The translations under genes were made by a program, and so were the position numbers. Below are positions 1-64,000 of a stretch of DNA of 64,000 bases, piece by piece (within the stretch, counting starts at the first letter, position 1; each line of letters opens with the position of its first letter). The notes below the pieces were generated by a model that was not told where the DNA came from, searched no databases, and worked only from the letters and a program-made list of their open reading frames with translations. The stretch covers positions 1 to 64,000 of the forward strand of contig JAFYSF010000008.1 in the NCBI GenBank assembly GCA_017559505.1. The letters run 5' to 3'. Origin of the DNA: Paludibacteraceae bacterium (lineage in GTDB: Bacteria; Bacteroidota; Bacteroidia; Bacteroidales; Paludibacteraceae).

Positions 1-143
1 ATTTTTAGTTTTTTATTGTTTGGTCGCTATAAAGTTACTAAAAATCAACGATATATACAACTTTTTTTGTTTTTATTTTTAATCTTTTTTTTCTAATTTT
101 AATGACATAAAGGAAAAAATTAATTCCGCCAACGAGTTATATT

Positions 144-187
144 TATAGTATATTTGTGGTATATTTATTATATGTTTATAGTATTTT
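144..187 (+). repeat. 11-bp tandem repeat array, 4 units
   Basis: Four consecutive 11-bp units with consensus TATAGTATATT. The same unit occurs at 23686, 44243 (reversed) and 32096 (reversed), each time upstream of a promoter and pointing toward it. Here it lies upstream of the trmD promoter, with a MITE-like element in between. I see no gene in bases 1-499. Confidence 0.85.
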
Positions 188-198
188 GTAGGTAGGTA

Positions 199-390
199 GA
201 AGTTAGGGTTCTTCATCAACTTAGTTGAAAGAAATACATTCGTTGCTTTACATAACCCCCTCCCCCTTCGGGTACTCCCCCTAAAACAGGGGGAGAATAT
301 CGGGTTGTTATAGTTTTGAGTGTTTATTTTTAGTTTAGAGGAGATGCTCTTATAATACTTTCAACTAAGTTGAAAAAGAACCGAAGTTAG
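199..390. mobile_element. MITE-like element with 25-bp TIRs and 8-bp target duplication
   Basis: The 176-bp element spans 207-382. Its ends are inverted repeats (207-231 and 358-382) of 25 bp with two mismatches; each contains the near-palindrome TCAACTTAGTTGA. It is flanked by identical 8-bp direct repeats GAAGTTAG at 199-206 and 383-390, as expected of a target-site duplication. The interior has no ORF. It contains a C-rich segment with a hairpin at about 274-294 (CTCCCCCT paired with AGGGGGAG). The size, TIRs and TSD fit a non-autonomous DNA transposon mobilised in trans. An 8-bp duplication is known for IS1595- and ISAs1-type transposases, but no family can be fixed here. Confidence 0.8.
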
Positions 391-438
391 ATAAATAATA
401 GGGAAGGTGATTGAGTGTGATAAAAAAAAGATTTTTTG

Positions 439-470
439 TTGTAATGGTTTGAATTTTTTTTGTAACTTTG
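439..470 (+). promoter_or_regulatory. trmD promoter (Bacteroidota type)
   Basis: TTG at 439-441 and TAACTTTG at 463-470, spaced by 21 bp, match the Bacteroidota -33/-7 consensus. The expected transcription start is about 20 nt before the trmD ATG. Confidence 0.75.
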
Positions 471-499
471 TAGGTTGAAAATTTTCTTATATTAATACG

Positions 500-1174
500 A
501 TGAGAATAGATATAATTACTGTATTGCCAGAGATGATGGAGGGTCCGCTAACGTGTTCGATATTGAAGCGTGCGCAGGAAAAGGGCCTTGTAGAAATTGT
601 TGTTCATAACTTGCGTGATTACTCTACGGATGTGCGTCGTAGAGTGGATGATTATGCTTTTGGGTTTGGAGCGGGTATGGTGTTGCAGTGCGACCCGATA
701 TTTCGCTGTATTGAGAAGTTGAAATCAGAGCGTGAGTATGATGAGGTGATTTTTACGGCTCCTGATGGGGAGCAGTTTTGTCAGCCTATGGCAAATCAGT
801 TGAGTATGAAGGAGAATATTATTATTCTTTGTGGTCATTATAAGGGGGTTGATCATCGAGTGCGTGAGGCGTTGATTACGAAGGAGATTTCGATAGGGGA
901 TTATGTGTTGACGGGAGGAGAGATGGCTGCGGCAATTATTTCGGATGCAATAGTGAGATTGATTCCGGGTGCTATTGGCGATGAGCAGTCGGCTTTGTCG
1001 GATTCGTTTCAAGATAATTTGTTGGCTCCGCCGGTGTATACTCGTCCTGCGGATTATAGGGGGATGAAGGTGCCTGAGATATTGTTGAGTGGCAATGAGA
1101 GAAAGATAGCAGAATGGGAGCATGAGGTGGCTTTGGAAAGAACTGAGCGTTTGAGACCGGATTTGTTGGATTGA
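500..1174 (+). CDS. trmD: tRNA (guanine-37-N1)-methyltransferase TrmD
   Basis: TrmD methylates G37 next to the anticodon using S-adenosylmethionine, which prevents frameshifting. The 224-aa protein shows the trefoil-knot SAM-binding motifs: [10 protein letters not shown] near residues 111-120, [11 protein letters not shown] near 131-141 and [18 protein letters not shown] at 153-170. The length is typical of the family minus a short C-terminal stretch. The ATG lies about 30 nt after a clear TAACTTTG promoter box. It is the first gene of a + strand run (trmD, ttcA-like, serS, radA). Coding sequence is rich in G and T. Confidence 0.96.
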
Positions 1175-1180
1175 TAATTT

Positions 1181-1236
1181 AGTCAACAGTCAACGGTCAA
1201 CGGTCGACGGTCAATGGTTGACAGTCAACGGTCGAC
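1181..1236 (+). repeat. 7-bp tandem repeat array, 8 units
   Basis: Eight consecutive heptamers of the type AGTCAAC/GGTCAAC/GGTCGAC fill the gap between trmD and the ttcA-like gene. The period is exactly 7 although bases vary between units. Confidence 0.85.
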
Positions 1237-1270
1237 AGACTCATGTTAAATAAAATTAAAGGAAAAATGT

Positions 1271-1975
1271 ATGGATAAGGTATTGAAGTTGGCGAATAAG
1301 GCAATGAAAGAGTATGAGATGTTGGTGGATGGGGATAGGGTTATGATTGGATTGTCGGGGGGGAAGGATTCGTTGGCGTTGGTGGAGGTGTTGGCGGCTC
1401 GACAAAGGATATTTAAGCCGAAAATTGAGGTGATGGCGTGCCATGTGAGTGTGGAAAATGTGCCTTATCAGTCGGATATAGAGTATTTGCGGGAGTTTTG
1501 TGAGTCGAGGGGCGTTAGGTTTGTGCATAAAACTACTCGTTTTGATGAAGATACAAAAGATGGGCGTGGGCCATGTTTTCTGTGTGCGTGGAATAGGCGA
1601 AAAACATTATTCAAAGCGGCAGAAGAGTTTGGTTGCACGAAATTGGCTCTTGGACATCATAAGGATGATATATTGGAAACACTGCTGATGAATCAGATAT
1701 TCCAAGGGGCATATGCTACGATGCCTCCAGTGTTGAAAATGGCAAAGTTTGAGATGACTATAATTCGTCCGTTGGCGTTGGTGCGTGAGGCTGAAATAGA
1801 AGAGATTGCATCGGAACATGAATATAGGAAACAGATAAAAAATTGTCCGCACGAAAAGGTGAGTAATCGTCCGCAAGTGCGAGAGATATTGCGTCGGATG
1901 GAAGAATTGAACCCAAATGCAGCAAGTAGTCTTTGGGGCGCAATGACGAATATTCAAGAAGAATACCTTCCATAG
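1271..1975 (+). CDS. ttcA: TtcA-like tRNA 2-thiocytidine synthesis ATPase
   Basis: PP-loop enzyme of the TtcA/TtuA superfamily, which adenylates a tRNA base and replaces oxygen by sulfur; TtcA acts on C32. The 234-aa protein has the PP-loop SGGKDS at residues 29-34. It also has the CxxC pair (C102, C105) and C192 (in NCPHE), which in TtcA relatives hold a [4Fe-4S] cluster. LGHHKDD near 127-133 is also family-typical. It is shorter than Escherichia coli TtcA (311 aa), as are many Bacteroidota homologues, so the exact tRNA position modified is inferred. The start is 34 nt past a heptamer repeat and no Shine-Dalgarno sequence is visible. Confidence 0.85.
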   Translation: MDKVLKLANKAMKEYEMLVDGDRVMIGLSGGKDSLALVEVLAARQRIFKPKIEVMACHVSVENVPYQSDIEYLREFCESRGVRFVHKTTRFDEDTKDGRGPCFLCAWNRRKTLFKAAEEFGCTKLALGHHKDDILETLLMNQIFQGAYATMPPVLKMAKFEMTIIRPLALVREAEIEEIASEHEYRKQIKNCPHEKVSNRPQVREILRRMEELNPNAASSLWGAMTNIQEEYLP

Positions 1976-1980
1976 AGTAC

Positions 1981-2080
1981 AGATAACAGATTACAGATTA
2001 TAGATAACAAATAATTAATATATGAGTTGGTTGTTGGTGAGGTTATAACTACTTCTAACGCTAAACTCTTAACTCCTAAC
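1981..2080 (+). repeat. Two 7-bp tandem arrays before serS
   Basis: 1981-2008 holds four heptamers of the type AGATAAC/AGATTAC. 2053-2080 holds four heptamers of the type TCTTAAC/TCCTAAC. The two arrays differ in sequence but share the 7-bp period and fill most of the ttcA-serS gap. Confidence 0.75.
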
Positions 2081-2087
2081 TAAAAAT

Positions 2088-3365
2088 ATGCTTACTTTAA
2101 AAATGATTTTGGAGAACCGCGAGGATGTGGTTCGCCGTTTGGAGAAAAAACATTTTACTGCTGCGGCAGAGATGATTGATAACGTAATAGCAGCAGATGC
2201 TCGTCGTCGTGCAGCACAACAAGAATCAGACGCAATGCAAGCGCAAATGAATCAATATGCAAAGAGCATTGGTGGTTTGATGAAAGAAGGTAAAAAAGCT
2301 GAGGCAGAGGTAGCTAAAGCTGAAGTGGCTAAATTGAAAGAAAAAAGTGCCGAATTGAAATCGGCAATGGAAGAGGCAGAAAATGAGGTGCGCAATTTGT
2401 TGTTGCAAATTCCTAACGTGCCAAATGACTCAGTGCCAGAAGGTCGCACAGCAGAAGATAATGTTGTAGAACGCGAAGGCGGAGAAAATCCTGTATTTGA
2501 AGGTTTTGAACCACTTCCACACTGGGATTTGGCTAAAAAATATGACCTCATCGACTTTGAAATGGGCGTGAAAATAACAGGTGCAGGGTTTCCTATATAT
2601 AAAGGAAAAGGAGCTCGCCTTCAACGTGCATTGATCAATTTCTTCCTTGATGAAGCACGCGAAGCTGGTTATCTTGAAGTAGAGCCACCATACGTGGTAA
2701 ACGAAGCAAGTGGTTATGGTACAGGTCAATTGCCAGACAAAGAGGGTCAAATGTATCACGCTACGGCTGATAATTTATATCTTATTCCAACAGCAGAAGT
2801 GCCTGTAACAAATATCTTCCGTGATGTAATCCTTAGCGAGAAAGAGTTGCCACAAAAAATGTGTGCATATTCAGCATGTTTCCGTCGTGAAGCAGGGTCT
2901 TATGGTAAAGATGTGCGTGGACTTAACCGTTTGCACCAATTCAATAAAGTGGAAATCGTGCGTATAGATAAACCAGAACACTCATACGAAAGCCTTGATG
3001 AAATGATTGCTCACGTAGAAAATTTGGTTAAAAAACTCGAATTGCCATATCGCATTCTTCGTCTTTGCGGTGGAGATATGAGTTTCACATCATCTATAAC
3101 ATTCGACTTTGAAGTGTATTCAGCAGCACAACAACGATGGTTGGAGGTGAGCTCAGTATCAAACTTCGAAAGCTATCAAGCAAATCGTTTGAAATGTCGC
3201 TATAAAACCGCTGAAGGCAAAACCGAACTTTGCCATACATTGAATGGTTCGGCATTGGCATTGCCTCGTATAGTGGCGGCATTGCTTGAAAATCATCAAA
3301 CAGCAGATGGCATTCGCATACCTAAAGCATTGGTGCCATATTGCGGTTTTGAACTTATTGATTGA
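2088..3365 (+). CDS. serS: Seryl-tRNA synthetase
   Basis: Class II aminoacyl-tRNA synthetase charging tRNA-Ser (and tRNA-Sec where present). The 425-aa length is normal. Residues 1-100 are Ala/Glu/Lys-rich and predict the antiparallel coiled-coil arm that grips the long variable arm of tRNA-Ser. The catalytic core includes motif 2 (FRREAGSYGKDVRGLNRLHQFNKVE region, about 265-290) and motif 3 with LNGSALALPR near the C-terminus. The ATG directly follows a heptamer array. Codon use is more A/C-rich than in the neighbouring trmD and ttcA genes, as in other highly expressed genes here. Confidence 0.97.
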   Translation: MLTLKMILENREDVVRRLEKKHFTAAAEMIDNVIAADARRRAAQQESDAMQAQMNQYAKSIGGLMKEGKKAEAEVAKAEVAKLKEKSAELKSAMEEAENEVRNLLLQIPNVPNDSVPEGRTAEDNVVEREGGENPVFEGFEPLPHWDLAKKYDLIDFEMGVKITGAGFPIYKGKGARLQRALINFFLDEAREAGYLEVEPPYVVNEASGYGTGQLPDKEGQMYHATADNLYLIPTAEVPVTNIFRDVILSEKELPQKMCAYSACFRREAGSYGKDVRGLNRLHQFNKVEIVRIDKPEHSYESLDEMIAHVENLVKKLELPYRILRLCGGDMSFTSSITFDFEVYSAAQQRWLEVSSVSNFESYQANRLKCRYKTAEGKTELCHTLNGSALALPRIVAALLENHQTADGIRIPKALVPYCGFELID

Positions 3366-3371
3366 TTTTTG

Positions 3372-3435
3372 TTTAGGCAGAATGACATAAGGACAGATTT
3401 TTAGTTATATTCATTAAATATGTCATTTTGTCTAA
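3372..3435. other. Inverted repeat between serS and radA
   Basis: Arms 3372-3389 and 3419-3435 are complementary over about 17 bp with two mismatches (TTAGGCAGAATGACATA against TATGTCATTTTGTCTAA), with a 29-base loop. It ends 12 bases before the radA start and lacks a clean T-run. It could be a weak terminator for serS or a leader structure of radA. Confidence 0.5.
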
Positions 3436-3447
3436 GAAATAGATACT

Positions 3448-4818
3448 ATGGCGAAGGATAAGAAAGTATATGTATGTACAGCGTGTGGTGCCGACTATCC
3501 AAAGGCGTATGGTAAGTGCCCTGCCTGCGGTCAGTGGAATACCTTTGTGGAGCAAACCATAAAGTCGGAGCCTGCGTCGCGCATACAGCATGGGTATGAG
3601 GAGTTGCGAGGCGCGGTTAAACCTCGTAAAATCACTGAGATTGATGTAAAGGCAGAACCTCGCCTTGACACTATGAATGGCGAGTTGAATCGCGTATTAG
3701 GGGGAGGATTGGTTAAAGGAAGTCTTGTGTTGATAGGAGGAGAGCCGGGTATTGGGAAATCCACTCTTGTGCTGCAAGTAGCCTTGAAGATGAAAGGCAA
3801 AAAGATACTTTATGCCAGCGGAGAAGAGAGTGTGAATCAACTGAAAATGAGGGCAGAGCGAGTTGGAGAAATGGAGAGTGAGTGTTATATAGTAAGTGAA
3901 ACTCGTCTGGAAGAGATATTTTCGCACGTAAAAACAGTTGAGCCAGACCTACTTATTGTCGATTCTATTCAAACTATAGTAACAGAAACCGCCGAACAGA
4001 GTGCAGGTTCAATCACCCAAGTGCGAGAATGCTCAGGGGCATTGCTCAAATTTGCGAAAGAGAGCGGTATTCCTGTGTTAATGATTGGGCATATCACTAA
4101 AGAAGGAAGTATTGCAGGCCCTAAAATTTTGGAGCATATAGTTGATACAGTGCTTCAGTTTGAGGGAGATAGACATTATATGTACCGTATATTGCGAGCG
4201 CATAAGAATCGCTTTGGTAGTACAGATGAATTGGCTATTTACGAGATGCAAGGTAGCGGATTGCGTGAGGTTACAAATCCAAGTGAATTGTTGTTGAGCA
4301 AAAATAATGAGGGGTTGAGTGGTGTGGCAATATCGGCAATGATAGAGGGTGTGCGTCCGTTTTTGATTGAAGTGCAAGCACTTGTTAGTACTTCGGCATA
4401 CGGAGTGCCTCAACGTTCGGCTACGGGCTTTGATATTCGCCGTATGAATATGTTGTTGGCAGTATTAGAGAAACGAGCAGGATTTAAACTTCCACAAAAA
4501 GATGTATTCCTTAATATAGCCGGTGGTTTGCGAGTGAATGACCCAGCTATTGACTTAGCGGTGATTGCGGCCGTATTGTCGAGTAATCTTGATATAGCAA
4601 TAGATCCAAGTGTTTGTATGACAGGTGAGGTGGGATTGAGTGGAGAGATTCGTCCCGTAAATCGCATAGAACAACGTGTCGCAGAAGCTGCAAAATTAGG
4701 CTTTAAACGAATAGTAATCCCAGAATTTAATCGTCAGCAATTGCCAAAACGTAATTGGGGAATAGAAATAATTGGCGTAAATAAGGTAGAAGAGGCGTTT
4801 AGGACGTTGTTTGGGTGA
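3448..4818 (+). CDS. radA: DNA repair ATPase RadA (Sms)
   Basis: RadA is a RecA-like branch-migration helicase in recombinational repair. The 456-aa protein has all four parts: an N-terminal zinc finger (C10, C13, C24, C27); Walker A GGEPGIGKST at 97-106; the RadA-specific KNRFG motif at 253-257; and a C-terminal Lon-protease-like domain with RIVIPEFNRQQLP near the end. The ATG follows the serS-radA inverted repeat by 12 nt. It is the last gene of the first + strand run. Confidence 0.97.
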   Translation: MAKDKKVYVCTACGADYPKAYGKCPACGQWNTFVEQTIKSEPASRIQHGYEELRGAVKPRKITEIDVKAEPRLDTMNGELNRVLGGGLVKGSLVLIGGEPGIGKSTLVLQVALKMKGKKILYASGEESVNQLKMRAERVGEMESECYIVSETRLEEIFSHVKTVEPDLLIVDSIQTIVTETAEQSAGSITQVRECSGALLKFAKESGIPVLMIGHITKEGSIAGPKILEHIVDTVLQFEGDRHYMYRILRAHKNRFGSTDELAIYEMQGSGLREVTNPSELLLSKNNEGLSGVAISAMIEGVRPFLIEVQALVSTSAYGVPQRSATGFDIRRMNMLLAVLEKRAGFKLPQKDVFLNIAGGLRVNDPAIDLAVIAAVLSSNLDIAIDPSVCMTGEVGLSGEIRPVNRIEQRVAEAAKLGFKRIVIPEFNRQQLPKRNWGIEIIGVNKVEEAFRTLFG

Positions 4819-5253
4819 TGCATAATAAAAGGAGTTCTGAATGATTTGGTATTAATGTGAGTTCGATATAATTTTTATCTCTCACGCGGGACTCACGGAT
4901 GGTACGAAAATTACTTTTGTGGAGTGGTTATTGCCCACAAATTTCACAAATACCACGAATATTTATCGCCGCGCGATGTGTTTATCTCCCACAGATAACA
5001 CAGATTTCTTAGATATTTATCTTCATTCATTATTTGATTGGCTCTTTTGTTATGCAAAAATCGCTCTGCGGATAACACAGATGCCATGTGGCGTTTTTAT
5101 ATCGAACTGACGTTATTAATATATTGCTATACAATAGTAAAATCGACCAAATTGGGAAATTTATGTTTGGTCGATTTTGTTTTTTATTGTATCTGATAAA
5201 ATCAATTTATTATTTAACCTATAGGTCAAAATAAGTGAGCATTTATCAGTTTT
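4819..5253. other. Gene-free gap with degenerate repeats and terminator
   Basis: Between convergent radA and the ATPase gene. Bases 4930-5095 hold loose copies of a motif like CCCACAGATAACACAGAT (around 4934, 4992 and 5078), each of the first two followed by an AGATATTTATC/GAATATTTATC-type string. A 63-codon ORF through these repeats (4919-5110) has no support. A terminator sits at 5139-5178. Confidence 0.6.
5139..5178. terminator. Bidirectional intrinsic terminator
   Basis: A 13-bp perfect stem (5139-5151 with 5166-5178, AAAATCGACCAAA) with a 14-base loop is followed by T-rich DNA on the + side. It is placed to terminate both radA and the convergent ATPase gene. Confidence 0.85.
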
Positions 5254-6537
5254 TTATGGTTTTAGGCATCCAATTGGCACAACTAAGACATCATCTTCAC
5301 GCTGATAGGCATATTGACCAATTCCAGTTAGCACCATTAGAAAAGATGGATTAGGCATTTTGGTTGTGTCTATTTTGCTGGCTAATAATTTTAGCGTTTT
5401 GGCTCCAGCTTCTATAAGAGTATCACCCCCAATTTTTATTTCAATTAGACCATAATTGCCATCATTAAGGTGTATTACTGCGTCGCATTCGAGATTATTA
5501 CTGTCGCGGTAGTGATAAATTTTTCCATTTAGAGCATCTGCATATACTCGTAAATCGCGAACAGCGAGGGTTTCAAATATGAATCCAAAGGAATTCATAT
5601 CGTTTATTAGATCTTCAGGACCTATTCCTAAAGACGCAGTTGCTATACTTGGATCAACAAAATATCTCGTGTCACTTGTTCTTATTGCGGCTTTGCTACG
5701 TAAGTTTGGATTCCACGCGGGCATATCTTCTTCTAAAAAAATTTTTTTTAGGACATTGACATAATCGGCAATGGTGTCTTCGCTCATACTTTGTTGAGCA
5801 TTTTGAATTAAGTCAGAATAGATGGTTGAAATTGAAATTTGACCTCCTTGGTGACGAGCTAAACTACGAATGATGCGTCGCATAAAATCAGCATTTCGTT
5901 TTACATCATCAATTTTAGAAATGTCGCTATTGACAACTGCATCAATGTAAGCAAATGGAACTTTTAAAGCTGCTTTTTCTTTTAGTTTTAATATTCCAGG
6001 CCATCCTCCTCGACAGCAGAGATATGCCAGTTGTTCTAAAGAAATAGAAGACATTCCTTCTGGAGTATTTCCATTGAATAATTTTTTTAGGCTTACTTCG
6101 CCAGAACTTTCTTTTGATTCCCATAGACTCATAGGTCGCATAGTTAGCCATGCAAATCGACCTGTTCCGCTATGAAAAATAAGTTTTAGATCTTTTTCTT
6201 TAGGTACAGCAGAGCCTGTGAATATAAATTGACCTATATTTTCTTCCCTGTGGTCAATTTCAAATCGCGCAGCATCCCATAATTGAGGAGCGATTTGCCA
6301 TTCGTCAATCAGACGAGGAGTTTCTCCTTTAAGTAGTAGTTTGCAATTTGTATTAGCGAGATGTTGATATTGTTGTTTGTTTTCAGGGTCATCCATGTAA
6401 ATACTACTTTTTGCAGTATGGGCGGCAGTAGTGGTTTTTCCACACCATTTTGTACCTTGTATGAGTACACCTCCGACCGCTTCTAGTAGTTCTGATAGAA
6501 GTTCATCTGCTATGCGTTTTTTGTAAATTTTAGGCAT
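5254..6537 (-). CDS. AAA ATPase with DUF4143-type C-terminal domain
   Basis: The protein of 427 aa has a P-loop GTKWCGKTT at residues 28-36, the Walker-B-like LLIDEW segment (written RLIDEWQIAPQLWDAARFEID) and a sensor-like IFTGSAVP. This arrangement is typical of AAA_14/DUF4143 proteins. The C-terminal third (LECDAVIHLNDGNYGLIEIKIGG) has the E-x-D...E-I-K pattern of the nuclease-like fold in this family. The function of such ATPases is not established. The reading frame runs upstream to 6618, but I chose ATG 6537 because a promoter at 6564-6594 and the repeats at 6611-6679 lie inside the extension. It stands alone between terminators. Confidence 0.85.
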   Translation of the reverse strand: MPKIYKKRIADELLSELLEAVGGVLIQGTKWCGKTTTAAHTAKSSIYMDDPENKQQYQHLANTNCKLLLKGETPRLIDEWQIAPQLWDAARFEIDHREENIGQFIFTGSAVPKEKDLKLIFHSGTGRFAWLTMRPMSLWESKESSGEVSLKKLFNGNTPEGMSSISLEQLAYLCCRGGWPGILKLKEKAALKVPFAYIDAVVNSDISKIDDVKRNADFMRRIIRSLARHQGGQISISTIYSDLIQNAQQSMSEDTIADYVNVLKKIFLEEDMPAWNPNLRSKAAIRTSDTRYFVDPSIATASLGIGPEDLINDMNSFGFIFETLAVRDLRVYADALNGKIYHYRDSNNLECDAVIHLNDGNYGLIEIKIGGDTLIEAGAKTLKLLASKIDTTKMPNPSFLMVLTGIGQYAYQREDDVLVVPIGCLKP

Positions 6538-6563
6538 GTTTTTATATGTTTGTAATTTTGGTG

Positions 6564-6594
6564 CAAATATAGTGAAAATAAATGAGATATACAA
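6564..6594 (-). promoter_or_regulatory. Promoter of the DUF4143 ATPase gene
   Basis: Read on the - strand: TTG (6592-6594), 20 bp, TATATTTG (6564-6571). It is 27 bp upstream of ATG 6537 and fixes the start at that codon. Confidence 0.75.
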
Positions 6595-6610
6595 ATGTTT
6601 TGTAGTTTTA

Positions 6611-6679
6611 TTCGCCAAGTTGAGGGTTTTTTGTTCACCATGTTGAGGTTTTTTTGTTCGCCAAGTTGAGGGTTTTTAT
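6611..6679. repeat. Three 23-bp direct repeats upstream of the ATPase promoter
   Basis: Units at 6611-6633, 6634-6656 and 6657-6679 share TTCGCCAAGTTGAGGGTTTT; the middle one has three changes. They begin about 17 bp upstream of the -33 element. This is the position of an operator or activator array, not of an mRNA structure. Confidence 0.85.
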
Positions 6680-6689
6680 AGTATAAAAA

Positions 6690-6719
6690 GAGGGTGTGTC
6701 ATTATTTTGATACACCCTC
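6690..6719 (-). terminator. Terminator of the small peptide gene
   Basis: A 12-bp stem (6690-6701 with 6708-6719, GAGGGTGTGTCA with one G-U pair) is followed on the - strand by a run of U. It lies about 50 nt past the stop of the 44-codon gene. Confidence 0.8.
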
Positions 6720-6770
6720 ATCGATTAAAATATACTAATAATAATTTTATATTACTTAAAAGTGTATAAT

Positions 6771-6905
6771 TTAACCTCCAACAATACCTGAACAGTTTGC
6801 ACAAAATTCGTAACCAATATTGCAAATTTCAAGTTCTACTTTAGCAATAGCTTCTTGATTGTTTTCTACAATCTGTTTTGCAATTTCAATAAGTTTTGCA
6901 TCCAT
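6771..6905 (-). CDS. 44-aa peptide with Cys-rich C-terminus, unknown function
   Basis: An ATG-to-TAA frame encodes 44 residues. The first half is an amphipathic, leader-like helix (MDAKLIEIAKQIVENNQ). The end carries three cysteines as C-x6-C-x2-C (C28, C35, C38) followed by SGIVGG. The reading frame is bounded by strong hairpins on both sides (6690-6719 and 6979-7022), so it occupies its own unit of about 250 bp. I recognise no family. The shape resembles a ribosomally made, modified-peptide precursor or a metal-binding microprotein, but no modifying enzyme is adjacent. No convincing promoter could be placed in the 70 bp upstream. Confidence 0.5.
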   Translation of the reverse strand: MDAKLIEIAKQIVENNQEAIAKVELEICNIGYEFCANCSGIVGG

Positions 6906-6978
6906 AATTTAGAAAATTTAAAGTTAATTTTGTAAAATTGATAAAGTGTTTAAGCGTTAAATTATAATAACGCATTTT

Positions 6979-7022
6979 ATGAAATGAACCCCAAAGTTAA
7001 AAAACTTTGGGGTTCATTTCAT
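6979..7022. terminator. Perfect 20-bp stem hairpin
   Basis: Arms 6979-6998 and 7003-7022 are perfectly complementary with an AAAA loop. It lies about 30 nt after the stop of the gene ending at 7052 and likely ends or protects that transcript. The T-run on either side is weak. Confidence 0.75.
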
Positions 7023-7051
7023 AATTTTAGATTTTCAACACTACTTGAAAA

Positions 7052-8782
7052 TTATTTCATTCGGGATGTAATATGACGACGGAATATACTATTTTCTCCA
7101 AACGCATTTAATTTTTGATTAGTTTCTTGCATGCGTGTAACAGGATCAAGGTTAGGACGTTCATCGGTTGTGTCTTCTTGCATATCAAAAGAGCCAGTAC
7201 CCATTACAGGAATATATTCATCCCATTCTACTGGGACATCATAATATTTACCATTACTACAATATTTAGATACATATTCTACTCGAGGCTCTGCACGATA
7301 ACCATATGCTCGTACTTGAACTTCTACAGTTCCATCATTTTTGCGGCTTTCTGAAGTTTTGAGTATGCAAGGTGTTGCACAAGATGCATCGGCAAACTTG
7401 TCTTCTCCCCAGAAATTAGCAATAGCTTCATGTTCCCAATAAGAACTTTGACGAGGCATGTCTGTTCCATAGATTGCCGATGTTGGGCGTATTTGTTGAT
7501 ACATAGGAATACTAAGCAGAGGTGCAAATCCAAAATAGATAGCTCTAAAGTTTTCGCAAGTTGTTTTCAGGAATACTAATTTAGCTTCATCATAGTTATT
7601 ATTCCAGAATATACGAGGATTCATATCAAGTGGGAGATTTTGCATGTGTTCTGCAGTTAGGGTATTAAGTTTACGATGTTTCATAAATTGGAAATCATCA
7701 CCGTAACCATGCTCTTTATCTCGAATGATATTGATCATATTTTCTTGAGCTAGAGGCGTGAAAAGTAAGAAGAATTGTTGATTGTTGTTGCGATCAGTTG
7801 TTGTAAATAAAACTTCAAACTCTTCGTTAGTTGCCATAGCAAAATCATTTTGTAAATCACGAGAAAATTTCTCAATATCTTTGAGTTTTCGTTTATAAGC
7901 GCGAGATCCAACTTCTAATTTATCATCGTTTATATCACGAGTAAAATTGAGGTCTGGTGCTGCTGTGTTGCCGTAAATTAGGCGAGTTTTTTCAAAATAT
8001 TCTGGATATGGTTTATGTATACTTGCGCGAAGTGTTTCGCTATGATGACGAGTCTGCTTTTTACCATCAGAATCAGTTTCTACAGTAGTCCATTTTACAG
8101 TTAATTCACCTTTGTATTCTTTAGTCCCCCATTCCATTTTGCGTGTACGGGCAATAACGAATGGATTGCCATTAATAAGACCACTATGTGAGAACATAAC
8201 TGAACGCTCTTTGTTAAAATTCTCATCCCAACCATAACTATTAATAAGGTCTGCTAAACGTTGATTAGTAAAATAAGGGTCGAATTCAAGACGGGGAACA
8301 GTTTGAGTCATCATGCGATTGAATATATCCCAATCATAGAGTTGGTTAAGGGGTGCCATCATGTCCCATGCCTCTTGCTCTTTATTTTTAATTTGTGTTT
8401 CTAACTCATTTTTAATTAATTTATACTTTTTAATGATAGGATGTATTTTCCAAAATAGCAATACGAGCATTGCTATAGCTCCGAGAATGCATAATATCGG
8501 AACAACTAAGCCATTTTGAAAACCTTTAGAGATACAGATGATTATACATACAGCCGCTACAACATACATAAAGACACAAAGTATTGTCCACCATCTTAAT
8601 GTTGTTGTAGTTTTTGCATTATTAGATTTAAGATCTTGAATCTCTCTGCACAGTATCCTATTGGCTTCTGGGTCAATACCTGCTGCAGAAGTTAATTCTT
8701 CAAATGTTTTCTCAGCAACTTCACGAAATTTTTCTTTATAGGTTGGAAATTGCTCTACTGGACTTAAAATATCTTCAATCAT
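7052..8782 (-). CDS. LemA-linked membrane protein (DUF3137-like)
   Basis: A 576-aa protein with two adjacent membrane helices near residues 64-85 and 92-112 and a large soluble C-terminal part. That part has the pattern of DUF3137-like proteins (FSHSGLINGNPFVIARTRKMEWGTKEYKGE; paired aromatic and charged blocks). It starts 20 nt downstream of the lemA-like gene and surely shares its transcript. LemA next to a large two-helix membrane protein is a recurring bacterial pair; its role is not established. No enzymatic motif is visible. The Asp/Glu/Arg-rich C-terminal 60 residues look disordered. Confidence 0.7.
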   Translation of the reverse strand: MIEDILSPVEQFPTYKEKFREVAEKTFEELTSAAGIDPEANRILCREIQDLKSNNAKTTTTLRWWTILCVFMYVVAAVCIIICISKGFQNGLVVPILCILGAIAMLVLLFWKIHPIIKKYKLIKNELETQIKNKEQEAWDMMAPLNQLYDWDIFNRMMTQTVPRLEFDPYFTNQRLADLINSYGWDENFNKERSVMFSHSGLINGNPFVIARTRKMEWGTKEYKGELTVKWTTVETDSDGKKQTRHHSETLRASIHKPYPEYFEKTRLIYGNTAAPDLNFTRDINDDKLEVGSRAYKRKLKDIEKFSRDLQNDFAMATNEEFEVLFTTTDRNNNQQFFLLFTPLAQENMINIIRDKEHGYGDDFQFMKHRKLNTLTAEHMQNLPLDMNPRIFWNNNYDEAKLVFLKTTCENFRAIYFGFAPLLSIPMYQQIRPTSAIYGTDMPRQSSYWEHEAIANFWGEDKFADASCATPCILKTSESRKNDGTVEVQVRAYGYRAEPRVEYVSKYCSNGKYYDVPVEWDEYIPVMGTGSFDMQEDTTDERPNLDPVTRMQETNQKLNAFGENSIFRRHITSRMK

Positions 8783-8802
8783 AATTTATATAAGTTTAGT
8801 TA

Positions 8803-9528
8803 TTAAAAAAAGTTGCTTCTAGAGCGTTGTTTTACCTCTGCTGAAGTAATAAATGGGATACGAGTAGTGTATTGTTCTTTTGCAGCAACAATTTGTTTAG
8901 TAGGCCAATCGAATATATCTCGATTCCATTGGTTAACTCGATTATTATATACAGTACGAGCAGCTGTAATTTCGCGTTGTAGATAACTGTTTTGTTGTAT
9001 TGCATCTGCAATTTCTTGATGTGATTTTAATTCAGGATAAGCTTCTACCTGAGGGAATAGACGACCTGCTAGTGTGTCTACTTGTGAAGACATTGTATTT
9101 CGATCTTCACCTTGTTGTATACCACTACGAAGACCAGCAACACTTTTCATCACATCTTTATCAAGTTCGATTGCACGGTTTATTAAAGAAGCAAGATTTT
9201 CAAGTATAACTACTCGTTGTTCAATATAATTATCAATTGTAGAAGCATCTGCTTGTAATTTTTGCTCTAACTGTTGGAAGTAATTTTTTGCCTTCATTTT
9301 CATGTATAACCAAATGAGTCCTGGTGCAATACCGAAAGCAGCAATGAACCAATTTTCGCTAGATAGCAAAGGAATAAGAACAGCAATAGCGATTGGTACT
9401 ATCCACAAACAAATTTCAAAAATTTTAGAACCTACACCTACCGTTACTGGTAGTTGTTTGTCAATTACATTGATGTCTTGACCTGCTGCATTAATAGGTC
9501 CTGTTTTTTCGTCTAATAAATTAGCCAT
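8803..9528 (-). CDS. LemA family protein
   Basis: A 241-aa protein with two N-terminal membrane helices (about 36-55 and 59-77) followed by the LemA helical domain. The family marks are the NLIxRAxELDKxV-type helix (ENLASLINRAIELDKDVM), the YPELKSHQEI stretch and the R-x-x-YN-x-x-V-x-x-WN block near 195-210. Typical LemA has one N-terminal helix, so the extra helix is unusual. It is the first gene of a two-gene operon with the DUF3137-like gene, behind a 160-nt leader with a hairpin. Function of LemA proteins is not settled; some are tied to envelope stress. Confidence 0.85.
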   Translation of the reverse strand: MANLLDEKTGPINAAGQDINVIDKQLPVTVGVGSKIFEICLWIVPIAIAVLIPLLSSENWFIAAFGIAPGLIWLYMKMKAKNYFQQLEQKLQADASTIDNYIEQRVVILENLASLINRAIELDKDVMKSVAGLRSGIQQGEDRNTMSSQVDTLAGRLFPQVEAYPELKSHQEIADAIQQNSYLQREITAARTVYNNRVNQWNRDIFDWPTKQIVAAKEQYTTRIPFITSAEVKQRSRSNFF

Positions 9529-9548
9529 AACTAAATCATAATCTAGTC

Positions 9549-9594
9549 TAGTCCCTAACTTAGAATTAAATTAGTTATATAAAGCATGGGACTA
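9549..9594 (-). other. Leader hairpin of the lemA operon
   Basis: TAGTCCC (9549-9555, + strand) and GGGACTA (9588-9594) can pair, with a second possible inner pairing, in the 5' leader 21-66 nt before the lemA start. It could affect translation of the operon. Confidence 0.4.
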
Positions 9595-9693
9595 TATGCT
9601 ATTTCTTAATATTTTTTCTTTTTTTATAAAAAAATAATGTGAGATAAAATTATTTTTAGAAATAGATCATAATGCTTTAATGTTATTTTGTGC

Positions 9694-9701
9694 AAATTTA
9701 G
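9694..9701 (-). promoter_or_regulatory. lemA operon -7 box
   Basis: TAAATTTG on the - strand matches TAnnTTTG. The -33 region is weak. A start near 9687 would give a leader of about 160 nt. Confidence 0.55.
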
Positions 9702-9726
9702 TATATATATGTTAATTATTATAGAA

Positions 9727-9776
9727 AAAAGCGTCAAAATAATTCAACAGATTTGTTGAATTATTTTGACGCTTTT
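9727..9776. terminator. 23-bp hairpin overlapping the end of the XRE gene
   Basis: Arms 9727-9749 and 9754-9776 pair perfectly over 23 bp with a 4-base loop. On the - strand it is followed by U residues. It covers the last five codons and the stop of the XRE gene, so the sequence is both coding and terminator. Confidence 0.85.
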
Positions 9777-9985
9777 GGGTCTGAGTTTAGTTCTTGGGTG
9801 AGTGTTTCGAAGAAGTTTCGGTTGAGGGCTTTGCTGATTCTGATTAGTAGGTTGGTGTCGATGCTTTCGCGCTCGAAGATGTTATAGATGTTGGTGCGGT
9901 CGCAATTGATGGCTTTGGCGAGCCATGTGACTGTGCGCCCTTGTTGTTTGAGTTCGTCTCTGATGAGTTGTCCGATATGAGCCAT
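9761..9985 (-). CDS. XRE-family helix-turn-helix regulator
   Basis: A 74-aa protein with a single Cro/CI-type helix-turn-helix: residues about 15-50 contain TVTWLAKAINCDRTNIYNIFERESIDTNLLIRISKALN. It is probably a dimeric DNA-binding regulator with no other domain. The ATG (9985) begins directly after the U7 tract that ends the structured RNA described at 9986-10249, so expression may depend on transcriptional read-through. The last codons form one arm of a terminator hairpin. Short XRE genes of this size are common in Bacteroidota; the targets cannot be inferred. Confidence 0.85.
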   Translation of the reverse strand: MAHIGQLIRDELKQQGRTVTWLAKAINCDRTNIYNIFERESIDTNLLIRISKALNRNFFETLTQELNSDPKASK

Positions 9986-10249
9986 AAAAAAACGTGGAGC
10001 TTTAGTTACTCGTCTCCATCATTAAAGGCTCTCGCATGCCCATCCAATCAGAGACAAGCAACATAGAAGCCCACGTGGATACGTATATACCAACAAGCAC
10101 CTCATATAACGATGTATATGAAGTGTGTAGCATACATATCACGAGCCATCTATATTGCTTAGTCGTTTGATTGGATTATGAATTTGCGAGATTCTTAATG
10201 ATCAAAGACTAAGGTCGTATAAACGCCTTATGTATGTGTTTTTGTATTT
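9986..10249 (-). ncRNA. Rod-shaped structured RNA, 6S-like candidate
   Basis: Transcribed from a strong promoter at 10254-10284, it ends in U7 (A-tract 9986-9992) next to the XRE start. Two 75-nt arms fold on each other as a long interrupted rod. By + strand positions the stems are: 10002-10006 with 10208-10212; 10019-10025 with 10195-10201; 10031-10036 with 10185-10190; 10042-10050 with 10168-10176 (9 bp perfect); 10056-10067 with 10149-10160 (12 bp, one G-U). The rod is capped by an 11-bp hairpin, 10098-10108 with 10115-10125. No ORF of note is present. The length and overall rod form recall 6S RNA. An alternative pairing of 9993-10002 with 10067-10075 would form a terminator-like stem, so it may also act as a leader controlling the XRE gene. 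Confidence 0.7.
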
Positions 10250-10253
10250 TATG

Positions 10254-10284
10254 CAAAGGTAAGGAAAATAAATTATATGAGCAA
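10254..10284 (-). promoter_or_regulatory. Promoter of the structured RNA
   Basis: On the - strand TTG (10282-10284), 20 bp, TACCTTTG (10254-10261). This is one of the best consensus matches in the window and lies about 265 bp upstream of the XRE start. Confidence 0.8.
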
Positions 10285-10374
10285 GTGTTTTGGAGAAAAG
10301 TGTCAGTTTTCTTGCTTGCAGGTTGCTTGAGGGTTGCTGTTGGGTAGTAGAGCGATGGGGGCGTGTATAAAAAA

Positions 10375-10408
10375 GGCGACTAACACGGTGTGTTGGTCGC
10401 CTTTTTTT
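10375..10408. terminator. secDF terminator
   Basis: A 12-bp stem (GGCGACTAACAC, 10375-10386, with 10390-10401; one G-U pair) has a 3-base loop. It is flanked by A-run and T-run, so it works in both directions. Confidence 0.9.
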
Positions 10409-10433
10409 GATATTTTATTTATCACTTGCGTGA

Positions 10434-13400
10434 TTAAGCTTTTTTAGCTTGTTGTTTTGCTTGGATATCGTATGCAAGTGGAGATGCGATGAAGATTGTT
10501 GAGTAAGTACCAACGATTACACCGAGGAGAATTGCGAATACGAAACCACGGATAGTCTCACCACCGAAGATGAACATTGCGAGCAATGGCAATGCTGTAG
10601 AGAATGATGTAGAGAATGTACGGCTCAATGTTGAGTTGATAGACATATTCATCAATTCGTTAATAGCACGTTTTGGATACAAGCCTACATTTTCACGGAT
10701 ACGGTCGAATACAACCACTGTGTCGTTGATAGAGTAACCGATAACGGTCAAGATAGCAGCGATGAATGATTGGTCGATTTCGAGTGAGAATGGCATGATT
10801 GTATAGAAGATTGAGTAGATACCCAAGATGAACAATACGTCGTGAACGAGAGCTACAACAGCACCTGCAGAGAATGCGATGTTGCGGAAACGAATCAAGA
10901 TGTAAAGTGCAATAGCAATCAAAGCAAAGAGGATAGACCAGATAGCTGATGTTTTGATGTCGTCAGCAACTGTTGGACCTACTTTTTGTGAGCTTTGGAT
11001 ACCAAATGTAGTGTTGTCATTGAGTGTAGATGCACGATACTCGCCATTTTCAACTACGTAACGTTCAACGAACATTCTTTCTGTTACGTTTTCGTTCATC
11101 ATTGGTTTGAGGCTTGTATAGAGCATATTTTCGATTTGAGCATCGATGTTTTCGTCGATTGACTCGTTACCGAAGTTAGTAGAGATACGCACTTGGTTGT
11201 TGTCACCCATAGTGATAACGCTTGTTTGAGCGTCAACGAATACGTTGCTGAGGATTTCACGAACATCGTCAGTGTTAACTGGTTGTTCGAAACGTACGAT
11301 ATAGTTGCGACCACCAGAGAAGTCGATACCTTGTTTCAAACCACGGATGCCGAGAGAAAGGATAGCAACTGCGATAACTACAGCAGAGATGATGTAACCA
11401 ACTTTGCGTTTTTCGATAAAGCTGATTGAAAGGTTTTGGAACCAGTTTTTAGTGATAGCGGTAGTAAATTCGAGTTTCCATTCTTTGTTGCTATTTGCAA
11501 GACGGTCGTAAACGAGACGAGACAAGAATACAGCAGTGAAGAATGAAGTGATGATACCGATAATCAATGTAGTAGCGAAACCTTTGATAGGACCTGTACC
11601 GAAATAAACGAGGATGATACCTGTGATGAGTGTAGTAACGTTGGCATCGGCAATAGCAGAGAATGCGTTGCTATAACCATCAGCGATAGCTTTTTTGAGG
11701 TTTTTGCCACCTTTGAGCTCTTCGCGGATACGTTCGTAGATAAGCACGTTAGCATCGACAGCAGTACCCATTGTAAAGATGATACCAGCGATACCAGGTA
11801 ATGTCAATACAGCACGGAATGAAGCGAGGATACCGAACAAGAATATGATGTTGATGAGCAACATAGCATCGGCAATAAGACCAGGAATCAAACCGTAGTA
11901 GAATACCATGTAGAGAAGTACGAGCGCGAATGCGATAACGAAAGAAAGGAGACCTGATTGGATAGCTTCTTCACCGAGAGATGGACCAACAACGTCTTCT
12001 TGGATGATGCGAGCAGGAGCAGGCATTTTACCAGATTTGAGAACGTTAGCTAAGTCTTTTGCTTCTTCTGGAGTGAAGTTACCAGTGATTTGAGAGCTAC
12101 CACCAGTGATTTCTGTGTTAACAGTTGGGAATGAGTAAGCATAACCATCGAGTACGATAGCAACTTCGCGACCGATGTTTTCTTTAGTTAAGCGAGCCCA
12201 AGTTTTAGCACCTTCAGCATTCATTTTCATGCTTACAGTAGCACCAGCAGAATATTGGTCGAAGTCAGCGCGAGCATCAGTTACTACGTCGCCTTCGAGA
12301 GGAGCGCGACCATCGCGGTTAGTAACTTTGATAGCGATGAGTTCGTATACAGGTTGTTGTGCTTCTGGATTCATAGCTTTTACGCTCCATACGAAACGAA
12401 GTTCGCGAGGGAAGAGTTCAGCTACTTGTTTCATAGCAAGCATGTTGTTTACGTCAGCTGTGTCAGAAGCAAGAGCAAGACCTACGATAGGGCCATTGTT
12501 TTGCATAGGTTGAAGAATGCTGAACAATGGATATTCGCGACGCATTTCTTCGCGGTCAGCTTCTGTAGTTTCAGTTTCAGCAGTAAGTTCTGCAGCGAGG
12601 TCAGCTACTGAATCTGTAGTTTCAGTTACTTCAGCCACAACTTCTTCAGCTTTAACTTCTTCAGTTGCCACAGTAGCGTTAGCTTCTTCTGTAGCGCGGT
12701 TCATGTCGCGGATTACAGCATTAGCTTGTTCGAGGTAAGGGGCAACTTCAGCATATTTGTAAGTTTCCCAGAACTCGAGGTTAGCAGAACCTTGGAGGAG
12801 TTTACGAACACGTTCAGGTTCTTTAACGCCAGGGAGTTCTACGAGGATACGACCTTCAACGTCGAGACGTTGGATGTTAGGTTGAACAACACCGAAACGG
12901 TCGATACGAGAACGGAGTACGTTGAATGAGTTGTCGATAGCGCTATTAACTTCTTCTTGAAGAACTTTAATTACCTCATCGTTAGTAGCAGAGCTTGAGA
13001 TACGGTCTTTGAGGTCGTATGTACTGAAGATACCAGCGAGGCGAGCGTTAGCGTCGAGTTTTTCGAACTCTTCTTGGAAGATTTTCAAGAAGTTTTCGCC
13101 AGAACGAGCTTGGCGTTGACGGCTAAGTTCGATAGCTTTGTTGAAGTTTTCGTTTGTGTTGTAGTCAGAAAGGGCACGAAGTACATCAGCAACAGAAACT
13201 TCGAGTTGTACGTTCATACCGCCTTTAAGGTCGAGACCAAGACCGATTTCTTTTTCGCGACATTCGCGGAGGGTGTAACCCATCCACACTTTTTCGCCAC
13301 CTACAGAGTCCATGAAGTTGTAGTACTCTTGGTCGTCTCCATTAGCGTAAGCCTTAGCTTTTTTGTCGTAATTGTTAGTTACGAACGTAAAAGAGAGGTA

Positions 13401-13460
13401 GAAGAGGCAGATCAACATCAATGCAGCTGCAAGCAATCTAACAAATCCTTTGTTTTGCAT
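10434..13460 (-). CDS. secDF: SecDF protein-export membrane protein (fused SecD-SecF)
   Basis: RND-family accessory of the SecYEG translocon that uses the proton gradient to pull proteins out of the membrane. The 1008-aa fusion has SecD first (helix 7-27; GLDLKGGMNVQLEV; VDANVLIYERIREE in the fourth-helix region). SecF follows from about residue 690 (RGLKQGIDFSGGRNYIVRF; YSINDTVVVFDRIREN). Such fusions are usual in Bacteroidota. Residues about 245-300 in the SecD periplasmic part form a Glu/Thr/Val/Ala-rich low-complexity stretch not needed by the fold. It is monocistronic, with its own promoter and a strong terminator. Confidence 0.97.
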   Translation of the reverse strand: MQNKGFVRLLAAALMLICLFYLSFTFVTNNYDKKAKAYANGDDQEYYNFMDSVGGEKVWMGYTLRECREKEIGLGLDLKGGMNVQLEVSVADVLRALSDYNTNENFNKAIELSRQRQARSGENFLKIFQEEFEKLDANARLAGIFSTYDLKDRISSSATNDEVIKVLQEEVNSAIDNSFNVLRSRIDRFGVVQPNIQRLDVEGRILVELPGVKEPERVRKLLQGSANLEFWETYKYAEVAPYLEQANAVIRDMNRATEEANATVATEEVKAEEVVAEVTETTDSVADLAAELTAETETTEADREEMRREYPLFSILQPMQNNGPIVGLALASDTADVNNMLAMKQVAELFPRELRFVWSVKAMNPEAQQPVYELIAIKVTNRDGRAPLEGDVVTDARADFDQYSAGATVSMKMNAEGAKTWARLTKENIGREVAIVLDGYAYSFPTVNTEITGGSSQITGNFTPEEAKDLANVLKSGKMPAPARIIQEDVVGPSLGEEAIQSGLLSFVIAFALVLLYMVFYYGLIPGLIADAMLLINIIFLFGILASFRAVLTLPGIAGIIFTMGTAVDANVLIYERIREELKGGKNLKKAIADGYSNAFSAIADANVTTLITGIILVYFGTGPIKGFATTLIIGIITSFFTAVFLSRLVYDRLANSNKEWKLEFTTAITKNWFQNLSISFIEKRKVGYIISAVVIAVAILSLGIRGLKQGIDFSGGRNYIVRFEQPVNTDDVREILSNVFVDAQTSVITMGDNNQVRISTNFGNESIDENIDAQIENMLYTSLKPMMNENVTERMFVERYVVENGEYRASTLNDNTTFGIQSSQKVGPTVADDIKTSAIWSILFALIAIALYILIRFRNIAFSAGAVVALVHDVLFILGIYSIFYTIMPFSLEIDQSFIAAILTVIGYSINDTVVVFDRIRENVGLYPKRAINELMNMSINSTLSRTFSTSFSTALPLLAMFIFGGETIRGFVFAILLGVIVGTYSTIFIASPLAYDIQAKQQAKKA

Positions 13461-13572
13461 AGTGTTTTTTAATTAGTTTATGTTTAATTTAATTTATTGT
13501 TATTCAGTAATATATATACTAAAAACAGCACACTAATGGCATAGAGCCACTAATGTACACTAATTTGGGGTG

Positions 13573-13603
13573 CAAAATTACAAATTTTTTTTCTATTATG
13601 CAA
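13573..13603 (-). promoter_or_regulatory. secDF promoter
   Basis: TTG (13601-13603), 20 bp, TAATTTTG (13573-13580) on the - strand. The -33 element lies within the last codons of the LytTR regulator gene. The 110-nt leader contains three ATTAGTG copies and a small TGGC/GCCA hairpin. Confidence 0.7.
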
Positions 13604-14357
13604 TACCCGCGAGCCATTTTTTGAATTCGGCGGCTCTTCCTTTACTGATAGTTATACGTTGGGGAATAGGAATTTTGGGAGTAACAAGCACTTTGTTGCC
13701 TAGCCATGTGCTAATGTCGTTTATTATAGAACGATTTATGATTTGTTGGCGATTTGCTCGATAGAATTGTTGTGGATCAAGTTGTTTAAAGATGTCTTCG
13801 AGAGTCTCATTTAAGAAATATATTTCACCACGGGTTGTAATCATTTTGATTACTTGAGTGTCAATATAGACAAAAGCTATGTCGTTTGCGTTTACAAGTA
13901 CTAATTTATCTTTTTGAGGGACTAGAAGACATTGCTTGTAGATAGGTTTAGGTTGAATTGAATGAATGAGTTGTTGAACTTGCTCGCGATTAATGTTGTT
14001 TTTAGAAAAATTTTGGATTTTAGCAAGAGCATGTTGTAGTTGTTTTGTGTCAATAGGTTTGAGTAGATAGTCGATACTATTTACTTTGAACGCTTGTAGA
14101 GCATATTGGTCATAGGCTGTAGTGAATATGATTGGACAAGAAATATCTACTGCGTCAAAAATGTTAAAAGCACTACCATCAGCAAGATGTATATCTAAGA
14201 ATACGATATTGGGCATTTTGTGTGACTCAAAATATTCGATGGCCTCATCAATAGATTGGATGGGACCATCTATAGATGAGTTTGGTAATAGTTCAACTAA
14301 TTGCTCTTTAAGAGAATTAAATGCTGTGGTTTCGTCTTCGATGATTAATAATTTCAT
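13596..14357 (-). CDS. LytTR-family response regulator
   Basis: A 253-aa two-component response regulator. The receiver domain (1-120) has the acidic pair in IIEDE, the phosphoacceptor D55 in IVFLDIHL and the lysine in DYLLKPID near 99. The C-terminal LytTR DNA-binding domain spans about 150-250 (FLNETLEDIFKQLDPQQFYRANRQQIIN). It lies 7 nt downstream of its kinase and is last in the efflux operon. By analogy with other LytTR systems it probably binds the promoter of the operon (upstream of 20229), making the pump self-regulated. Confidence 0.92.
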   Translation of the reverse strand: MKLLIIEDETTAFNSLKEQLVELLPNSSIDGPIQSIDEAIEYFESHKMPNIVFLDIHLADGSAFNIFDAVDISCPIIFTTAYDQYALQAFKVNSIDYLLKPIDTKQLQHALAKIQNFSKNNINREQVQQLIHSIQPKPIYKQCLLVPQKDKLVLVNANDIAFVYIDTQVIKMITTRGEIYFLNETLEDIFKQLDPQQFYRANRQQIINRSIINDISTWLGNKVLVTPKIPIPQRITISKGRAAEFKKWLAGIA

Positions 14358-14364
14358 ATATTTG

Positions 14365-15501
14365 TTATTTTATTATAGGTATTTTAACAGAAAAAATATC
14401 TGCGGAATTGGCAATCTCTATCTCTTGTTGAGTTTTATATTTATATCGGTCATTTAGATTTTTCAAACCAAGTCCATTAGTTTGTTCTATTTCTTTTTTA
14501 GGATTTTTTTTATTTTTAACAATGATGTATTCAGTATTATCGCAAATTATTTCTATTGTTAAAGGATTGCGTAGAGATATTGTGTTGTGTTTGATAGCAT
14601 TTTCGATTAATGTTTGTATGCTGAAAGGTAGGATTTGTAGGTTTAAATATTCTGGATTTACATTATATATAATGTTGAGGCTATTTTCATAGCGAATTTG
14701 CATCATATTGCTGTAGGCTTGGCAAAAATCTATCTCTTCTTTTAGCAATATAATATCCTTATGATTAATTGTATATCTGAAAATATCTGATAGTTGCTGT
14801 GTGTATTCTTGTGCTTTTTCGGAATTGGATTTGATTAAGGCTTTTAAAGTGTTTAAAGAATTGAACAAGAAATGAGGGTCGAGTTTTGAAGTGAGAGCAT
14901 TGTATTGAGAGCGTAGATTTTCAGCTACAAGCATTTCATTTTCAATTCGAATGACCTCTTGTTTGCGTATATAAAACATAAGTAAGGCTGAAAAAGTAGA
15001 GATTATACCGACAATACTATCTCGAGTGATAGAAGAACGGACTAATTCAATCATACGAGGACCAATGGGATGATGTCCATGTAGCGAGCGTAGATAAATG
15101 TCAGTGTGGATTGAAGCTAAGCAAAAAATAGTTGTGGCTATAATAGAGATGGAAATAGAGTAAATTATACGTTTTTGAGTTGAAATTTTGGTTTTAGCGC
15201 ATATGTAAAAATTAATTATATAGAGAACAAATGCAAGTAGGAAGTTAAATAGTATTTGTTTGATTGCAAATGAGATATGCGGATGGTGGTGATGTTGGAA
15301 TGGAGGGAGAAATGGAGGAGGTAGTTGTTTGGAGTCGAATGGTGGTTGAGGAAGTTGATCGGGTGTAAGTTCAGGGAAGTCGAATTCAAAAATGAATTCG
15401 GCATATTCAAAGAAAAATATTAAAGAGATATGGTTGAAGAGTGCTATTATAATTGCTAAAATAGCAGCGATTAGGATAGGATGTTTTTCGTAATTTAGCA
15501 T
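14365..15501 (-). CDS. LytS/YehU-type sensor histidine kinase
   Basis: A 378-aa membrane kinase. Four membrane helices are predicted (about 9-31, 82-100, 112-130, 162-178). The H-box is LDPHFLFNSLN with H210, the N-box is LIENAIKHN and the G-box is GLGLKNLNDRY near 345, the pattern of the His_kinase family that partners LytTR regulators. The loop between helices 1 and 2 (about 40-78) is very rich in proline and histidine (PPPFLPPFQHHHHPH), and GHH recurs near 142. This suggests metal binding or a proline-rich ligand site, but that is inference. It sits 11 nt downstream of the permease gene. Confidence 0.9.
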   Translation of the reverse strand: MLNYEKHPILIAAILAIIIALFNHISLIFFFEYAEFIFEFDFPELTPDQLPQPPFDSKQLPPPFLPPFQHHHHPHISFAIKQILFNFLLAFVLYIINFYICAKTKISTQKRIIYSISISIIATTIFCLASIHTDIYLRSLHGHHPIGPRMIELVRSSITRDSIVGIISTFSALLMFYIRKQEVIRIENEMLVAENLRSQYNALTSKLDPHFLFNSLNTLKALIKSNSEKAQEYTQQLSDIFRYTINHKDIILLKEEIDFCQAYSNMMQIRYENSLNIIYNVNPEYLNLQILPFSIQTLIENAIKHNTISLRNPLTIEIICDNTEYIIVKNKKNPKKEIEQTNGLGLKNLNDRYKYKTQQEIEIANSADIFSVKIPIIK

Positions 15502-15512
15502 AACTTTGGGGA

Positions 15513-16730
15513 TTATTCGTATCGGAGAGCATTAATAGGGTCGAGGTTGGCTGCTTTCTTTGCTGGATACCAACCAAAGAAAATACCTGTTGCGGCACAT
15601 ACTACGAACGATAAGATGATAGATGATGAGCTGACAATGAAAGGCCAAGATAGAGCCAATGATACGACATAAGATATTAGTAGTCCGAATAAAATACCGA
15701 TAACGCCACCTAAAAGAGAAAGGATTATACTTTCGGCAAGGAATTGTCGCATGATGTCGCGCGAGCGAGCCCCGATACTCATTCTTAAGCCAATCTCTTT
15801 TGTGCGTTCAGTTACAGTTACATACATGATGTTCATGATGCCAATGCCACCAACCACGAGTGATATAGAGGCAATTGCAGCAAGAAGTATAGATATGAAT
15901 CCAGTTACCGAATTCATCATTTCAAGCATTTCGGATTGGGTGCGCACATCGAAATCGTTTTCCTTGCCAGGTAAGATGTTGTGTTGTGCGCGAAGTATGC
16001 TTTCTATTTCGTCAGTAGCTTGATTGGCAACGCTTTCGGATGTAGCTGAGGCATAAATCATGTGGATATAGTCGATGGCGGCTACACGTTTTTGGATGGT
16101 TGTATATGGAGCAATTACTATGTCGTCTTGGTCTTGTCCCATTTGATTTTGTCCTTTTGATTCAAGAATACCTATTACTTTGAATGGAATTTTGCCAAAG
16201 CGAATTTCTTTGCCAATTGGATTTTCGCCATCGGGGAAAAGCTTTTCGACTATGGTGGTACCTATTAGACAAACTTTTGCGTATGAATTTATTTGAGCTT
16301 GAGTGAAATTTGTACCTCGTTCGAGTTTGTATTTTCTGATATTAAGATAGCAAGGATCTACACCAGCGATGCTTGTAGGCCAGTTGTTTGAGCCACGAAT
16401 TAGTTGTCCACTAGATTGGATATATGGACTCACGTCGCTTACATATTTTGCTTGATTGCGTATGGCTATACAGTCTTTGTATTTGAGGGACTGTACATTA
16501 GTGCTACCAGTATTGACACCAGGACGATGTTGTTGGCGCATGACCATAATGAGATTAGTACCCAATCCAGATATTTGTTCGTTGATGTTTTGTTGCGAGC
16601 TTTGTCCGATAGAAATCATAGCTATTACAGAAGCAATGCCTATGACAATGCCTAACATAGTGAGCATTGCGCGCATTTTGTTGCGCATCAATGCTTTATA
16701 TGCAATATTTAAGAGTGAGTATAGATTCAT
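15513..16730 (-). CDS. MacB-like ABC transporter permease
   Basis: A 405-aa permease with the MacB topology: one N-terminal helix, a periplasmic MacB_PCD domain (about 45-245) and three C-terminal FtsX-type helices ending in PAKKAANLDPINALRYE. ATP and permease are on separate chains here, unlike fused E. coli MacB. RTKEIGLRMSIGARSRDI near 307-324 is the coupling-helix signature. With the ATPase, adaptor and TolC genes of the same operon it would form a tripartite pump moving substrates from the periplasm across the outer membrane. The substrate is unknown. Confidence 0.93.
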   Translation of the reverse strand: MNLYSLLNIAYKALMRNKMRAMLTMLGIVIGIASVIAMISIGQSSQQNINEQISGLGTNLIMVMRQQHRPGVNTGSTNVQSLKYKDCIAIRNQAKYVSDVSPYIQSSGQLIRGSNNWPTSIAGVDPCYLNIRKYKLERGTNFTQAQINSYAKVCLIGTTIVEKLFPDGENPIGKEIRFGKIPFKVIGILESKGQNQMGQDQDDIVIAPYTTIQKRVAAIDYIHMIYASATSESVANQATDEIESILRAQHNILPGKENDFDVRTQSEMLEMMNSVTGFISILLAAIASISLVVGGIGIMNIMYVTVTERTKEIGLRMSIGARSRDIMRQFLAESIILSLLGGVIGILFGLLISYVVSLALSWPFIVSSSSIILSFVVCAATGIFFGWYPAKKAANLDPINALRYE

Positions 16731-16742
16731 AATCGTTGTGTC

Positions 16743-17477
16743 TTAATCGTTTTGTAGTGGTAGATTCAATAAGAATTCCTGAGCAGATAATGTGTTAACA
16801 GGTTCGTCCTTAATGATTTTTCCGTCGCGAAGCATGATAGTGCGCGTTGTGAATTGAGCAATATCAGGCTCGTGAGTTACGAAAGCAATAGTTTTGCCTT
16901 GAGCATTTAGTTGTTGGAAAAGCGACATGATTTCGTATGACGTGCGAGTGTCGAGGTTGCCAGTAGCCTCATCGGCAAGAATGATGACTGGGTCGGATAC
17001 AAGAGCGCGAGCAATAGCAACACGTTGTTGTTGACCACCAGACAACTGGTTTGGCATGTGCATCATACGATCTTCGAGACCAACAAGTTTGAGGGCTTCG
17101 ATAGCACGCTCGTGGCGTTCTTTTTTGCCTATTTCGTGGTTGTAGAGCAGTGGTAATTCTACATTTTCTATCGCAGTAGTTCGAGGTAGAAGGTTGTAGC
17201 TTTGGAATACGAAGCCGATTTTGCGATTGCGGATGTGTGAAAGCTTGTCTTTTGAGAGTTTGCTTACAGCTATTCCGTCGATATAATATTCTCCCGATGT
17301 TGGTTTGTCGAGACAACCTAATATGTTGAGCATAGTAGATTTACCGCTACCGCTTGTGCCCATTATAGATACAAACTCACCTTTGTTGATATCGAACGAT
17401 ACGCCCCTTAAAGCGTGTACTGTTTCGCTACCAACTACAAAATCTCGACGTATGTCTTCTATTTTGATGATACTCAT
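16743..17477 (-). CDS. MacB/LolD-type ABC ATPase
   Basis: A 244-aa ATP-binding subunit. It has Walker [10 protein letters not shown] (about 39-47), a Q-loop in [12 protein letters not shown], signature [15 protein letters not shown], Walker [14 protein letters not shown] and the H-switch VTHEP. All catalytic residues are present. It is encoded 12 nt before the permease and 46 nt after the adaptor gene and must energise that permease by mechanotransmission as in MacB. Confidence 0.95.
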
Positions 17478-17523
17478 TTTAATCTATTATAAAAAACTAC
17501 TATACAAAAACTCAGAATAGGAG

Positions 17524-18789
17524 TTATCTTCTTGGAGGAGGGCCTGGTAAGAATGGATTAGAACCTGGACGTTTTTTAGTTTCTTTTACTTCGGTAGTAG
17601 CAGAAAGTACCACAGTGTCACCTTCTTGCAATCCACGAAGGATTATACTGTTCACACCATCGCTTAAGCCAGTTTCGATAGGGCGTGGTTGTATGGAATT
17701 GCCATTTTTTACCCATACCATTTGCCCTTTCATATCAGGTGCAGAACCCATTGGAGGCATTGCACCAAATTCGGATGGGAAATTTGGCATTTCGCCTGGG
17801 GTAGGCATATTTTCTGGACGAGGAGGGAATTTGCCTTTTTCGGGTTTTGGTAATTCAGGACGGTCGAGCGACTTGAAAATTTCGTGTGTTGGTTGGAAAT
17901 TCATAGCCTCGAGAGGTACTACTGGAGCAGTTTCGGATTGAGTGATGATTGTAACCGAAGCTGTCATACCCGGGAATAGCTTCTCGTCAGGGTTTTGAGC
18001 ATTGATAATCACGGTATAAGTAACCACATTGTTAGTAACAGTTGGTTGGAGGCGGATTTGTCCGACAGTTCCCTCGAAAGAAAGAGTAGGATAGGCATCA
18101 ACGGTGAATATTACACGTTGGCCAAGAGCAACTTGACCTATATCAGCCTCGTCGATGTCGGCTTCTACTTGCATATTTTTCAAGTCCTTAGCAATGATGA
18201 ACATTGTTGGAGTAGAGAATGAGGCTGCAACTGTTTGACCCTCTTCGACTTGTCGGTCTAATACAATCCCGTCGATAGGCGAGTATATTTCGGCGTATGA
18301 GAGATTTACGCGAGCTTCGCGCACATTGGTTTTGGCATTTTCGTATGCCGATTGAGCTTGGACAAGTTGGCTTGTAGCTTGTTCGAACTCTTTAAGAGTA
18401 GCCGCTTTGGCGTCGTAAAGCTCTTTAGTGCGATTGTAGGTTTGTTCGGCAAGAGTGAGAGCGGCTTGACTGCTTTTTTCGTTTGCGAGAGTTTGTGTAA
18501 GTCGCTCGTTGAGAGTGGATTTGTCGAGCTCGGCAATAAGTTGGCCCTTGGTTACTTTCGAGTTGTAGTCGACATAAATATGTTCGATTTCGCCCGACAC
18601 CTGAGTACCGATTTCGACTTGATCGACAGGTTGGACATAGCCCGTTGCAGTGATTGAAAGTTCGACAGTGGCAGGTTGAATGACTTGCGTTGTCCAGATA
18701 ATCTCTTTTTTAGAAGGGCGTAAAAAGAGAAATGCGCAAACGGCTAAAACGAGGATTAGCGATGCGATGATGATTGCTTTTTTCTTCAT
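17524..18789 (-). CDS. MacA-like periplasmic adaptor (HlyD family)
   Basis: A 421-aa adaptor linking the inner-membrane ABC permease to TolC. It has an N-terminal membrane anchor (about 5-23) and a biotinyl-lipoyl-like half (TGYVQPVDQVEIGTQVSGEI). An alpha-hairpin follows (about 95-170), then a barrel (SPIDGIVLDRQVEEGQTV) and a membrane-proximal domain. Residues about 310-360 form an insertion very rich in proline and methionine (KFPPRPENMPTPGEMPNFP), and the C-terminus ends in PFLPGPPPRR. Met/Pro-rich stretches occur in metal-handling proteins, which fits the His-rich sensor of the same operon; this link is inference. Confidence 0.9.
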   Translation of the reverse strand: MKKKAIIIASLILVLAVCAFLFLRPSKKEIIWTTQVIQPATVELSITATGYVQPVDQVEIGTQVSGEIEHIYVDYNSKVTKGQLIAELDKSTLNERLTQTLANEKSSQAALTLAEQTYNRTKELYDAKAATLKEFEQATSQLVQAQSAYENAKTNVREARVNLSYAEIYSPIDGIVLDRQVEEGQTVAASFSTPTMFIIAKDLKNMQVEADIDEADIGQVALGQRVIFTVDAYPTLSFEGTVGQIRLQPTVTNNVVTYTVIINAQNPDEKLFPGMTASVTIITQSETAPVVPLEAMNFQPTHEIFKSLDRPELPKPEKGKFPPRPENMPTPGEMPNFPSEFGAMPPMGSAPDMKGQMVWVKNGNSIQPRPIETGLSDGVNSIILRGLQEGDTVVLSATTEVKETKKRPGSNPFLPGPPPRR

Positions 18790-18824
18790 ATTTGGTTGTA
18801 TTTTTATTTGCGATTTAATGGTCG

Positions 18825-18939
18825 ATACACACTGAGAGTGGGTATTCTGAAGGTATGGTTATCCTATGATGAACCTTGCTTGAAGGTAGCTAAAAGTAAA
18901 GGAATGTTGAATTGGTGGATACACACTGAGAGTGTGTAT
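18825..18939 (+). repeat. 115-bp dispersed element with palindromic ends, copy 1
   Basis: Both ends carry ATACACACTGAGAGTGTGTAT-like palindromes (18825-18845 imperfect, 18919-18939 perfect 9-bp stem with GAG loop). The core contains GGTTATCCTATGATGAA. A second copy lies reversed at 54096-54209 and a core remnant at 62157-62202. It fills the gap between the tolC-like and macA-like genes, inside the operon. Confidence 0.85.
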
Positions 18940-18954
18940 TTGAAAGGGCTGATT

Positions 18955-20229
18955 TTAGTTGCCCATATAGATGTTGAGAATTTCGCGTTTAAGCATAAAA
19001 TTGTATTTAGCTTGGATGTAGTCGTTGAGAGCAGAGATGTAGCTGTTTTGCTGTTGGAGGAGTTCGACGGTGGTGATTGCTCCAAGGCGGAATTGTGCGC
19101 TATAGGCATCGAAAGTTTTGCGCCAAGCTTCTGATTTTTTAGTATTTGAGTCGTATTTTGCAATCGAAGTCATTACGTCTAAATATGTTTGTACTATGGT
19201 TTGACGTATGTCGAGTTCGGTTTGTTGATGCTCCAATTCGGCTTGGTTGATGGCAAGTTTTGCTTGACGCACGCGTGTACGTGTTTGAGAGCGGTCGTAG
19301 ATTGGGATTGAGACTGATATGCCTACGTTTTGCGACAGATTATCAACTATTTGATTGCCGAAGTTGTTGAAATTAGAATGAGAAGTGCCGACCGATGCAG
19401 AGGCTGAAATAGATGGTATATATCCAGAACGAGCAATTTTTAGTGAAGTTTGAGCAATGGCGAGAGAATTTTCGGACAACTGCATGTCAGGCATATTTTT
19501 TAGCGCACCGTCGATAGCCTCTTCTTGAGTTGGGACTATGCGCATAGACTCAATTACCTCTGCTTCAGGTTCTATAATGTCAAAATTGGTTAGTGGATCC
19601 ATTGAAAGTAGGCATTTAAGAGCGAGCAATGAATTTGAGAGAGAGCTTTTTGAGTCAAGTAGATTAGTCTCATTTGTAGCATGTTGTGCTTCCAATAACA
19701 AAAAATCGCTCTCTAATATTGCACCAACGGCAAATTTGCGTTTCCCCTCTTCCATTTGTTGTTGCGAAGTGCTGAGTAATTGCTCTTGATATTTAATCAA
19801 TTCGCGTTGACCAAGTATCGTAATGAACTGTTGCACAATTTGTATGGTTAGATTTTGGTCGTATTGTGCAGTTTGAGCTTTGGATTGTTCGAGTTGCAAT
19901 TCGCTTTGTTTTATTGAGCCACGCAATGAGCCTCCATTATATAATGTGATATTCGCACCAACGTTTATATTACCACCAAAATTGACATCAGTTTCTGTTC
20001 CTCGGTGAGATAATGATTCGCCTAATGAAGCTGAGACTGATGGTGTTAGTGATGCTTTTGCTCCTTTGAGAGATTCGGATTGCGATTCCTCGTTTAGTAG
20101 CATAGTTTTTCTTATATAACTATTTCCGAATGCATATTCGATGCATTCGTTGAGGGTGAAATTGACGGTTTGGGCAATAGTTATACTGCTGAATAGGAGG
20201 AGAGCAAAGAGTAGTTTTGTACGTATCAT
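18955..20229 (-). CDS. TolC-family outer-membrane efflux protein
   Basis: A 424-aa outer-membrane channel with a signal peptide (1-19, cleavage after ITIAQ) and the duplicated helical OEP repeats of the family. The repeats carry the TLNECIEYAF start, the N/Q-rich amphipathic helices, and AQFRLGAITTVELLQQQNSYISALNDYIQAKYN at the end. It is the first gene of the operon TolC, MacA, MacB-ATPase, MacB-permease, kinase, regulator, all - strand. A TAACTTTG box at 20250-20257 lies 21 bp upstream of its start. Confidence 0.93.
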   Translation of the reverse strand: MIRTKLLFALLLFSSITIAQTVNFTLNECIEYAFGNSYIRKTMLLNEESQSESLKGAKASLTPSVSASLGESLSHRGTETDVNFGGNINVGANITLYNGGSLRGSIKQSELQLEQSKAQTAQYDQNLTIQIVQQFITILGQRELIKYQEQLLSTSQQQMEEGKRKFAVGAILESDFLLLEAQHATNETNLLDSKSSLSNSLLALKCLLSMDPLTNFDIIEPEAEVIESMRIVPTQEEAIDGALKNMPDMQLSENSLAIAQTSLKIARSGYIPSISASASVGTSHSNFNNFGNQIVDNLSQNVGISVSIPIYDRSQTRTRVRQAKLAINQAELEHQQTELDIRQTIVQTYLDVMTSIAKYDSNTKKSEAWRKTFDAYSAQFRLGAITTVELLQQQNSYISALNDYIQAKYNFMLKREILNIYMGN

Positions 20230-20249
20230 AGTTGTTTGGGTTTTAGATA

Positions 20250-20257
20250 CAAAGTTA
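20250..20257 (-). promoter_or_regulatory. Efflux operon -7 box
   Basis: TAACTTTG on the - strand, directly upstream of the tolC-like gene. No good -33 TTG is present at the right distance, as expected if an activator such as the LytTR regulator is needed. Confidence 0.55.
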
Positions 20258-20332
20258 CATAAAAAGTTTAGAATGAGTGGAAAAGTTGGTAGCGAATATT
20301 TTTGAAATGGAAAAAATAATATTTGATAAAGA

Positions 20333-20369
20333 AAAAGGCAACCTAACTATTGAGTTGTGGTTGCCTTTT
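20333..20369 (-). terminator. aspA terminator
   Basis: Stem AAAAGGCAACC (20333-20343) with GGTTGCCTTTT (20359-20369), 15-base loop. It separates aspA from the efflux operon. Confidence 0.85.
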
Positions 20370-20410
20370 ATTTTTTAGCAGCTCTGAAATAGAGTTACTT
20401 GATGTTGGAA

Positions 20411-21853
20411 TTAAAGTTGTTTTTTAGGTTTGATGTCCAATTTCACTGGTTCAACCATGTTTTCAGGAGCGAGGATAGTGTCGAGGTCTTCTTTGCTCAA
20501 GATGTCGTGTTCGAGTACGAGATCATAAACGCCTTTGCCAGTAGCCATAGCTTCTTTAGCGATTTTAGTTGAGTTTTTGTAACCAATGATTGGGTTCAAA
20601 GCAGTAACGATACCGATTGAGTTGCGTACTTGGTTCATGCAGTTTTCAGCGTCAGCAACGATGCCATCGATGCAGAGAGTGCGGAGAGTGTTGAAACCGT
20701 TAGTGAGCAATTGGATAGATTCGAACAAGCTGTAAACCAATACAGGTTCCATAACGTTCAATTCGAGTTGAGCATTTTCAGAAGCCAACATAACAGTTGT
20801 GTCGTTACCAATTACTTTGTAGCAAAGTTGGTTCATTACTTCAGGGATAACAGGGTTGACTTTGCCTGGCATGATAGAAGAACCTGGTTGCATTTCTGGC
20901 AAGTGGAGTTCGTGGATACCGCAACGAGGACCAGAACCCATGAGACGAAGGTCGTTACAGATTTTGATGCTCTTCAACGCAATGCGTTTCAAGTTAGAAG
21001 AATAAGCAACCAAAACGTCAGTAGCAGAAGTAACTTCGATGAGGTCTTCAGCCAAAGTAACGTTCCAACCTGTGATTTCGCGCAAAGCTTCAGTGCAAAG
21101 TTTGCTGTAGCCTGGTTCAGAGCAGATACCTGTACCGATAGCAGTAGCACCCATGTTGATGCAAAGCAATTCTTCGGCAGTAGCTTTTAAGCATTTAACT
21201 TGCTCTTTCATACCATTTGCAAAGGCTTGGAATGTTTGACCAAGAGTCATAGGTACGCCGTCTTGCAATTGAGTACGACCCATTTTAACTACATTTTTGA
21301 ATTCAGCAGCTTTAGCCTCGAGAGAAGCGATGAATTTTTCCATAGCTTCGATGAGTTCAGGAGTTTTGAGGTAAAGGCCAAAGTGGAATGCAGTAGGGTA
21401 AGCATCGTTAGTTGATTGAGATGCGTTGATATGGTCGTTTGGTGAGCAATATTGATATTCGCCATATTGGTGACCCATGATAGCCAAAGCGCGGTTAGCG
21501 ATAACTTCGTTGGCATTCATGTTGACAGTAGTACCTGCGCCACCTTGAATCATGTCAGATGCAAACCATTCGTGGTGTTGGCCTTCATAGATTTCGTCGC
21601 AAGCTTGGCAAATAGCTTTGAATTGTTCGTCAGTTAATTTACCTTGTTTGTGGTTGGCAATGGCAGCACCTTTTTTAGTGATAGCCATACCTTTGATAAA
21701 TGTAGGGTATTCGTACATCAATTTGCCAGAGATTTTGAAGTTTTCAAAACCACGGAGTGATTGTACGCCGTACATTGCTTCTACTGGAATTTCTTTTGAA
21801 CCGATAAGGTCGCTTTCAGTGCGAGTTTTGCCTGAAAATTTAATAGTGTCCAT
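20411..21853 (-). CDS. aspA: Aspartate ammonia-lyase
   Basis: Converts L-aspartate to fumarate and ammonia; in anaerobic Bacteroidales it can feed fumarate respiration. The 480-aa protein has the fumarase/aspartase superfamily signature GSSIMPGKVNP near residue 325. The catalytic Ser loop is in it, and TRTESDLIG and NANEVIANRAL occur earlier. The DLIGSKEIPVEAMYGVQSLR N-terminus and QSTNDAYPTAFHFGL favour AspA over class II fumarase. It is monocistronic with a clear promoter and terminator. Its neighbour gdhA also handles ammonia, but the two are transcribed divergently. Confidence 0.93.
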   Translation of the reverse strand: MDTIKFSGKTRTESDLIGSKEIPVEAMYGVQSLRGFENFKISGKLMYEYPTFIKGMAITKKGAAIANHKQGKLTDEQFKAICQACDEIYEGQHHEWFASDMIQGGAGTTVNMNANEVIANRALAIMGHQYGEYQYCSPNDHINASQSTNDAYPTAFHFGLYLKTPELIEAMEKFIASLEAKAAEFKNVVKMGRTQLQDGVPMTLGQTFQAFANGMKEQVKCLKATAEELLCINMGATAIGTGICSEPGYSKLCTEALREITGWNVTLAEDLIEVTSATDVLVAYSSNLKRIALKSIKICNDLRLMGSGPRCGIHELHLPEMQPGSSIMPGKVNPVIPEVMNQLCYKVIGNDTTVMLASENAQLELNVMEPVLVYSLFESIQLLTNGFNTLRTLCIDGIVADAENCMNQVRNSIGIVTALNPIIGYKNSTKIAKEAMATGKGVYDLVLEHDILSKEDLDTILAPENMVEPVKLDIKPKKQL

Positions 21854-21857
21854 AGGG

Positions 21858-21892
21858 ATTAGTTATTAATGATTAATGATTAGTTATTAACA
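21858..21892 (-). repeat. 7-bp tandem repeat array, 5 units
   Basis: Five heptamers of the type ATTAGTT/ATTAATG lie in the aspA leader, a few bases before its start. Confidence 0.75.
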
Positions 21893-21917
21893 GATTTGTA
21901 CACCTTATAAAGATTTG

Positions 21918-21948
21918 CAAAGGTAGCCAAATAAATTCATACAGCCAA
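21918..21948 (-). promoter_or_regulatory. aspA promoter
   Basis: TTG (21946-21948), 20 bp, TACCTTTG (21918-21925) on the - strand. Confidence 0.8.
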
Positions 21949-22157
21949 GAGAAAATGAATAAAAATTTTTTTTCATTAAAAAAAATAAAAATGAGAAAAA
22001 AATGAGTTAGTTTTAGTTACAATTTGTAGCAAAAGAAAAATAAAAAGTTGTCAATTTTTATGTTTTTTGGTTTTATTTGTTACATTATGATATTTTATGT
22101 ATAAAATAATGTCAAAAAACTACGAAATTGTAATATTTAATTTTTTTCTCAAAATAT

Positions 22158-22188
22158 TTGCTCAATTCAAAAAAAAGTGGTAATATTG
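22158..22188 (+). promoter_or_regulatory. gdhA promoter
   Basis: TTG (22158-22160), 20 bp, TAATATTG (22181-22188, one mismatch to TAnnTTTG). The 380-bp aspA-gdhA gap is otherwise very AT-rich with no other feature visible. Confidence 0.6.
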
Positions 22189-22238
22189 CACCGTGAAATA
22201 TGAATACATTTTCTCACTTAATTTAATATTTAATTACT

Positions 22239-23582
22239 ATGAATGTAGCTAAAGTTATGGCCGACTTGGAGGCTAAACATCCAGGTGAAAAAGAATTCTT
22301 GCAAGCTGTACAAGAAGTGTTGGAATCTATCGAAGAAGTTTATAACCAACACCCTGAATTCGAAAAAGCAAAAATCGTTGAACGTATGGTAGAACCAGAC
22401 CGCGTGTTCACATTCCGTGTAACATGGGTTGACGATAACGGTGAAGTACAATCTAACATTGGTTACCGTGTACAATTCAACGGTGCTATTGGCCCTTACA
22501 AAGGTGGTCTTCGTTTCCACCCAGCTGTAAACCTTTCAATGTTGAAATTCTTAGGTTTCGAACAAACTTTCAAAAATGCTTTGACTACTCTCCCTATGGG
22601 TGGTGGTAAAGGTGGTGCTGACTTCAACCCAGTTGGTAAATCTGACGCTGAAATCATGCGTTTCTGCCAAGCATTCATGCTTGAATTGTGGCAACACCTC
22701 GGTCCTGATACTGACGTTCCTGCTGGTGACGTTGGCGTTGGTGGTCGTGAAATCGGTTATATGTACGGTATGTACAAAAAACTTGCTCGTGAATACAACA
22801 CTGGTGTATTGACTGGTAAAGGTATGACTTGGGGTGGTTCTATCCTTCGTCCTGAAGCTACAGGTTTCGGTGCTCTTTACTTCACTGAACACCTTCTTGC
22901 TACTGCTGGTACTGACATCAAAGGTAAAACAATCGCTCTTTCTGGCTTCGGTAACGTAGCTTGGGGTGCAGCTACTAAAGCTACTGAACTTGGTGGTAAA
23001 GTTGTTGCTATCTCTGGTCCTGACGGCGTTTGCGAAATCCCTGGTGGTATCACAAAAGAAATGATCGACTATATGCTCGATATGCGTGCTTCTAACCGCA
23101 ACAAAGTTGAAGATATGAACACTAAATTCCCAGAAGCTACTAAATTTACTGCTGGTAAAAAAGCTTGGTCGGTTAAATGTGATATCGCTCTTCCTTGCGC
23201 ATTCCAAAACGAGTTGAACGGTGACGACGCTAAAGAACTTATCGCTAACGGTACTAAATACTGCTGCGAAGTTTCTAACATGGGTTGTACTCCTGAAGCT
23301 ATCCACGCATTCCAAACTAGCGGCGTAATCTTCGCTCCTGGTAAAGCTGTTAACGCTGGTGGTGTTGCTACTTCTGGTCTTGAAATGACTCAAAATGCTG
23401 CTCACCTTTCTTGGGCTCCAGCTGAAGTTGACGCTAAACTTCACTTCATCATGGAAAGCATCCACAATGCTTGCGTTAAATTCGGTAAACAAGCTGACGG
23501 TACTATCGACTACGTTAAAGGTGCTAACATCGCTGGTTTCATGAAAGTTGCTCAAGCTATGCTCGAACAAGGCGTTATCTAA
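22239..23582 (+). CDS. gdhA: Glutamate dehydrogenase (NADP-type)
   Basis: Forms glutamate from 2-oxoglutarate and ammonia, or the reverse; hexameric cytosolic enzyme. The 447-aa length is that of the 50-kDa class. Substrate-site sequence GPYKGGLRFHPAVNLSMLKFLGFEQTFKNAL and the glycine-rich LPMGGGKGGADF with catalytic Lys are intact; the nucleotide fold is seen in ALSGFGNVAWGAA. Codon choice differs sharply from neighbours (GGT, CGT, AAC and TTC dominate), which indicates very high expression. It is monocistronic and ends in a strong terminator. Confidence 0.97.
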   Translation: MNVAKVMADLEAKHPGEKEFLQAVQEVLESIEEVYNQHPEFEKAKIVERMVEPDRVFTFRVTWVDDNGEVQSNIGYRVQFNGAIGPYKGGLRFHPAVNLSMLKFLGFEQTFKNALTTLPMGGGKGGADFNPVGKSDAEIMRFCQAFMLELWQHLGPDTDVPAGDVGVGGREIGYMYGMYKKLAREYNTGVLTGKGMTWGGSILRPEATGFGALYFTEHLLATAGTDIKGKTIALSGFGNVAWGAATKATELGGKVVAISGPDGVCEIPGGITKEMIDYMLDMRASNRNKVEDMNTKFPEATKFTAGKKAWSVKCDIALPCAFQNELNGDDAKELIANGTKYCCEVSNMGCTPEAIHAFQTSGVIFAPGKAVNAGGVATSGLEMTQNAAHLSWAPAEVDAKLHFIMESIHNACVKFGKQADGTIDYVKGANIAGFMKVAQAMLEQGVI

Positions 23583-23611
23583 TTTTTAGAATTTATACAC
23601 CTTATTTATAT

Positions 23612-23646
23612 GGGATTGACTCGAAAGGGTCAATCCCTTTTTTTTG
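23612..23646 (+). terminator. gdhA terminator
   Basis: Stem GGGATTGAC (23612-23620) with GTCAATCCC (23629-23637), followed by nine T. Confidence 0.93.
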
Positions 23647-23685
23647 TTGTATGTGGGTTGGGTATGGGCAGGGAGAGGATTGCTG

Positions 23686-23864
23686 TATAGTATGTTTATA
23701 GTATATTTATCCTATATTTATAGTATATTTATTATATATTTATAGTATATTGAGGGTAAGGAGAGAATGGGGAATGGGGAATGAGGAATGAGGAATGGGG
23801 AATGAGGAATTGAAAATTGCAAATTCGAAGGGGTTGAGTAATTGAAATATTTTTTGTAACTTTG
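23686..23864 (+). promoter_or_regulatory. Repeat-plus-promoter cassette, copy A
   Basis: In order: six 11-bp units (23686-23751), a GAGGGTAAGGAGA spacer, eight 7-bp units (23765-23820, GAATGAG/GAATGGG type), then TTG (23834-23836), 20 bp, TAACTTTG (23857-23864). The same order and nearly the same sequence occur reversed at 31968-32165 in front of metK. The last 55 bp (23810-23864) differ from that copy by one substitution and one indel. It drives the kelch gene. Confidence 0.85.
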
Positions 23865-23882
23865 TGTGTTATTTTTATGTTT

Positions 23883-24863
23883 ATGCGATTGAGAGATTTT
23901 ATATTGTTTTTGCTTGTTTTTTGTGTGGCTTGTGAGCGTTATGAAGTGGGTGATGCGGAGTTGTTGGAGGTGGAGAGTTGGGATGTGGATTTTACTTTGG
24001 CTTCGGGGAATTGTGTGGTGTATGGTGATACGTTGTATGTGTTGTTTGGGCGAGAAGAGGGAGGTAGCGCGGAGAAGCCTTCGACAAAGTGGCGGCGTGC
24101 GGCGATGAATGATTTGGCAAATTTCGAGGAGAGAGATTTGCCTATGGGGGCGCGTGTGAATGGTGCGGCTATTGTTGTAGATGATAAATTGTATGCGGGG
24201 TTGGGTTTTCGTGGTAGGGTTTATGGTGAGAATTCTTATTTGCGAGATTGGTGGGAATATGATTTTGGCGCGAAAGAGTGGAGAAGGTTGGCAGATTTTC
24301 CGACTAAGGATGTGGTTGCTCCTATCGTGTGGGGGGATGAGGGGTATGTGTATACGCTGTATGGATCGAACGAGGGACCGAGCGGGGTGGTGTATCGTTA
24401 TGATATAAAGGGAGATAGTTGGGAGGTTTATGCAGAAACGACTAAGCCTTGGGCGAGATATAGGGCTTTGGGTGGTGTTGTTGGTGGAGGATTGTATTGT
24501 GGTGGAGTTTCTACGTTTGATTCGAAGCAGTATTGGTGGCGATATGATTGGCGAGGGAATGATTGGATGGAGTGTGCGAGAGTGCCTAAGTTTGCGCGTT
24601 TTTTTGCTTCTTCGGTTACGATTGGGGATTGTATTTACTTGTTGGGCGGTCGGAGTTGGGGCGGTTCGGAGACTCGAGAGCATTTTTATGAAACGATAAT
24701 TTTTTATGATACTCGGATTGATGAATGGAAGACTTTGGGGCGGATGGAGTGTGGAATTGAAAATATGATTGCTTTTGAATATGAGGGGGATTTGTATTGG
24801 GGATTGGGACAGAAAGAGGATGGGACATTCGTGACGAAAATATATAAGAAAATGAGGAATTAG
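23883..24863 (+). CDS. Kelch-repeat lipoprotein
   Basis: A 326-aa exported protein. The signal (MRLRDFILFLLVFCVAC) ends in a cysteine suited to lipidation. Several kelch-like blades follow, each with a GG or G-x-Y/W core (VYGDTLYVLFGREEGG, VDDKLYAGLGF, IGDCIYLLGGRSWGG, YEGDLYWGLGQ), so a beta-propeller is predicted. The frame opens at 23862, but that TTG lies in the promoter box, so an ATG at 23877 or 23883 is used; I chose 23883. It ends 2 nt before the Wzi-like gene. Coding is extremely G/T-rich. The ligand is unknown; the context suggests a role in surface polysaccharide. Confidence 0.75.
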   Translation: MRLRDFILFLLVFCVACERYEVGDAELLEVESWDVDFTLASGNCVVYGDTLYVLFGREEGGSAEKPSTKWRRAAMNDLANFEERDLPMGARVNGAAIVVDDKLYAGLGFRGRVYGENSYLRDWWEYDFGAKEWRRLADFPTKDVVAPIVWGDEGYVYTLYGSNEGPSGVVYRYDIKGDSWEVYAETTKPWARYRALGGVVGGGLYCGGVSTFDSKQYWWRYDWRGNDWMECARVPKFARFFASSVTIGDCIYLLGGRSWGGSETREHFYETIIFYDTRIDEWKTLGRMECGIENMIAFEYEGDLYWGLGQKEDGTFVTKIYKKMRN

Positions 24864-24865
24864 GG

Positions 24866-26305
24866 ATGAGAAATTGTAGGTTATTTGTTCTATCGCTGTT
24901 ATTGTTCCATGTTGCTTGTGTATGGGCTTGGGAATGGTGGCCATTGCCAATGGATTCGGCTGATAGCGGTCGGGATTCGTTAGTCTATTTTGGCGAATTT
25001 ATGGGATTGGCCTCATCGGGAGAATTTGCTCCATTTTGGTTTTCGACTAATAGAGATGGAGCTGTTTCGGTAGCACCATATAGTAGTTATTTGAGAATTG
25101 GCGTAGATAAAGAGGCTGTGCATTCGGCTCGGTGGTGGGATTATTCTTATGGAATAGATGTGTTGGGAGGAGGTGATATGTATGGGCTTGATGCTCAGAT
25201 AATGAAGCTATATGCTCATGGACGATTGTGGTGTTTTGATATAACTGCGGGGATTAAGCCTTTCGATATGGGTAATCAAGATTATGAGTTGTCGGCTGGA
25301 GGTTTTTTGTTTTCGCGCAATGCGCCTTCGATGCCACGAGTTTCGATTGGTATTGATAAATATACAGCTTTTCCGTTCACGTATGGTTATATGGAAATAA
25401 AAGGTGGCATTACTCAGGGTTGGTTCGTTGATAAAATCGGTGTGGAAAGAGCAATGTTGCATCATAAATATGTGGGAGTGCGCTTTGGAGGGAGATTGCC
25501 GGTTACGCTTAATTATGAATTTCATCATGCAGCACAATGGGGAGGGAAGTCGCCCGTTTATGGCGAATTAGGGTCGTCGTTTAGAGATTGGTGGACAGCG
25601 TTTAAGGCTTCGTCGGGAGGAGTGATGGCAAATGACCAAATAAATGCAATGGGCAATCATATTGTGTCGCAAATGTTAGGGTTAGAAGTGAAATGTGGAG
25701 GTTGGAGTGTGAATACATATTGGCAATTGTTGTTGGAAGATCCGCCTATCCGATTGATGTGGAGAGCAAAAAATGCTTCAGATGGACTGTGGGGAGTGGC
25801 GATAAAACAAAATAAGTGGGATTTTATTCATTCGTTGACATATGAGTTTTTTGCTACTACTGACCAAGCAGGACCTATGCATGATTTGGATGGTATTATA
25901 TTAGGAGGGAAAGATAATTATTTTAATAACATCGTTTATTTGCAAGGGTGGAGTCACTTTGGGCGTACTATAGGTAATCCGTTTGTTACCTCGCCAATTT
26001 ATGGAAGTTCAATCACGACTGAAAATAATCGCGCATTTACGCATCATATAGCCTTAAAAGGTGATATTTATGGGTTTAATTATTTGGTGAGATATAGTCA
26101 TTCAGATAATTTTGGCACATATGATTTGCCCATGAGAAGTTATAATAACTCGGTTTATTGTTCGGTGCAGAGACTGGTGCCACAGGCGTGGAATCTTAGT
26201 TTTGGGGTGTCGGTTGGAGCCGATTTTGGAACACAATTTGGTAATTCCTTTGGCGCAATGGTTACAATTTCTCGCCGAGGGATAATATGGAAATCTAAAA
26301 AATGA
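24866..26305 (+). CDS. Wzi-like capsule assembly outer-membrane protein
   Basis: A 479-aa protein with a signal peptide (about 1-21) and the beta-barrel pattern of the capsule-assembly Wzi family: GEFAPFWFSTNRDG near the N-terminus, alternating Trp/Tyr strands, and a family-like SHSDNFGTYD near the C-terminus. Wzi-type barrels help hold polysaccharide at the cell surface. Its stop overlaps the next start by 4 bp (ATGA), so it is translationally linked to the glycosyltransferases downstream. Identification is by fold-level similarity, not close sequence recall. Confidence 0.75.
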   Translation: MRNCRLFVLSLLLFHVACVWAWEWWPLPMDSADSGRDSLVYFGEFMGLASSGEFAPFWFSTNRDGAVSVAPYSSYLRIGVDKEAVHSARWWDYSYGIDVLGGGDMYGLDAQIMKLYAHGRLWCFDITAGIKPFDMGNQDYELSAGGFLFSRNAPSMPRVSIGIDKYTAFPFTYGYMEIKGGITQGWFVDKIGVERAMLHHKYVGVRFGGRLPVTLNYEFHHAAQWGGKSPVYGELGSSFRDWWTAFKASSGGVMANDQINAMGNHIVSQMLGLEVKCGGWSVNTYWQLLLEDPPIRLMWRAKNASDGLWGVAIKQNKWDFIHSLTYEFFATTDQAGPMHDLDGIILGGKDNYFNNIVYLQGWSHFGRTIGNPFVTSPIYGSSITTENNRAFTHHIALKGDIYGFNYLVRYSHSDNFGTYDLPMRSYNNSVYCSVQRLVPQAWNLSFGVSVGADFGTQFGNSFGAMVTISRRGIIWKSKK

Positions 26306-27012
26306 AAAAACTTTTAGTTATAACACCAGTAAAAAATTCAATTGAGTTGACAGAAAAAACTATTCGTGCAGTGATGAGTAGTATAGATGAGCAACAAATG
26401 AAATATGTTGTTTTTGATGATTTTTCAGACTGCGAAACCGCCCAAAAATTGGACGCTTTGGCTTGTGAGTTGAGTTTTGAAGTTGTTCATTTGTCAAATT
26501 TTATAGAGTCGCCTTCTCCAAATTATAGATATATTCTGCAAAAAGCGCAAGAGCGTGCGCTTGAAGCGGATGCACATTTGGTTATAGTAGAATCAGATGT
26601 TGTTGTTAATAGAGATACCTTTGTGAAATTGAATAAGACTGTAAAAGAGGGGGTTGGGCTTGTGGCGTCTGTCACGGTGGATGAAAAAGGAGAGGTGAAT
26701 TTTCCTTATCTATTTGCAAAAAAATGGAAAGAAGAAGATAAATCGACAAAAAAACGGATAAGTTTTTGTTGTACTTTGTTGACTAATGAGTTTTTGAAGT
26801 TATATGATTTCAGTTGTCTTGATTCAACAAAAGATTGGTATGATGTTTTTATATCGCATAAGAGCGTGGAATTGGGATTGCGTAATATTCTTATGATGTC
26901 GGACAAGGTTTTGCATAGACCACATAGTAGCCGTCCGTGGAAGTTGTTAAAGTACACTAACCCAGTGAAATATTATTGGATTAAATATACAAAAGGATTT
27001 GATAAGATTTGA
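26302..27012 (+). CDS. Glycosyltransferase family 2-like protein
   Basis: A 236-aa protein beginning MKKLLVITPVKNSIELTEKTI, a GT-A fold start. The family DxD is represented by VESDVVVNRDTF near residues 96-107. No membrane helix is present, so it would act on the cytoplasmic face. The C-terminal YWIKYTKGFDKI is unusual for the family. It starts inside the end of the Wzi-like gene and is followed 3 nt later by the next transferase. Donor and acceptor are unknown. Confidence 0.75.
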   Translation: MKKLLVITPVKNSIELTEKTIRAVMSSIDEQQMKYVVFDDFSDCETAQKLDALACELSFEVVHLSNFIESPSPNYRYILQKAQERALEADAHLVIVESDVVVNRDTFVKLNKTVKEGVGLVASVTVDEKGEVNFPYLFAKKWKEEDKSTKKRISFCCTLLTNEFLKLYDFSCLDSTKDWYDVFISHKSVELGLRNILMMSDKVLHRPHSSRPWKLLKYTNPVKYYWIKYTKGFDKI

Positions 27013-27015
27013 TGT

Positions 27016-28482
27016 ATGCTTGTATCTGTAATTGTACCTGTATATAATTCAGAAAAATATATTGCTGAAGCATTAGAATCTATATTAGCATCGGATTATG
27101 CTGATATAGAGGTGATTTGCGTTGATGATGGGTCGCAAGATAAATCATTGGAGATTTTGCAAAAATATGCTTTAGGGGATAGTCGGGTAAGAGTTTATTC
27201 ACAGCAGAATTCGGGGGCTTGTGTAGCACGTAATTATGCGATATCTTTGGCTAAAGGTGAATTTATTTTGCCTGTTGACTCTGATAATAAGATTACATCT
27301 ACTTTTATTTCTCGGGCTATGGCAGTTATGCTTTCTGATGCAGAGGTGAAAGTAGTTGCACCGCGGGCAATGTATTTTGGAGATAAGAGTGGAGAATGGA
27401 AGTTGCCACCGTTTTCGTTAAATTTGTTGGCGCGAAAGAATATAGTAGATACATGCGCATTGTTTCGTAAATCAGATTGGGAGCGAGTAGGGGGGTATTG
27501 TGCCGAAATAAAGACGAGAGAAGATTGGGCTTTTTGGATTGCGATATTAAAAGATGGGGGCAAGGTGGTGCGTTTGCCTGAGATAGAGTTTTTTTATCGA
27601 GTACGGGCAACATCAAAACGGGCTAGTAATCGGCATTTGAAATCTGATGTGATTGATACTTTAAATAGATTGCATCCTGAATTTTTTGAACGGGAATTAG
27701 GTGGACCATTACGCCACAGACGCAGTTTGTCAAAATTGATAAATGCTTTTTATCGCATTTTTCATCCAAGAAAAGTGCAGTTGGTTGATGAGTGTAAAGA
27801 TTGTGAGTATTGGGTAAAATCATTGCCTATAAGGTGGTGTAATAAGGAAGGAGAGGTAATTCATAATCGTCGTAATGAATTGAGGAAGATGAGATTGGGT
27901 GATGTAGATGTGGTTGTAAAATCTTTTGCTATTCCGAATTTTATCAATCGTTTAGTTTATGGCGTTTTTCGTAAATCTAAGGCTCAACGTTCTTATGAAT
28001 ATGCAGTAAGACTAAATGCATTGGGAATAAAATCCCCTGCGCCAATTGCTTATTATACCGAACGGTGCGGTCTATTGTTTTCTAAGAGTTATTACATATC
28101 TAAAAAAAGTGGTTGTCGTTATACTTTTTATGATGTGATTGATAACGAGAGTTTAGAGCACAGAGATTTGTATCTACGGCATATAGGAAAGATGACAGCT
28201 AAAATGCATAATTTGGGCATCTATCCTCTTGATTATTCAGGTGGGAATATTTTGCTTGATGTTGTGGATGGACAACCGCAATTTGAATTGGTCGATTTGA
28301 ATCGTATGAGATTTGGTGACGTTGATATAGACAAAGGTTGTCGAGGTTTTGAGCGTCTAAATGTGGAGGCGTCGGCATTGAAAATTATGGCGCAAGAATA
28401 TGCTAAAGAAAGAGGCTTTGATGAAAATAAATGTATTGAGTTAATTCATAAATATCGTTGGAGTAAACATCAAAAACAATGA
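27016..28482 (+). CDS. GT2 glycosyltransferase fused to Kdo/LPS-kinase-like domain
   Basis: A 488-aa two-domain protein. Residues 1-230 form a GT-A/GT2 transferase (SVIVPVYNSEKYIAEALESIL; DDGSQDKSLEIL; DSDNK as DxD; REDWAFW). Residues about 265-488 form a kinase of the InaA/KdkA/WaaP type. It has a Lys in VVVKSF, a catalytic-loop equivalent LDYSGGNILLD and the metal-site equivalent LVDLNRMRFG. Such kinases phosphorylate Kdo or heptose in the lipopolysaccharide core. The fusion implies sugar addition and phosphorylation of the same core. It overlaps the next gene by 4 bp. Confidence 0.85.
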   Translation: MLVSVIVPVYNSEKYIAEALESILASDYADIEVICVDDGSQDKSLEILQKYALGDSRVRVYSQQNSGACVARNYAISLAKGEFILPVDSDNKITSTFISRAMAVMLSDAEVKVVAPRAMYFGDKSGEWKLPPFSLNLLARKNIVDTCALFRKSDWERVGGYCAEIKTREDWAFWIAILKDGGKVVRLPEIEFFYRVRATSKRASNRHLKSDVIDTLNRLHPEFFERELGGPLRHRRSLSKLINAFYRIFHPRKVQLVDECKDCEYWVKSLPIRWCNKEGEVIHNRRNELRKMRLGDVDVVVKSFAIPNFINRLVYGVFRKSKAQRSYEYAVRLNALGIKSPAPIAYYTERCGLLFSKSYYISKKSGCRYTFYDVIDNESLEHRDLYLRHIGKMTAKMHNLGIYPLDYSGGNILLDVVDGQPQFELVDLNRMRFGDVDIDKGCRGFERLNVEASALKIMAQEYAKERGFDENKCIELIHKYRWSKHQKQ

Positions 28483-29285
28483 AAGCAACAGTAATTATCT
28501 CTGTATATAAGAATGTTAAGGCGTTGTGTCTTATCCTTGAGTCTTTGCGAGTTCAAACTTGTAAAGATTTTGATGTAATTATTTCTGAAGACGGCGAAGA
28601 TGCTTCTATGCGTTTATTTGTCGAGCGATATGATTGGTTTTGTTCTTATAAACATTTGACTCAAGCAGATGAAGGATGGCGTAAAAATCGAGCTCTTAAT
28701 CGTGCAATTTTAGCAGCAAACAATGATTGGTTGATTTTTATTGATGGTGATTGTGTAGTGCATCGGAGGTTTGTTGAGATGCATCTTCGCTATGCCAAAC
28801 CTAATAAAATATTGTTAGGCAAGCGAGTTAAGCTCTCGAATAATCTATCTGCTCAGTTGCTTGACAATACACTTTCTGTTTCAGAGTTATCGGCTTTGAT
28901 GTGGCAATTGTTGTTTTTCAATAGAGGGTGTAAGTATGTCGATGAAGCGCTTTTTATTCCTTATTTTCTCTCTTTTTCGTTGCGGTCAACTCGCAGTCTT
29001 ACTGGGTGTAATATGTCTTTTTCGCGTGAGGCGATTATGTCAATAAATGGATTTGATGAAGATTATGTGCGTCCTGCGATAGGAGAAGACGTTGATATTT
29101 ATTGGCGTTTAAAAGCAAACGGTTACGAACCTGTTAGTATTCGTAACCGAGCAATAGCATATCATCTTTATCATAAAGAGAATTGGACCGAGCAAGAAGA
29201 GAATGAAGCTTTGATGAATCGCAATAAAGCGAAAAATCAGGTTGTTTGCCTTAATGGTATTTCTAATCACTTTCCGACAATTTAG
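28479..29285 (+). CDS. Glycosyltransferase family 2 with galactosyltransferase-like C-domain
   Basis: A 268-aa transferase. The start TVIISVYKNVKALCLILESLRVQT and the DGDCVVHRRFVEMH DxD segment (about 87-100) mark GT2. The segment TGCNMSFSREAIMSINGFDED..GEDVDIYWRLKANG (about 167-205) is the Glyco_transf_7C-type substrate domain seen in chondroitin-type and LPS transferases. It is the last gene of the + strand glycan operon and ends overlapping the convergent O-antigen ligase gene by 23 bp. Confidence 0.88.
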   Translation: MKATVIISVYKNVKALCLILESLRVQTCKDFDVIISEDGEDASMRLFVERYDWFCSYKHLTQADEGWRKNRALNRAILAANNDWLIFIDGDCVVHRRFVEMHLRYAKPNKILLGKRVKLSNNLSAQLLDNTLSVSELSALMWQLLFFNRGCKYVDEALFIPYFLSFSLRSTRSLTGCNMSFSREAIMSINGFDEDYVRPAIGEDVDIYWRLKANGYEPVSIRNRAIAYHLYHKENWTEQEENEALMNRNKAKNQVVCLNGISNHFPTI

Positions 29286-30513
29286 TGTTGATGAAAAAAT
29301 ATATCAACCAGCAAAAAAGAAATATTTGATAATGAGCCGTGAATGATTCTACCATTGCTTGTATTCCAAATATTAAGATGATGAAAGACAGGTATAATTG
29401 TCTTTTGTTTTTTGTAAATACAATAGGTAATAGGAACATTAAAAGAGTTATAATTATTCCTATTAGTCCAAATTCTACAGCAGATTCCAAAAATGCATTG
29501 TGGCAATGGAATCTGTTTTTGTTATAATCTGGGTCTAATAAGTACCAATGTTCCCAAAATTCAGCTAAGTCTTTATTGTTTGTTACTCGTTCGATGAATA
29601 ATTCTTTGCCTAGACACACTCCATGTCCCAATATCGGCTTTTCTTTGATTATATCAATCGAGGTTTTCCATACATACATTCTCGGCTCTTTGACCAATTC
29701 GTTCAAATTTAGTCGGTTGTGATGACTTGCAATGCACAAAAGGGCTATTGAAACAATCATCAAGCTCGGGATTAAAAATTTCGGCTTGTATTGGTGTATT
29801 GTTATTCCTATAAATAGCCATATCAGTATGTTAGCTATTATGAATCCCGCCCTACCTTCATTCAACAATAGTGATATATAAATAATTAGAATACCGAGCA
29901 AAGGGAGAATAGCATTCCATTTTTTTCTCTTTTCGTGTATGTATACAAAGCAAATAGCTATTGTGCAATTTAGGTATTGGTTCAGTCCTATATGTGTCGT
30001 ATGCAAGGCTTTATGCCTTATTACAGGCAAAATAGTCCTTATTTCTTCTATCGTTGTTGGTTGATGCTCAGTTACTTTGTAGGTTAAATACCCTATTGCA
30101 ATTAGCGACGTAACCAACATCGTATAGGCTATATGCGAAATTTTTATTTTGGGGTTGATTGCGCAGGTCAATCCTAAAAGTCCAAATACCAAAAATGGTA
30201 GCCTTGTGTCTGTTGAATGAAAATATATTTGCGCATTGCAATCTTCAAACAAATGCCATATCCACATAGCGGCATAAAAAAACGCCATTGTGGCAAAAAC
30301 GTATTTGGTGTTATGCCACTTTAAGCCTTTGTATCGGCGATTTACTACTATGTCAACTATCAAACTTGCAAAATACACGTATAGTGCAACTTTTTGATAA
30401 TTAAATGGTAGGATAAACGTGCTTAGTAAATATATTGTCGATAATACATTAATCCATTCTACCGCAGTCGGTAGAATGGATTTCATGTTATTATGCGCAA
30501 ATTTTGTTGTCAT
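29263..30513 (-). CDS. O-antigen ligase / polymerase family membrane protein
   Basis: A 416-aa protein with about ten membrane helices. The large periplasmic loop typical of Wzy/WaaL/RfaL proteins includes HTTHIGLNQYLN, the GHGVCLG motif and HCHNAFLESAVEFGLIGI with its conserved His and Glu. WaaL transfers polymer to lipid A-core; Wzy polymerises repeat units; the sequence does not separate them. It starts with a 1-bp overlap on the metK stop (TAATG), so the two are co-transcribed. The role fits the adjacent glycan genes on the opposite strand. Confidence 0.85.
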   Translation of the reverse strand: MTTKFAHNNMKSILPTAVEWINVLSTIYLLSTFILPFNYQKVALYVYFASLIVDIVVNRRYKGLKWHNTKYVFATMAFFYAAMWIWHLFEDCNAQIYFHSTDTRLPFLVFGLLGLTCAINPKIKISHIAYTMLVTSLIAIGYLTYKVTEHQPTTIEEIRTILPVIRHKALHTTHIGLNQYLNCTIAICFVYIHEKRKKWNAILPLLGILIIYISLLLNEGRAGFIIANILIWLFIGITIHQYKPKFLIPSLMIVSIALLCIASHHNRLNLNELVKEPRMYVWKTSIDIIKEKPILGHGVCLGKELFIERVTNNKDLAEFWEHWYLLDPDYNKNRFHCHNAFLESAVEFGLIGIIITLLMFLLPIVFTKNKRQLYLSFIILIFGIQAMVESFTAHYQIFLFCWLIYFFINTKLSESD

Positions 30514-31793
30514 TAAAGGTTAAATTCTGCTTTAACTTTTTCAACGAAGTCTAATTTTTCCCAAGTAAACAATTCAACTTCGTAGCAGCGATATGGCTCA
30601 TATCTAGTTTCATAGCATTTTGTCACTGTGCGAGGCGTGCGACCCATATGTCCGTATGATGCTGTTTCTGCATAGATAGGATTACGAAGTTTCAAGCGTT
30701 GTTCAATAGCGTATGGGCGCATGTCAAATATTTTCAACACACGTTCAGCAATTTCGCCATCGCTCATAGCCACTTTCGATTTGCCATAAGTGTTGATATA
30801 TAAACTCACAGGCTCAGCCACACCAATAGCGTATGCCACTTGCACCAATATTTCGTCCGAAACACCTGCAGCCACAAGGTTTTTTGCTATATGACGTGCA
30901 GCGTATGCTGCCGAGCGGTCCACTTTCGATGGGTCTTTACCCGAGAATGCACCACCTCCGTGCGCACCTTTACCGCCGTATGTATCAACGATAATTTTAC
31001 GACCGGTCAAACCCGTGTCGCCGTGAGGGCCACCAATCACAAACTTGCCTGTTGGATTTACGTGTAGGATAATATCACCTTTGAAATATTTTGCCAAGTA
31101 AGGATATTTCTCCAAAACGCGAGGCAAAAGTATCTTCTCCACATCTTCGTGAATTAGTTTCACCATTGCTTTGTCAGCCTCCTCTTGCGAGATAAAATCA
31201 TTCGCTGTAATAAACTCATCGTGTTGAGTCGAAACCACAATAGTATGCACTCTTTCAGGGTAACCATTGTCGTCGTATTCGATAGTTACTTGACTCTTTG
31301 AGTCCGGACGAAGATATGTCATCTCTTTTCCCTCTTTACGAATTGCAGCCAATTCAATCAAAAGTATATGGCTCAAAGCCAACGACAAAGGCATATAATC
31401 ATCAGTCTCATTACAAGCATAACCAAACATCATACCTTGGTCGCCTGCACCTTGATTTTCAGCCTCAGCACGCTCTACGCCACGATTGATATCAGCCGAT
31501 TGTTCGTGTATAGCCGACAACACACCGCACGAATTACCCTCAAACATATACTCGCTTTTTGTGTAACCGATGCGATTAATCACCTTACGTGCAACATCTT
31601 GCACATCTACATAAGCCTTACTTTTCACTTCGCCACCAAGCACAACTTGTCCTGTAGTAACAAAAGTTTCACATGCCACTTTCGATTGAGGATCGAACGC
31701 CAAAAATTCGTCCAAAATAGCATCACTAATTTGGTCAGCCACTTTATCTGGATGACCTTCTGAAACCGATTCAGATGTAAATAAATAACCCAT
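30513..31793 (-). CDS. metK: S-adenosylmethionine synthetase
   Basis: Makes SAM from methionine and ATP. The 426-aa protein has [16 protein letters not shown] at the N-terminus, [12 protein letters not shown] (ATP site) and [19 protein letters not shown] (P-loop-like) in the usual order. The length is slightly above the E. coli enzyme (384), as in Bacteroidota. It lies behind a SAM-II type riboswitch and a strong promoter, so it is probably shut down when SAM is high. It is followed by the O-antigen ligase in the same transcript. Confidence 0.97.
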
Positions 31794-31799
31794 AATAAT

Positions 31800-31840
31800 T
31801 AAAAATTTAAAGATTAAAAATTTAAAGATTAAAAATTAAT
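31800..31840 (-). repeat. 15-bp direct repeats before metK
   Basis: Two and a half copies of AAAAATTTAAAGATT lie immediately upstream of the metK start, in the leader after the riboswitch. Confidence 0.7.
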
Positions 31841-31847
31841 ATTAGGG

Positions 31848-31961
31848 GATTTGACTTCGAAAAAACAAAAGGAAATAAATCGCGCAGATATAGCGCACAG
31901 ACATACTCCATTTTAGCATTTTTTTCTGTGGTTGCAAGCAGTCAAATCTCTCCACATTTTC
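31848..31961 (-). promoter_or_regulatory. SAM-II riboswitch and expression platform of metK
   Basis: On the - strand, the aptamer is 31906-31956. P1 pairs 31952-31956 with 31927-31931 (UGUGG/CCACA). The enclosed loop has the SAM-II sequence GAUUUGACUGCUUGCAA. It is followed, after an A-rich run, by AUGCUAAAAUGGAG, the pseudoknot strand. This agrees in order and spacing with the SAM-II (metA/metX) riboswitch class. Downstream, 31848-31856 is a perfect 9-nt complement of loop bases 31940-31948, an apparent anti-aptamer near the metK start. The transcription start predicted from the promoter falls only a few nt before the aptamer. Confidence 0.82.
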
Positions 31962-31967
31962 ACACCG

Positions 31968-32165
31968 CAAAGTTACAAAAAATATTTCAATTACGCAACC
32001 CCCTTCGAATTTGCAATTTTCAACTCCTAATTTCTCATTCCTCATTCCACATTCCTCATTCCACATTCCTCATTCCACATTCTCTCCTTACTCTCAATAT
32101 ACTATAAATATACCATAAATATATGATAAATATACTATAAACATACTATAAATATACTATAACTT
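31968..32165 (-). promoter_or_regulatory. Repeat-plus-promoter cassette, copy B (metK promoter)
   Basis: Read on the - strand it repeats the order of copy A (23686-23864): 11-bp array (32096-32165), a spacer, heptamers (32034-32082, alternating GAATGTG/GAATGAG), then TTG (31996-31998), 20 bp, TAACTTTG (31968-31975). Bases 31968-32023 match copy A almost exactly. Confidence 0.85.
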
Positions 32166-32245
32166 TACCTGCAAAGATATTTCTCCCATTCCTTTTTTTA
32201 ACAAAAATTATGAATTTCCAACTATGAATTATGAATTAAAATAAC

Positions 32246-32253
32246 TAACTTTG
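32246..32253 (+). promoter_or_regulatory. FKBP operon -7 box
   Basis: TAACTTTG 27 bp before the first FKBP gene. No clear -33 element. Confidence 0.55.
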
Positions 32254-32279
32254 CAAGTCAAATTTTAAACTAAAATACA

Positions 32280-32876
32280 ATGGATAAAACAAGTTATGCA
32301 GTTGGCCTAAGTTTCGGTCAACATCTTGCTCAAAGCAAAATCAAAGGTCTTGACTATCAATCTTTTGCAAAAGGTGTGGAAGCAATGTGCGAAGGCAAAC
32401 AACCTGAAATTGACCTCAAAGAAGCACAAGAATTATTAAATAAATTTTTCACTAAGCTCGAAGAAGAAGCAAAAGCTCAATTTGCTCAAGTTCGTGAAGC
32501 TGGCGAAAAATTCTTGGAAGAAAACGCAAAACGTGCAAACGTCGTAACTCTCCCAAGCGGTCTTCAATACGAAATCATCACCGAAGCAATCGGACAAAAA
32601 CCAGTTGCAACCGACAAAGTTAAAGTTCACTATCACGGTACATTGATCGATGGCACAGTTTTTGATAGTTCAGTACGTCGTGGCGAACCTGCTACATTTG
32701 GCGTAACTCAAGTAATTCAAGGTTGGGTCGAAGGTCTCCAACTCATGCCTGTAGGCTCAAAATGGAAACTCTACATCCCTTACAACCTTGCTTACGGTGA
32801 ACAAGGCGCAGGACAAATGATTGCTCCTTACTCAGCTCTTATTTTCGAAGTTGAACTTCTCGAAATTGTTAAATAA
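32280..32876 (+). CDS. FKBP-type peptidyl-prolyl isomerase
   Basis: A 198-aa isomerase that speeds proline cis-trans changes in folding proteins. There is a short FKBP_N dimerisation helix region (1-85) without a signal peptide, so it is cytoplasmic or exported by an unseen route. The FKBP domain (about 95-198) contains [22 protein letters not shown] and [32 protein letters not shown] with the aromatic pocket residues. It is followed 18 nt later by a lipoprotein paralogue whose FKBP domain is nearly the same. AAC/GGT/CGT codons suggest high expression. Confidence 0.95.
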
Positions 32877-32894
32877 TTAAAATAAACAAACACA

Positions 32895-34124
32895 ATGAAA
32901 AAAATCTTTGCACTACTATTGGCTGTAGCAATAACTGCGCCAGTATTTATGTCTTGTGGCAAAAACGCTGTAAGCGTAAAAACTCAAAGCGACTCTATCA
33001 ACTATGCTCTCGGAGCAGCAAATGCAGGTGGCATTCGTCAATACGTTTTAATGGCTGACACTGCTGATATCACTAAAGTTAACGAATTCTGTAAAGGTAT
33101 CGAAAAATCATTGAAAAAACAAACTTCTGCAGAGCGCATCGCTATCGAAGGTTATAGAATGGGTATCTCAATGAGCAAAGAAATCGAAACAGGTTTCTTA
33201 TTCAATGATTCAACAATCCCTGCAAAAAAAGATTTAATCATATCTTCATTCAAAGCTCAATTAAACAGAGAAGAATGTTTCACAAATGCTGAAGAAGGAA
33301 TGAAATACTTCCAAAACATCATGGGTGCATCTATGCAAACTGGCGAACCAGCAAACCTCACTCCTGAGCAAGCTGACACTATCAACATGCTTCTCGGTAT
33401 AATCAATGGTAACGGCGCTCGCAAATTCATCCTTGGTGCCGACACTACAAAAAAAGATATCAAAGCCTTCGTAGCTGAGTTCGAAAAAGGTCTTAAAAAT
33501 GCTAATGACAACGAACTTTTCGTTAAAGGTCTTGAAATTGGTTCTAACTTGAATCAACAATTCTCTCGTAGCGAATATCTTTTCAACGATTCAACAATCG
33601 AATTGAAATTAAACATCATCAAAGTTGCCCTTCTCGACAACCTCAAAAAAGAAGCTAACGTTCTTATGAATGCTGAAGAAGCAACTGAATGGCTCAACAA
33701 AACAATGGAAGCTAAAGAAGCTGAAAAAAATAAAGCACTTTCAGCTGAAGGTGAAGCATTCTTGGCTGAAAATGCAAAACGTGAAGGCGTATTCGTAACT
33801 GAAAGCGGTCTTCAATACGAAGTAATAACTATGGGCGAAGGCGAAAAACCAACAGCCGAAAGCACTGTAAAAGTACACTATCACGGTACTCTCATCGACG
33901 GTACTGTATTCGATAGCTCAGTGCAACGTGGCGAACCAATCGAATTTCCACTCGGTGGTGTAATCAAAGGTTGGACAGAAGGTCTTCAACTCATGCCTGT
34001 AGGCTCTAAATTCATCCTCTACATCCCTTACCAATTAGCTTATGGCGAACGTGGTGCAGGCGAACTTATAGCTCCTTACTCAGCTCTTATTTTCGAAGTA
34101 GAACTTCTCGATATCGTGAAATAA
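32895..34124 (+). CDS. FKBP-type isomerase lipoprotein with duplicated N-domain
   Basis: A 409-aa protein. The signal ends at the lipobox VFMSC (Cys about 22), so it is a lipoprotein. Two related segments follow, [20 protein letters not shown] (about 33-52) and [20 protein letters not shown] (about 157-176). Each continues into a helical block ending in a [20 protein letters not shown]-like helix, so the FKBP_N domain is duplicated. The FKBP catalytic domain is at about 300-409 and nearly copies that of the upstream gene. It likely assists folding of periplasmic or outer-membrane proteins. Confidence 0.93.
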
Positions 34125-34140
34125 TCCAATCACCATACAA

Positions 34141-34172
34141 AAAGTGGCTGACAGTATATTGTCAGCCACTTT
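34141..34172. terminator. FKBP operon terminator
   Basis: A 13-bp perfect stem (34141-34153 with 34160-34172, AAAGTGGCTGACA) is followed by a short T-rich stretch. Confidence 0.9.
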
Positions 34173-34197
34173 TATAATACACCTAAAAGGTCTAAAA

Positions 34198-34227
34198 AAA
34201 ACCGCCTAACATAAGTCAAGCGGTTTT
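34198..34227 (-). terminator. Ferredoxin terminator
   Basis: Stem AAAACCGC (34198-34205) with GCGGTTTT (34220-34227); on the - strand it is followed by seven or more U. Confidence 0.85.
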
Positions 34228-34248
34228 AGATTTTGTTTCGTTAGCGAA

Positions 34249-34419
34249 TTATTCGCCAAGGCTGATTGCTTCTGATGGACAAACTGAAGCACAAGTGCCA
34301 CATTCTGTACATACTTCTGGGTCGATTTTGTAGATATCGCCCTCAGAGATAGCTTCAACAGGGCACTCGCCGATACAAGTACCACAAGCAATACAATCTT
34401 CTGAAATTACGTAAGCCAT
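34249..34419 (-). CDS. 2[4Fe-4S] ferredoxin
   Basis: A 56-aa electron carrier with two clusters bound by CIACGTCIGECP and CTECGTCASVCP, the clostridial-type pattern, with all eight cysteines present. The frame is open to 34503, but MAYVISEDC at 34419 matches the family start and the promoter lies at 34461-34490, inside the longer frame. It is monocistronic between its own promoter and terminator. It likely serves pyruvate:ferredoxin oxidoreductase or similar anaerobic enzymes. Confidence 0.95.
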   Translation of the reverse strand: MAYVISEDCIACGTCIGECPVEAISEGDIYKIDPEVCTECGTCASVCPSEAISLGE

Positions 34420-34460
34420 TGTTAAAAATTTTAATTTGTTATTAGTACTAATTAGCAATG

Positions 34461-34490
34461 CAAATTTACGCATATTTTTTGTTATAGCAA
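34461..34490 (-). promoter_or_regulatory. Ferredoxin promoter
   Basis: TTG (34488-34490), 19 bp, TAAATTTG (34461-34468) on the - strand. Confidence 0.8.
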
Positions 34491-34533
34491 ACATTTTATA
34501 CAATAATTTTTATATAATTTCGTTTTAATAACG

Positions 34534-35280
34534 ATGAAAAAGATTTACTGCCTAATAATCATAATACTTACATTTGCATCTATACAAAATATAAATGCAC
34601 AAAATCAGCTAACTGTCGATTATAAACGTTGGCACTATGGTGCATTTGTTGGTATGAACATGATGGATTTCGGCATAAAAGATAATCAAGAGAGTAATTT
34701 ACGTGCAGAAATACGCACTTGGATACCGGGTTTTACTGTCGGACTTATCGGCGAAATGCGCTTAAATAATTATTTCAATCTACGTCTTGCTCCAGCATTC
34801 CACATGGGACAATATAATGTAACTTTCTACGAGGGTTCAATTTCTTCAAATCGCTTTCAATCAAATTCGATTCATGGTTATAAAGACGTCCCTTCTAATA
34901 TCGTAAGAATTCCTCTCTATGTAAGGTATAATTCCGTTCGTTTAGCTGATTGCAGGCCATATATGCTCGCAGGTGGCGGTATGGATATAGAATGGAATAT
35001 TGACAAAGACCCTGAAAATCCAATATTATTCAAAAAACTCGATTATTTTACTGAATTTGGTATAGGCTGTACATTTTATACAGAATACCTTCGTTTTTCT
35101 TTAGAGGCTAAATACTCAATTGGATTTAATAATAAATTTGTCTCTTTCGATAAGCGTGCCGGCACACACCACGAGCCTCTTACGTCTGATATCGACAATA
35201 TAAATCGTGCTCTCGAAGCTCAATCAATCCAAAGCCTCCGTGCCCGTCTATTTTCTCTCGTACTCAATATTAATATATAA
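34534..35280 (+). CDS. PorT-like outer-membrane beta-barrel protein
   Basis: A 248-aa exported barrel with a signal peptide (about 1-22, ending NINAQ). The alternating strand pattern ends in aromatic or hydrophobic residues typical of the OMP_b-brl_2/PorT group (GLIGEMRLNNYFNLRLAPAFHMGQYNVTF; IRIPLYVRYN; FTEFGIGCTFY). PorT of Porphyromonas gingivalis is needed for the type IX secretion system. Two proteins with T9SS-like tails in this window make that role plausible here, though PorT-like barrels are a broad group. Confidence 0.75.
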   Translation: MKKIYCLIIIILTFASIQNINAQNQLTVDYKRWHYGAFVGMNMMDFGIKDNQESNLRAEIRTWIPGFTVGLIGEMRLNNYFNLRLAPAFHMGQYNVTFYEGSISSNRFQSNSIHGYKDVPSNIVRIPLYVRYNSVRLADCRPYMLAGGGMDIEWNIDKDPENPILFKKLDYFTEFGIGCTFYTEYLRFSLEAKYSIGFNNKFVSFDKRAGTHHEPLTSDIDNINRALEAQSIQSLRARLFSLVLNINI

Positions 35281-35281
35281 C

Positions 35282-35310
35282 AAAAGGAGATTCTTCAAGA
35301 ATCCCCTTTT
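35282..35310. terminator. Bidirectional terminator between barrel gene and phosphatase
   Basis: AAAAGGAGATTCTT (35282-35295) and AAGAATCCCCTTTT (35297-35310) are complementary with one mismatch, with T-rich DNA beyond. It overlaps the phosphatase stop codon. Confidence 0.8.
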
Positions 35311-35768
35311 TGTATATAATCAATTAAACCATTACAAGCATCTTCTAACAAATCAATCACATATTCAAATCCTTCTTCGCCGCCATAATAAGGGTCAGGC
35401 ACGCAATCTGCCAAACAATGTTTGTCGCAATAATTAGTTGCCAATGTCACTTTCTGAAAATGTTCTGCCGAAGGTGCGCGATTACTTAATGCTCTACGAT
35501 TCTGTGCATCCATGCAAACTATCATATCCCATTCGTCCCAATCTTCTTTGCGCATAGGGCGTGAAATATGAGTGATATTATACCCATGGCGAATAGCATG
35601 CGCTCGCATACGAGAGTCTGCACGTTCTCCTTCATGGTAGGCTTCTAATCCTGCCGAATCAATAACAAATTGCTTGGAGAGTCCACGCTCTTCAAGCAAT
35701 TTATTCATTATAGTCTCTGCCATCGGACTTCGGCAAATATTTCCTAAACAGATAAATAATATTTTCAT
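35295..35768 (-). CDS. Low-molecular-weight protein-tyrosine-phosphatase
   Basis: A 157-aa phosphatase. The P-loop CLGNICRSP near the N-terminus (Cx5R) and the general acid in DPYYGG near residue 117 are intact. The frame extends to 35834, but that part lies in a repeat-derived sequence and MKILFICLGNICRS at 35768 is the family start. LMW-PTPs often oppose BY-kinases in capsule or exopolysaccharide control, or act as arsenate reductase relatives. Here the gene follows recA by 90 bp; its partner is unknown. Confidence 0.92.
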   Translation of the reverse strand: MKILFICLGNICRSPMAETIMNKLLEERGLSKQFVIDSAGLEAYHEGERADSRMRAHAIRHGYNITHISRPMRKEDWDEWDMIVCMDAQNRRALSNRAPSAEHFQKVTLATNYCDKHCLADCVPDPYYGGEEGFEYVIDLLEDACNGLIDYIQKGDS

Positions 35769-35830
35769 TTCAAATTGTATTTTGAGATTTAAGAGGTGAG
35801 CTGTGAAAATTGAGAATTGAAAATTACTAT

Positions 35831-35865
35831 CCATTCCTCATCCTTCATTCCTCATTCCTAATTCT
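35831..35865 (-). repeat. 7-bp tandem repeat array, 5 units
   Basis: Heptamers of TCATTCC type, extending into the last codons of recA (stop at 35858-35860). A second small array (AATTGAG type) precedes it near 35806-35825. Confidence 0.7.
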
Positions 35866-36871
35866 TAAGTGCTTCCATAATCTTATCTTGAAGTTCTTCA
35901 AGTAATTCAGGATTATCTTGTACTAATTTTTTAGCAGCATCACGTCCTTGTCCAAGTTTTGTGTCGTTATAGCTAAACCATGCACCTGCTTTCTTGATTA
36001 TTCCTGCTTCTACACCGAGGTCAATGATTTCACCAGCCAATGAGATACCTTCGCCGAACATAATGTCAAATTCTGCTTTGCGGAAAGGTGGTGCTACTTT
36101 ATTCTTAACAACTTTCACTTTTGTTTGATTGCCTAATACATTGTCGCCTTCTTTAATAGCAGATGATTTGCGAATATCAATACGTACAGAAGCATAAAAT
36201 TTCAACGCATTACCACCTGTTGTAGTTTCAGGCGAGCCAAACATAACCCCAATTTTTTCACGTAATTGGTTAATAAAAATACAAGTAGTATTAGTTTTAT
36301 TGATACTTGCAGTAAGTTTACGCAATGCTTGACTCATCAATCGTGCTTGCAACCCAACTTTATTATCGCCCATATCGCCTTCCAATTCTGCTTTTGGTGT
36401 AAGTGCCGCTACTGAGTCGATAACAATGATATCAATAGCTGAAGAGCGAATCAATTGGTCAGCCACTTCAAGTGCTTGTTCTCCGCTGTCTGGTTGAGAT
36501 ATAAGAAGATTGTCAATATCCACACCGAGTTTTTCTGCATAGAAGCGGTCAAATGCATGTTCAGCGTCAATAATTGCTGCAATACCTCCAGCTTTTTGGG
36601 CTTCTGCAATTGCGTGAATTGCCAATGTTGTTTTACCACTCGATTCAGGACCATATATTTCAATAATACGACCGCGAGGATAACCTCCAACTCCAAGTGC
36701 TAAGTTCAAACCAATAGAGCCTGATGGTATTACTCCTATTTCTTCAATATTATCTTCACCCATCTTCATGATTGTCCCTTTGCCATGTTCTTTTTCAATT
36801 TTTTCCATAGCAAGCTGTAATGCCTTCAATTTATCAGCCGAAGGTGATTTTTTTTCAATTTGTTCTGCCAT
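35858..36871 (-). CDS. recA: Recombinase RecA
   Basis: Forms filaments on single-stranded DNA for strand exchange and SOS activation. The 337-aa length is usual. Walker [10 protein letters not shown], the IDAEHAFD segment, [22 protein letters not shown] (Walker B and loop L1) and loop L2 [26 protein letters not shown] are all present. The final residues [11 protein letters not shown] are cut short compared with E. coli (353 aa). It lies 17 nt downstream of bcp and probably shares its promoter. Confidence 0.98.
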
Positions 36872-36888
36872 AATATATTAAAATTAGA

Positions 36889-37341
36889 TTATTTATTTAA
36901 AATTTGTTCTGCATGATTTGCAGTTTTAATTTCTTTTGGCGAAATAATGCGCTCAAGAACTCCTTCTTCGTTAAAAATAAAAGTAGTGCGAAGTGTTCCC
37001 ATATATGTCTTCCCATACATTTTCTTCTCTGCCCAAACTCCAAAAGTTTCAACCAAAGTATGCTCTGTATCGGCAATAAGGTCGAAAGGCAATTCGTTCT
37101 TTTCAATAAATTTCAAATGACGTTTTGCATCATCAACACTTACACCTATTACACGATAACCTTGAGCTCGTAATTCCTCATAACCATCACGAAGACTACA
37201 AGCTTGTGCAGTACAACCAGATGTCATATCTTTGGGATAAAAGTATAATACTACTTTTTGACCCTTTAAATTTTCAGCCTTGATGGGATTACCATTTTGA
37301 TCTAAACCCAATAAATCAGGCATTTTATCCCCTATTTGCAT
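36889..37341 (-). CDS. bcp: Thioredoxin-dependent thiol peroxidase (BCP/PrxQ)
   Basis: A 150-aa atypical 2-Cys peroxiredoxin reducing peroxides with electrons from thioredoxin. The catalytic segment FYPKDMTSGCTAQACSLRDGYEEL carries both the peroxidatic Cys and the resolving Cys five residues later. The GxxxP...FxFNEEGVLERII ending is family-typical. It is first of the bcp-recA unit; a TATCTTTG box lies at 37371-37378. Confidence 0.95.
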   Translation of the reverse strand: MQIGDKMPDLLGLDQNGNPIKAENLKGQKVVLYFYPKDMTSGCTAQACSLRDGYEELRAQGYRVIGVSVDDAKRHLKFIEKNELPFDLIADTEHTLVETFGVWAEKKMYGKTYMGTLRTTFIFNEEGVLERIISPKEIKTANHAEQILNK

Positions 37342-37370
37342 AATATTACATTTATTTTATATTCGACCCA

Positions 37371-37378
37371 CAAAGATA
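37371..37378 (-). promoter_or_regulatory. bcp-recA -7 box
   Basis: TATCTTTG on the - strand, 30 bp upstream of bcp. The -33 TTG is not at the standard distance. Confidence 0.5.
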
Positions 37379-37407
37379 ATAAATAAATCTGAAATATTTA
37401 TACAAAA

Positions 37408-38187
37408 TCAACGCCAATCTATTGGATTTTTTCCATTAGATTGCAAATAATTATTTGCCGCTCTAAATTGCATTGATCCCCAAAAAGAATCATTACGCAG
37501 ACGACCAAATCCTTTATATACGAAATTTATATCGTTTTCAATCAAATTGCCTTTATTGTCGATACTTAATGCGCAACCTTTCATTTTCGAGAAATTTGAA
37601 GTTTTTCCCCATGATAGTCCAGATGGATGTGTTGATATATAGATTTTATGTTTTGTTTCGTCTATGAATTTAGCCTTTGAAGCTGCGCTTTTTCCCCATA
37701 ACATAAAAACTATATTGCTATATTTTTCGCTTAATAAAGAAATTATTGTGTCTGTAAATTGTTGCCATCCAAACATTTCGTGGCTGCCAGCTTTGCCTTT
37801 TTCAACAGTGAGAGTTGCATTTAGCAGCAATACCCCTTGCCGAGCCCAACGTTCAAGATTATTCCCAGGTAGAGGCTCGGTTTGAAATTCCATGGCTATT
37901 TCTTGAAAAATATGATTGAGCGAACCTGGCATTGGGCAGATGTCTGGCACAGAGAAAGCTAATCCTTGAGCTTGTCCAGGTTCATGATAAGGATCTTGCC
38001 CTAAAATAACTACTTTTACATCTTCTGGTGCGCATAATTCGAATGCTCGAAATAAATTTTTGCGTGTAGGATAGACCACTGAATTTGAATATGCAGCATC
38101 AACTTTTTGAGTCAATTCTAAAAAATATTCTTTATTAAATTCATCATCCAATAAGTATCTCCACTTTTCAGGCATTAAATTTTTCAT
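37408..38187 (-). CDS. ung: Uracil-DNA glycosylase with insertion in the Leu-loop
   Basis: Removes uracil from DNA. The 259-aa protein has the water-activating GQDPYH at 63-68 and LLNATLTV at 121-128. The DNA-intercalation motif is altered: HPSGLS (187-192) has Gly for the usual second Pro. About 42 residues (193-234) lie between it and FWGSMQF, where canonical UNG has only about four residues (HPSPLSxxRGFFG). The residues after the insertion (AANNYLQSNGKNPIDWR) are again standard. It is about 30-40 residues longer than typical UNG. The insertion probably reshapes the minor-groove loop. Confidence 0.92.
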   Translation of the reverse strand: MKNLMPEKWRYLLDDEFNKEYFLELTQKVDAAYSNSVVYPTRKNLFRAFELCAPEDVKVVILGQDPYHEPGQAQGLAFSVPDICPMPGSLNHIFQEIAMEFQTEPLPGNNLERWARQGVLLLNATLTVEKGKAGSHEMFGWQQFTDTIISLLSEKYSNIVFMLWGKSAASKAKFIDETKHKIYISTHPSGLSWGKTSNFSKMKGCALSIDNKGNLIENDINFVYKGFGRLRNDSFWGSMQFRAANNYLQSNGKNPIDWR

Positions 38188-38200
38188 AACAATTTCAAAA

Positions 38201-38229
38201 AAGACCTCAGACTAAATGTCTAAGGTCTT
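38201..38229 (-). terminator. Terminator of the 738-aa secreted protein gene
   Basis: AAGACCTCAGAC (38201-38212) pairs with GTCTAAGGTCTT (38218-38229) with one mismatch; the - strand continues with U-rich sequence. Confidence 0.75.
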
Positions 38230-38249
38230 ATATTTTAATTTGATTATAA

Positions 38250-40466
38250 TTAACGATTAGTTATTTTAGTAACATATACTTGACCATCAATATACTTAGT
38301 TTTTACTATGAGTATATTATGATTTGCACTTTCAATAGTAACCGCATTATGTCCAGCAATAATCAAACGACCCATTATATCATAAACTTCGATTTCAGCA
38401 TTTTCTGCATAAATAACATTATTAGTAACAAATAAAGCGTTATCTGAAGTTATGTTTTCAATGGCATCAATATCTTTGATTTCTATAGTAGGAATTATGC
38501 TTGTGTAATAACCATTGAGATAATAATTACCAACTATTTCCGATTTGTCTTCTTGCAATTCAAATGAAGCATCAACTGCTATTGAATCTGTACCTTGATA
38601 AATAAAGTGGCGAGTTACTGTTACGTCTTGTACAACTTCTTCTATTGCTTTATATGTGAAATTGGTTAATTTAACAAGTTTTGAAGCATACTCATCTGTT
38701 GAAAGTAATTGGGCTATAGTAATTTCTATAGGTTTAATTTTAATAGCTTCTGTTGAGGCAAGTTCAACTCCTGTGCTGTCAAGTTCCAAATAATTAGATA
38801 CTCCAAAATTGATAATTCCATCATTTGAAATAGATGATTTAACAGCATCCGAATAGAATCCTGTAATAGATGTAATAGCGTCTCCTACATTGTAAGAAGT
38901 TGTGCCTTTAAGAAGTAAAGATCCAGTTTCATCTGCAACAAAAATAATATATTGAGTTTGATCTTCATCCCCAACTGCACTAATTGTGTCTACACCTGTG
39001 ATAGTAACAGGATTATTGAGACCATAACTTATCACTGAAGAAGTTGGAGCTCCAAATGTTACCATTTCTGCTATGCTATTGAAACTATAAGAATTTGCTA
39101 TAAAGCCTTTTTCTGAAAGCGGTACGATAACTGGTTTATCAGATTTTTTCATCCATAATGGAATGTCAAGAATTCCTGTTATTATAAAACTGCTTCCTGA
39201 TTTAGGCAAATATGTTAAATCTAATAATATAGGAAAACTATCACCATATACAGATGTAAAAGTTGCAGGTGCAATGTTATGGGCTATTTGTTCTGCTGTT
39301 GGGTTTCCTGATAAGGTAACGTAACCATTAAGTGTAGCAGGTAAATATTCATAATAGTTTAGCATTGAAATTTCTTCTGGCGAAATTGGTAAAAATGTCA
39401 CTTCTCCTTCTGAAATAAAAGTAGTTTCATGCTCATCGATAGTTAATAAAGAAAGAATATAATTATTTCCTTCTTTTACTTGTGGAGAAAATTTAGCTGT
39501 AGAGGTTTTCAAATTAATATAATCTCCAATTTTTAAAGTTTCATCAATGTCATTTTCTGTGTTCAAAAGCACACGAATAGCAGAATAATTCACTAGATAT
39601 TTACCTGAACCATTCATAATAGTAATATAAGTTTTACCATTATAAATCTCTTTATGCAACACTTGCGCTGTTATGTCTAAAGGAATATTTTCTGTTAAAG
39701 CAGTTGCTTTTAGTGATTTAATTTCAGTAAAAGCTTCTGAAATATAATCATTCTGTGTCAATTGCAATTGGCAACCTCCGCCATATTTACTTGTGCATAG
39801 GGCTTGAGTAATAATTAAAGTGTTTGGATAAACCGATTGATCTAATCCTGAGATACGGAAATTTTTTAAAGTATCTTCTCCTTGAACCAAATATGAGGCA
39901 AATTTTTTCTCTACATAAACTGTTTTAGCTTCGTCTAAAGAAACAATTTTTCCAATATAGTCATCTGGATTGTCTAATAATTGGCGAACTGTAGTCTTTG
40001 TTGTTGTTGGTTTATAGTCGGTTGCGTTAATATATTCTGCGGTAAAATCAACAAACTCAAGCATATCCATGTCGAGTGTTGGTTCTAATTGAGGCATAGT
40101 AGTATATGCAGCAAACCCATATTTTGCTGTATATTTCTTAAACACATCACCTGGTTTTACTGGTGGAGTTTCAGGATATTCTTCTAAACCAGCAAGACGT
40201 TCTTCTTGGAATTTTTTAAAGTTATAGTTATAATTCACGCAGGTTGCAGTACCTGATTTGTCTTTGAGTACATAATAAGATTCCATAATATACTCAATTA
40301 CGACATCACCTGTGATAGTTACTTTATCTCCAGATGCTAAATCTGTTGCTGCATTCATATCAGCAATCGTAGCAAATGTGCGATCTGCTGCATTGATGCT
40401 AAATGTCATAGTAATCACTACTAATAAAGCAGCGATACGTTGAATCAAAGTAGAAAATAGTTTCAT
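38250..40466 (-). CDS. Large secreted protein with T9SS-like C-terminal domain
   Basis: A 738-aa exported protein with a signal peptide (about 1-26, ending SINAAD). The body repeats OB-like modules of about 110-130 residues (e.g. SGDKVTITGDVVIEYIMESYYVLKDKSG; LNGYVTLSGNP; ITGILDIPLW; ITGVDTISAVG), each starting with an 'x-G-x-V-x-I-x-G' strand. This resembles nucleic-acid-binding or DUF-type OB repeats of Bacteroidota extracellular proteins. The last 75 residues (AEIEVYDIMGRLIIAGHNAVTIESANHNILIVKTK) fit a type IX secretion type A sorting domain. No catalytic motif is visible. It is monocistronic. Confidence 0.7.
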   Translation of the reverse strand: MKLFSTLIQRIAALLVVITMTFSINAADRTFATIADMNAATDLASGDKVTITGDVVIEYIMESYYVLKDKSGTATCVNYNYNFKKFQEERLAGLEEYPETPPVKPGDVFKKYTAKYGFAAYTTMPQLEPTLDMDMLEFVDFTAEYINATDYKPTTTKTTVRQLLDNPDDYIGKIVSLDEAKTVYVEKKFASYLVQGEDTLKNFRISGLDQSVYPNTLIITQALCTSKYGGGCQLQLTQNDYISEAFTEIKSLKATALTENIPLDITAQVLHKEIYNGKTYITIMNGSGKYLVNYSAIRVLLNTENDIDETLKIGDYINLKTSTAKFSPQVKEGNNYILSLLTIDEHETTFISEGEVTFLPISPEEISMLNYYEYLPATLNGYVTLSGNPTAEQIAHNIAPATFTSVYGDSFPILLDLTYLPKSGSSFIITGILDIPLWMKKSDKPVIVPLSEKGFIANSYSFNSIAEMVTFGAPTSSVISYGLNNPVTITGVDTISAVGDEDQTQYIIFVADETGSLLLKGTTSYNVGDAITSITGFYSDAVKSSISNDGIINFGVSNYLELDSTGVELASTEAIKIKPIEITIAQLLSTDEYASKLVKLTNFTYKAIEEVVQDVTVTRHFIYQGTDSIAVDASFELQEDKSEIVGNYYLNGYYTSIIPTIEIKDIDAIENITSDNALFVTNNVIYAENAEIEVYDIMGRLIIAGHNAVTIESANHNILIVKTKYIDGQVYVTKITNR

Positions 40467-40521
40467 AAAAACTTGTTTTTTATATTAATAAATAAAATAA
40501 TTGCTATCTTGTAAGACACTA

Positions 40522-40552
40522 CAAAGATAGCAATTATTTTTTTAATAAGCAA
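40522..40552 (-). promoter_or_regulatory. Promoter of the 738-aa secreted protein gene
   Basis: TTG (40550-40552), 20 bp, TATCTTTG (40522-40529) on the - strand. Confidence 0.75.
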
Positions 40553-40559
40553 AAATTAT

Positions 40560-42317
40560 TTATTGTTTTTCAATCATTGCAATTGCACCGCCAAGTTCAA
40601 CATTATCACCTTGTTGTTTTTTAGCTTCAATCATTACGCCATCGTATGGAGCTGTAATTTCTTCGATGCCGTGATTTGTTTGAAGACCGCAGAGGAATTC
40701 ACCTTGTTTGAATTTCTTATTTTTAGCAGGAGTAATGTTTGTGCGAGCTGAAAGTTCCCACAATACGCGACCTGCAACAGGTGCTTTAAGTGGTTCTGCA
40801 TTAGGGTGAAGAAGTTTTTGAGCGTCAACTTTTGCACCTGCCGAGCCTTGCATTTTAGCAGCAATTTTTTCTTCCAATTCTTTGTTGAAACGACGCTTAG
40901 CTTCGCCTGACTTGAATTCACGATATTGTTTGTCGTGCATTGCAAATTCGAAGAGTTCTTCATCGTCTTGACCGCGATCCCAACCAAGTTCTTCCATCTC
41001 TTTGATGTACTGAGGCAATACATTAGGGTAGTTATCTTGAGGGTTGCCAGTGAAGAATTCGAGATTTTTAGATTTAGCAAGTTCAATGATTTCTGGATCA
41101 AGTTTGCCAGGCAATTGACCTGCTTTACCAAGAATCATATCCCAAGTGTTAGCATCAATCATTGACCAACGTTCTCCACCGCGGCTCATTGCAAATACGT
41201 TCATCAATGCAACGTTTTTAACATATTGAGAGAATGGAGTAACCAAAGGTGGGTTACCAAGTTTAGGCCAAATATATTTAACTTCATCAAAGAGTTGAAC
41301 AAGGAGTTCGTCTTCGTTCAATTCTGCTTTACCTTGTGCTTTGAGGTTAGAGTTGATAGCAGCGTGAACGCCTTTAAGGTCGGCCATCAATGATCCCATC
41401 ATACCACCAGGAAGACCGCAACCAACAAGCAATGAAGACATAAAGCGGTTACGTGGGTCGATGAAGTAACCCAAGAAGTCGTCCATAAAGCTTTGTGTCA
41501 AGCGGCGAGCTTCCATATAAGCTTTCATGTTGATTTCTGGCACTTTGAAACCTTCTGCTTTGAACATTTCGCTGATAGTGATAACGTCTGGGTGAACCAT
41601 ACCCCAAGAAAGTGGCTCCATTGCAACGTCAAACACATCACCACCTGCTTTTGCTACTTCAAGCATAGAAGCTACTGAGAAACCAGGACCTGTATGACCG
41701 TGATATTGAACTACGATTTCAGGGTGATTAGTTTTGATAGATTTAACAATTTGACCAAGTACTGTTGGACGACCGATACCTGCCATGTCTTTCAAGCAGA
41801 TTTCTTGTGCGCCTTCAGCAATAAGTTTCTCAGCCATATTGATATAATATTCAGCAGTATGCACTTGTGAGTGTGTGATACACATTGTTGCTTGTGCTGT
41901 CATACCTGCAGCTTTTGCCCATTTAATAGAAGCGGCGATATTGCGTACATCGTTCAAACCGCAGAAAATACGAGTGATATCCACACCTTGTGCGTGTTTC
42001 ACTTTGTACATCAATTCACGTACGTCTGCTGGCACTGGGTTCATACGCAATGCGTTCAAACCGCGGTCAAGCATGTGTGTTTTAATACCTGCTTCGTTGA
42101 AAGGTTTTGTAAACGTACGAACTGCAAGGTTAGGGTTTTCACCATATAATAAATTCACTTGTTCTGATGCACCACCGTTTGTTTCTACGCGAGCGAAACA
42201 GCCCATATCGATAATAACTGGTGCAATTTGTGCCAATTGGTCTTTGCGAGGCACATATTTACCTGACGATTGCCACATGTCACGGTAAACCAAGCTAAAT
42301 TGAATTTCTCTTGCCAT
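40560..42317 (-). CDS. Oxaloacetate decarboxylase alpha / pyruvate carboxylase subunit B-like protein
   Basis: A 585-aa protein with an HMGL-like carboxyltransferase TIM barrel (1-300: FSLVYRDMWQSSGKY, the metal-site HTGPGF and the DVAMEPLSWGM strand) and the PYC_OADA helical domain (about 310-465). A C-terminal biotinyl-type fold follows (about 510-585: APVAGRVLWEL...GDNVELGGAIAMIEK). The usual biotinylated Lys in EAMKM is replaced by LQTNHGIEEI (545-554), with no Lys at the turn. It therefore must use a biotin carrier on another chain or act without biotin. The product call rests on the barrel. Confidence 0.85.
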   Translation of the reverse strand: MAREIQFSLVYRDMWQSSGKYVPRKDQLAQIAPVIIDMGCFARVETNGGASEQVNLLYGENPNLAVRTFTKPFNEAGIKTHMLDRGLNALRMNPVPADVRELMYKVKHAQGVDITRIFCGLNDVRNIAASIKWAKAAGMTAQATMCITHSQVHTAEYYINMAEKLIAEGAQEICLKDMAGIGRPTVLGQIVKSIKTNHPEIVVQYHGHTGPGFSVASMLEVAKAGGDVFDVAMEPLSWGMVHPDVITISEMFKAEGFKVPEINMKAYMEARRLTQSFMDDFLGYFIDPRNRFMSSLLVGCGLPGGMMGSLMADLKGVHAAINSNLKAQGKAELNEDELLVQLFDEVKYIWPKLGNPPLVTPFSQYVKNVALMNVFAMSRGGERWSMIDANTWDMILGKAGQLPGKLDPEIIELAKSKNLEFFTGNPQDNYPNVLPQYIKEMEELGWDRGQDDEELFEFAMHDKQYREFKSGEAKRRFNKELEEKIAAKMQGSAGAKVDAQKLLHPNAEPLKAPVAGRVLWELSARTNITPAKNKKFKQGEFLCGLQTNHGIEEITAPYDGVMIEAKKQQGDNVELGGAIAMIEKQ

Positions 42318-42550
42318 GTTTTTTTGTTTTATAGTTAGATTTTTTAAGGTTTATTTTCCTATGATTTTAGACATAGATTCTACTCATCTTTTGAGCGTGT
42401 AAATTTCGCAATTATTTTTGATATGACCAAATTTTTTAATATGTTTTTCAACATATTTTGCAAATATCTTTTAAGACCACTAATTCTAACTCTTTAAAGG
42501 CTTAATTTGCATATCTCAATTCTTGCGTGCAGTAATCAACCGTGAAGCTA

Positions 42551-43666
42551 CTAATTTTCAATTCTCAATTCTATCGCTTTTCTTGCTTTTTCCCCTTTTG
42601 CATCATTATAGTTTTTCAAAGAAAAATTAGTGATTATTTGCTTATAACCACCTGTTTCTTCTTTATTTAGCATATAATATGTGTGTTCATGCCCAGCTAA
42701 AACAAGTTCTATTTCATATTTTTTTATAAGCCCCTCATACATCCATCGAACAATTAAATTATTAAACTTGCTGCGAGCCGAACGGAGAGGATGATGCATT
42801 GCAACTATTTTTTTTATTCCTTTTGGTGCATTTTCAAATCTATCTTTTAGCCATTTTCGTTGTTCTCGTTGTCTCCAAATTGGTTGATTCGAATCGAGAA
42901 TATAGAGAATCGTCTTGCCAAAATTCAATTCACAACACCCAATTATAGGGGCATTACCTCTTTCGTCTAAAAAGTAGGGGAAGGTATAAAAAAATCTTTC
43001 ATCTGGATATTTATTCACTCCTTTATGGTAATCATGATTGCCTACAATCGAAATCATTGGCACTTCCGTACGCAACGACTCAAACGATTGAAAATATAAA
43101 TCCCACTTGTCTTGATGTGGTCTATCAATCAAATCTCCCAATTGCAGTATAAAGTCAGCATCGTAATTTTCTTTTAATTTCATTACTGCCGAATCTGTTT
43201 TCTCATCATACCGTTTATCTTGCACATCTCCCAAAACCACTATGTCCAAACTGTCCGTATAATCTATTTTTGTTGAATAATAAGGTGTTATAGTGTCAAT
43301 AGTCTCTATTGCATAGCTATATATTCCCTCTTTAACGCTTACGCAACACCAATAATATATAGCCTCTCCGCCTTCCGATTTAATCCATTTCTTATTCACT
43401 TTCGGATAAATCGTATCTTTTTCTGATGCCCAAATCAATCTCACCATTCCATCTCTCAGAAGCAACGAATCTCCACGCGATCGCCATGACACAATGCGCT
43501 CATTCATAGGACTATTCCCTATGGTCAATTGCACTCCAACAACACTCTCCGTCAATCTAAATTCTGGCTCAATATGTTTTCCAAACCACACATCCCATCG
43601 TTCTACAATCCAACATCCCACCAGCAATCCGGCAATCACCAAAATCACCAAAACTATCTTTTTCAT
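42551..43666 (-). CDS. Calcineurin-like metallophosphoesterase, exported
   Basis: A 371-aa protein with an N-terminal signal or anchor helix (about 3-21). The metal-ligand motifs come in order: VLGDVQD, LQLGDLIDR, SIVGNHDYHKG, AMHHPLR and LAGHEHTYYM. A beta domain of about 140 residues precedes the phosphoesterase, as in purple-acid-phosphatase-like enzymes (cf. the N-terminal fibronectin-like domain). It therefore hydrolyses phosphomonoesters in the periplasm or at the surface; the substrate is unknown. It is separated from DUF5606 by 65 bp of AT-rich DNA. Confidence 0.85.
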   Translation of the reverse strand: MKKIVLVILVIAGLLVGCWIVERWDVWFGKHIEPEFRLTESVVGVQLTIGNSPMNERIVSWRSRGDSLLLRDGMVRLIWASEKDTIYPKVNKKWIKSEGGEAIYYWCCVSVKEGIYSYAIETIDTITPYYSTKIDYTDSLDIVVLGDVQDKRYDEKTDSAVMKLKENYDADFILQLGDLIDRPHQDKWDLYFQSFESLRTEVPMISIVGNHDYHKGVNKYPDERFFYTFPYFLDERGNAPIIGCCELNFGKTILYILDSNQPIWRQREQRKWLKDRFENAPKGIKKIVAMHHPLRSARSKFNNLIVRWMYEGLIKKYEIELVLAGHEHTYYMLNKEETGGYKQIITNFSLKNYNDAKGEKARKAIELRIEN

Positions 43667-43731
43667 ATACTCAAAACAAAAATGTGAAATTCAAAATTTC
43701 AAATTTTAAATTCCACATTTTCAATTATAAA

Positions 43732-44142
43732 TTATTCTTCTGTTGTTTCTTCTTTTTCAGAAAAATCATCGTTGCCTGATTTTACTAACAAGTTATACCA
43801 TTGTATAAGTTTTTTAATGTCAGTTGGATACACACGGTCACGGTCAAAATCAGGTAATACTTTCGCAAACCATTCGCGCAATACAGCAGGTTCTGCCTTA
43901 GGGTCAACACTTGCTTCTGCACCGTTTTCCAATGCTTTCACTTTTTCCAACACTTCGCGAAGTGGCACTTCCGTTGTTTCTGTATACATAGCAATATCAG
44001 CCAACGAAATCACTTTATCACGTTGATGCGATGGAAAACGTTTGCCATCTACGAGTGATTCAACAATAATCATATTTTTTGCGCCTGACACAAGCTTAAA
44101 AAGACCTGGTTTACCAGAGATTGATAAGATAGATTTCAACAT
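43732..44142 (-). CDS. DUF5606 family protein
   Basis: A 136-aa Bacteroidota-specific protein of unknown function. It starts MLKSILSISGKPGLFKLVSGAKNMIIVES, a small beta fold with the SISGKPGLF pattern of the family. The middle carries LREVLEKVKALE, WFAKVLPDFDRDRVYPTDIKKLIQWYNLL is near-invariant in relatives as I recall, and the tail is acidic. It is monocistronic behind a strong promoter with an 11-bp repeat array upstream, suggesting a constitutive housekeeping role. Confidence 0.85.
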   Translation of the reverse strand: MLKSILSISGKPGLFKLVSGAKNMIIVESLVDGKRFPSHQRDKVISLADIAMYTETTEVPLREVLEKVKALENGAEASVDPKAEPAVLREWFAKVLPDFDRDRVYPTDIKKLIQWYNLLVKSGNDDFSEKEETTEE

Positions 44143-44187
44143 AACGTTATTTTTAATTAGTAATTAAATATTCAAAATTTCTACATG

Positions 44188-44218
44188 CAAAGATAATACT
44201 TTTTTCCCACATACGCAA
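44188..44218 (-). promoter_or_regulatory. DUF5606 gene promoter
   Basis: TTG (44216-44218), 20 bp, TATCTTTG (44188-44195) on the - strand. Confidence 0.78.
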
Positions 44219-44242
44219 CAACTCATCCTCTCTTTTACTACA

Positions 44243-44309
44243 ACATACTATAAATATACCATAAATATAGGATAAATATACTATAAATATAGGATAAATA
44301 TACTATAAA
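44243..44309 (-). repeat. 11-bp tandem repeat array, 6 units
   Basis: Six 11-bp units, consensus on the - strand TATAGTATATT. The array ends 25 bp upstream of the -33 element of the DUF5606 promoter and points toward it. Confidence 0.85.
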
Positions 44310-44327
44310 GCAATCCTCTTTTTTGTA

Positions 44328-45152
44328 TTAATATATCTCCCTTAAATTAAGTATAAAATTCTCTATCACTTCATTGACGGCATTTGGTGCATCAGTATTA
44401 CAATTATGCCCACCATTTTTAATCCATCTGATAGGAATACCCGTTTGTTTATGCCAAGCTTTGTTGTATCTAATGCAGGATCCGCCCCTGTCCTTTTCTC
44501 CACATATCAATAGAGCAGGGCATTTGATTTCGTATGGAAGATTCATTTCCATTGCTTCTGCTAACATTTTATATCCATGTCCCGCTATTTTGGCATATCT
44601 ATCCTGATTTCCATCATATGTCATCATAATGTCGCGCATCAGTTTTCTTCCATATTCCGAAGTCGCAACCCCATTTGTCCCTAATTTCACTAACCATTTC
44701 CAAGGGTAATATCGGTATATAGGTTCCATTCTTTTTAATAACCAAATTTCTATGGCTGTTACGTAATTTCTTTGTAATGGAGCCGAGTCTATGGATATAA
44801 ACCCTTTAAGTTTTTCAGGAAATAATTGAGAATACATTTGTCCTACATATCCTCCCATCGACTGACCAACTATAACGGGGTACTCAATCTGTTCTTTAAT
44901 AAAAATTTCATCCAACCATATTGCTTTATCGCTTAGGTTGAATGAAAAATCAAATGGCCATGACGCAGCATGAGCTGGTGCATCCCACACAAGTATATTG
45001 TATTTTCCTTTGAAAAATTCAATTTGTTTTTCAAATAATCTATGGTCGGCTGTCAATCCGGGAAGAAAAATTATTGATATAGGTGACGTGCTTTGTTTAT
45101 CTACCCAATAATGAATGGTCCCACAGCGTGTTTCATGTTTTTTTTCGGTCAT
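44328..45152 (-). CDS. Alpha/beta hydrolase
   Basis: A 274-aa cytosolic hydrolase. It has the oxyanion strand IIFLPGLTADHRLF (HG-type position), the nucleophile elbow VGQSMGGYVGQ with Ser near 94, and the catalytic His in GGHNCNTDAP near 251; an acid is likely in LLICGEKDRGG. The cap region (about 135-190) is helical. It is last in a - strand run behind the EEP-family and rhomboid genes, 10 nt after its neighbour. The substrate cannot be named. Confidence 0.88.
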   Translation of the reverse strand: MTEKKHETRCGTIHYWVDKQSTSPISIIFLPGLTADHRLFEKQIEFFKGKYNILVWDAPAHAASWPFDFSFNLSDKAIWLDEIFIKEQIEYPVIVGQSMGGYVGQMYSQLFPEKLKGFISIDSAPLQRNYVTAIEIWLLKRMEPIYRYYPWKWLVKLGTNGVATSEYGRKLMRDIMMTYDGNQDRYAKIAGHGYKMLAEAMEMNLPYEIKCPALLICGEKDRGGSCIRYNKAWHKQTGIPIRWIKNGGHNCNTDAPNAVNEVIENFILNLREIY

Positions 45153-45162
45153 ATCTATTGTC

Positions 45163-46257
45163 CTATTTTTTTATCTGTATGGTACAACTCAATGGGTAGT
45201 GGTCCGAAACTTTAATTTCTTTATGAACTTTGCAATCTACAACTTCGAATTTTTTATCCACTAATATATGGTCTATTGCAAATATCATTGCGTTTCTGTT
45301 ATAAGTCCAATGATACCCCCAATTTCCCCCTAATGCGTATGCATCTTGCAAATTTTTACCTATTATATTATATGTATATGATAGTGGAACGTCATTAAAA
45401 TCCCCCAAAGCAATAGTTTTATAATCAGTTTCATCTATTGTATTTCTCACTGCTTTAGCTTGTTGTATTCTATTTTTTGCCCCAGCTACCAATCTTAACC
45501 CAATTTTCATTCCAGCATCCAATATTTCGTGCTTATTATTGTTGCCCTCCACCAATTTAGATGTAAATTGCCTATCTTCTTTATTTAATTTATTTGATTC
45601 TAAGTGATTGTTTATTATTCTAATGGTGTCATTATCAACAATAATGTCAGAGTATATACTTATATTATCGGCTGATTGGTATTCTATTTTTTTCTTTTTT
45701 ATTATTGGGTATCGGCTGAATGTTGCTAATCCATTTTCACCCCATTTATGTTGATTCTTAAACCATAAATGTCGGTGAGGATATATTGAATCGAAAAATT
45801 TCAATATTTCTTGTTTCGATGCTCCATATCTATGGAAGTACCCAAATTCTTGTAAACAAACAATATCTGCATCTGTTTCTTTTATGAATTGTGCTATTTT
45901 TTTGAATCCATCATCATTTTGGTTATTGAAGATGTGGGTATTAAAGGTCAATATTTTTATGGTCTCTTTTTCTGTGGTCAAATTGGGTTTATTTATGGTT
46001 ATCACATTGCGCCATTGTCCGAACGTAAGAGCCATTATTGCAATGATTATTAATGCATGAATCCATTTTTTGCAGCATAACCAAAATATTAGTAATCCAA
46101 TTATCAGCAAAATCCACAATGGCATTGCCATAACAAAATAAGTAGGTAACGCCATTTTTTCTGGAGACACCCATCCTGCCAATAATCCAAGAAAATAGCA
46201 AAAAACTATAAATCCGGTTACGACAACCATTATATATTTTACAAAACTACGTAACAT
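45163..46257 (-). CDS. Membrane-anchored endonuclease/exonuclease/phosphatase family protein
   Basis: A 364-aa protein with three N-terminal membrane helices (about 9-31, 40-60, 66-84) and a DNase I-like domain facing the periplasm. Family motifs are ILTFNTHIFN (Asn), CLQEFGYF (Glu), IINNHLESNKL (His), ALGDFNDVPLSYTY (Asp/Asn) and SDHYPLSC (Asp-His). Similar proteins of Bacteroidota have unknown targets; phospholipid, sphingolipid or nucleic acid are options. It follows the rhomboid genes by 39 nt. Confidence 0.88.
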   Translation of the reverse strand: MLRSFVKYIMVVVTGFIVFCYFLGLLAGWVSPEKMALPTYFVMAMPLWILLIIGLLIFWLCCKKWIHALIIIAIMALTFGQWRNVITINKPNLTTEKETIKILTFNTHIFNNQNDDGFKKIAQFIKETDADIVCLQEFGYFHRYGASKQEILKFFDSIYPHRHLWFKNQHKWGENGLATFSRYPIIKKKKIEYQSADNISIYSDIIVDNDTIRIINNHLESNKLNKEDRQFTSKLVEGNNNKHEILDAGMKIGLRLVAGAKNRIQQAKAVRNTIDETDYKTIALGDFNDVPLSYTYNIIGKNLQDAYALGGNWGYHWTYNRNAMIFAIDHILVDKKFEVVDCKVHKEIKVSDHYPLSCTIQIKK

Positions 46258-46296
46258 TTCCTTTTATTATTCTTAAGCCGATTTATAGAAATCCCC

Positions 46297-47181
46297 TTAA
46301 TTCTTTTTACTTCTATCAAATAATTCTCGTTTTTCATCTGCTGTTAGACTTTCATATCCTCGTTGTTTGATTTTGTCGAGAATAGCATCAATAGCAGCTT
46401 CGTTTGCTCTTTTTTCTCTATTATATTCAGCATCGGTTTTTACTCTCGATGCTGTTTGTTTTCCTCCTTGTTTAACTTTTATTTTTGGCGTGCGCTTAAA
46501 TATGTTTGTAAACCAATCTATTACTGATGTTACAATTCGTGAATAGTCCTTCCCTTTCATCCATGCTTTAGCATAGAAGTAGCCTAATATTGCCCCACCT
46601 ATATGTGCAAATTCTCCACCCGCATTATTGCCTGTAATTCCAAATATGCTAATAGCCACCATTCCTGTTGCCACCCAAATTAGTTTCACTTCGCCGATAA
46701 ACATTAAGCGAATAGGGTAGTTTGGTTGTAGTGTTGCTGCTGCTACACAGATTGCTACTACTGCCCCCGATGCACCTAATAGGTAACTATTTTGTACTGC
46801 TACCGAGAAATAAGGAAATAAATTATATGACAACACATACATTGCAGCTCCAGCCAATCCACCTAATATATATAGTGCCACTAATTGTTTTTGAGAAATG
46901 CGTTCTAATGCAATTCGTCCAAACCAATAAAGTGAAATCATATTAAAAAATATATGCATCACATCAGCGTGCAAAAACATATAAGTTACGACGCTCCATG
47001 GTTGATATATCAAAGTTGTTAAATTCGAAGGTAACTCCAAGTAGGTCGTAATTAATGCTGTGTTGATTTTGAAAAGTATTAAAAATAGTGTAATTACTTT
47101 TATTAATGCAAACATCCCTACGTTGATGTAAATCAATCGCATCAACGAAGTCCCTCTCAAAAAAATCTCCTTAATATTCAT
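46297..47181 (-). CDS. Rhomboid-family intramembrane serine protease (second of pair)
   Basis: A 294-aa six-helix protease with a C-terminal charged tail (about 215-294). The catalytic dyad is S138 in GASGA and H193 in FAHIGG, and the supporting FLHADVMHIFFNM (H71, H76, N80) is present. It cleaves membrane proteins near their helix ends. It is encoded 12 nt after another rhomboid, so the two are co-expressed. The tail (KIKVKQGGKQTASRVK...ADEKRELFDRSKKN) resembles the DUF6576 ending seen in Bacteroidota rhomboids. Substrates are unknown. Confidence 0.92.
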   Translation of the reverse strand: MNIKEIFLRGTSLMRLIYINVGMFALIKVITLFLILFKINTALITTYLELPSNLTTLIYQPWSVVTYMFLHADVMHIFFNMISLYWFGRIALERISQKQLVALYILGGLAGAAMYVLSYNLFPYFSVAVQNSYLLGASGAVVAICVAAATLQPNYPIRLMFIGEVKLIWVATGMVAISIFGITGNNAGGEFAHIGGAILGYFYAKAWMKGKDYSRIVTSVIDWFTNIFKRTPKIKVKQGGKQTASRVKTDAEYNREKRANEAAIDAILDKIKQRGYESLTADEKRELFDRSKKN

Positions 47182-47193
47182 AATTTCTAATTA

Positions 47194-47967
47194 TCAATAA
47201 AGTTTTCCTTGTTTTTGCCAAATCCATAGGATTAAAGCTCCAAATAGCATACCTCCCAAGTGAGCAAAGTGGGCAACGTTGTTAAATGCAAATCCTGTAA
47301 CTCCGAAGAACAACTCAAAAGCAGCATATATGGCTACAAATATTCTTGCGGGAATCATTACTGGTACAAACAAAAGTCCCATTTTTGCTTCTGGGAATAA
47401 CCATCCAAAGGCTAATAATATACCGAATAAAGCTCCTGAAGCCCCAACTGTTACATGTGCTGCAAATATCTGCTGTTTCAATCTTATTACATCCATTGCT
47501 GTGGCATTAGCTATATTGCCTCCCGTAAACATACTGCTAAATGGAACCAATGCTTCGCCTGAATTTTCGGCAATGGCTATATTCATCGCAGTTGTAATGC
47601 CATGGAGGTCAATCATCCATGTCAATTCTTGTATAATTCCTGCTCCTACGCCTGTAAATAAATAGAAAAACAAGAATTTTTTTGCTCCCCACACTTGCTC
47701 CAATGTGCGTCCAAACATCCATACGCCAAACATGTTGCAGAATAAGTGGCTTATGCTACTAGTGTCATGTAGGAACATATATGTTACAAGCTGTATTGGG
47801 TTGAATTTGTCTGAAAACCAATAGTGCAATCCCAATAATTTCACTAAATCTATGCCAAAAGACGTTGGTAAAACTTGCGAGGCAACCCAAAATAGTAGGT
47901 TGATAATCATTAAATTGAGTACTACAGGCGGTATATTGCCAAAAAATGAACTTTTATTATAACTCAT
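47194..47967 (-). CDS. Rhomboid-family intramembrane serine protease (first of pair)
   Basis: A 257-aa protease, catalytic S178 in VGASGALFG and H236 in AHLGGM; helix-2 motif FLHDTSSISHLFCNMFGVWMFG. A long loop (about 115-165) between helices is larger than in the neighbouring paralogue and is glycine/alanine-rich. It is first in a - strand unit of two rhomboids, EEP protein and hydrolase, with a TAATTTTG box at 47987-47994. Confidence 0.92.
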   Translation of the reverse strand: MSYNKSSFFGNIPPVVLNLMIINLLFWVASQVLPTSFGIDLVKLLGLHYWFSDKFNPIQLVTYMFLHDTSSISHLFCNMFGVWMFGRTLEQVWGAKKFLFFYLFTGVGAGIIQELTWMIDLHGITTAMNIAIAENSGEALVPFSSMFTGGNIANATAMDVIRLKQQIFAAHVTVGASGALFGILLAFGWLFPEAKMGLLFVPVMIPARIFVAIYAAFELFFGVTGFAFNNVAHFAHLGGMLFGALILWIWQKQGKLY

Positions 47968-48076
47968 ATTTTTATCGTTTATTGCGCAAAATTACTAAAA
48001 AAAAGCCAATTTTATATGTTTTATAACATATTTTTTGTTGTTTTATAACTTTTTTTGAAAAAACAATCTTAAAAAC

Positions 48077-48107
48077 TTGTATATATCAATAATTTAATAT
48101 ATTTTTG
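48077..48107 (+). promoter_or_regulatory. HU promoter
   Basis: TTG (48077-48079), 20 bp, TATTTTTG (48100-48107), giving a leader of about 50 nt. Confidence 0.8.
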
Positions 48108-48164
48108 TGCCGTAAAGTTATGCTTTTTTATAAACACTAGTAATAATCCTTAAATTTAAGAAAA

Positions 48165-48434
48165 ATGAACAGAACAGAACTCGCGGCTGCTGTTGCCGCT
48201 AAAGCAAATCTTACTAAAATTGACGCTAAAAAAGCTGTTGATGCTGCGTTAGAAGCAATCGAAGAAGCTCTTGTAGCTAATGATACTGTTGCTCTTCTTG
48301 GTTTTGGTAATTTCTCGGTTGTTGAGAGAGCTGAACGTCAAGGTGTAAATCCTTCTACTGGAGCTAAAATTACTATTGCTGCTAAAAAATCTGTGAAATT
48401 TAAAGCAGGTTCAGCATTGAATGCTAAACTTTAA
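48165..48434 (+). CDS. HU-family DNA-binding protein
   Basis: An 89-aa nucleoid protein; dimers bend DNA. MNRTELAAAVAAKANLTKIDAKKAVDA is the helical N-terminus. GFGNFSVVERAERQGVNPSTGAKITIAAKKSVKFKAGSALNAKL contains the beta-arm with the RxGxNPxTG intercalation motif. The GCT/GGT-rich codons and short leader fit abundant expression. It is monocistronic with a strong terminator. Confidence 0.97.
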   Translation: MNRTELAAAVAAKANLTKIDAKKAVDAALEAIEEALVANDTVALLGFGNFSVVERAERQGVNPSTGAKITIAAKKSVKFKAGSALNAKL

Positions 48435-48461
48435 TTTGTATTATACTCCTTTTTTTATAGC

Positions 48462-48490
48462 AGAGACGCAATGTTTTGCGTCTCTTTTTT
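48462..48490 (+). terminator. HU terminator
   Basis: AGAGACGCAA (48462-48471) pairs with TTGCGTCTCT (48476-48485), followed by T6. Confidence 0.93.
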
Positions 48491-48510
48491 GTTGTGAATA
48501 TAATGAAAAT

Positions 48511-49410
48511 CTATTTTATAATATTAATAGAATATTTCAATCCAACCCTAATTTCGTGATATTGCCAATCTCTAATGCCATATTGATATGCAACGTATGG
48601 CTCAAGTCCAAAGCTACATGGTATTCCTAATTTTGTTTTAATCACCATCGGACAATCTCCATTCTCTTGCCAACCTGTATAGCCTCCCCATTCGGCCAAT
48701 AATTTAAGGTGTTTAGCTTCAAATTCCGTTCTTAATCCGTACATATAAGCATCGTTCTGTTCTGCGCGTCCTGTTTGCCAGCAGTAGAATCCTATTGTGC
48801 CTGCAATACTTAATGTGCGTGCCCATCTATTTTCGAATTTTATCTTCTCGGCAACTGTCAAATCAAGAAAATATCCTGGTGCATCAATAAAACGACGGTT
48901 TTCAAAATCTCCTCCTGATGCAGTCTTAATGCCTATTCGTGCCACAGCCGATGGTATATATTTGAGCTTATAGTTGGTTGTTTGTTTCCCAAACCAATGA
49001 GGATGCAAAACTTGAATATTCGTACTCACATATATGTCGCCTGCAACGTTGTGCCAATGCGATAAGGGGTAGGGCGTTGCTAAATTGTGTATTGTGCATT
49101 GCGTATTGTGCATTGAATAAAAATCCATTATTGAATACCATGTTTCCAAATTTACCCAACGCGAAAACAGAGGTATATTCAAGTGCAGATTTGGTGTAAA
49201 TGCGTTGCTTTGGTCAAAGCCTCTAAAATAACTGCCCGATACATCTATTGACAATTCATCTGAAGTTTCTCCCGACGACATATCTATCACGGGCAGCGCA
49301 TTTGGTCCCCATTGCGTTTGTCCCCATCCCAACAACGAAAAAAACAAAACACAACATACAAGGCCGAACCTTATACATTGTGCTTTTATTTGGAATTTAT
49401 TAAATTTCAT
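48511..49410 (-). CDS. Outer-membrane protein with repeat-derived insert
   Basis: A 299-aa exported protein with a signal peptide (about 14-31, FFSLLGWGQ). Beta-rich sequence with terminal strand EIRVGLKYSINIIK suggests a barrel (capsule-assembly or lipid A-type OMP); I do not recognise the family. Residues 100-110 (MHNTQCTIHNL) are encoded by a 7-bp tandem array of the kind found between genes, so the intergenic repeat has entered coding DNA in frame. The remainder, e.g. GIKTASGGDFENRRFIDAPGYFLDL, looks conserved. No partner genes are adjacent. Confidence 0.7.
   Translation of the reverse strand: MKFNKFQIKAQCIRFGLVCCVLFFSLLGWGQTQWGPNALPVIDMSSGETSDELSIDVSGSYFRGFDQSNAFTPNLHLNIPLFSRWVNLETWYSIMDFYSMHNTQCTIHNLATPYPLSHWHNVAGDIYVSTNIQVLHPHWFGKQTTNYKLKYIPSAVARIGIKTASGGDFENRRFIDAPGYFLDLTVAEKIKFENRWARTLSIAGTIGFYCWQTGRAEQNDAYMYGLRTEFEAKHLKLLAEWGGYTGWQENGDCPMVIKTKLGIPCSFGLEPYVAYQYGIRDWQYHEIRVGLKYSINIIK
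49084..49118 (-). repeat. 7-bp tandem array inside a coding region
   Basis: Five heptamers ATTGTGC/ATTGTGT/ATTGCGT within the outer-membrane protein gene. The same heptamer type is seen at 61377-61411. Confidence 0.85.
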
Positions 49411-49411
49411 A

Positions 49412-49446
49412 ATTCCTCATTTCTCATTCCTCACTCCACATTGAAA
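49412..49446 (-). repeat. 7-bp tandem array, 5 units
   Basis: Heptamers ATTCCTC/ACTCCAC between the outer-membrane protein gene and argS. Confidence 0.75.
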
Positions 49447-49448
49447 AA

Positions 49449-51236
49449 TTACATTCTCTCTGGCATTTCAATACCGAGTAATCCCATACCTGAAGTGATA
49501 ACTTTAGCCACATTTGCTGAAAGCAAAAGACGCAAGTTTTTCACCTCTGCATTTTCTTCTTTGAGGATTGGTGATGCTTGATAGAATTGGTTGTACTCTT
49601 TTACCAAGTCATATACATAGTTAGCAATCAATGCAGGCGAGAAGTCTTCTCCTGCTTGACGCACTACGTTAGGGTAGTTTGTAAGCATTTGAATGAGTGT
49701 ACGTTCTTTTTCTGTGATTTCCATACCTTCATTTGCTGCTACTACTTCTACGCCTTGTTCTGCTGCTTTGCGAAGCACTGATTTGATACGTGCGTTAGTG
49801 TATTGAATGAATGGACCTGTATTTCCGTTGAAATCAATCGATTCTTTTGGGTTGAAAGTCATATTCTTGCGTGGGTCAACTTTCAAAATAAAGTATTTCA
49901 ACGCACCAAGACCCACCATTCGGCAAATATCATTAACTTCATCTTCTGAGCAATTATCCAATTTGCCCAATTCGTCTGATGTTTCGCGTGCTTGTGCCAC
50001 CATTTCTGCAATCAAGTCGTCTGCATCAACTACTGTACCCTCGCGACTCTTCATCTTACCTTCTGGCAATTCCACCATACCGTATGAGAAGTGTACCAAC
50101 TCTTTACCCCATTCAAAACCGAGTTTATCGAGCAAGAGCGACAACACTTGGAAGTGGTAGTTTTGCTCATTACCAACAACATACACCATTTTGTTGATAG
50201 GGTAGTCTTGATAACGCAATTTAGCAGTACCAATATCTTGTGTCATGTACACCGATGTGCCATCTGTGCGGAGCAAAAGTTTTTCATCCAAACCATCAGC
50301 TGTCAAGTTTGCCCATACCGAATTATCTGGACGACGATAGAAGATTCCTTTTTCAAGACCTTCTTCTACTTTTGATTTACCTTCAAGATATGTGTCTGAT
50401 TCATAGTAGATTTTATCGAAATCTACACCCATTTTTTTGTATGTTTCATCAAAACCAGCATATACCCACTCATTCATTTCTCTCCATAAACCACGCACCT
50501 CTGGGTCGTTTTGTTCCCATTTGAGCAACATTGCTTGAGCCTCAATCATAAGTGGAGCTTTGCGTTTTGCTTCATCTTCTTCCATACCTTGAGCCATAAG
50601 TTCTTTAACTTCGGCTTTATAGTGTTTGTCGAATTCTACATAGTATTTTCCTACGAGGTGGTCGCCTTTCATGCCGCTCGAAGCTGGAGTTTCGCCATTA
50701 CCATATTTCAACCATGCAAGCATCGATTTACAGATGTGGATACCACGGTCGTTTACGATGTTAGTTTTTACGATTTTCCAACCATTAGCCTCTTGAATGC
50801 GAGAGATTGAGTAGCCGAGTAGGTTGTTACGAATATGACCAAGGTGCAATGGTTTGTTTGTGTTTGGCGATGAATATTCAATCATCATCAATGGCGAATT
50901 TTCATCCGCACGAGTGTAACCAAAATCTGCATCTGCATTGATATTATTGAGTGTAGCCACCCAATGTTGTTGATTGATAGAAAGATTCAAAAACCCTTTC
51001 ACTACATTGAATTTTACCACCAAGCCTTCGTTGGCTACCAAATATTCGCCAATCTCAGCACTCACTTGTTCTGGTGCTTTGCGTGCTGCTTTCACAAAAG
51101 GGAATGTTAACAACGTAATATCACCTTCAAATTCACTACGTGTTTTTTGCAATTGCACTGCACTCTCTTCAACTTCAAGGCCATAAAGCGACTTCACCGC
51201 AGCAACCACAGCCTGTGATAATTTAGTTTCAATCAT
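49449..51236 (-). CDS. argS: Arginyl-tRNA synthetase
   Basis: Class I synthetase charging tRNA-Arg. The 595-aa protein has the N-terminal add-1 domain, HLGHIRNNLLG (HIGH class motif), and the C-terminal DALR anticodon-binding domain (FIQYTNARIKSVLRKA to the end). The KMSKS position is filled by MKSREGTVVDADDL, the ArgS variant. The start at 51236 gives MIETKLSQAVVAAV, normal for the family. The 38-nt gap to the next gene is a heptamer array. Confidence 0.97.
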   Translation of the reverse strand: MIETKLSQAVVAAVKSLYGLEVEESAVQLQKTRSEFEGDITLLTFPFVKAARKAPEQVSAEIGEYLVANEGLVVKFNVVKGFLNLSINQQHWVATLNNINADADFGYTRADENSPLMMIEYSSPNTNKPLHLGHIRNNLLGYSISRIQEANGWKIVKTNIVNDRGIHICKSMLAWLKYGNGETPASSGMKGDHLVGKYYVEFDKHYKAEVKELMAQGMEEDEAKRKAPLMIEAQAMLLKWEQNDPEVRGLWREMNEWVYAGFDETYKKMGVDFDKIYYESDTYLEGKSKVEEGLEKGIFYRRPDNSVWANLTADGLDEKLLLRTDGTSVYMTQDIGTAKLRYQDYPINKMVYVVGNEQNYHFQVLSLLLDKLGFEWGKELVHFSYGMVELPEGKMKSREGTVVDADDLIAEMVAQARETSDELGKLDNCSEDEVNDICRMVGLGALKYFILKVDPRKNMTFNPKESIDFNGNTGPFIQYTNARIKSVLRKAAEQGVEVVAANEGMEITEKERTLIQMLTNYPNVVRQAGEDFSPALIANYVYDLVKEYNQFYQASPILKEENAEVKNLRLLLSANVAKVITSGMGLLGIEMPERM

Positions 51237-51326
51237 AATTTTATACTGTTTAATATGTTATTTTTTAGTTTAATGTTGTTTTAGTATGAGGATTCCGTGT
51301 TTTCTCTGTGAGCGAAAATCATATGT

Positions 51327-52277
51327 TTAGAATCCGATGTATAAGATAGTTATAGCTGATACTACCGAAATCACCACCCATAATATCACACCAAGCAAAA
51401 TTGGGCGGAAACCTACTTGTTTAAGACTTTGCCATGACAATCCCGAACCAATCAAAAATAAGGTGTAAATCATGCCATATCTCGCAATTCTCACTGTTTT
51501 TTCATACAACTCAGCGCCTTGCGGTATGTATGTCGCAATCACCATCGCAACTATATAAAGGAATATAAACCAAGGAATTGTAATTTTTCCCTTGCCTCCT
51601 TCCTCTTTGTTGTATTTGTTGTAGAAAACAGATATAATCAATGTTAACGGAATAATCCACAATGCTCTAATCAATTTCGTAGTAGTTGCAATTTGTAGTG
51701 CCAATTCACTCCTTTCTGCCGCAGCTCCTACTACCGACGATGTGTCGTGTATTGCAATAGCGCACCAATATCCAAATTCTGTGTCATTCATTCCCAATAG
51801 GTTGCCAAGTGGAGGAAATATAAACAACGCAATGGCATTCAACGCAAAAATAGTCCCAAGTGCCACGGTCATATCGTTGTCTTTTGCTTTAATCACAGGT
51901 GCAATTGCTGCAATCGCACTACCTCCGCATATAGCCGTACCGCCCGATACCAATGTGCGAGTACCTGCATTCACTTTTAGCAATTTACCAATCCACAAAC
52001 CCAACCCCATTGTCAGTGCAATAGAGAATATTGTAAACACAAATCCCGTTTTTCCCGCTTCCATCGCTTCTGTCAAGTTCATACCAAACCCCAATCCAAC
52101 AACCGATGCCTGAAGCAATATTTTTGTAAAAACTTTATTATGTTGTACAAAAGGATTTCCGACCGTAAACGCCACAATCAGACCACTTAACAATGCCGTA
52201 GCTGGTGTCAAAAATGGCACCAAAAACAACAAAATAACAAATATCGTTTCGCGTGTTTTTTGTGATAAATTGAGCAT
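51327..52277 (-). CDS. YeiH-family putative sulfate/anion exporter
   Basis: A 316-aa membrane protein with about ten helices. The UPF0324/YeiH markers are GLIVAFTVGNPF, GSAIAAIAPVIKAKDNDMTVALGTIFALN and GYWCAIAIHDTSSVVGAAAERSELAL. Relatives are described as sulfate exporters, but the substrate for this clade is uncertain. It is monocistronic; a TAACTTTG box lies at 52303-52310. Confidence 0.9.
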   Translation of the reverse strand: MLNLSQKTRETIFVILLFLVPFLTPATALLSGLIVAFTVGNPFVQHNKVFTKILLQASVVGLGFGMNLTEAMEAGKTGFVFTIFSIALTMGLGLWIGKLLKVNAGTRTLVSGGTAICGGSAIAAIAPVIKAKDNDMTVALGTIFALNAIALFIFPPLGNLLGMNDTEFGYWCAIAIHDTSSVVGAAAERSELALQIATTTKLIRALWIIPLTLIISVFYNKYNKEEGGKGKITIPWFIFLYIVAMVIATYIPQGAELYEKTVRIARYGMIYTLFLIGSGLSWQSLKQVGFRPILLGVILWVVISVVSAITILYIGF

Positions 52278-52302
52278 ATCAAGTTACATTATAAATAAAA
52301 TG

Positions 52303-52310
52303 CAAAGTTA
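52303..52310 (-). promoter_or_regulatory. YeiH-like gene -7 box
   Basis: TAACTTTG on the - strand, 25 bp upstream of the start; no clear -33 TTG. Confidence 0.5.
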
Positions 52311-52366
52311 ATAAAAAAAACTGAAAAGAGGCAGAAGTTTTTTGATAAAATTGTTACTGAAAAATA

Positions 52367-52394
52367 GTTAGGCATCCTAATTTGGATGCCTAAC
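52367..52394 (-). terminator. Terminator of the second T9SS-type protein gene
   Basis: GTTAGGCATCC (52367-52377) pairs perfectly with GGATGCCTAAC (52384-52394); T-runs lie on both sides. Confidence 0.9.
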
Positions 52395-52417
52395 CTTTTT
52401 TACTATACCTTGCAATA

Positions 52418-53359
52418 TCATTTGACAACTATTTTCGTGTGCGTATTACTGTTTTTTACCGTTACTATGTAGACACCTGCATTCAAATTACAATTGATTG
52501 ATTTACAACCCTCGTTTATCTTCTTCCTCATAACTCTTTTGCCCATAGCATTATAAATCTCAATCTTCTCATCTCTCTCAAAATCAACACGCAATGTTCT
52601 ATCTTGTGAGTTATAATACACACTTTCCTTCTTTTTAGGGAGATTAACATTAGTGCCTACTTCTGCATTGATATAGCAATCCTTCACTTCTCCATATCCC
52701 TTAATTGTATACTTTTGTTTGAAAACAACCTCTCCTTTTTCATCAAATGCGCAAATCATCTTAGGAATAGTACCTCCATCTATATCCACAATACTTGTTG
52801 TTGACCAACCTGTAGTAGCTCCATAGCGTTCATAAACAGTGGCAAAGTGAGGATCTCCTGCAACTTCTTGATAAATAATCTTTTTTAATGTGCCATAAAT
52901 TTCGTCTTCAAAGAACTCTATTTTTTTAACTACTAATTTAGAAAAATAATATTCTTTGTCTTTTATGTTAGATAGATTCAAATACTTAAGGTCCTCCAGG
53001 CTATTGTGCACATAAATGGTATCTCCTACTTCTACACCTAAATCGTATAGCAAAACCTCAACTCCATCATTATAGGCAAACACTTTTTCTTCCTTAACAT
53101 CTTCTCTAACCAAGGCTAATAACCTTCTGCTATTTAGATTTAAAGGATTAGCTTCCCAAAGTTTTTTATAAACAACGCCATCAACTATAGAATCTCCATC
53201 TATGATTTCAGTATATGTCTTATATTCATAAATATCATCACCATCGTCCCCATCACCATAAACCATATTCCATTTATACCCATTAACTACCATTGCTTGA
53301 TACGCCATAATATTTATAGCCATAGACATTAAAAACGCAAATAAAAATACTCGTTTCAT
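52418..53359 (-). CDS. Secreted protein with T9SS-like sorting tail
   Basis: A 313-aa exported protein with a signal peptide (about 1-19, ending INIMA). The body has a DGDSIVDGVVYKKLWEANP motif that recurs in Bacteroidota secreted proteins of unknown function. The last 70 residues (TLRVDFERDEKIEIYNAMGKRV...NLNAGVYIVTVKNSNTHTKIVVK) match the type A T9SS C-terminal domain (beta sandwich, 'YIVTV' strand). It starts with an ATGA overlap on the stop of a 7-codon upstream ORF that has a strong Shine-Dalgarno sequence. It has its own promoter and terminator. Confidence 0.8.
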   Translation of the reverse strand: MKRVFLFAFLMSMAINIMAYQAMVVNGYKWNMVYGDGDDGDDIYEYKTYTEIIDGDSIVDGVVYKKLWEANPLNLNSRRLLALVREDVKEEKVFAYNDGVEVLLYDLGVEVGDTIYVHNSLEDLKYLNLSNIKDKEYYFSKLVVKKIEFFEDEIYGTLKKIIYQEVAGDPHFATVYERYGATTGWSTTSIVDIDGGTIPKMICAFDEKGEVVFKQKYTIKGYGEVKDCYINAEVGTNVNLPKKKESVYYNSQDRTLRVDFERDEKIEIYNAMGKRVMRKKINEGCKSINCNLNAGVYIVTVKNSNTHTKIVVK

Positions 53360-53379
53360 AATAATTTTACTGGTTTCAT
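53356..53379 (-). CDS. 7-codon leader ORF with strong Shine-Dalgarno
   Basis: On the - strand AGGAGG at 53385-53390 is 5 nt before ATG 53379, which opens M-K-P-V-K-L-L and stops at TGA overlapping the ATG of the main gene (ATGA). It is probably a translational-coupling leader. Strong Shine-Dalgarno sites are rare in this window. Confidence 0.55.
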   Translation of the reverse strand: MKPVKLL

Positions 53380-53421
53380 AAAGACCTCCTTGTCTTTTTT
53401 AGGTTAAACATTTTGTCGATG

Positions 53422-53452
53422 CAAATATAATAAATTTTTCAGGCAAAAGCAA
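53422..53452 (-). promoter_or_regulatory. Promoter of the second T9SS-type protein gene
   Basis: TTG (53450-53452), 20 bp, TATATTTG (53422-53429) on the - strand. Confidence 0.78.
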
Positions 53453-53510
53453 GTTTTTTTAGCGAGAAATGATCAAAAATAATTAATGTAGAAAAAATAT
53501 GTATCACACT

Positions 53511-53540
53511 TTGTAAATTCTATATTTTTTATTACCTTTG
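53511..53540 (+). promoter_or_regulatory. smpB promoter
   Basis: TTG (53511-53513), 19 bp, TACCTTTG (53533-53540). The leader is about 15-20 nt. Confidence 0.8.
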
Positions 53541-53563
53541 TAGTTACGAAAAAAACGAAAATT

Positions 53564-54019
53564 ATGAAACCACAACAACAAGTAAATATCAAGAATAAAC
53601 GTGCGAGTTTCGACTATGAATTGGTCGAACGATTTACTGCGGGTATAGTGCTTTATGGTACTGAAATTAAGTCGATTCGCGAGGGCAAAGCGAGTCTTGT
53701 TGATACCTATTGCCAATTCTCAAATGGCGAATTATGGGTGCGTAATATGCAAATTTCTGCTTATCGACTTGGCTATTATTATAACCATGATGTCAAGCGC
53801 GAACGCAAACTTTTGCTCAACAAGCGCGAACTTCGCAAACTCGAAAAAGCCACCAAAGAGACCGGCTATACTATCGTGCCAACAAAACTTTTCACTAACG
53901 AAAAAGGTCTTGCTAAACTCGAAATAGCCCTCGCTCGTGGTAAAAAAGCCTACGACAAGCGCGAAACTCTCAAAGAAAAAGAAGACCGTCGCACAATGGA
54001 CCGCTTCTTAAAAATTTAA
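53564..54019 (+). CDS. smpB: SsrA-binding protein SmpB
   Basis: Binds tmRNA and brings it to stalled ribosomes. The 151-aa protein has the beta-barrel start [44 protein letters not shown] and a conserved [22 protein letters not shown] tail, which becomes helical in the decoding centre. The ATG at 53564 follows a good promoter. It is monocistronic; the region downstream is filled by two dispersed repeats. Confidence 0.97.
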
Positions 54020-54058
54020 TTTCAATAGTGGGCAGAAAAAACATTCTAAAATTATGAA

Positions 54059-54097
54059 CCGAAGGTCTTTGAGCCTTTAGACGAAAAAATTGTGAAT
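54059..54097 (+). repeat. 40-bp dispersed motif, copy 1
   Basis: CCGAAG..TTTGAGC.TTTAG..G.AAAAATTGTGAAT; second copy at 61346-61385. Both lie downstream of a gene and end in ATTGTGAAT. Confidence 0.6.
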
Positions 54098-54209
54098 ACC
54101 CACTCACAGTGTGTGTCCAACAATACAACATCCTTAACTTTTAGTAATCTTCAAGCAACCTTCATCATAGGATAACCTTACCTTCAGAATACCCACTCTC
54201 ATTGTGTAT
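54096..54209 (-). repeat. 115-bp dispersed element with palindromic ends, copy 2
   Basis: Reverse of the element at 18825-18939, roughly 85 percent alike by eye. End palindromes are at 54096-54116 and 54189-54209. It lies upstream of the esterase gene and covers the alternative TTG start at 54202. Confidence 0.85.
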
Positions 54210-54222
54210 TGCTTTTAAAAAT

Positions 54223-54987
54223 ATGAAAAAAACACTCCTCATTTTTGCTGTAATTTTCTTCGCAATCCAACTTATTGCGCAAGAAAATTATCTTTATAGC
54301 TCATTTTCTCATAATGGAAACACTCTCCCTTATCGCTATCTTGAGCCTCAAAATATCAAATCAAACAAAAAATATCCTGTCGTGCTTTTCCTTCATGGCG
54401 CAGGCGAGCGTGGCACCGACAATGAGGCTCAACTCCTTCATTGCTCTGGGCAGTTCCTAAATCCTGATGTTCGTGACAAATATCCGGCTTACGTATTTTT
54501 CCCTCAAGCTCCACAAGGTGCTTTTTGGTCTATACCTGACCGTCTTACCGAACTTTCACAAGCTATGTTTGCTGCTGTTGGCGAGCCAAGTTGGCAACTC
54601 CAAACCATCAAGGCTATGGTCGATTCTATAGCCCAACTCCCTAATGTTGACCCTCGTCGTATCTATATAATGGGCATCTCTATGGGTGCCATGGCTACCT
54701 ACGAGCTCTGTTGGCGCTATCCTTATCTATTTGCTGCTGCTATTCCTATTTGTGGCGGTGCCGATGTCAATCGTTTGGCCAATGCAGCACAAATTCCTTG
54801 GCGCATATATCATGGCGATGCTGACAAAGTCGTGCCTGTAACTTTTTCTCGCACAGCATATCGGACTCTTAAAAATGCGGGAGCTAAAATCGTTTATCGC
54901 GAATTTGCTGGATGCACTCACAACTCCTGGAATCCTGCTTTCAACGACCCCGACTTATTACCTTGGCTTTTTAGACAAAAAAAATAA
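54223..54987 (+). CDS. Esterase of the phospholipase/dienelactone-hydrolase type
   Basis: A 254-aa exported alpha/beta hydrolase with a signal peptide (about 1-18, ending LIAQ). It has VVLFLHGAGERGTDN (oxyanion), the nucleophile elbow YIMGISMGAMATYEL and the likely catalytic Asp/His in YHGDADKVVPV and FAGCTHNSWNPAF. This order fits the feruloyl-esterase/poly-hydroxybutyrate-depolymerase-like group that frees esters from plant polysaccharides. The frame opens at TTG 54202 but that lies in the dispersed repeat; ATG 54223 gives MKKTLLIFAVIFF. The substrate is inferred only. Confidence 0.85.
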   Translation: MKKTLLIFAVIFFAIQLIAQENYLYSSFSHNGNTLPYRYLEPQNIKSNKKYPVVLFLHGAGERGTDNEAQLLHCSGQFLNPDVRDKYPAYVFFPQAPQGAFWSIPDRLTELSQAMFAAVGEPSWQLQTIKAMVDSIAQLPNVDPRRIYIMGISMGAMATYELCWRYPYLFAAAIPICGGADVNRLANAAQIPWRIYHGDADKVVPVTFSRTAYRTLKNAGAKIVYREFAGCTHNSWNPAFNDPDLLPWLFRQKK

Positions 54988-55006
54988 TTAAAAGAAGTTG
55001 TTAATT

Positions 55007-55041
55007 CTCATTCCTCATTCCTCATTCCTCATTCCTCATTA
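55007..55041 (+). repeat. 7-bp tandem array, 5 units
   Basis: Five CTCATTC heptamers fill the bases right before the start at 55044, in place of a Shine-Dalgarno sequence. Confidence 0.9.
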
Positions 55042-55043
55042 TC

Positions 55044-56264
55044 ATGAAGCATCTATTATACATACTATTATCATTTTTGCCATTCTCTTTATTTGCCCAA
55101 ACTATAACGGGCATGGTTCTCGATGAGGATGGCGATCCGCTTCCTTATGCTTCTGTCTATGTACGTAATAACCCAATTAGTGGCACCATGACCGATCTAA
55201 ATGGGCGTTATATTCTCGACGTAGATTCTACTTCTGCGCTTAGTGATGAGGTTGTATTCTCTTTTATTGGTTATCGTACAGAAGAATTTCCTATAGCAAC
55301 TATAATTTCTGATTCTAATTTTGTTGTAACGCTTGTCGAACAGCCAATTATGCTCGAAGGTGCAACTGTAAAGGCGAAAATATCTCGTAAAGAAAGCACT
55401 AAACTCAAGCGCGAAGCTTTAGAAAAATTTGTAAATCAGATGGCTAAGGATTTTCCAGATCGTACAGCTCAGTATCCAATTTTTTCTATGTATAATGGCT
55501 CGCAAGATGCTCGTCAACTTATTCATCACGAGGTGGTAGGTACAATTTCAGAGTATCCAATTGATAATAAATATGGTGGCGATTCTGTTGCTCTTGTTGT
55601 GAAATCGGTCAAAGAATTTACTACAGAAGAGGCAAAAATAGCTTACGACAAGTTCAATGAAATAACAGATGACCGCCTTAATAGCAAAAAAAATAAGAAA
55701 AAGAAGGTGAAATTGTCTTATACAAAGCGCGATTTAGATGCTCAAGCTCTTCGTATGCACCGTTTCCTTTGGGGTGGACCTACTGGCTCGTTTATCGACA
55801 TGTTGAATACCAACAAGCCTGCAAAGTGGGACTATACTTTGATTGGCGATGATGCTGTGTTGACTTATACTGAAAAAGAAAATTATATGGGAATTGTCAA
55901 GGGCGAGCTTCAACTTCATTTTTATATTGACCCCGTAACTTTCCAAATCAATAAAATTGCTCAAAGTTTGTCTGGCGAATTGCACATTCCGTTTGGTTAT
56001 AAACTTAAGGATGACGAACTTGAGTTTATCAATGCTTTGCAATTTGGGCATGATACGCTCGATCGCTATCGTGTTCGTCATGCTTATGTTGATGTGCTTC
56101 GCAATGTCCTATTTCGCCGTACTCCTGATGGTAATGTAGTTGTTCGTGAAAAGAATCTTGAAGTGTGTGGTGATTTGATTGATACAAAGAAGAAAAAACT
56201 AACTTATAGTGCTGAAGCAAAGGCTATTGTTTCTGGTGCTCCAAAAGTAATAAAAAAAGATTAA
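55044..56264 (+). CDS. Carboxypeptidase-regulatory-like domain protein
   Basis: A 406-aa exported protein. A signal peptide (about 1-19, ending LFAQ) is followed by the CarboxypepD_reg-like plug (TGMVLDEDGDPLPYASVYVRNNPISGTMTDLNGRY, about 22-105). The remaining 300 residues resemble the outer-membrane DUF5686-type region but are shorter and carry no barrel end. Proteins of this kind in Bacteroidota are envelope proteins of unknown function. It ends 2 nt before the CstA-like gene, suggesting one transcript. Confidence 0.75.
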   Translation: MKHLLYILLSFLPFSLFAQTITGMVLDEDGDPLPYASVYVRNNPISGTMTDLNGRYILDVDSTSALSDEVVFSFIGYRTEEFPIATIISDSNFVVTLVEQPIMLEGATVKAKISRKESTKLKREALEKFVNQMAKDFPDRTAQYPIFSMYNGSQDARQLIHHEVVGTISEYPIDNKYGGDSVALVVKSVKEFTTEEAKIAYDKFNEITDDRLNSKKNKKKKVKLSYTKRDLDAQALRMHRFLWGGPTGSFIDMLNTNKPAKWDYTLIGDDAVLTYTEKENYMGIVKGELQLHFYIDPVTFQINKIAQSLSGELHIPFGYKLKDDELEFINALQFGHDTLDRYRVRHAYVDVLRNVLFRRTPDGNVVVREKNLEVCGDLIDTKKKKLTYSAEAKAIVSGAPKVIKKD

Positions 56265-56266
56265 GT

Positions 56267-57679
56267 ATGATAACTTTCATTCTCTCAATTGTTTTGCTTG
56301 TCTTGGGTTACATAGTATATGGTCGTGTTGTAGCCCGAATATTTGGTGCAGATGCCAATCGTTCAACGCCAGCTATTGCTAATCCCGATGGTGTTGACTA
56401 TGTTTCAATGCCTTGGTGGAAGATATTTTTGATTCAATTCCTTAATATAGCAGGGCTTGGACCTATTTTTGGCGCAATTATGGGTATGATGTTTGGTCCT
56501 TCTGCTTTTCTTTGGATTGTTTTTGGTTCTATTTTCGGTGGGGCAGTGCATGACTATCTTTCTGGTATGCTCTCTCTTCGTCGCAATGGCGCTTCGTTGC
56601 CTGAGTTGGTTGGCGAGCAATTAGGCTCTGGTGTCAAGCAGTTTATGCGCGCATTTTCGCTTTTGTTGATGGTGCTTGTTGGTGCTGTCTTCGTTAGTGG
56701 TCCTGCAGGTCTCTTAGCTGGTATGGTACAATCTATCTCTGTTACTTGGTGGATTGTTGTCATTTTTCTTTACTATATGCTTGCCACTCTGCTCCCTATC
56801 GACAAACTTATAGGTAAAATCTATCCTCTTTTTGGTTTTGCTCTTCTTTTTATGGCAATAGGTATTCTGATTTCTTTGTTTATCAACAAGGCTCCAATAC
56901 CCGAAATCACCTCTGGTCTTGCATCTCAACATCCTCAAGGTTACCCTATTTTCCCAATGATGTTTGTCTCTATTGCCTGTGGTGCAGTATCCGGCTTTCA
57001 TGCTACTCAGTCGCCTATGATGGCTCGTTGTATGACTAATGAACGCTATGGTCGTCCTTGTTTCTATGGCGCTATGATTGCCGAAGGCATTGTTGCTCTC
57101 ATTTGGGCTGCTGCGGCTTCCTCTTTCTTTGGTTCTGTTGGTGAATTGCAAGAGTACGTAGCTTCTTTACCTGCCACAGCAAATAAGGCTGCTGAGGTAG
57201 TTAATCTCATATCTAACACTTGGTTAGGAAAGTTTGGTGGTATGTTAGCCATATTAGGTGTGGTGGCTGCTCCTATCACTTCTGGCGATACAGCCCTTCG
57301 TTCTGCTCGCCTTATTGCTGCTGATTTTCTTCATCTCGACCAGAAGCCTATTCTCAAGCGACTTATGGTTGCTGTACCTCTTTTTGTAGGCACTTTTATT
57401 TTGTTGCAAATCAATTTTGATGTCATTTGGCGTTATTTTGCTTGGAGCAATCAAACCCTTTCTGTCTTTACTTTCTGGGCTTTGACAGTCTATCTCTATA
57501 AAGAAAAACGCAATTATTGGATAACTCTCCTTCCTGCTCTCTTTATGACTGCCGTTTGCTCAACCTATATAATGGTCGCACCCGAAGGCTTCGGACTCCC
57601 TCTTTTTATTGGTTACGCTACTGCAGCTTTGGTTTGTGTTATATTCATTCTGTTATTTATTCGATTTACAAAAAAATAG
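56267..57679 (+). CDS. CstA-family peptide/pyruvate permease
   Basis: A 470-aa membrane protein with about 13 helices. The CstA markers are VDYVSMPWWKIFLIQFLNIAGLGPIFGAIMGMMFGPSAFLWI, VSGFHATQSPMMARCM and AAPITSGDTALRSARLIAADFLHLDQ. CstA/YjiY members import peptides or pyruvate during carbon starvation. The Bacteroidota form is shorter than E. coli CstA (701 aa) because it lacks C-terminal parts. The substrate is uncertain. It begins 2 nt after the carboxypeptidase-reg-like gene. Confidence 0.93.
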   Translation: MITFILSIVLLVLGYIVYGRVVARIFGADANRSTPAIANPDGVDYVSMPWWKIFLIQFLNIAGLGPIFGAIMGMMFGPSAFLWIVFGSIFGGAVHDYLSGMLSLRRNGASLPELVGEQLGSGVKQFMRAFSLLLMVLVGAVFVSGPAGLLAGMVQSISVTWWIVVIFLYYMLATLLPIDKLIGKIYPLFGFALLFMAIGILISLFINKAPIPEITSGLASQHPQGYPIFPMMFVSIACGAVSGFHATQSPMMARCMTNERYGRPCFYGAMIAEGIVALIWAAAASSFFGSVGELQEYVASLPATANKAAEVVNLISNTWLGKFGGMLAILGVVAAPITSGDTALRSARLIAADFLHLDQKPILKRLMVAVPLFVGTFILLQINFDVIWRYFAWSNQTLSVFTFWALTVYLYKEKRNYWITLLPALFMTAVCSTYIMVAPEGFGLPLFIGYATAALVCVIFILLFIRFTKK

Positions 57680-57690
57680 GAGTAAGTACT

Positions 57691-57718
57691 CTTCATTCCT
57701 CATTCCTTATTCCTCATT
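57691..57718 (+). repeat. 7-bp tandem array, 4 units
   Basis: CTTCATT/CCTCATT heptamers end seven bases before the helicase start. Confidence 0.85.
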
Positions 57719-57724
57719 AAAAAT

Positions 57725-60193
57725 ATGTCTGTTTACGAAATAGCCGAAGAATTTATACAATTAACTAATTGTTCTGTTTTCCTTACTGGTAAAGCCGGTA
57801 CGGGCAAGACAACTATGCTTCGACAAATTCGTGAAGCTGCATTCAAGCAGACTGCTGTTGTTGCTCCTACTGGTGTGGCGGCTATCAACGCTGGGGGTAC
57901 TACTATTCATTCTTTCTTTCAACTTCCTTTCTCTCCTTTCATTCCAACTGTTGAGGCTAAAAAGTCGTTTATTGCTAAACAACAGGTTAATAATGTTCGT
58001 CGTAAAATCTATCGTGAACTTGAGCTTCTTATTATAGACGAGGTGTCAATGGTGCGTGCCGATGTGCTTGATGCTATCGATACTGTGTTGCGTCACTATC
58101 GTTTCCGTCCGAATGAGCCTTTTGGTGGTGTTCAGGTAGTTTTTATCGGTGATATGTATCAGTTGCCTCCTGTTTGTGTGGGTGAGGAGTGGGATTTGTT
58201 ACGTCGTTATTACGAAACTCCATATTTCTTTCATTCTCAAGTCATTCGTCAAGACCCTCCGATATATATCGAACTTGATAAGATTTTCCGTCAAAGCAAT
58301 CAGCAATTTATCAATTTGCTTAATGAAGTGCGTAATAATCAGCTTACTCCCGACACTTTCCGTCTGCTGAATCATTGTTATCAACCTGATTTTCGCAATG
58401 TCGATGAGTATATTACTCTTACTACGCATAACGCCTCAGCTGATGCTATAAATAATGACGAATTAGCCAAAATTGATGCTCCATACTATAAATTTATGGC
58501 GCATATCGACCGTGATTTTCCTGAGCGAATATTTCCTACCGAGATTGAACTCGTTCTCAAATTGGGTGCAAAGGTTATGTTTATTGCCAATGATATGGCA
58601 CAACCACGCCGTTATTATAACGGAAAAATTGGAGAAATCACCGAGATAAATAATAATGAAATTTGGGTTACTTGTGAAGGAGAGTCTGAGGCTATTAAGG
58701 TGTCGCTCGAGGTATGGGAAAATAAATCTTATACTATAGACCCAAAAACCAATCAAATAGAAGAAAAACTATTAGGTACATTCACTCAATATCCTTTGCG
58801 TTTGGCTTGGGCTATCACTATTCATAAAAGTCAAGGTCTTACTTTTGATAGGGTAGTGATTGATGCTGCGGCGGCATTTGCTTCGGGACAAGTCTATGTT
58901 GCTCTATCTCGATGTCGTTCGTTGGATGGAATTGTTTTGACTTCACAAATCAATCCTAATTCGCTTGCTGTTGACCCTCAAATTGTGCGTTATAGCGAAC
59001 AGCGTTTGCCTATTGTCGAACTTGAGCGTCAAGTCGAATTATTCAAATCTCGTTATAGCATTCAACTTCTTGCTAAGTTATTTAGCCTTGAGGATTTAAT
59101 GTCGCATACATTCAGTTTTGTTAATTACATCAAAACTGTTTTAGACGATTTCAATGAAGATACACCACCTTATTTGGATGAAGTGTTTACTCGTGTAAAT
59201 TCATTGTATGCTGTTGCTCAGCGTTTTGTCGCTCAACTTTTGTCTTTCAATCCTAAGTCCGATATTGTGCGTATTGCCGAAAGAGTAAAGGCTGCTGCAG
59301 GCTATTTTGTTCCTCAACTTGATGATTTATTGATTCTTATTGAGTCGTCGCCTGCTATAACTGAGAGTAAGGTCGAGGCTCAAGATTATATTGACCGTTT
59401 GCAAGCTATATTCGAAATTGCTTCGCAACTCCGACATGTTATAGATGGCATAGCCGATGATATTTCTGTAATTAACTATTTCGATGCGAAGCAGTCGTAT
59501 AAAGTTCCACCTTTCAAGGTGAAAGCCTATGTTGTTGAGCGAGAAGTGAAGATGTTAAAGACTGACCACCCTAAACTTTATAAAGCTCTTGCTAATTGGC
59601 GCAATGATTATTGCAAAGAGAATAATATTCCGGCATTTCAGATGTTTAGCAATGCTACTTTGGTCGAGGTTTCCAATCGTCTTCCGATTGAAATAGAGTC
59701 GCTTATCAAAATTAAAGGCTTTGGAAAAATAAAAATCCAACGTTTCGGTAAGGAGTGTGTTGATATTGTCCGAATTTACTGTCGTGAGAATGGTATTGAC
59801 GCTTCGGCTCAATCGGATATTGCATTTGAGTCAGAGGCTGAGTATGACGAAGAAAAGCCTAAAAAACGTAAACGTAAGGAAAAAGAAAAAGTCGAGAAAA
59901 TTCCATCTGAAGAGATAACGTTATCGCTTATTACTCAAGGAAAAACACTCCAAGATGTTGCTGATGAGCGAGATTTAACTATTGGAACAATTTATACTCA
60001 TTTGGCAAAATTGATTCATGCTAAAAAAATTGATATTGACCAATATGTCGATGCCGATTTGCTGAGTAGAGTAATGTCTATTCTAAACGAAACTCCCGAA
60101 ATTTCTAATTCCGAACTGTTTGGATTACTTGAGGGGGTAGCGACTTACGATGAACTTCGACTTATTCGAGCTTACCAATGTGCAAATTTATAG
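57725..60193 (+). CDS. PIF1-like SF1B helicase with HRDC and HTH domains
   Basis: An 822-aa DNA helicase. N-terminal motor: Walker A GKAGTGKTTMLRQ (about 21-34), VAPTGVAAINAGGTTIHSFF (Ia), LLIIDEVSMVRADV (II), FIGDMYQLPP (III), IFRQSN (IV), and AITIHKSQGLTFDRVVIDA plus YVALSRCRSLDGIVL (V/VI). The middle is helical. HRDC is near 610-690 (YKALANWRNDYCKENNIPAFQMFSNATLVEVSNRLPIEIESLIKIKGFGKIK). A winged HTH_40-like end follows (about 735-822). HRDC plus HTH_40 is the RecQ tail joined to a PIF1 motor, so it may handle G4 DNA or replication forks. Confidence 0.9.
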   Translation: MSVYEIAEEFIQLTNCSVFLTGKAGTGKTTMLRQIREAAFKQTAVVAPTGVAAINAGGTTIHSFFQLPFSPFIPTVEAKKSFIAKQQVNNVRRKIYRELELLIIDEVSMVRADVLDAIDTVLRHYRFRPNEPFGGVQVVFIGDMYQLPPVCVGEEWDLLRRYYETPYFFHSQVIRQDPPIYIELDKIFRQSNQQFINLLNEVRNNQLTPDTFRLLNHCYQPDFRNVDEYITLTTHNASADAINNDELAKIDAPYYKFMAHIDRDFPERIFPTEIELVLKLGAKVMFIANDMAQPRRYYNGKIGEITEINNNEIWVTCEGESEAIKVSLEVWENKSYTIDPKTNQIEEKLLGTFTQYPLRLAWAITIHKSQGLTFDRVVIDAAAAFASGQVYVALSRCRSLDGIVLTSQINPNSLAVDPQIVRYSEQRLPIVELERQVELFKSRYSIQLLAKLFSLEDLMSHTFSFVNYIKTVLDDFNEDTPPYLDEVFTRVNSLYAVAQRFVAQLLSFNPKSDIVRIAERVKAAAGYFVPQLDDLLILIESSPAITESKVEAQDYIDRLQAIFEIASQLRHVIDGIADDISVINYFDAKQSYKVPPFKVKAYVVEREVKMLKTDHPKLYKALANWRNDYCKENNIPAFQMFSNATLVEVSNRLPIEIESLIKIKGFGKIKIQRFGKECVDIVRIYCRENGIDASAQSDIAFESEAEYDEEKPKKRKRKEKEKVEKIPSEEITLSLITQGKTLQDVADERDLTIGTIYTHLAKLIHAKKIDIDQYVDADLLSRVMSILNETPEISNSELFGLLEGVATYDELRLIRAYQCANL

Positions 60194-60209
60194 AAGTCCC
60201 CTGTAATTT

Positions 60210-60239
60210 TTGTCATATCATAAAAAATTCGTACCTTTG
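60210..60239 (+). promoter_or_regulatory. Promoter of the coiled-coil protein gene
   Basis: TTG (60210-60212), 19 bp, TACCTTTG (60232-60239), about 50 bp before the ATG. Confidence 0.8.
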
Positions 60240-60291
60240 TCGTTGTAAAATTTTCAAATAATAATTACCCCAAATAATATTTTTATAAAAG

Positions 60292-61314
60292 ATGAATAAA
60301 GATGTTTTAGTTGCTCTTATAGCAAAGGATGTCAATGAATTACAAACTTTGACTGAAGGACTTGATCAAATGCAGGTAATCCCTGCTCCTTATCTTCGTT
60401 TGGCTTTAGATAAGTCAAAAGCGTTGACTGCTAATATAGATAATCTTATCAACTATTTAAATAACAAAGAAGTAGAAGATGCGGCGGAGGCTCAACGCTT
60501 GGCTGAACTCGAGGCTAAAAAGGCAGAAGAGGCTGCTCATGAAGCTGAGTTGGCTCGCATAGCCGAGGAGCAAGAAGCTCTATTCCGTGCTGAAGAACTT
60601 GAACGTGAGCGTCAAGCAGAAGCTCGTCGTAAGGCGGAAATAGAAATTGCACGTCAAGTTGCTGCTATTGAGGCTGCGCGTCAAGCTGACCTCGAGGCTA
60701 AACGTCGTCGCGAAGAGGAAGAAGCAGCGCGTCAAGCTGAACTTGAAGAAAAACGTCGTCGCGAAGAAGAAGAGGCGCGCCGTCAAGAAGAAGAGCGTAT
60801 TCGTCTTGAGGCTGAACAAGCAGAAGCACGTCGTAGAGCAGAGGCAGAAGAGAGAGCTCGTATCGAAGAGGAGCAACGCATTCGTGAGGCTCTCGAACAG
60901 AAAAAACGCGAAGAGGAACGTTTGGCTGCCGAAAAACTTCAAGCAGAGCAAGCTACAGTTTCAATTGTTGATGTTGTAGTTGAAAATCAAACTATAACAG
61001 TGGCCGATTCTATCGAAACATCTGAGTCTTTGGCTGATAAACTTGCCAAAAATGCTGATGATACACTTGCCTCTGCGCTTAATAGTAAAAAGATAACTGA
61101 TTTGAAATCAGCTATAACACTAGGCGACCGTTTCCGTTTCCAACGTGAACTTTTTGGTGGAAATGGCGAAAAAATGAATAAAGCAATATCAGATTTTAAT
61201 TCGTTTGAAACTATGACTGAGGCTCAAGATTATATGACTAAAAATTTTGACTGGTCGCTTGATAATGAGGCTGTTTCTGATTTCATTCAACTTCTTCAAC
61301 GTAGATATTTATAA
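60292..61314 (+). CDS. Coiled-coil protein with conserved C-terminal domain
   Basis: A 340-aa protein with no signal peptide. Residues about 60-225 are a highly charged Ala/Glu/Arg/Lys coiled coil with heptad A/E/R repeats (AEEAAHEAELARIAEEQEALFRAEELERERQAEARRK), like TolA or a filament stalk. The first 60 residues (LIAKDVNELQTLTEGLDQMQVIPAPYLRLALDKS) are a separate helical block. The C-terminal 90 residues (LGDRFRFQRELFGGNGEKMNKAISDFNSF...DWSLDNEAVSDFIQLLQRRYL) form a compact domain that recurs in Bacteroidota. Function unknown; perhaps a structural or scaffold protein. Confidence 0.85.
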   Translation: MNKDVLVALIAKDVNELQTLTEGLDQMQVIPAPYLRLALDKSKALTANIDNLINYLNNKEVEDAAEAQRLAELEAKKAEEAAHEAELARIAEEQEALFRAEELERERQAEARRKAEIEIARQVAAIEAARQADLEAKRRREEEEAARQAELEEKRRREEEEARRQEEERIRLEAEQAEARRRAEAEERARIEEEQRIREALEQKKREEERLAAEKLQAEQATVSIVDVVVENQTITVADSIETSESLADKLAKNADDTLASALNSKKITDLKSAITLGDRFRFQRELFGGNGEKMNKAISDFNSFETMTEAQDYMTKNFDWSLDNEAVSDFIQLLQRRYL

Positions 61315-61345
61315 TTTAACCACCATTGGTGTTATTATTTCTAAA

Positions 61346-61411
61346 CCGAAGTTTTTTTGAGCTTTTAGTAGGAAAAATTGTGAATTGTGAATTATGAATT
61401 GTGCATTATAT
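61346..61411 (+). repeat. 40-bp motif copy 2 running into a 7-bp array
   Basis: Bases 61346-61385 repeat the motif of 54059. Bases 61377-61411 are five heptamers (ATTGTGA, ATTGTGA, ATTATGA, ATTGTGC, ATTATAT). The rsmI ATG (61394) is part of the third unit. Confidence 0.75.
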
Positions 61412-62155
61412 TTGGTTCCAACTCCCGTTGGCAATCTTGAGGATATAACATATCGTGCTTTGCGCATTCTTAAAGAGGTGAATCTAGTGCTTGCCGAGGA
61501 TACTCGTACTACGGGTATTCTTTTCAAACACTTTGATATTCATACCCCTATGGCGTCGCATCATAAGTTCAACGAGCATAAAACCATTGCTCATTTTGCC
61601 GATCGCATTCTTGCAGGTGAATCTATTGCCCTTGTTAGTGATGCGGGTACTCCTGCTATTTCCGATCCGGGTTTTATGCTTGTGCGCGAATGTATCTCTC
61701 GAGGTATTCGGGTAGAGTGCCTACCGGGTGCAACAGCCTTTGTGCCAGCGCTTGTCGATTCTGGACTCCCAACCGACCGCTTTTGTTTCGAAGGGTTTCT
61801 CCCTCAAAAAAAAGGCAGACAAACTAAGTTGCAATCGCTTGTTGCTGAAGATAGAACAATGATTTTCTACGAATCTCCATATCGTCTTGTGAAAACACTC
61901 CAACAATTTGCAGAAGTGTTTGGTGCAGAGCGTCAAGCTTCGGTTTCTCGCGAAATATCAAAAATGTTTGAAGATACTCAACGTGGCACTCTTCAACAAC
62001 TTATTGAGCATTTCACGGCTACAGCACCTAAAGGCGAAATTGTGGTTGTAGTTGCAGGCGCAAGTCGAGATGCTATAAATTGTGTCTCAGAAGAAGGAGA
62101 AGAGGAAGAAATCGACCTCGCCAAAATTCGCAGGTCAAAAAAACACCGACAATAA
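61394..62155 (+). CDS. rsmI: 16S rRNA (cytidine-1402-2'-O)-methyltransferase RsmI
   Basis: Methylates the ribose of C1402 in the ribosomal decoding centre with SAM. The 253-aa protein has VPTPVGNLEDITYRALRIL, the LAEDTRTTG loop, SDAGTPAISDPGF (SAM pocket) and LPGATAFVPALVDSGLPTDRFCFEGFLP. The usual start is M-x-L-Y-V-V-P-T; here an additional MNCALYL is encoded by a heptamer repeat array, so the true N-terminus arose from intergenic repeat. No other start fits. The C-terminus is charged. Confidence 0.96.
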   Translation: MNCALYLVPTPVGNLEDITYRALRILKEVNLVLAEDTRTTGILFKHFDIHTPMASHHKFNEHKTIAHFADRILAGESIALVSDAGTPAISDPGFMLVRECISRGIRVECLPGATAFVPALVDSGLPTDRFCFEGFLPQKKGRQTKLQSLVAEDRTMIFYESPYRLVKTLQQFAEVFGAERQASVSREISKMFEDTQRGTLQQLIEHFTATAPKGEIVVVVAGASRDAINCVSEEGEEEEIDLAKIRRSKKHRQ

Positions 62156-62156
62156 T

Positions 62157-62310
62157 CCTTACCATACAGTAACCTTCTTCATAGGATAACCATACTTTCA
62201 AGCTATCTGTTGGCGTCTTAAAATCGTACTCGGGGGACGAGCAAGATAGGTTTATCCTTCGTATATCTTTCGTATATCCTTCGTATATACTTCGTATATC
62301 CTTCGTAGAA
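62157..62310 (+). repeat. Dispersed-element remnant and 11-bp array
   Basis: 62157-62202 is the core (with CATAGGATAACC) of the 115-bp element, without its palindromes. 62256-62310 is a different 11-bp array of five units, CTTCGTATATC consensus. No gene lies between rsmI and yjjG. Confidence 0.7.
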
Positions 62311-62380
62311 GGTAGGGAAAAGATAGCAATTCGAGTATAGAAAAGTAGTGTAAAAAAATCAGTAGTATAACTCCTTTCTT

Positions 62381-62408
62381 CCCATTCCTCATTTCTCATT
62401 CTTCATTC
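62381..62408 (+). repeat. 7-bp tandem array, 4 units
   Basis: CCCATTC/CTCATTC/TTCATTC heptamers end just before the HAD hydrolase start. Confidence 0.75.
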
Positions 62409-62414
62409 CCCACT

Positions 62415-63110
62415 ATGTACACCCACATTCTCATTGACCTTGATGATACGCTTTGGGATTTTCGTAAAAATTCCAAAATTGCGATGCAAGAAATATTTAA
62501 CGACTACGAATTAATCAATTACTATGATTCATTCGAGTCGTTTTATTGTATTTATATGGAGAAAAATCATCAGTTGTGGGAGCAATATGCAAAAGGAGAA
62601 GTGACAAAAGATTTTTTGTCGTTAGAGCGTTTTTTGTATCCATTGCGCATTGTTGGTAATGAAGATGTTGAATTGGCGAAAAAGATGGGTGATGATTTTC
62701 TTCATCGTACAGCAATGCAATCTAATTTGGTTGATGGAGCACTCGAAATGCTTGAATATCTTAGGTCTAAGGGTTACATCCTATCAATAATCTCAAATGG
62801 ATTTGTTGAGGTGCAATACACAAAATTGCGACGTTCGGGGTTATTGCCATATTTTTCTAATGTATTTTTGTCGGAGGAGGTCGGCTATCAAAAACCCGAC
62901 GTTCGATTTTTTCAAACAGTTTTAGAACGATTGGAAGCAAGGCCTACGGAATGTCTTGTTATTGGAGATAATTTGCAAACCGATATTCAAGGTGCAGAAA
63001 ATGCAAATATAAATGCTGTGTTGTATTGTAGCGATGCCTATTCTCTGTCAAAAGTTGAGTTTATGGGTCAAATAATAGCGAATTTAATCGAAATTAAGTC
63101 TATTTTATAG
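62415..63110 (+). CDS. HAD hydrolase, YjjG-like pyrimidine nucleotidase
   Basis: A 231-aa cytosolic phosphatase of the haloacid-dehalogenase superfamily. Motif I is ILIDLDDTLWDF (DxDxT with nucleophile Asp), motif II IISNGF, motif III Lys in YQKPD and motif IV VIGDNLQTDIQGAENANI. The helical cap sits after motif I. The LIDLDDTLWDFRKNSKIAMQEIFNDYEL start and LVIGDNLQTDIQGA agree with YjjG, which dephosphorylates non-canonical pyrimidine nucleotides, but HAD specificity is hard to read by eye. No operon partners. Confidence 0.85.
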   Translation: MYTHILIDLDDTLWDFRKNSKIAMQEIFNDYELINYYDSFESFYCIYMEKNHQLWEQYAKGEVTKDFLSLERFLYPLRIVGNEDVELAKKMGDDFLHRTAMQSNLVDGALEMLEYLRSKGYILSIISNGFVEVQYTKLRRSGLLPYFSNVFLSEEVGYQKPDVRFFQTVLERLEARPTECLVIGDNLQTDIQGAENANINAVLYCSDAYSLSKVEFMGQIIANLIEIKSIL

Positions 63111-63521
63111 TATTTTTATCTATAAATAATCCATGTTTTTTGCTTATTTTATGGCACTTTTTTCACTTTTTTATGACTAAAAACATGTTTTACAACATAA
63201 AATAATTTTTAATTGAATTTTAGAAAAAGTGCATTGTTTTTTAGTGTTTTTGATAATATATTCGTTTAAAATATTGATATTCAGTTGCGTTTTTTGCTTT
63301 TGTTTTTAGTTTCAAATTAAAAGCAAGCAACGGCAATTTTATTCTAAAAAAAAGAATAAAAGTCAAAGGTGTAAAAAAGATTATATTTTCGTTTGTATAT
63401 TTGCAGATAAATATGTAATTTTGCTGACTGAATTTGTGTGCCGTATTGCACACTTGTTTTCGTGTGCAAAGCGTTATCGAAAACTAATTATTAACATTAT
63501 TTATAACTAAAAAAAATCTTT
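63111..63521 (+). promoter_or_regulatory. Long leader region of susC-like gene
   Basis: A 411-bp AT-rich gap without ORF support. A candidate -7 box TATATTTG lies at 63396-63403. The transcribed part carries three related segments: GTGTGC (63436-63441), GCACAC (63448-63453) and GTGTGC (63462-63467). The middle one can pair with either flank, so two hairpins exclude each other. Confidence 0.5.
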
Positions 63522-64000
63522 ATGAGAAAGTTAATTCTTTTGTTCTCGGCATTGGTACTTTGTATTGGTGTCGTATTTGGACAGGGAAAAACTGTTTCAG
63601 GTCGCGTTATCGACGAAAATAACGAACCTGCAATTGGTGCCTCTATCCAAGTGAAAGGAGCAGAAACAGTTGGTACAATTTCCGATTTCGATGGTAATTT
63701 TACTATTACTCTTCCTGCTGGTACAACTCATCTTATCGTTTCTTATGTAGGTTACACTACAGTGGAACAAAAAGCAGAAAATGGTATGGTAGTTCGTCTA
63801 TCTGCTGATGCTGAGGTGCTTGATGAAGTTATGGTTGTTGCCTATGGTACACAAACTAAAAAATCATTCTCGGGTTCTGCTACAGTTGTAAAAGGTGAAA
63901 CTCTTGAGAAAAAGAATCCTTCAGAAGTTTCTAAAGCTCTTGCTGGTGAAATCGCTGGTGTACAAGTAGTTTCTACTTCTGGTCAACCAGGTTCTTCTGC
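63522..64000 (+). CDS. SusC/RagA-family TonB-dependent receptor, N-terminal part
   Basis: The frame is open from ATG 63522 to the window end (159 codons seen; full proteins have about 1000). A signal peptide (about 1-20, MRKLILLFSALVLCIGVVFG) is followed by the CarboxypepD_reg-like domain (VSGRVIDENNEPAIGASIQVKG...GTISDFDGNFTI). Next comes the TonB-box-like LDEVMVVAYGTQTKKSFSGSATVV and the plug start (KALAGEIAGVQVVSTSGQPGSS). This is the standard beginning of SusC-type glycan or peptide importers, which pair with a SusD lipoprotein just downstream, outside the window. The substrate is unknown. Confidence 0.93.
   Translation, partial: MRKLILLFSALVLCIGVVFGQGKTVSGRVIDENNEPAIGASIQVKGAETVGTISDFDGNFTITLPAGTTHLIVSYVGYTTVEQKAENGMVVRLSADAEVLDEVMVVAYGTQTKKSFSGSATVVKGETLEKKNPSEVSKALAGEIAGVQVVSTSGQPGSS

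Follow-up and report, generated by a model that had tools for sequence, protein, structure and literature searches.

Known forms of promoter reuse and the present locus

To our knowledge, reuse of promoters in bacteria has been deduced from near-identical promoters, and donors, recipients and junctions are rarely visible. Mobile promoters, or promoter propagation, were treated by Matus-Garcia et al. 2012 and van Passel et al. 2014 (as cited in PMC8049555). A related process, horizontal regulatory transfer, yields switched intergenic regions and allows the source of the incoming region to lie elsewhere in the same genome (PMC5890482). Heptameric SSRs, or STRR, are known in Nostoc, Calothrix and Xanthomonas (PMC4692102; PMC2670836).

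The locus analyzed here lies in a window of 64,000 nucleotides, a single stretch of a Paludibacteraceae contig. As in promoter propagation as cited in PMC8049555, a near-identical promoter stands before unrelated genes in one genome. What differs is that the probable donor, the recipient and, in a sister species, the recipient locus in its other state can all be seen, that the transfer appears confined to sequence upstream of the -7 box, and that a separate repeat family marks the sites. It is the availability of two close genomes that reveals these states, with the same -7 junction in three pairs. The locus resembles horizontal regulatory transfer (PMC5890482) in that an upstream region has apparently been swapped for a non-homologous one while the flanking genes stayed; in contrast to that process, the probable source is identified within the genome, the junction falls inside the promoter at the -7 box, and repeats are present at the site. 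The invertible promoters of Bacteroidales, as presented in PMC8748976, are likewise Bacteroidales promoters rewired by recombination, whereas no local inversion was observed here and the proposed exchange would take place between distant loci. In its best reading, the arrangement is a variant of promoter propagation or of regulatory switching. The heptamers of this genome are dispersed 7-bp intergenic tandem arrays found at many sites, partly G-rich and varying in length between relatives, as are the heptameric SSRs and STRR. However, their units are different and in many cases an 11-bp array, with conserved ends of its own, precedes them; the likeness is one of kind and implies no shared descent.

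Layout of the two copies

An earlier note on this DNA described a unit occurring twice, upstream of kelch and, inverted, upstream of metK, with the final 55 bp nearly identical although the genes are unrelated. Both observations held. The parts follow in the same order (array, spacer, heptamers, promoter) at 23686-23864 (+) and 31968-32161 (-), and the final 55 bp upstream of kelch (23810-23864) are distinguished from the 56 bp upstream of metK (32023-31968) by a single base change (TTGAG/TTGCG) and a single indel. Chance would give 0.02 matches to the 20-mer TTGAAAATTGCAAATTCGAA in the window, where two were found, and its exact matches in the whole genome are the kelch and metK copies only. 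A two-unit array pattern occurs 16 times in the window against 0.01 expected. The features are as follows.

23686..23751, + strand: 11-bp array upstream of kelch, six units TATNNTATRTT
23752..23764, + strand: conserved right end of the array, kelch copy, GAGGGTAAGGAGA; family consensus GTAGGTAAGNAGAG
23765..23810, + strand: heptamer array GAATGRG, kelch copy
23810..23864, + strand: kelch segment common with metK; promoter TTG-N20-TAACTTTG at 23834-23864
23834-23836 and 23857-23864, + strand: kelch promoter boxes, -33 TTG and -7 TAACTTTG; the -7 box is the apparent replacement junction
23883..24863, + strand: kelch-repeat protein (Kelch_6), probable recipient gene
24866..29285, + strand: four genes after kelch, a Wzi-like protein (Caps_assemb_Wzi) and three glycosyltransferase-2 proteins; probable surface-glycan operon, presumably cotranscribed
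32096..32161, - strand: 11-bp array upstream of metK, six units
32025..32095, - strand: array right end GAGAGTAAGGAGA and heptamer array GAATGWG, metK copy
31968..32023, - strand: metK segment common with kelch, probable donor
31998-31996 and 31975-31968, - strand: metK promoter boxes, -33 TTG and -7 TAACTTTG
31903..31961, - strand: SAM-II riboswitch of metK (67.5 bits), absent from what kelch would have received
30513..31793, - strand: metK, S-adenosylmethionine synthetase, probable donor gene
44242..44307, - strand: further 11-bp family array with another downstream promoter
144..187, + strand: short degenerate 11-bp family array, then a MITE-like insert
62253..62307, + strand: 11-bp array of a different unit, TATCCTTCGTA (five copies), with a similar right end, GAAGGTAGGG

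The last three arrays, and the genome-wide family described below, had gone unmentioned in the note. The array at 62253-62307 suggests that the unit may be exchanged between ends that stay conserved.

The SAM-II riboswitch begins about 7 nt past the -7 box of metK, so that the metK transcript can be assigned an orientation and an approximate start. The predicted metK promoter is thus independently supported by a riboswitch in register.

The promoter and its distribution

The element TTG-N20-TAACTTTG at kelch and metK fits a sigma-ABfr-type Bacteroidota promoter, for which the consensus is TAnnTTTG at -7 and TTG or TTTG near -33 (PMC7366714). A whole-genome catalogue of this element comprises 96 sites, compared with 6 for the reversed pattern. 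Among at least 60 arrays, the promoter together with its 20 bp of upstream sequence is found at the kelch and metK copies only. A sequence closely related to the 31-bp promoter core is found at two other arrays (C32:49314 and C22:17), and the remaining arrays have other promoters or none nearby; the kelch/metK promoter is no part of the dispersed array family.

The 27-mer GTAATTGAAATATTTTTTGTAACTTTG has four exact copies in the genome and two near matches, and an array lies upstream of three of the four exact copies and of one near copy. The exact twin at C44:40422 stands without an array, which indicates that short promoter identity can arise in the absence of arrays. A short twin of C22:17 at C32:56203 is located upstream of the orthologue of a sister-genome gene (L107, discussed below), and C22:17 is at a contig end, so that gene duplication is possible for this pair.

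The 11-bp array family

Several searches combined gave at least 60 11-bp arrays in the 2.34-Mb genome. The DNA search with the kelch unit contributed about 40 array matches from the 40 of 218 candidates that were scored, and its count is hence a lower bound. A three-unit pattern matched 243 times and an array-end pattern 56 times, each against 0 in the reversed control. The element consists of GNAGRTTGCTT or GNAGRTAAGGT, usually six units TATNNTATRTT, and then GTAGGTAAGNAGAG. Copies are intergenic and mostly lie between divergent genes: where both neighbors were resolved (n = 32), 19 copies were between divergent and one between convergent genes (divergent excess p = 4e-5, convergent deficit p = 0.002, relative to a simple 25% null that may differ from the real intergenic mix). 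The ends show neither terminal inverted repeats nor a target-site duplication; their motifs are similar, in direct orientation, and vary independently.

About 40 copies are present in the sister genome Paludibacteraceae RGIG7225 (G008), a fragmented metagenome-assembled genome (MAG) from water buffalo cecum with 6% contamination. Eight genomes of the same genus were searched, and the array was detected in G008 and undetected in the seven others; a period-11 scan over 471 kb of the more distant genome G003 revealed no 11-bp array. Within the GTDB-based collection, RGIG7225 is the only array-rich genome besides the present one, and pattern matches in other genomes are different AT-rich repeats. 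No record of an 11-bp Bacteroidales repeat was found in a literature search whose scope left most subscription journals outside. The array is apparently an undescribed, clade-specific repeat family.

At two sites with conserved neighbors, the 11-mer array is missing in G003, where heptamers are found, of AAGTAGT type at one site and of ATAATTC type upstream of metG at the other. Comparison of the present genome with G008 gave no clean empty array site; the pair G8_L077 and L022 was rejected as a candidate because about 850 bp, including a gene, intervene. One intergenic site bears the 11-bp array in two species (L009 and L075) and AAGTAGT-type heptamers in G003 (L168:811-923), like a position able to house one tandem repeat or another.

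Probable promoter replacement upstream of kelch

The gdhA-kelch gene order is kept in G008, with an array at the same place followed by two MITE-like inserts. Upstream of the -7 box, the G008 kelch sequence is unrelated to that of the present kelch, and homology restarts at TTGTAACTTTGTGTGTTATTTTT. The locus therefore combines conserved flanking genes with a non-homologous upstream region, as switched regions do. At metK, G008 carries the promoter that metK and kelch have in common in the present genome, and metK of G003 has neither the 11-bp array nor this promoter. Since G008 kelch has an array with a different promoter and G008 metK has the shared one, kelch, the first gene of the surface-glycan cluster, most likely received the metK promoter segment in the lineage of the present genome. 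The direction of copying, from metK to kelch, is deduced from this comparison, and a change in kelch expression may have followed.

Both arrays of the present genome end with TATAGTATATTGAG, unlike either orthologue in G008, which suggests that the transferred tract extends leftward into the repeats. The SAM-II riboswitch was left behind at metK. As the Wzi-like gene and the three glycosyltransferase-2 genes follow kelch on the same strand, the whole cluster may have changed promoter, provided that it is cotranscribed. A single event would then have given the surface-glycan genes the promoter of a housekeeping gene but not its riboswitch.

Two further probable replacements

In the present genome, a sigma-factor-like gene (L003, labeled by eye from the start of its protein) and metG (L014) have 106 bp in common, ending just past the -7 box. 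G008 metG has the same promoter as the present metG; the sigma-like gene of G008 is preceded by an array and by another promoter, and homology restarts at ATTTTTTNGTAACTTTGCAGTCG. This locus, too, has conserved flanking genes and a non-homologous upstream region. The motif GTAAGAG is common to the present metG and sigma-like copies, whereas G008 metG has GTAAAAG. The derived motif in both copies places the event, apparently from metG to the sigma-like gene, in the lineage of the present genome.

A third pair occurs in G008, where the unrelated genes at L107 and L195 have 116-126 bp in common that end exactly at TAACTTTG, and their orthologues in the present genome do not have that upstream stretch in common. 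This case is weaker, as L195 is at a contig end and the pattern of a switched region could be seen on one side only.

Near-identical promoters thus precede unrelated genes in metK/kelch, metG/sigma-like and L107/L195, each pair within one genome, and in all three the junctions coincide with the -7 box or are no more than 4 bp from it. The common tracts, the gene order at kelch and at the sigma-like gene, the different sister promoters and the -7 junctions are established at the level of sequence. On at least three occasions, it appears, a gene next to such repeats has had its promoter replaced with the promoter of an unrelated gene.

The gene upstream of metG is the same in the present genome and in G003, and G008 has another gene and a terminator there. 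In this region (L014/L177, L178/L224, L179/L223), a rearrangement breakpoint coincides with the array of the present genome.

Association of promoter twins with arrays

Seven of the 96 catalogue promoters are co-oriented with an array and lie within 250 bp downstream of it. Twins, defined as having no more than one mismatch across the 20-nt spacer, were found for six of these seven compared with 1 of the 89 others (p = 5e-8), and for three of five compared with 1/89 when the window pair was omitted (p = 3e-4). The numbers are small and involve some ascertainment, as the catalogue pattern was modeled on the window promoter. For a subset of the DNA, long promoter-only tracts were present at 4/19 array-downstream promoters and 0/102 others (p = 5e-4); without the window pair the array-downstream fraction was 2/17 (p = 0.02). 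The array-free genome G003, with 136 promoters, yielded one 68-bp pair, in which the downstream DNA was also partly similar, and some weaker pairs. These results support an association of arrays with promoter twins; the repeats may play a causal part in it.

Proposed mechanism and alternative explanations

The observations are probably explained by promoter replacement through ectopic recombination between intergenic regions that have the same short repeats, gene conversion being its simplest form. Two such regions would share homology on the left, in the 11-mer array or the heptamers, and on the right, in the -7 box. Repair of one region from the other would copy the segment between, comprising the -33 region and upstream DNA. 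The -7 box, start site and leader of the recipient would stay in place, and its upstream promoter half would then be that of another gene. The relative parts assigned to the 11-mers, the heptamers and the -7 box are likewise deduced from this arrangement. Arrays were already there in the orthologues of both recipients, kelch and the sigma-like gene, and the unit order differs between donor and recipient arrays, which together argue for replacement rather than insertion. As promoters appear to be replaced beside them, the repeats may mark sites of recombinational rewiring of gene control.

A rather unlikely alternative is that one promoter was already common to kelch and metK in the ancestor of the two lineages and that G008 kelch lost it through MITE insertions and deletion. 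The two MITE-like inserts between array and promoter at G008 kelch fit such a loss, as does the persistence of the promoter at G008 metK. However, the present kelch and metK segments show 2 differences in 56 bp, compared with 3 between the present and G008 metK, and TATAGTATATTGAG ends both present arrays, unlike either G008 orthologue. For metG and the sigma-like gene, the common derived GTAAGAG excludes ancestral sharing. The earlier note had considered that its unit might be confined to two places and ancestral at both; the array proved far more common, and at kelch the promoter does not appear to be the ancestral one.

Movement of array, heptamers and promoter as one element that inserts upstream of new genes, as the earlier note proposed, is improbable. 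The array family is indeed dispersed with conserved ends, and two copies show the full order of array, heptamers and promoter. Yet the 11-bp arrays constitute a separate family, most copies of which are without this promoter, the unit order differs between donor and recipient arrays, and the junctions are at the -7 box instead of an element end. Moreover, the recipients had arrays before the promoter changed: the sister gdhA-kelch site already has an array followed by a different promoter, and the array can hardly have brought the promoter to kelch. Because recipient arrays exist in the sister with other promoters, a composite mobile cassette was rejected as the main reading and is largely refuted. 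What survives of the proposed rewiring by a dispersed promoter-bearing repeat is the copying of a promoter between unrelated genes beside repeats; the promoter itself lies outside the repeat family.

Misjoining of short-read contigs at repeats is a very improbable source of the pattern. The genomes are drafts and several contigs end inside arrays; against this, kelch and metK are on one contig and can be told apart by bases, arrays and heptamer numbers, two species assembled separately have conserved genes to either side of the kelch locus and of the sigma-like locus, and a wrong join cannot duplicate a tract. Convergence of unrelated spacers toward a strong promoter, in line with the loose AT-rich spacer consensus of the 96-promoter catalogue and the array-less 27-mer twin, is scarcely credible and was rejected for the three long tracts, as identity runs 20 bp upstream of the -33 element in kelch/metK and spans 106-126 bp in the other pairs.

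Promoter replacement between repeat-bearing regions predicts that upstream promoter halves move more often between array-bearing genes than between others. A tentative and rather doubtful extension is that the 11-bp and heptamer arrays form a lineage-specific substrate for promoter shuffling upstream of dozens of promoters, which, with an invariant -7 box, might make promoter halves interchangeable chromosome-wide. Regulation in this clade would in that case evolve by reassorting existing promoters.

Sequences adjoining the arrays

By a strict test, heptamers follow the array in 17 of 52 copies of the present genome, and a MITE-like insert follows it in 11/52 copies here and 9/37 in the sister; no copy had both under this test. 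The MITE-like element, with ends TTCTTCRTCAACTTAGTTGAAAG ... CTTTCAACTAAGTTGACGAAGAA, is situated directly right of the array's right end, at about 190-440 in the window and at L012, L016, L019, L020, L078, L081, L115 and other sites. At L012 and L019 the array right-end sequence recurs after the element, suggesting target duplication. Heptamers of the GGGAGTA/GGGAGCA type produce at least four GGG runs separated by 4-nt loops. The resulting G-quadruplex motif lies within 300 bp of the array in 10 of the 52 copies (L008, L010, L061, L064, L068 and others). At L017, a cobalamin-riboswitch-like sequence, recognized by eye, follows the array and promoter.
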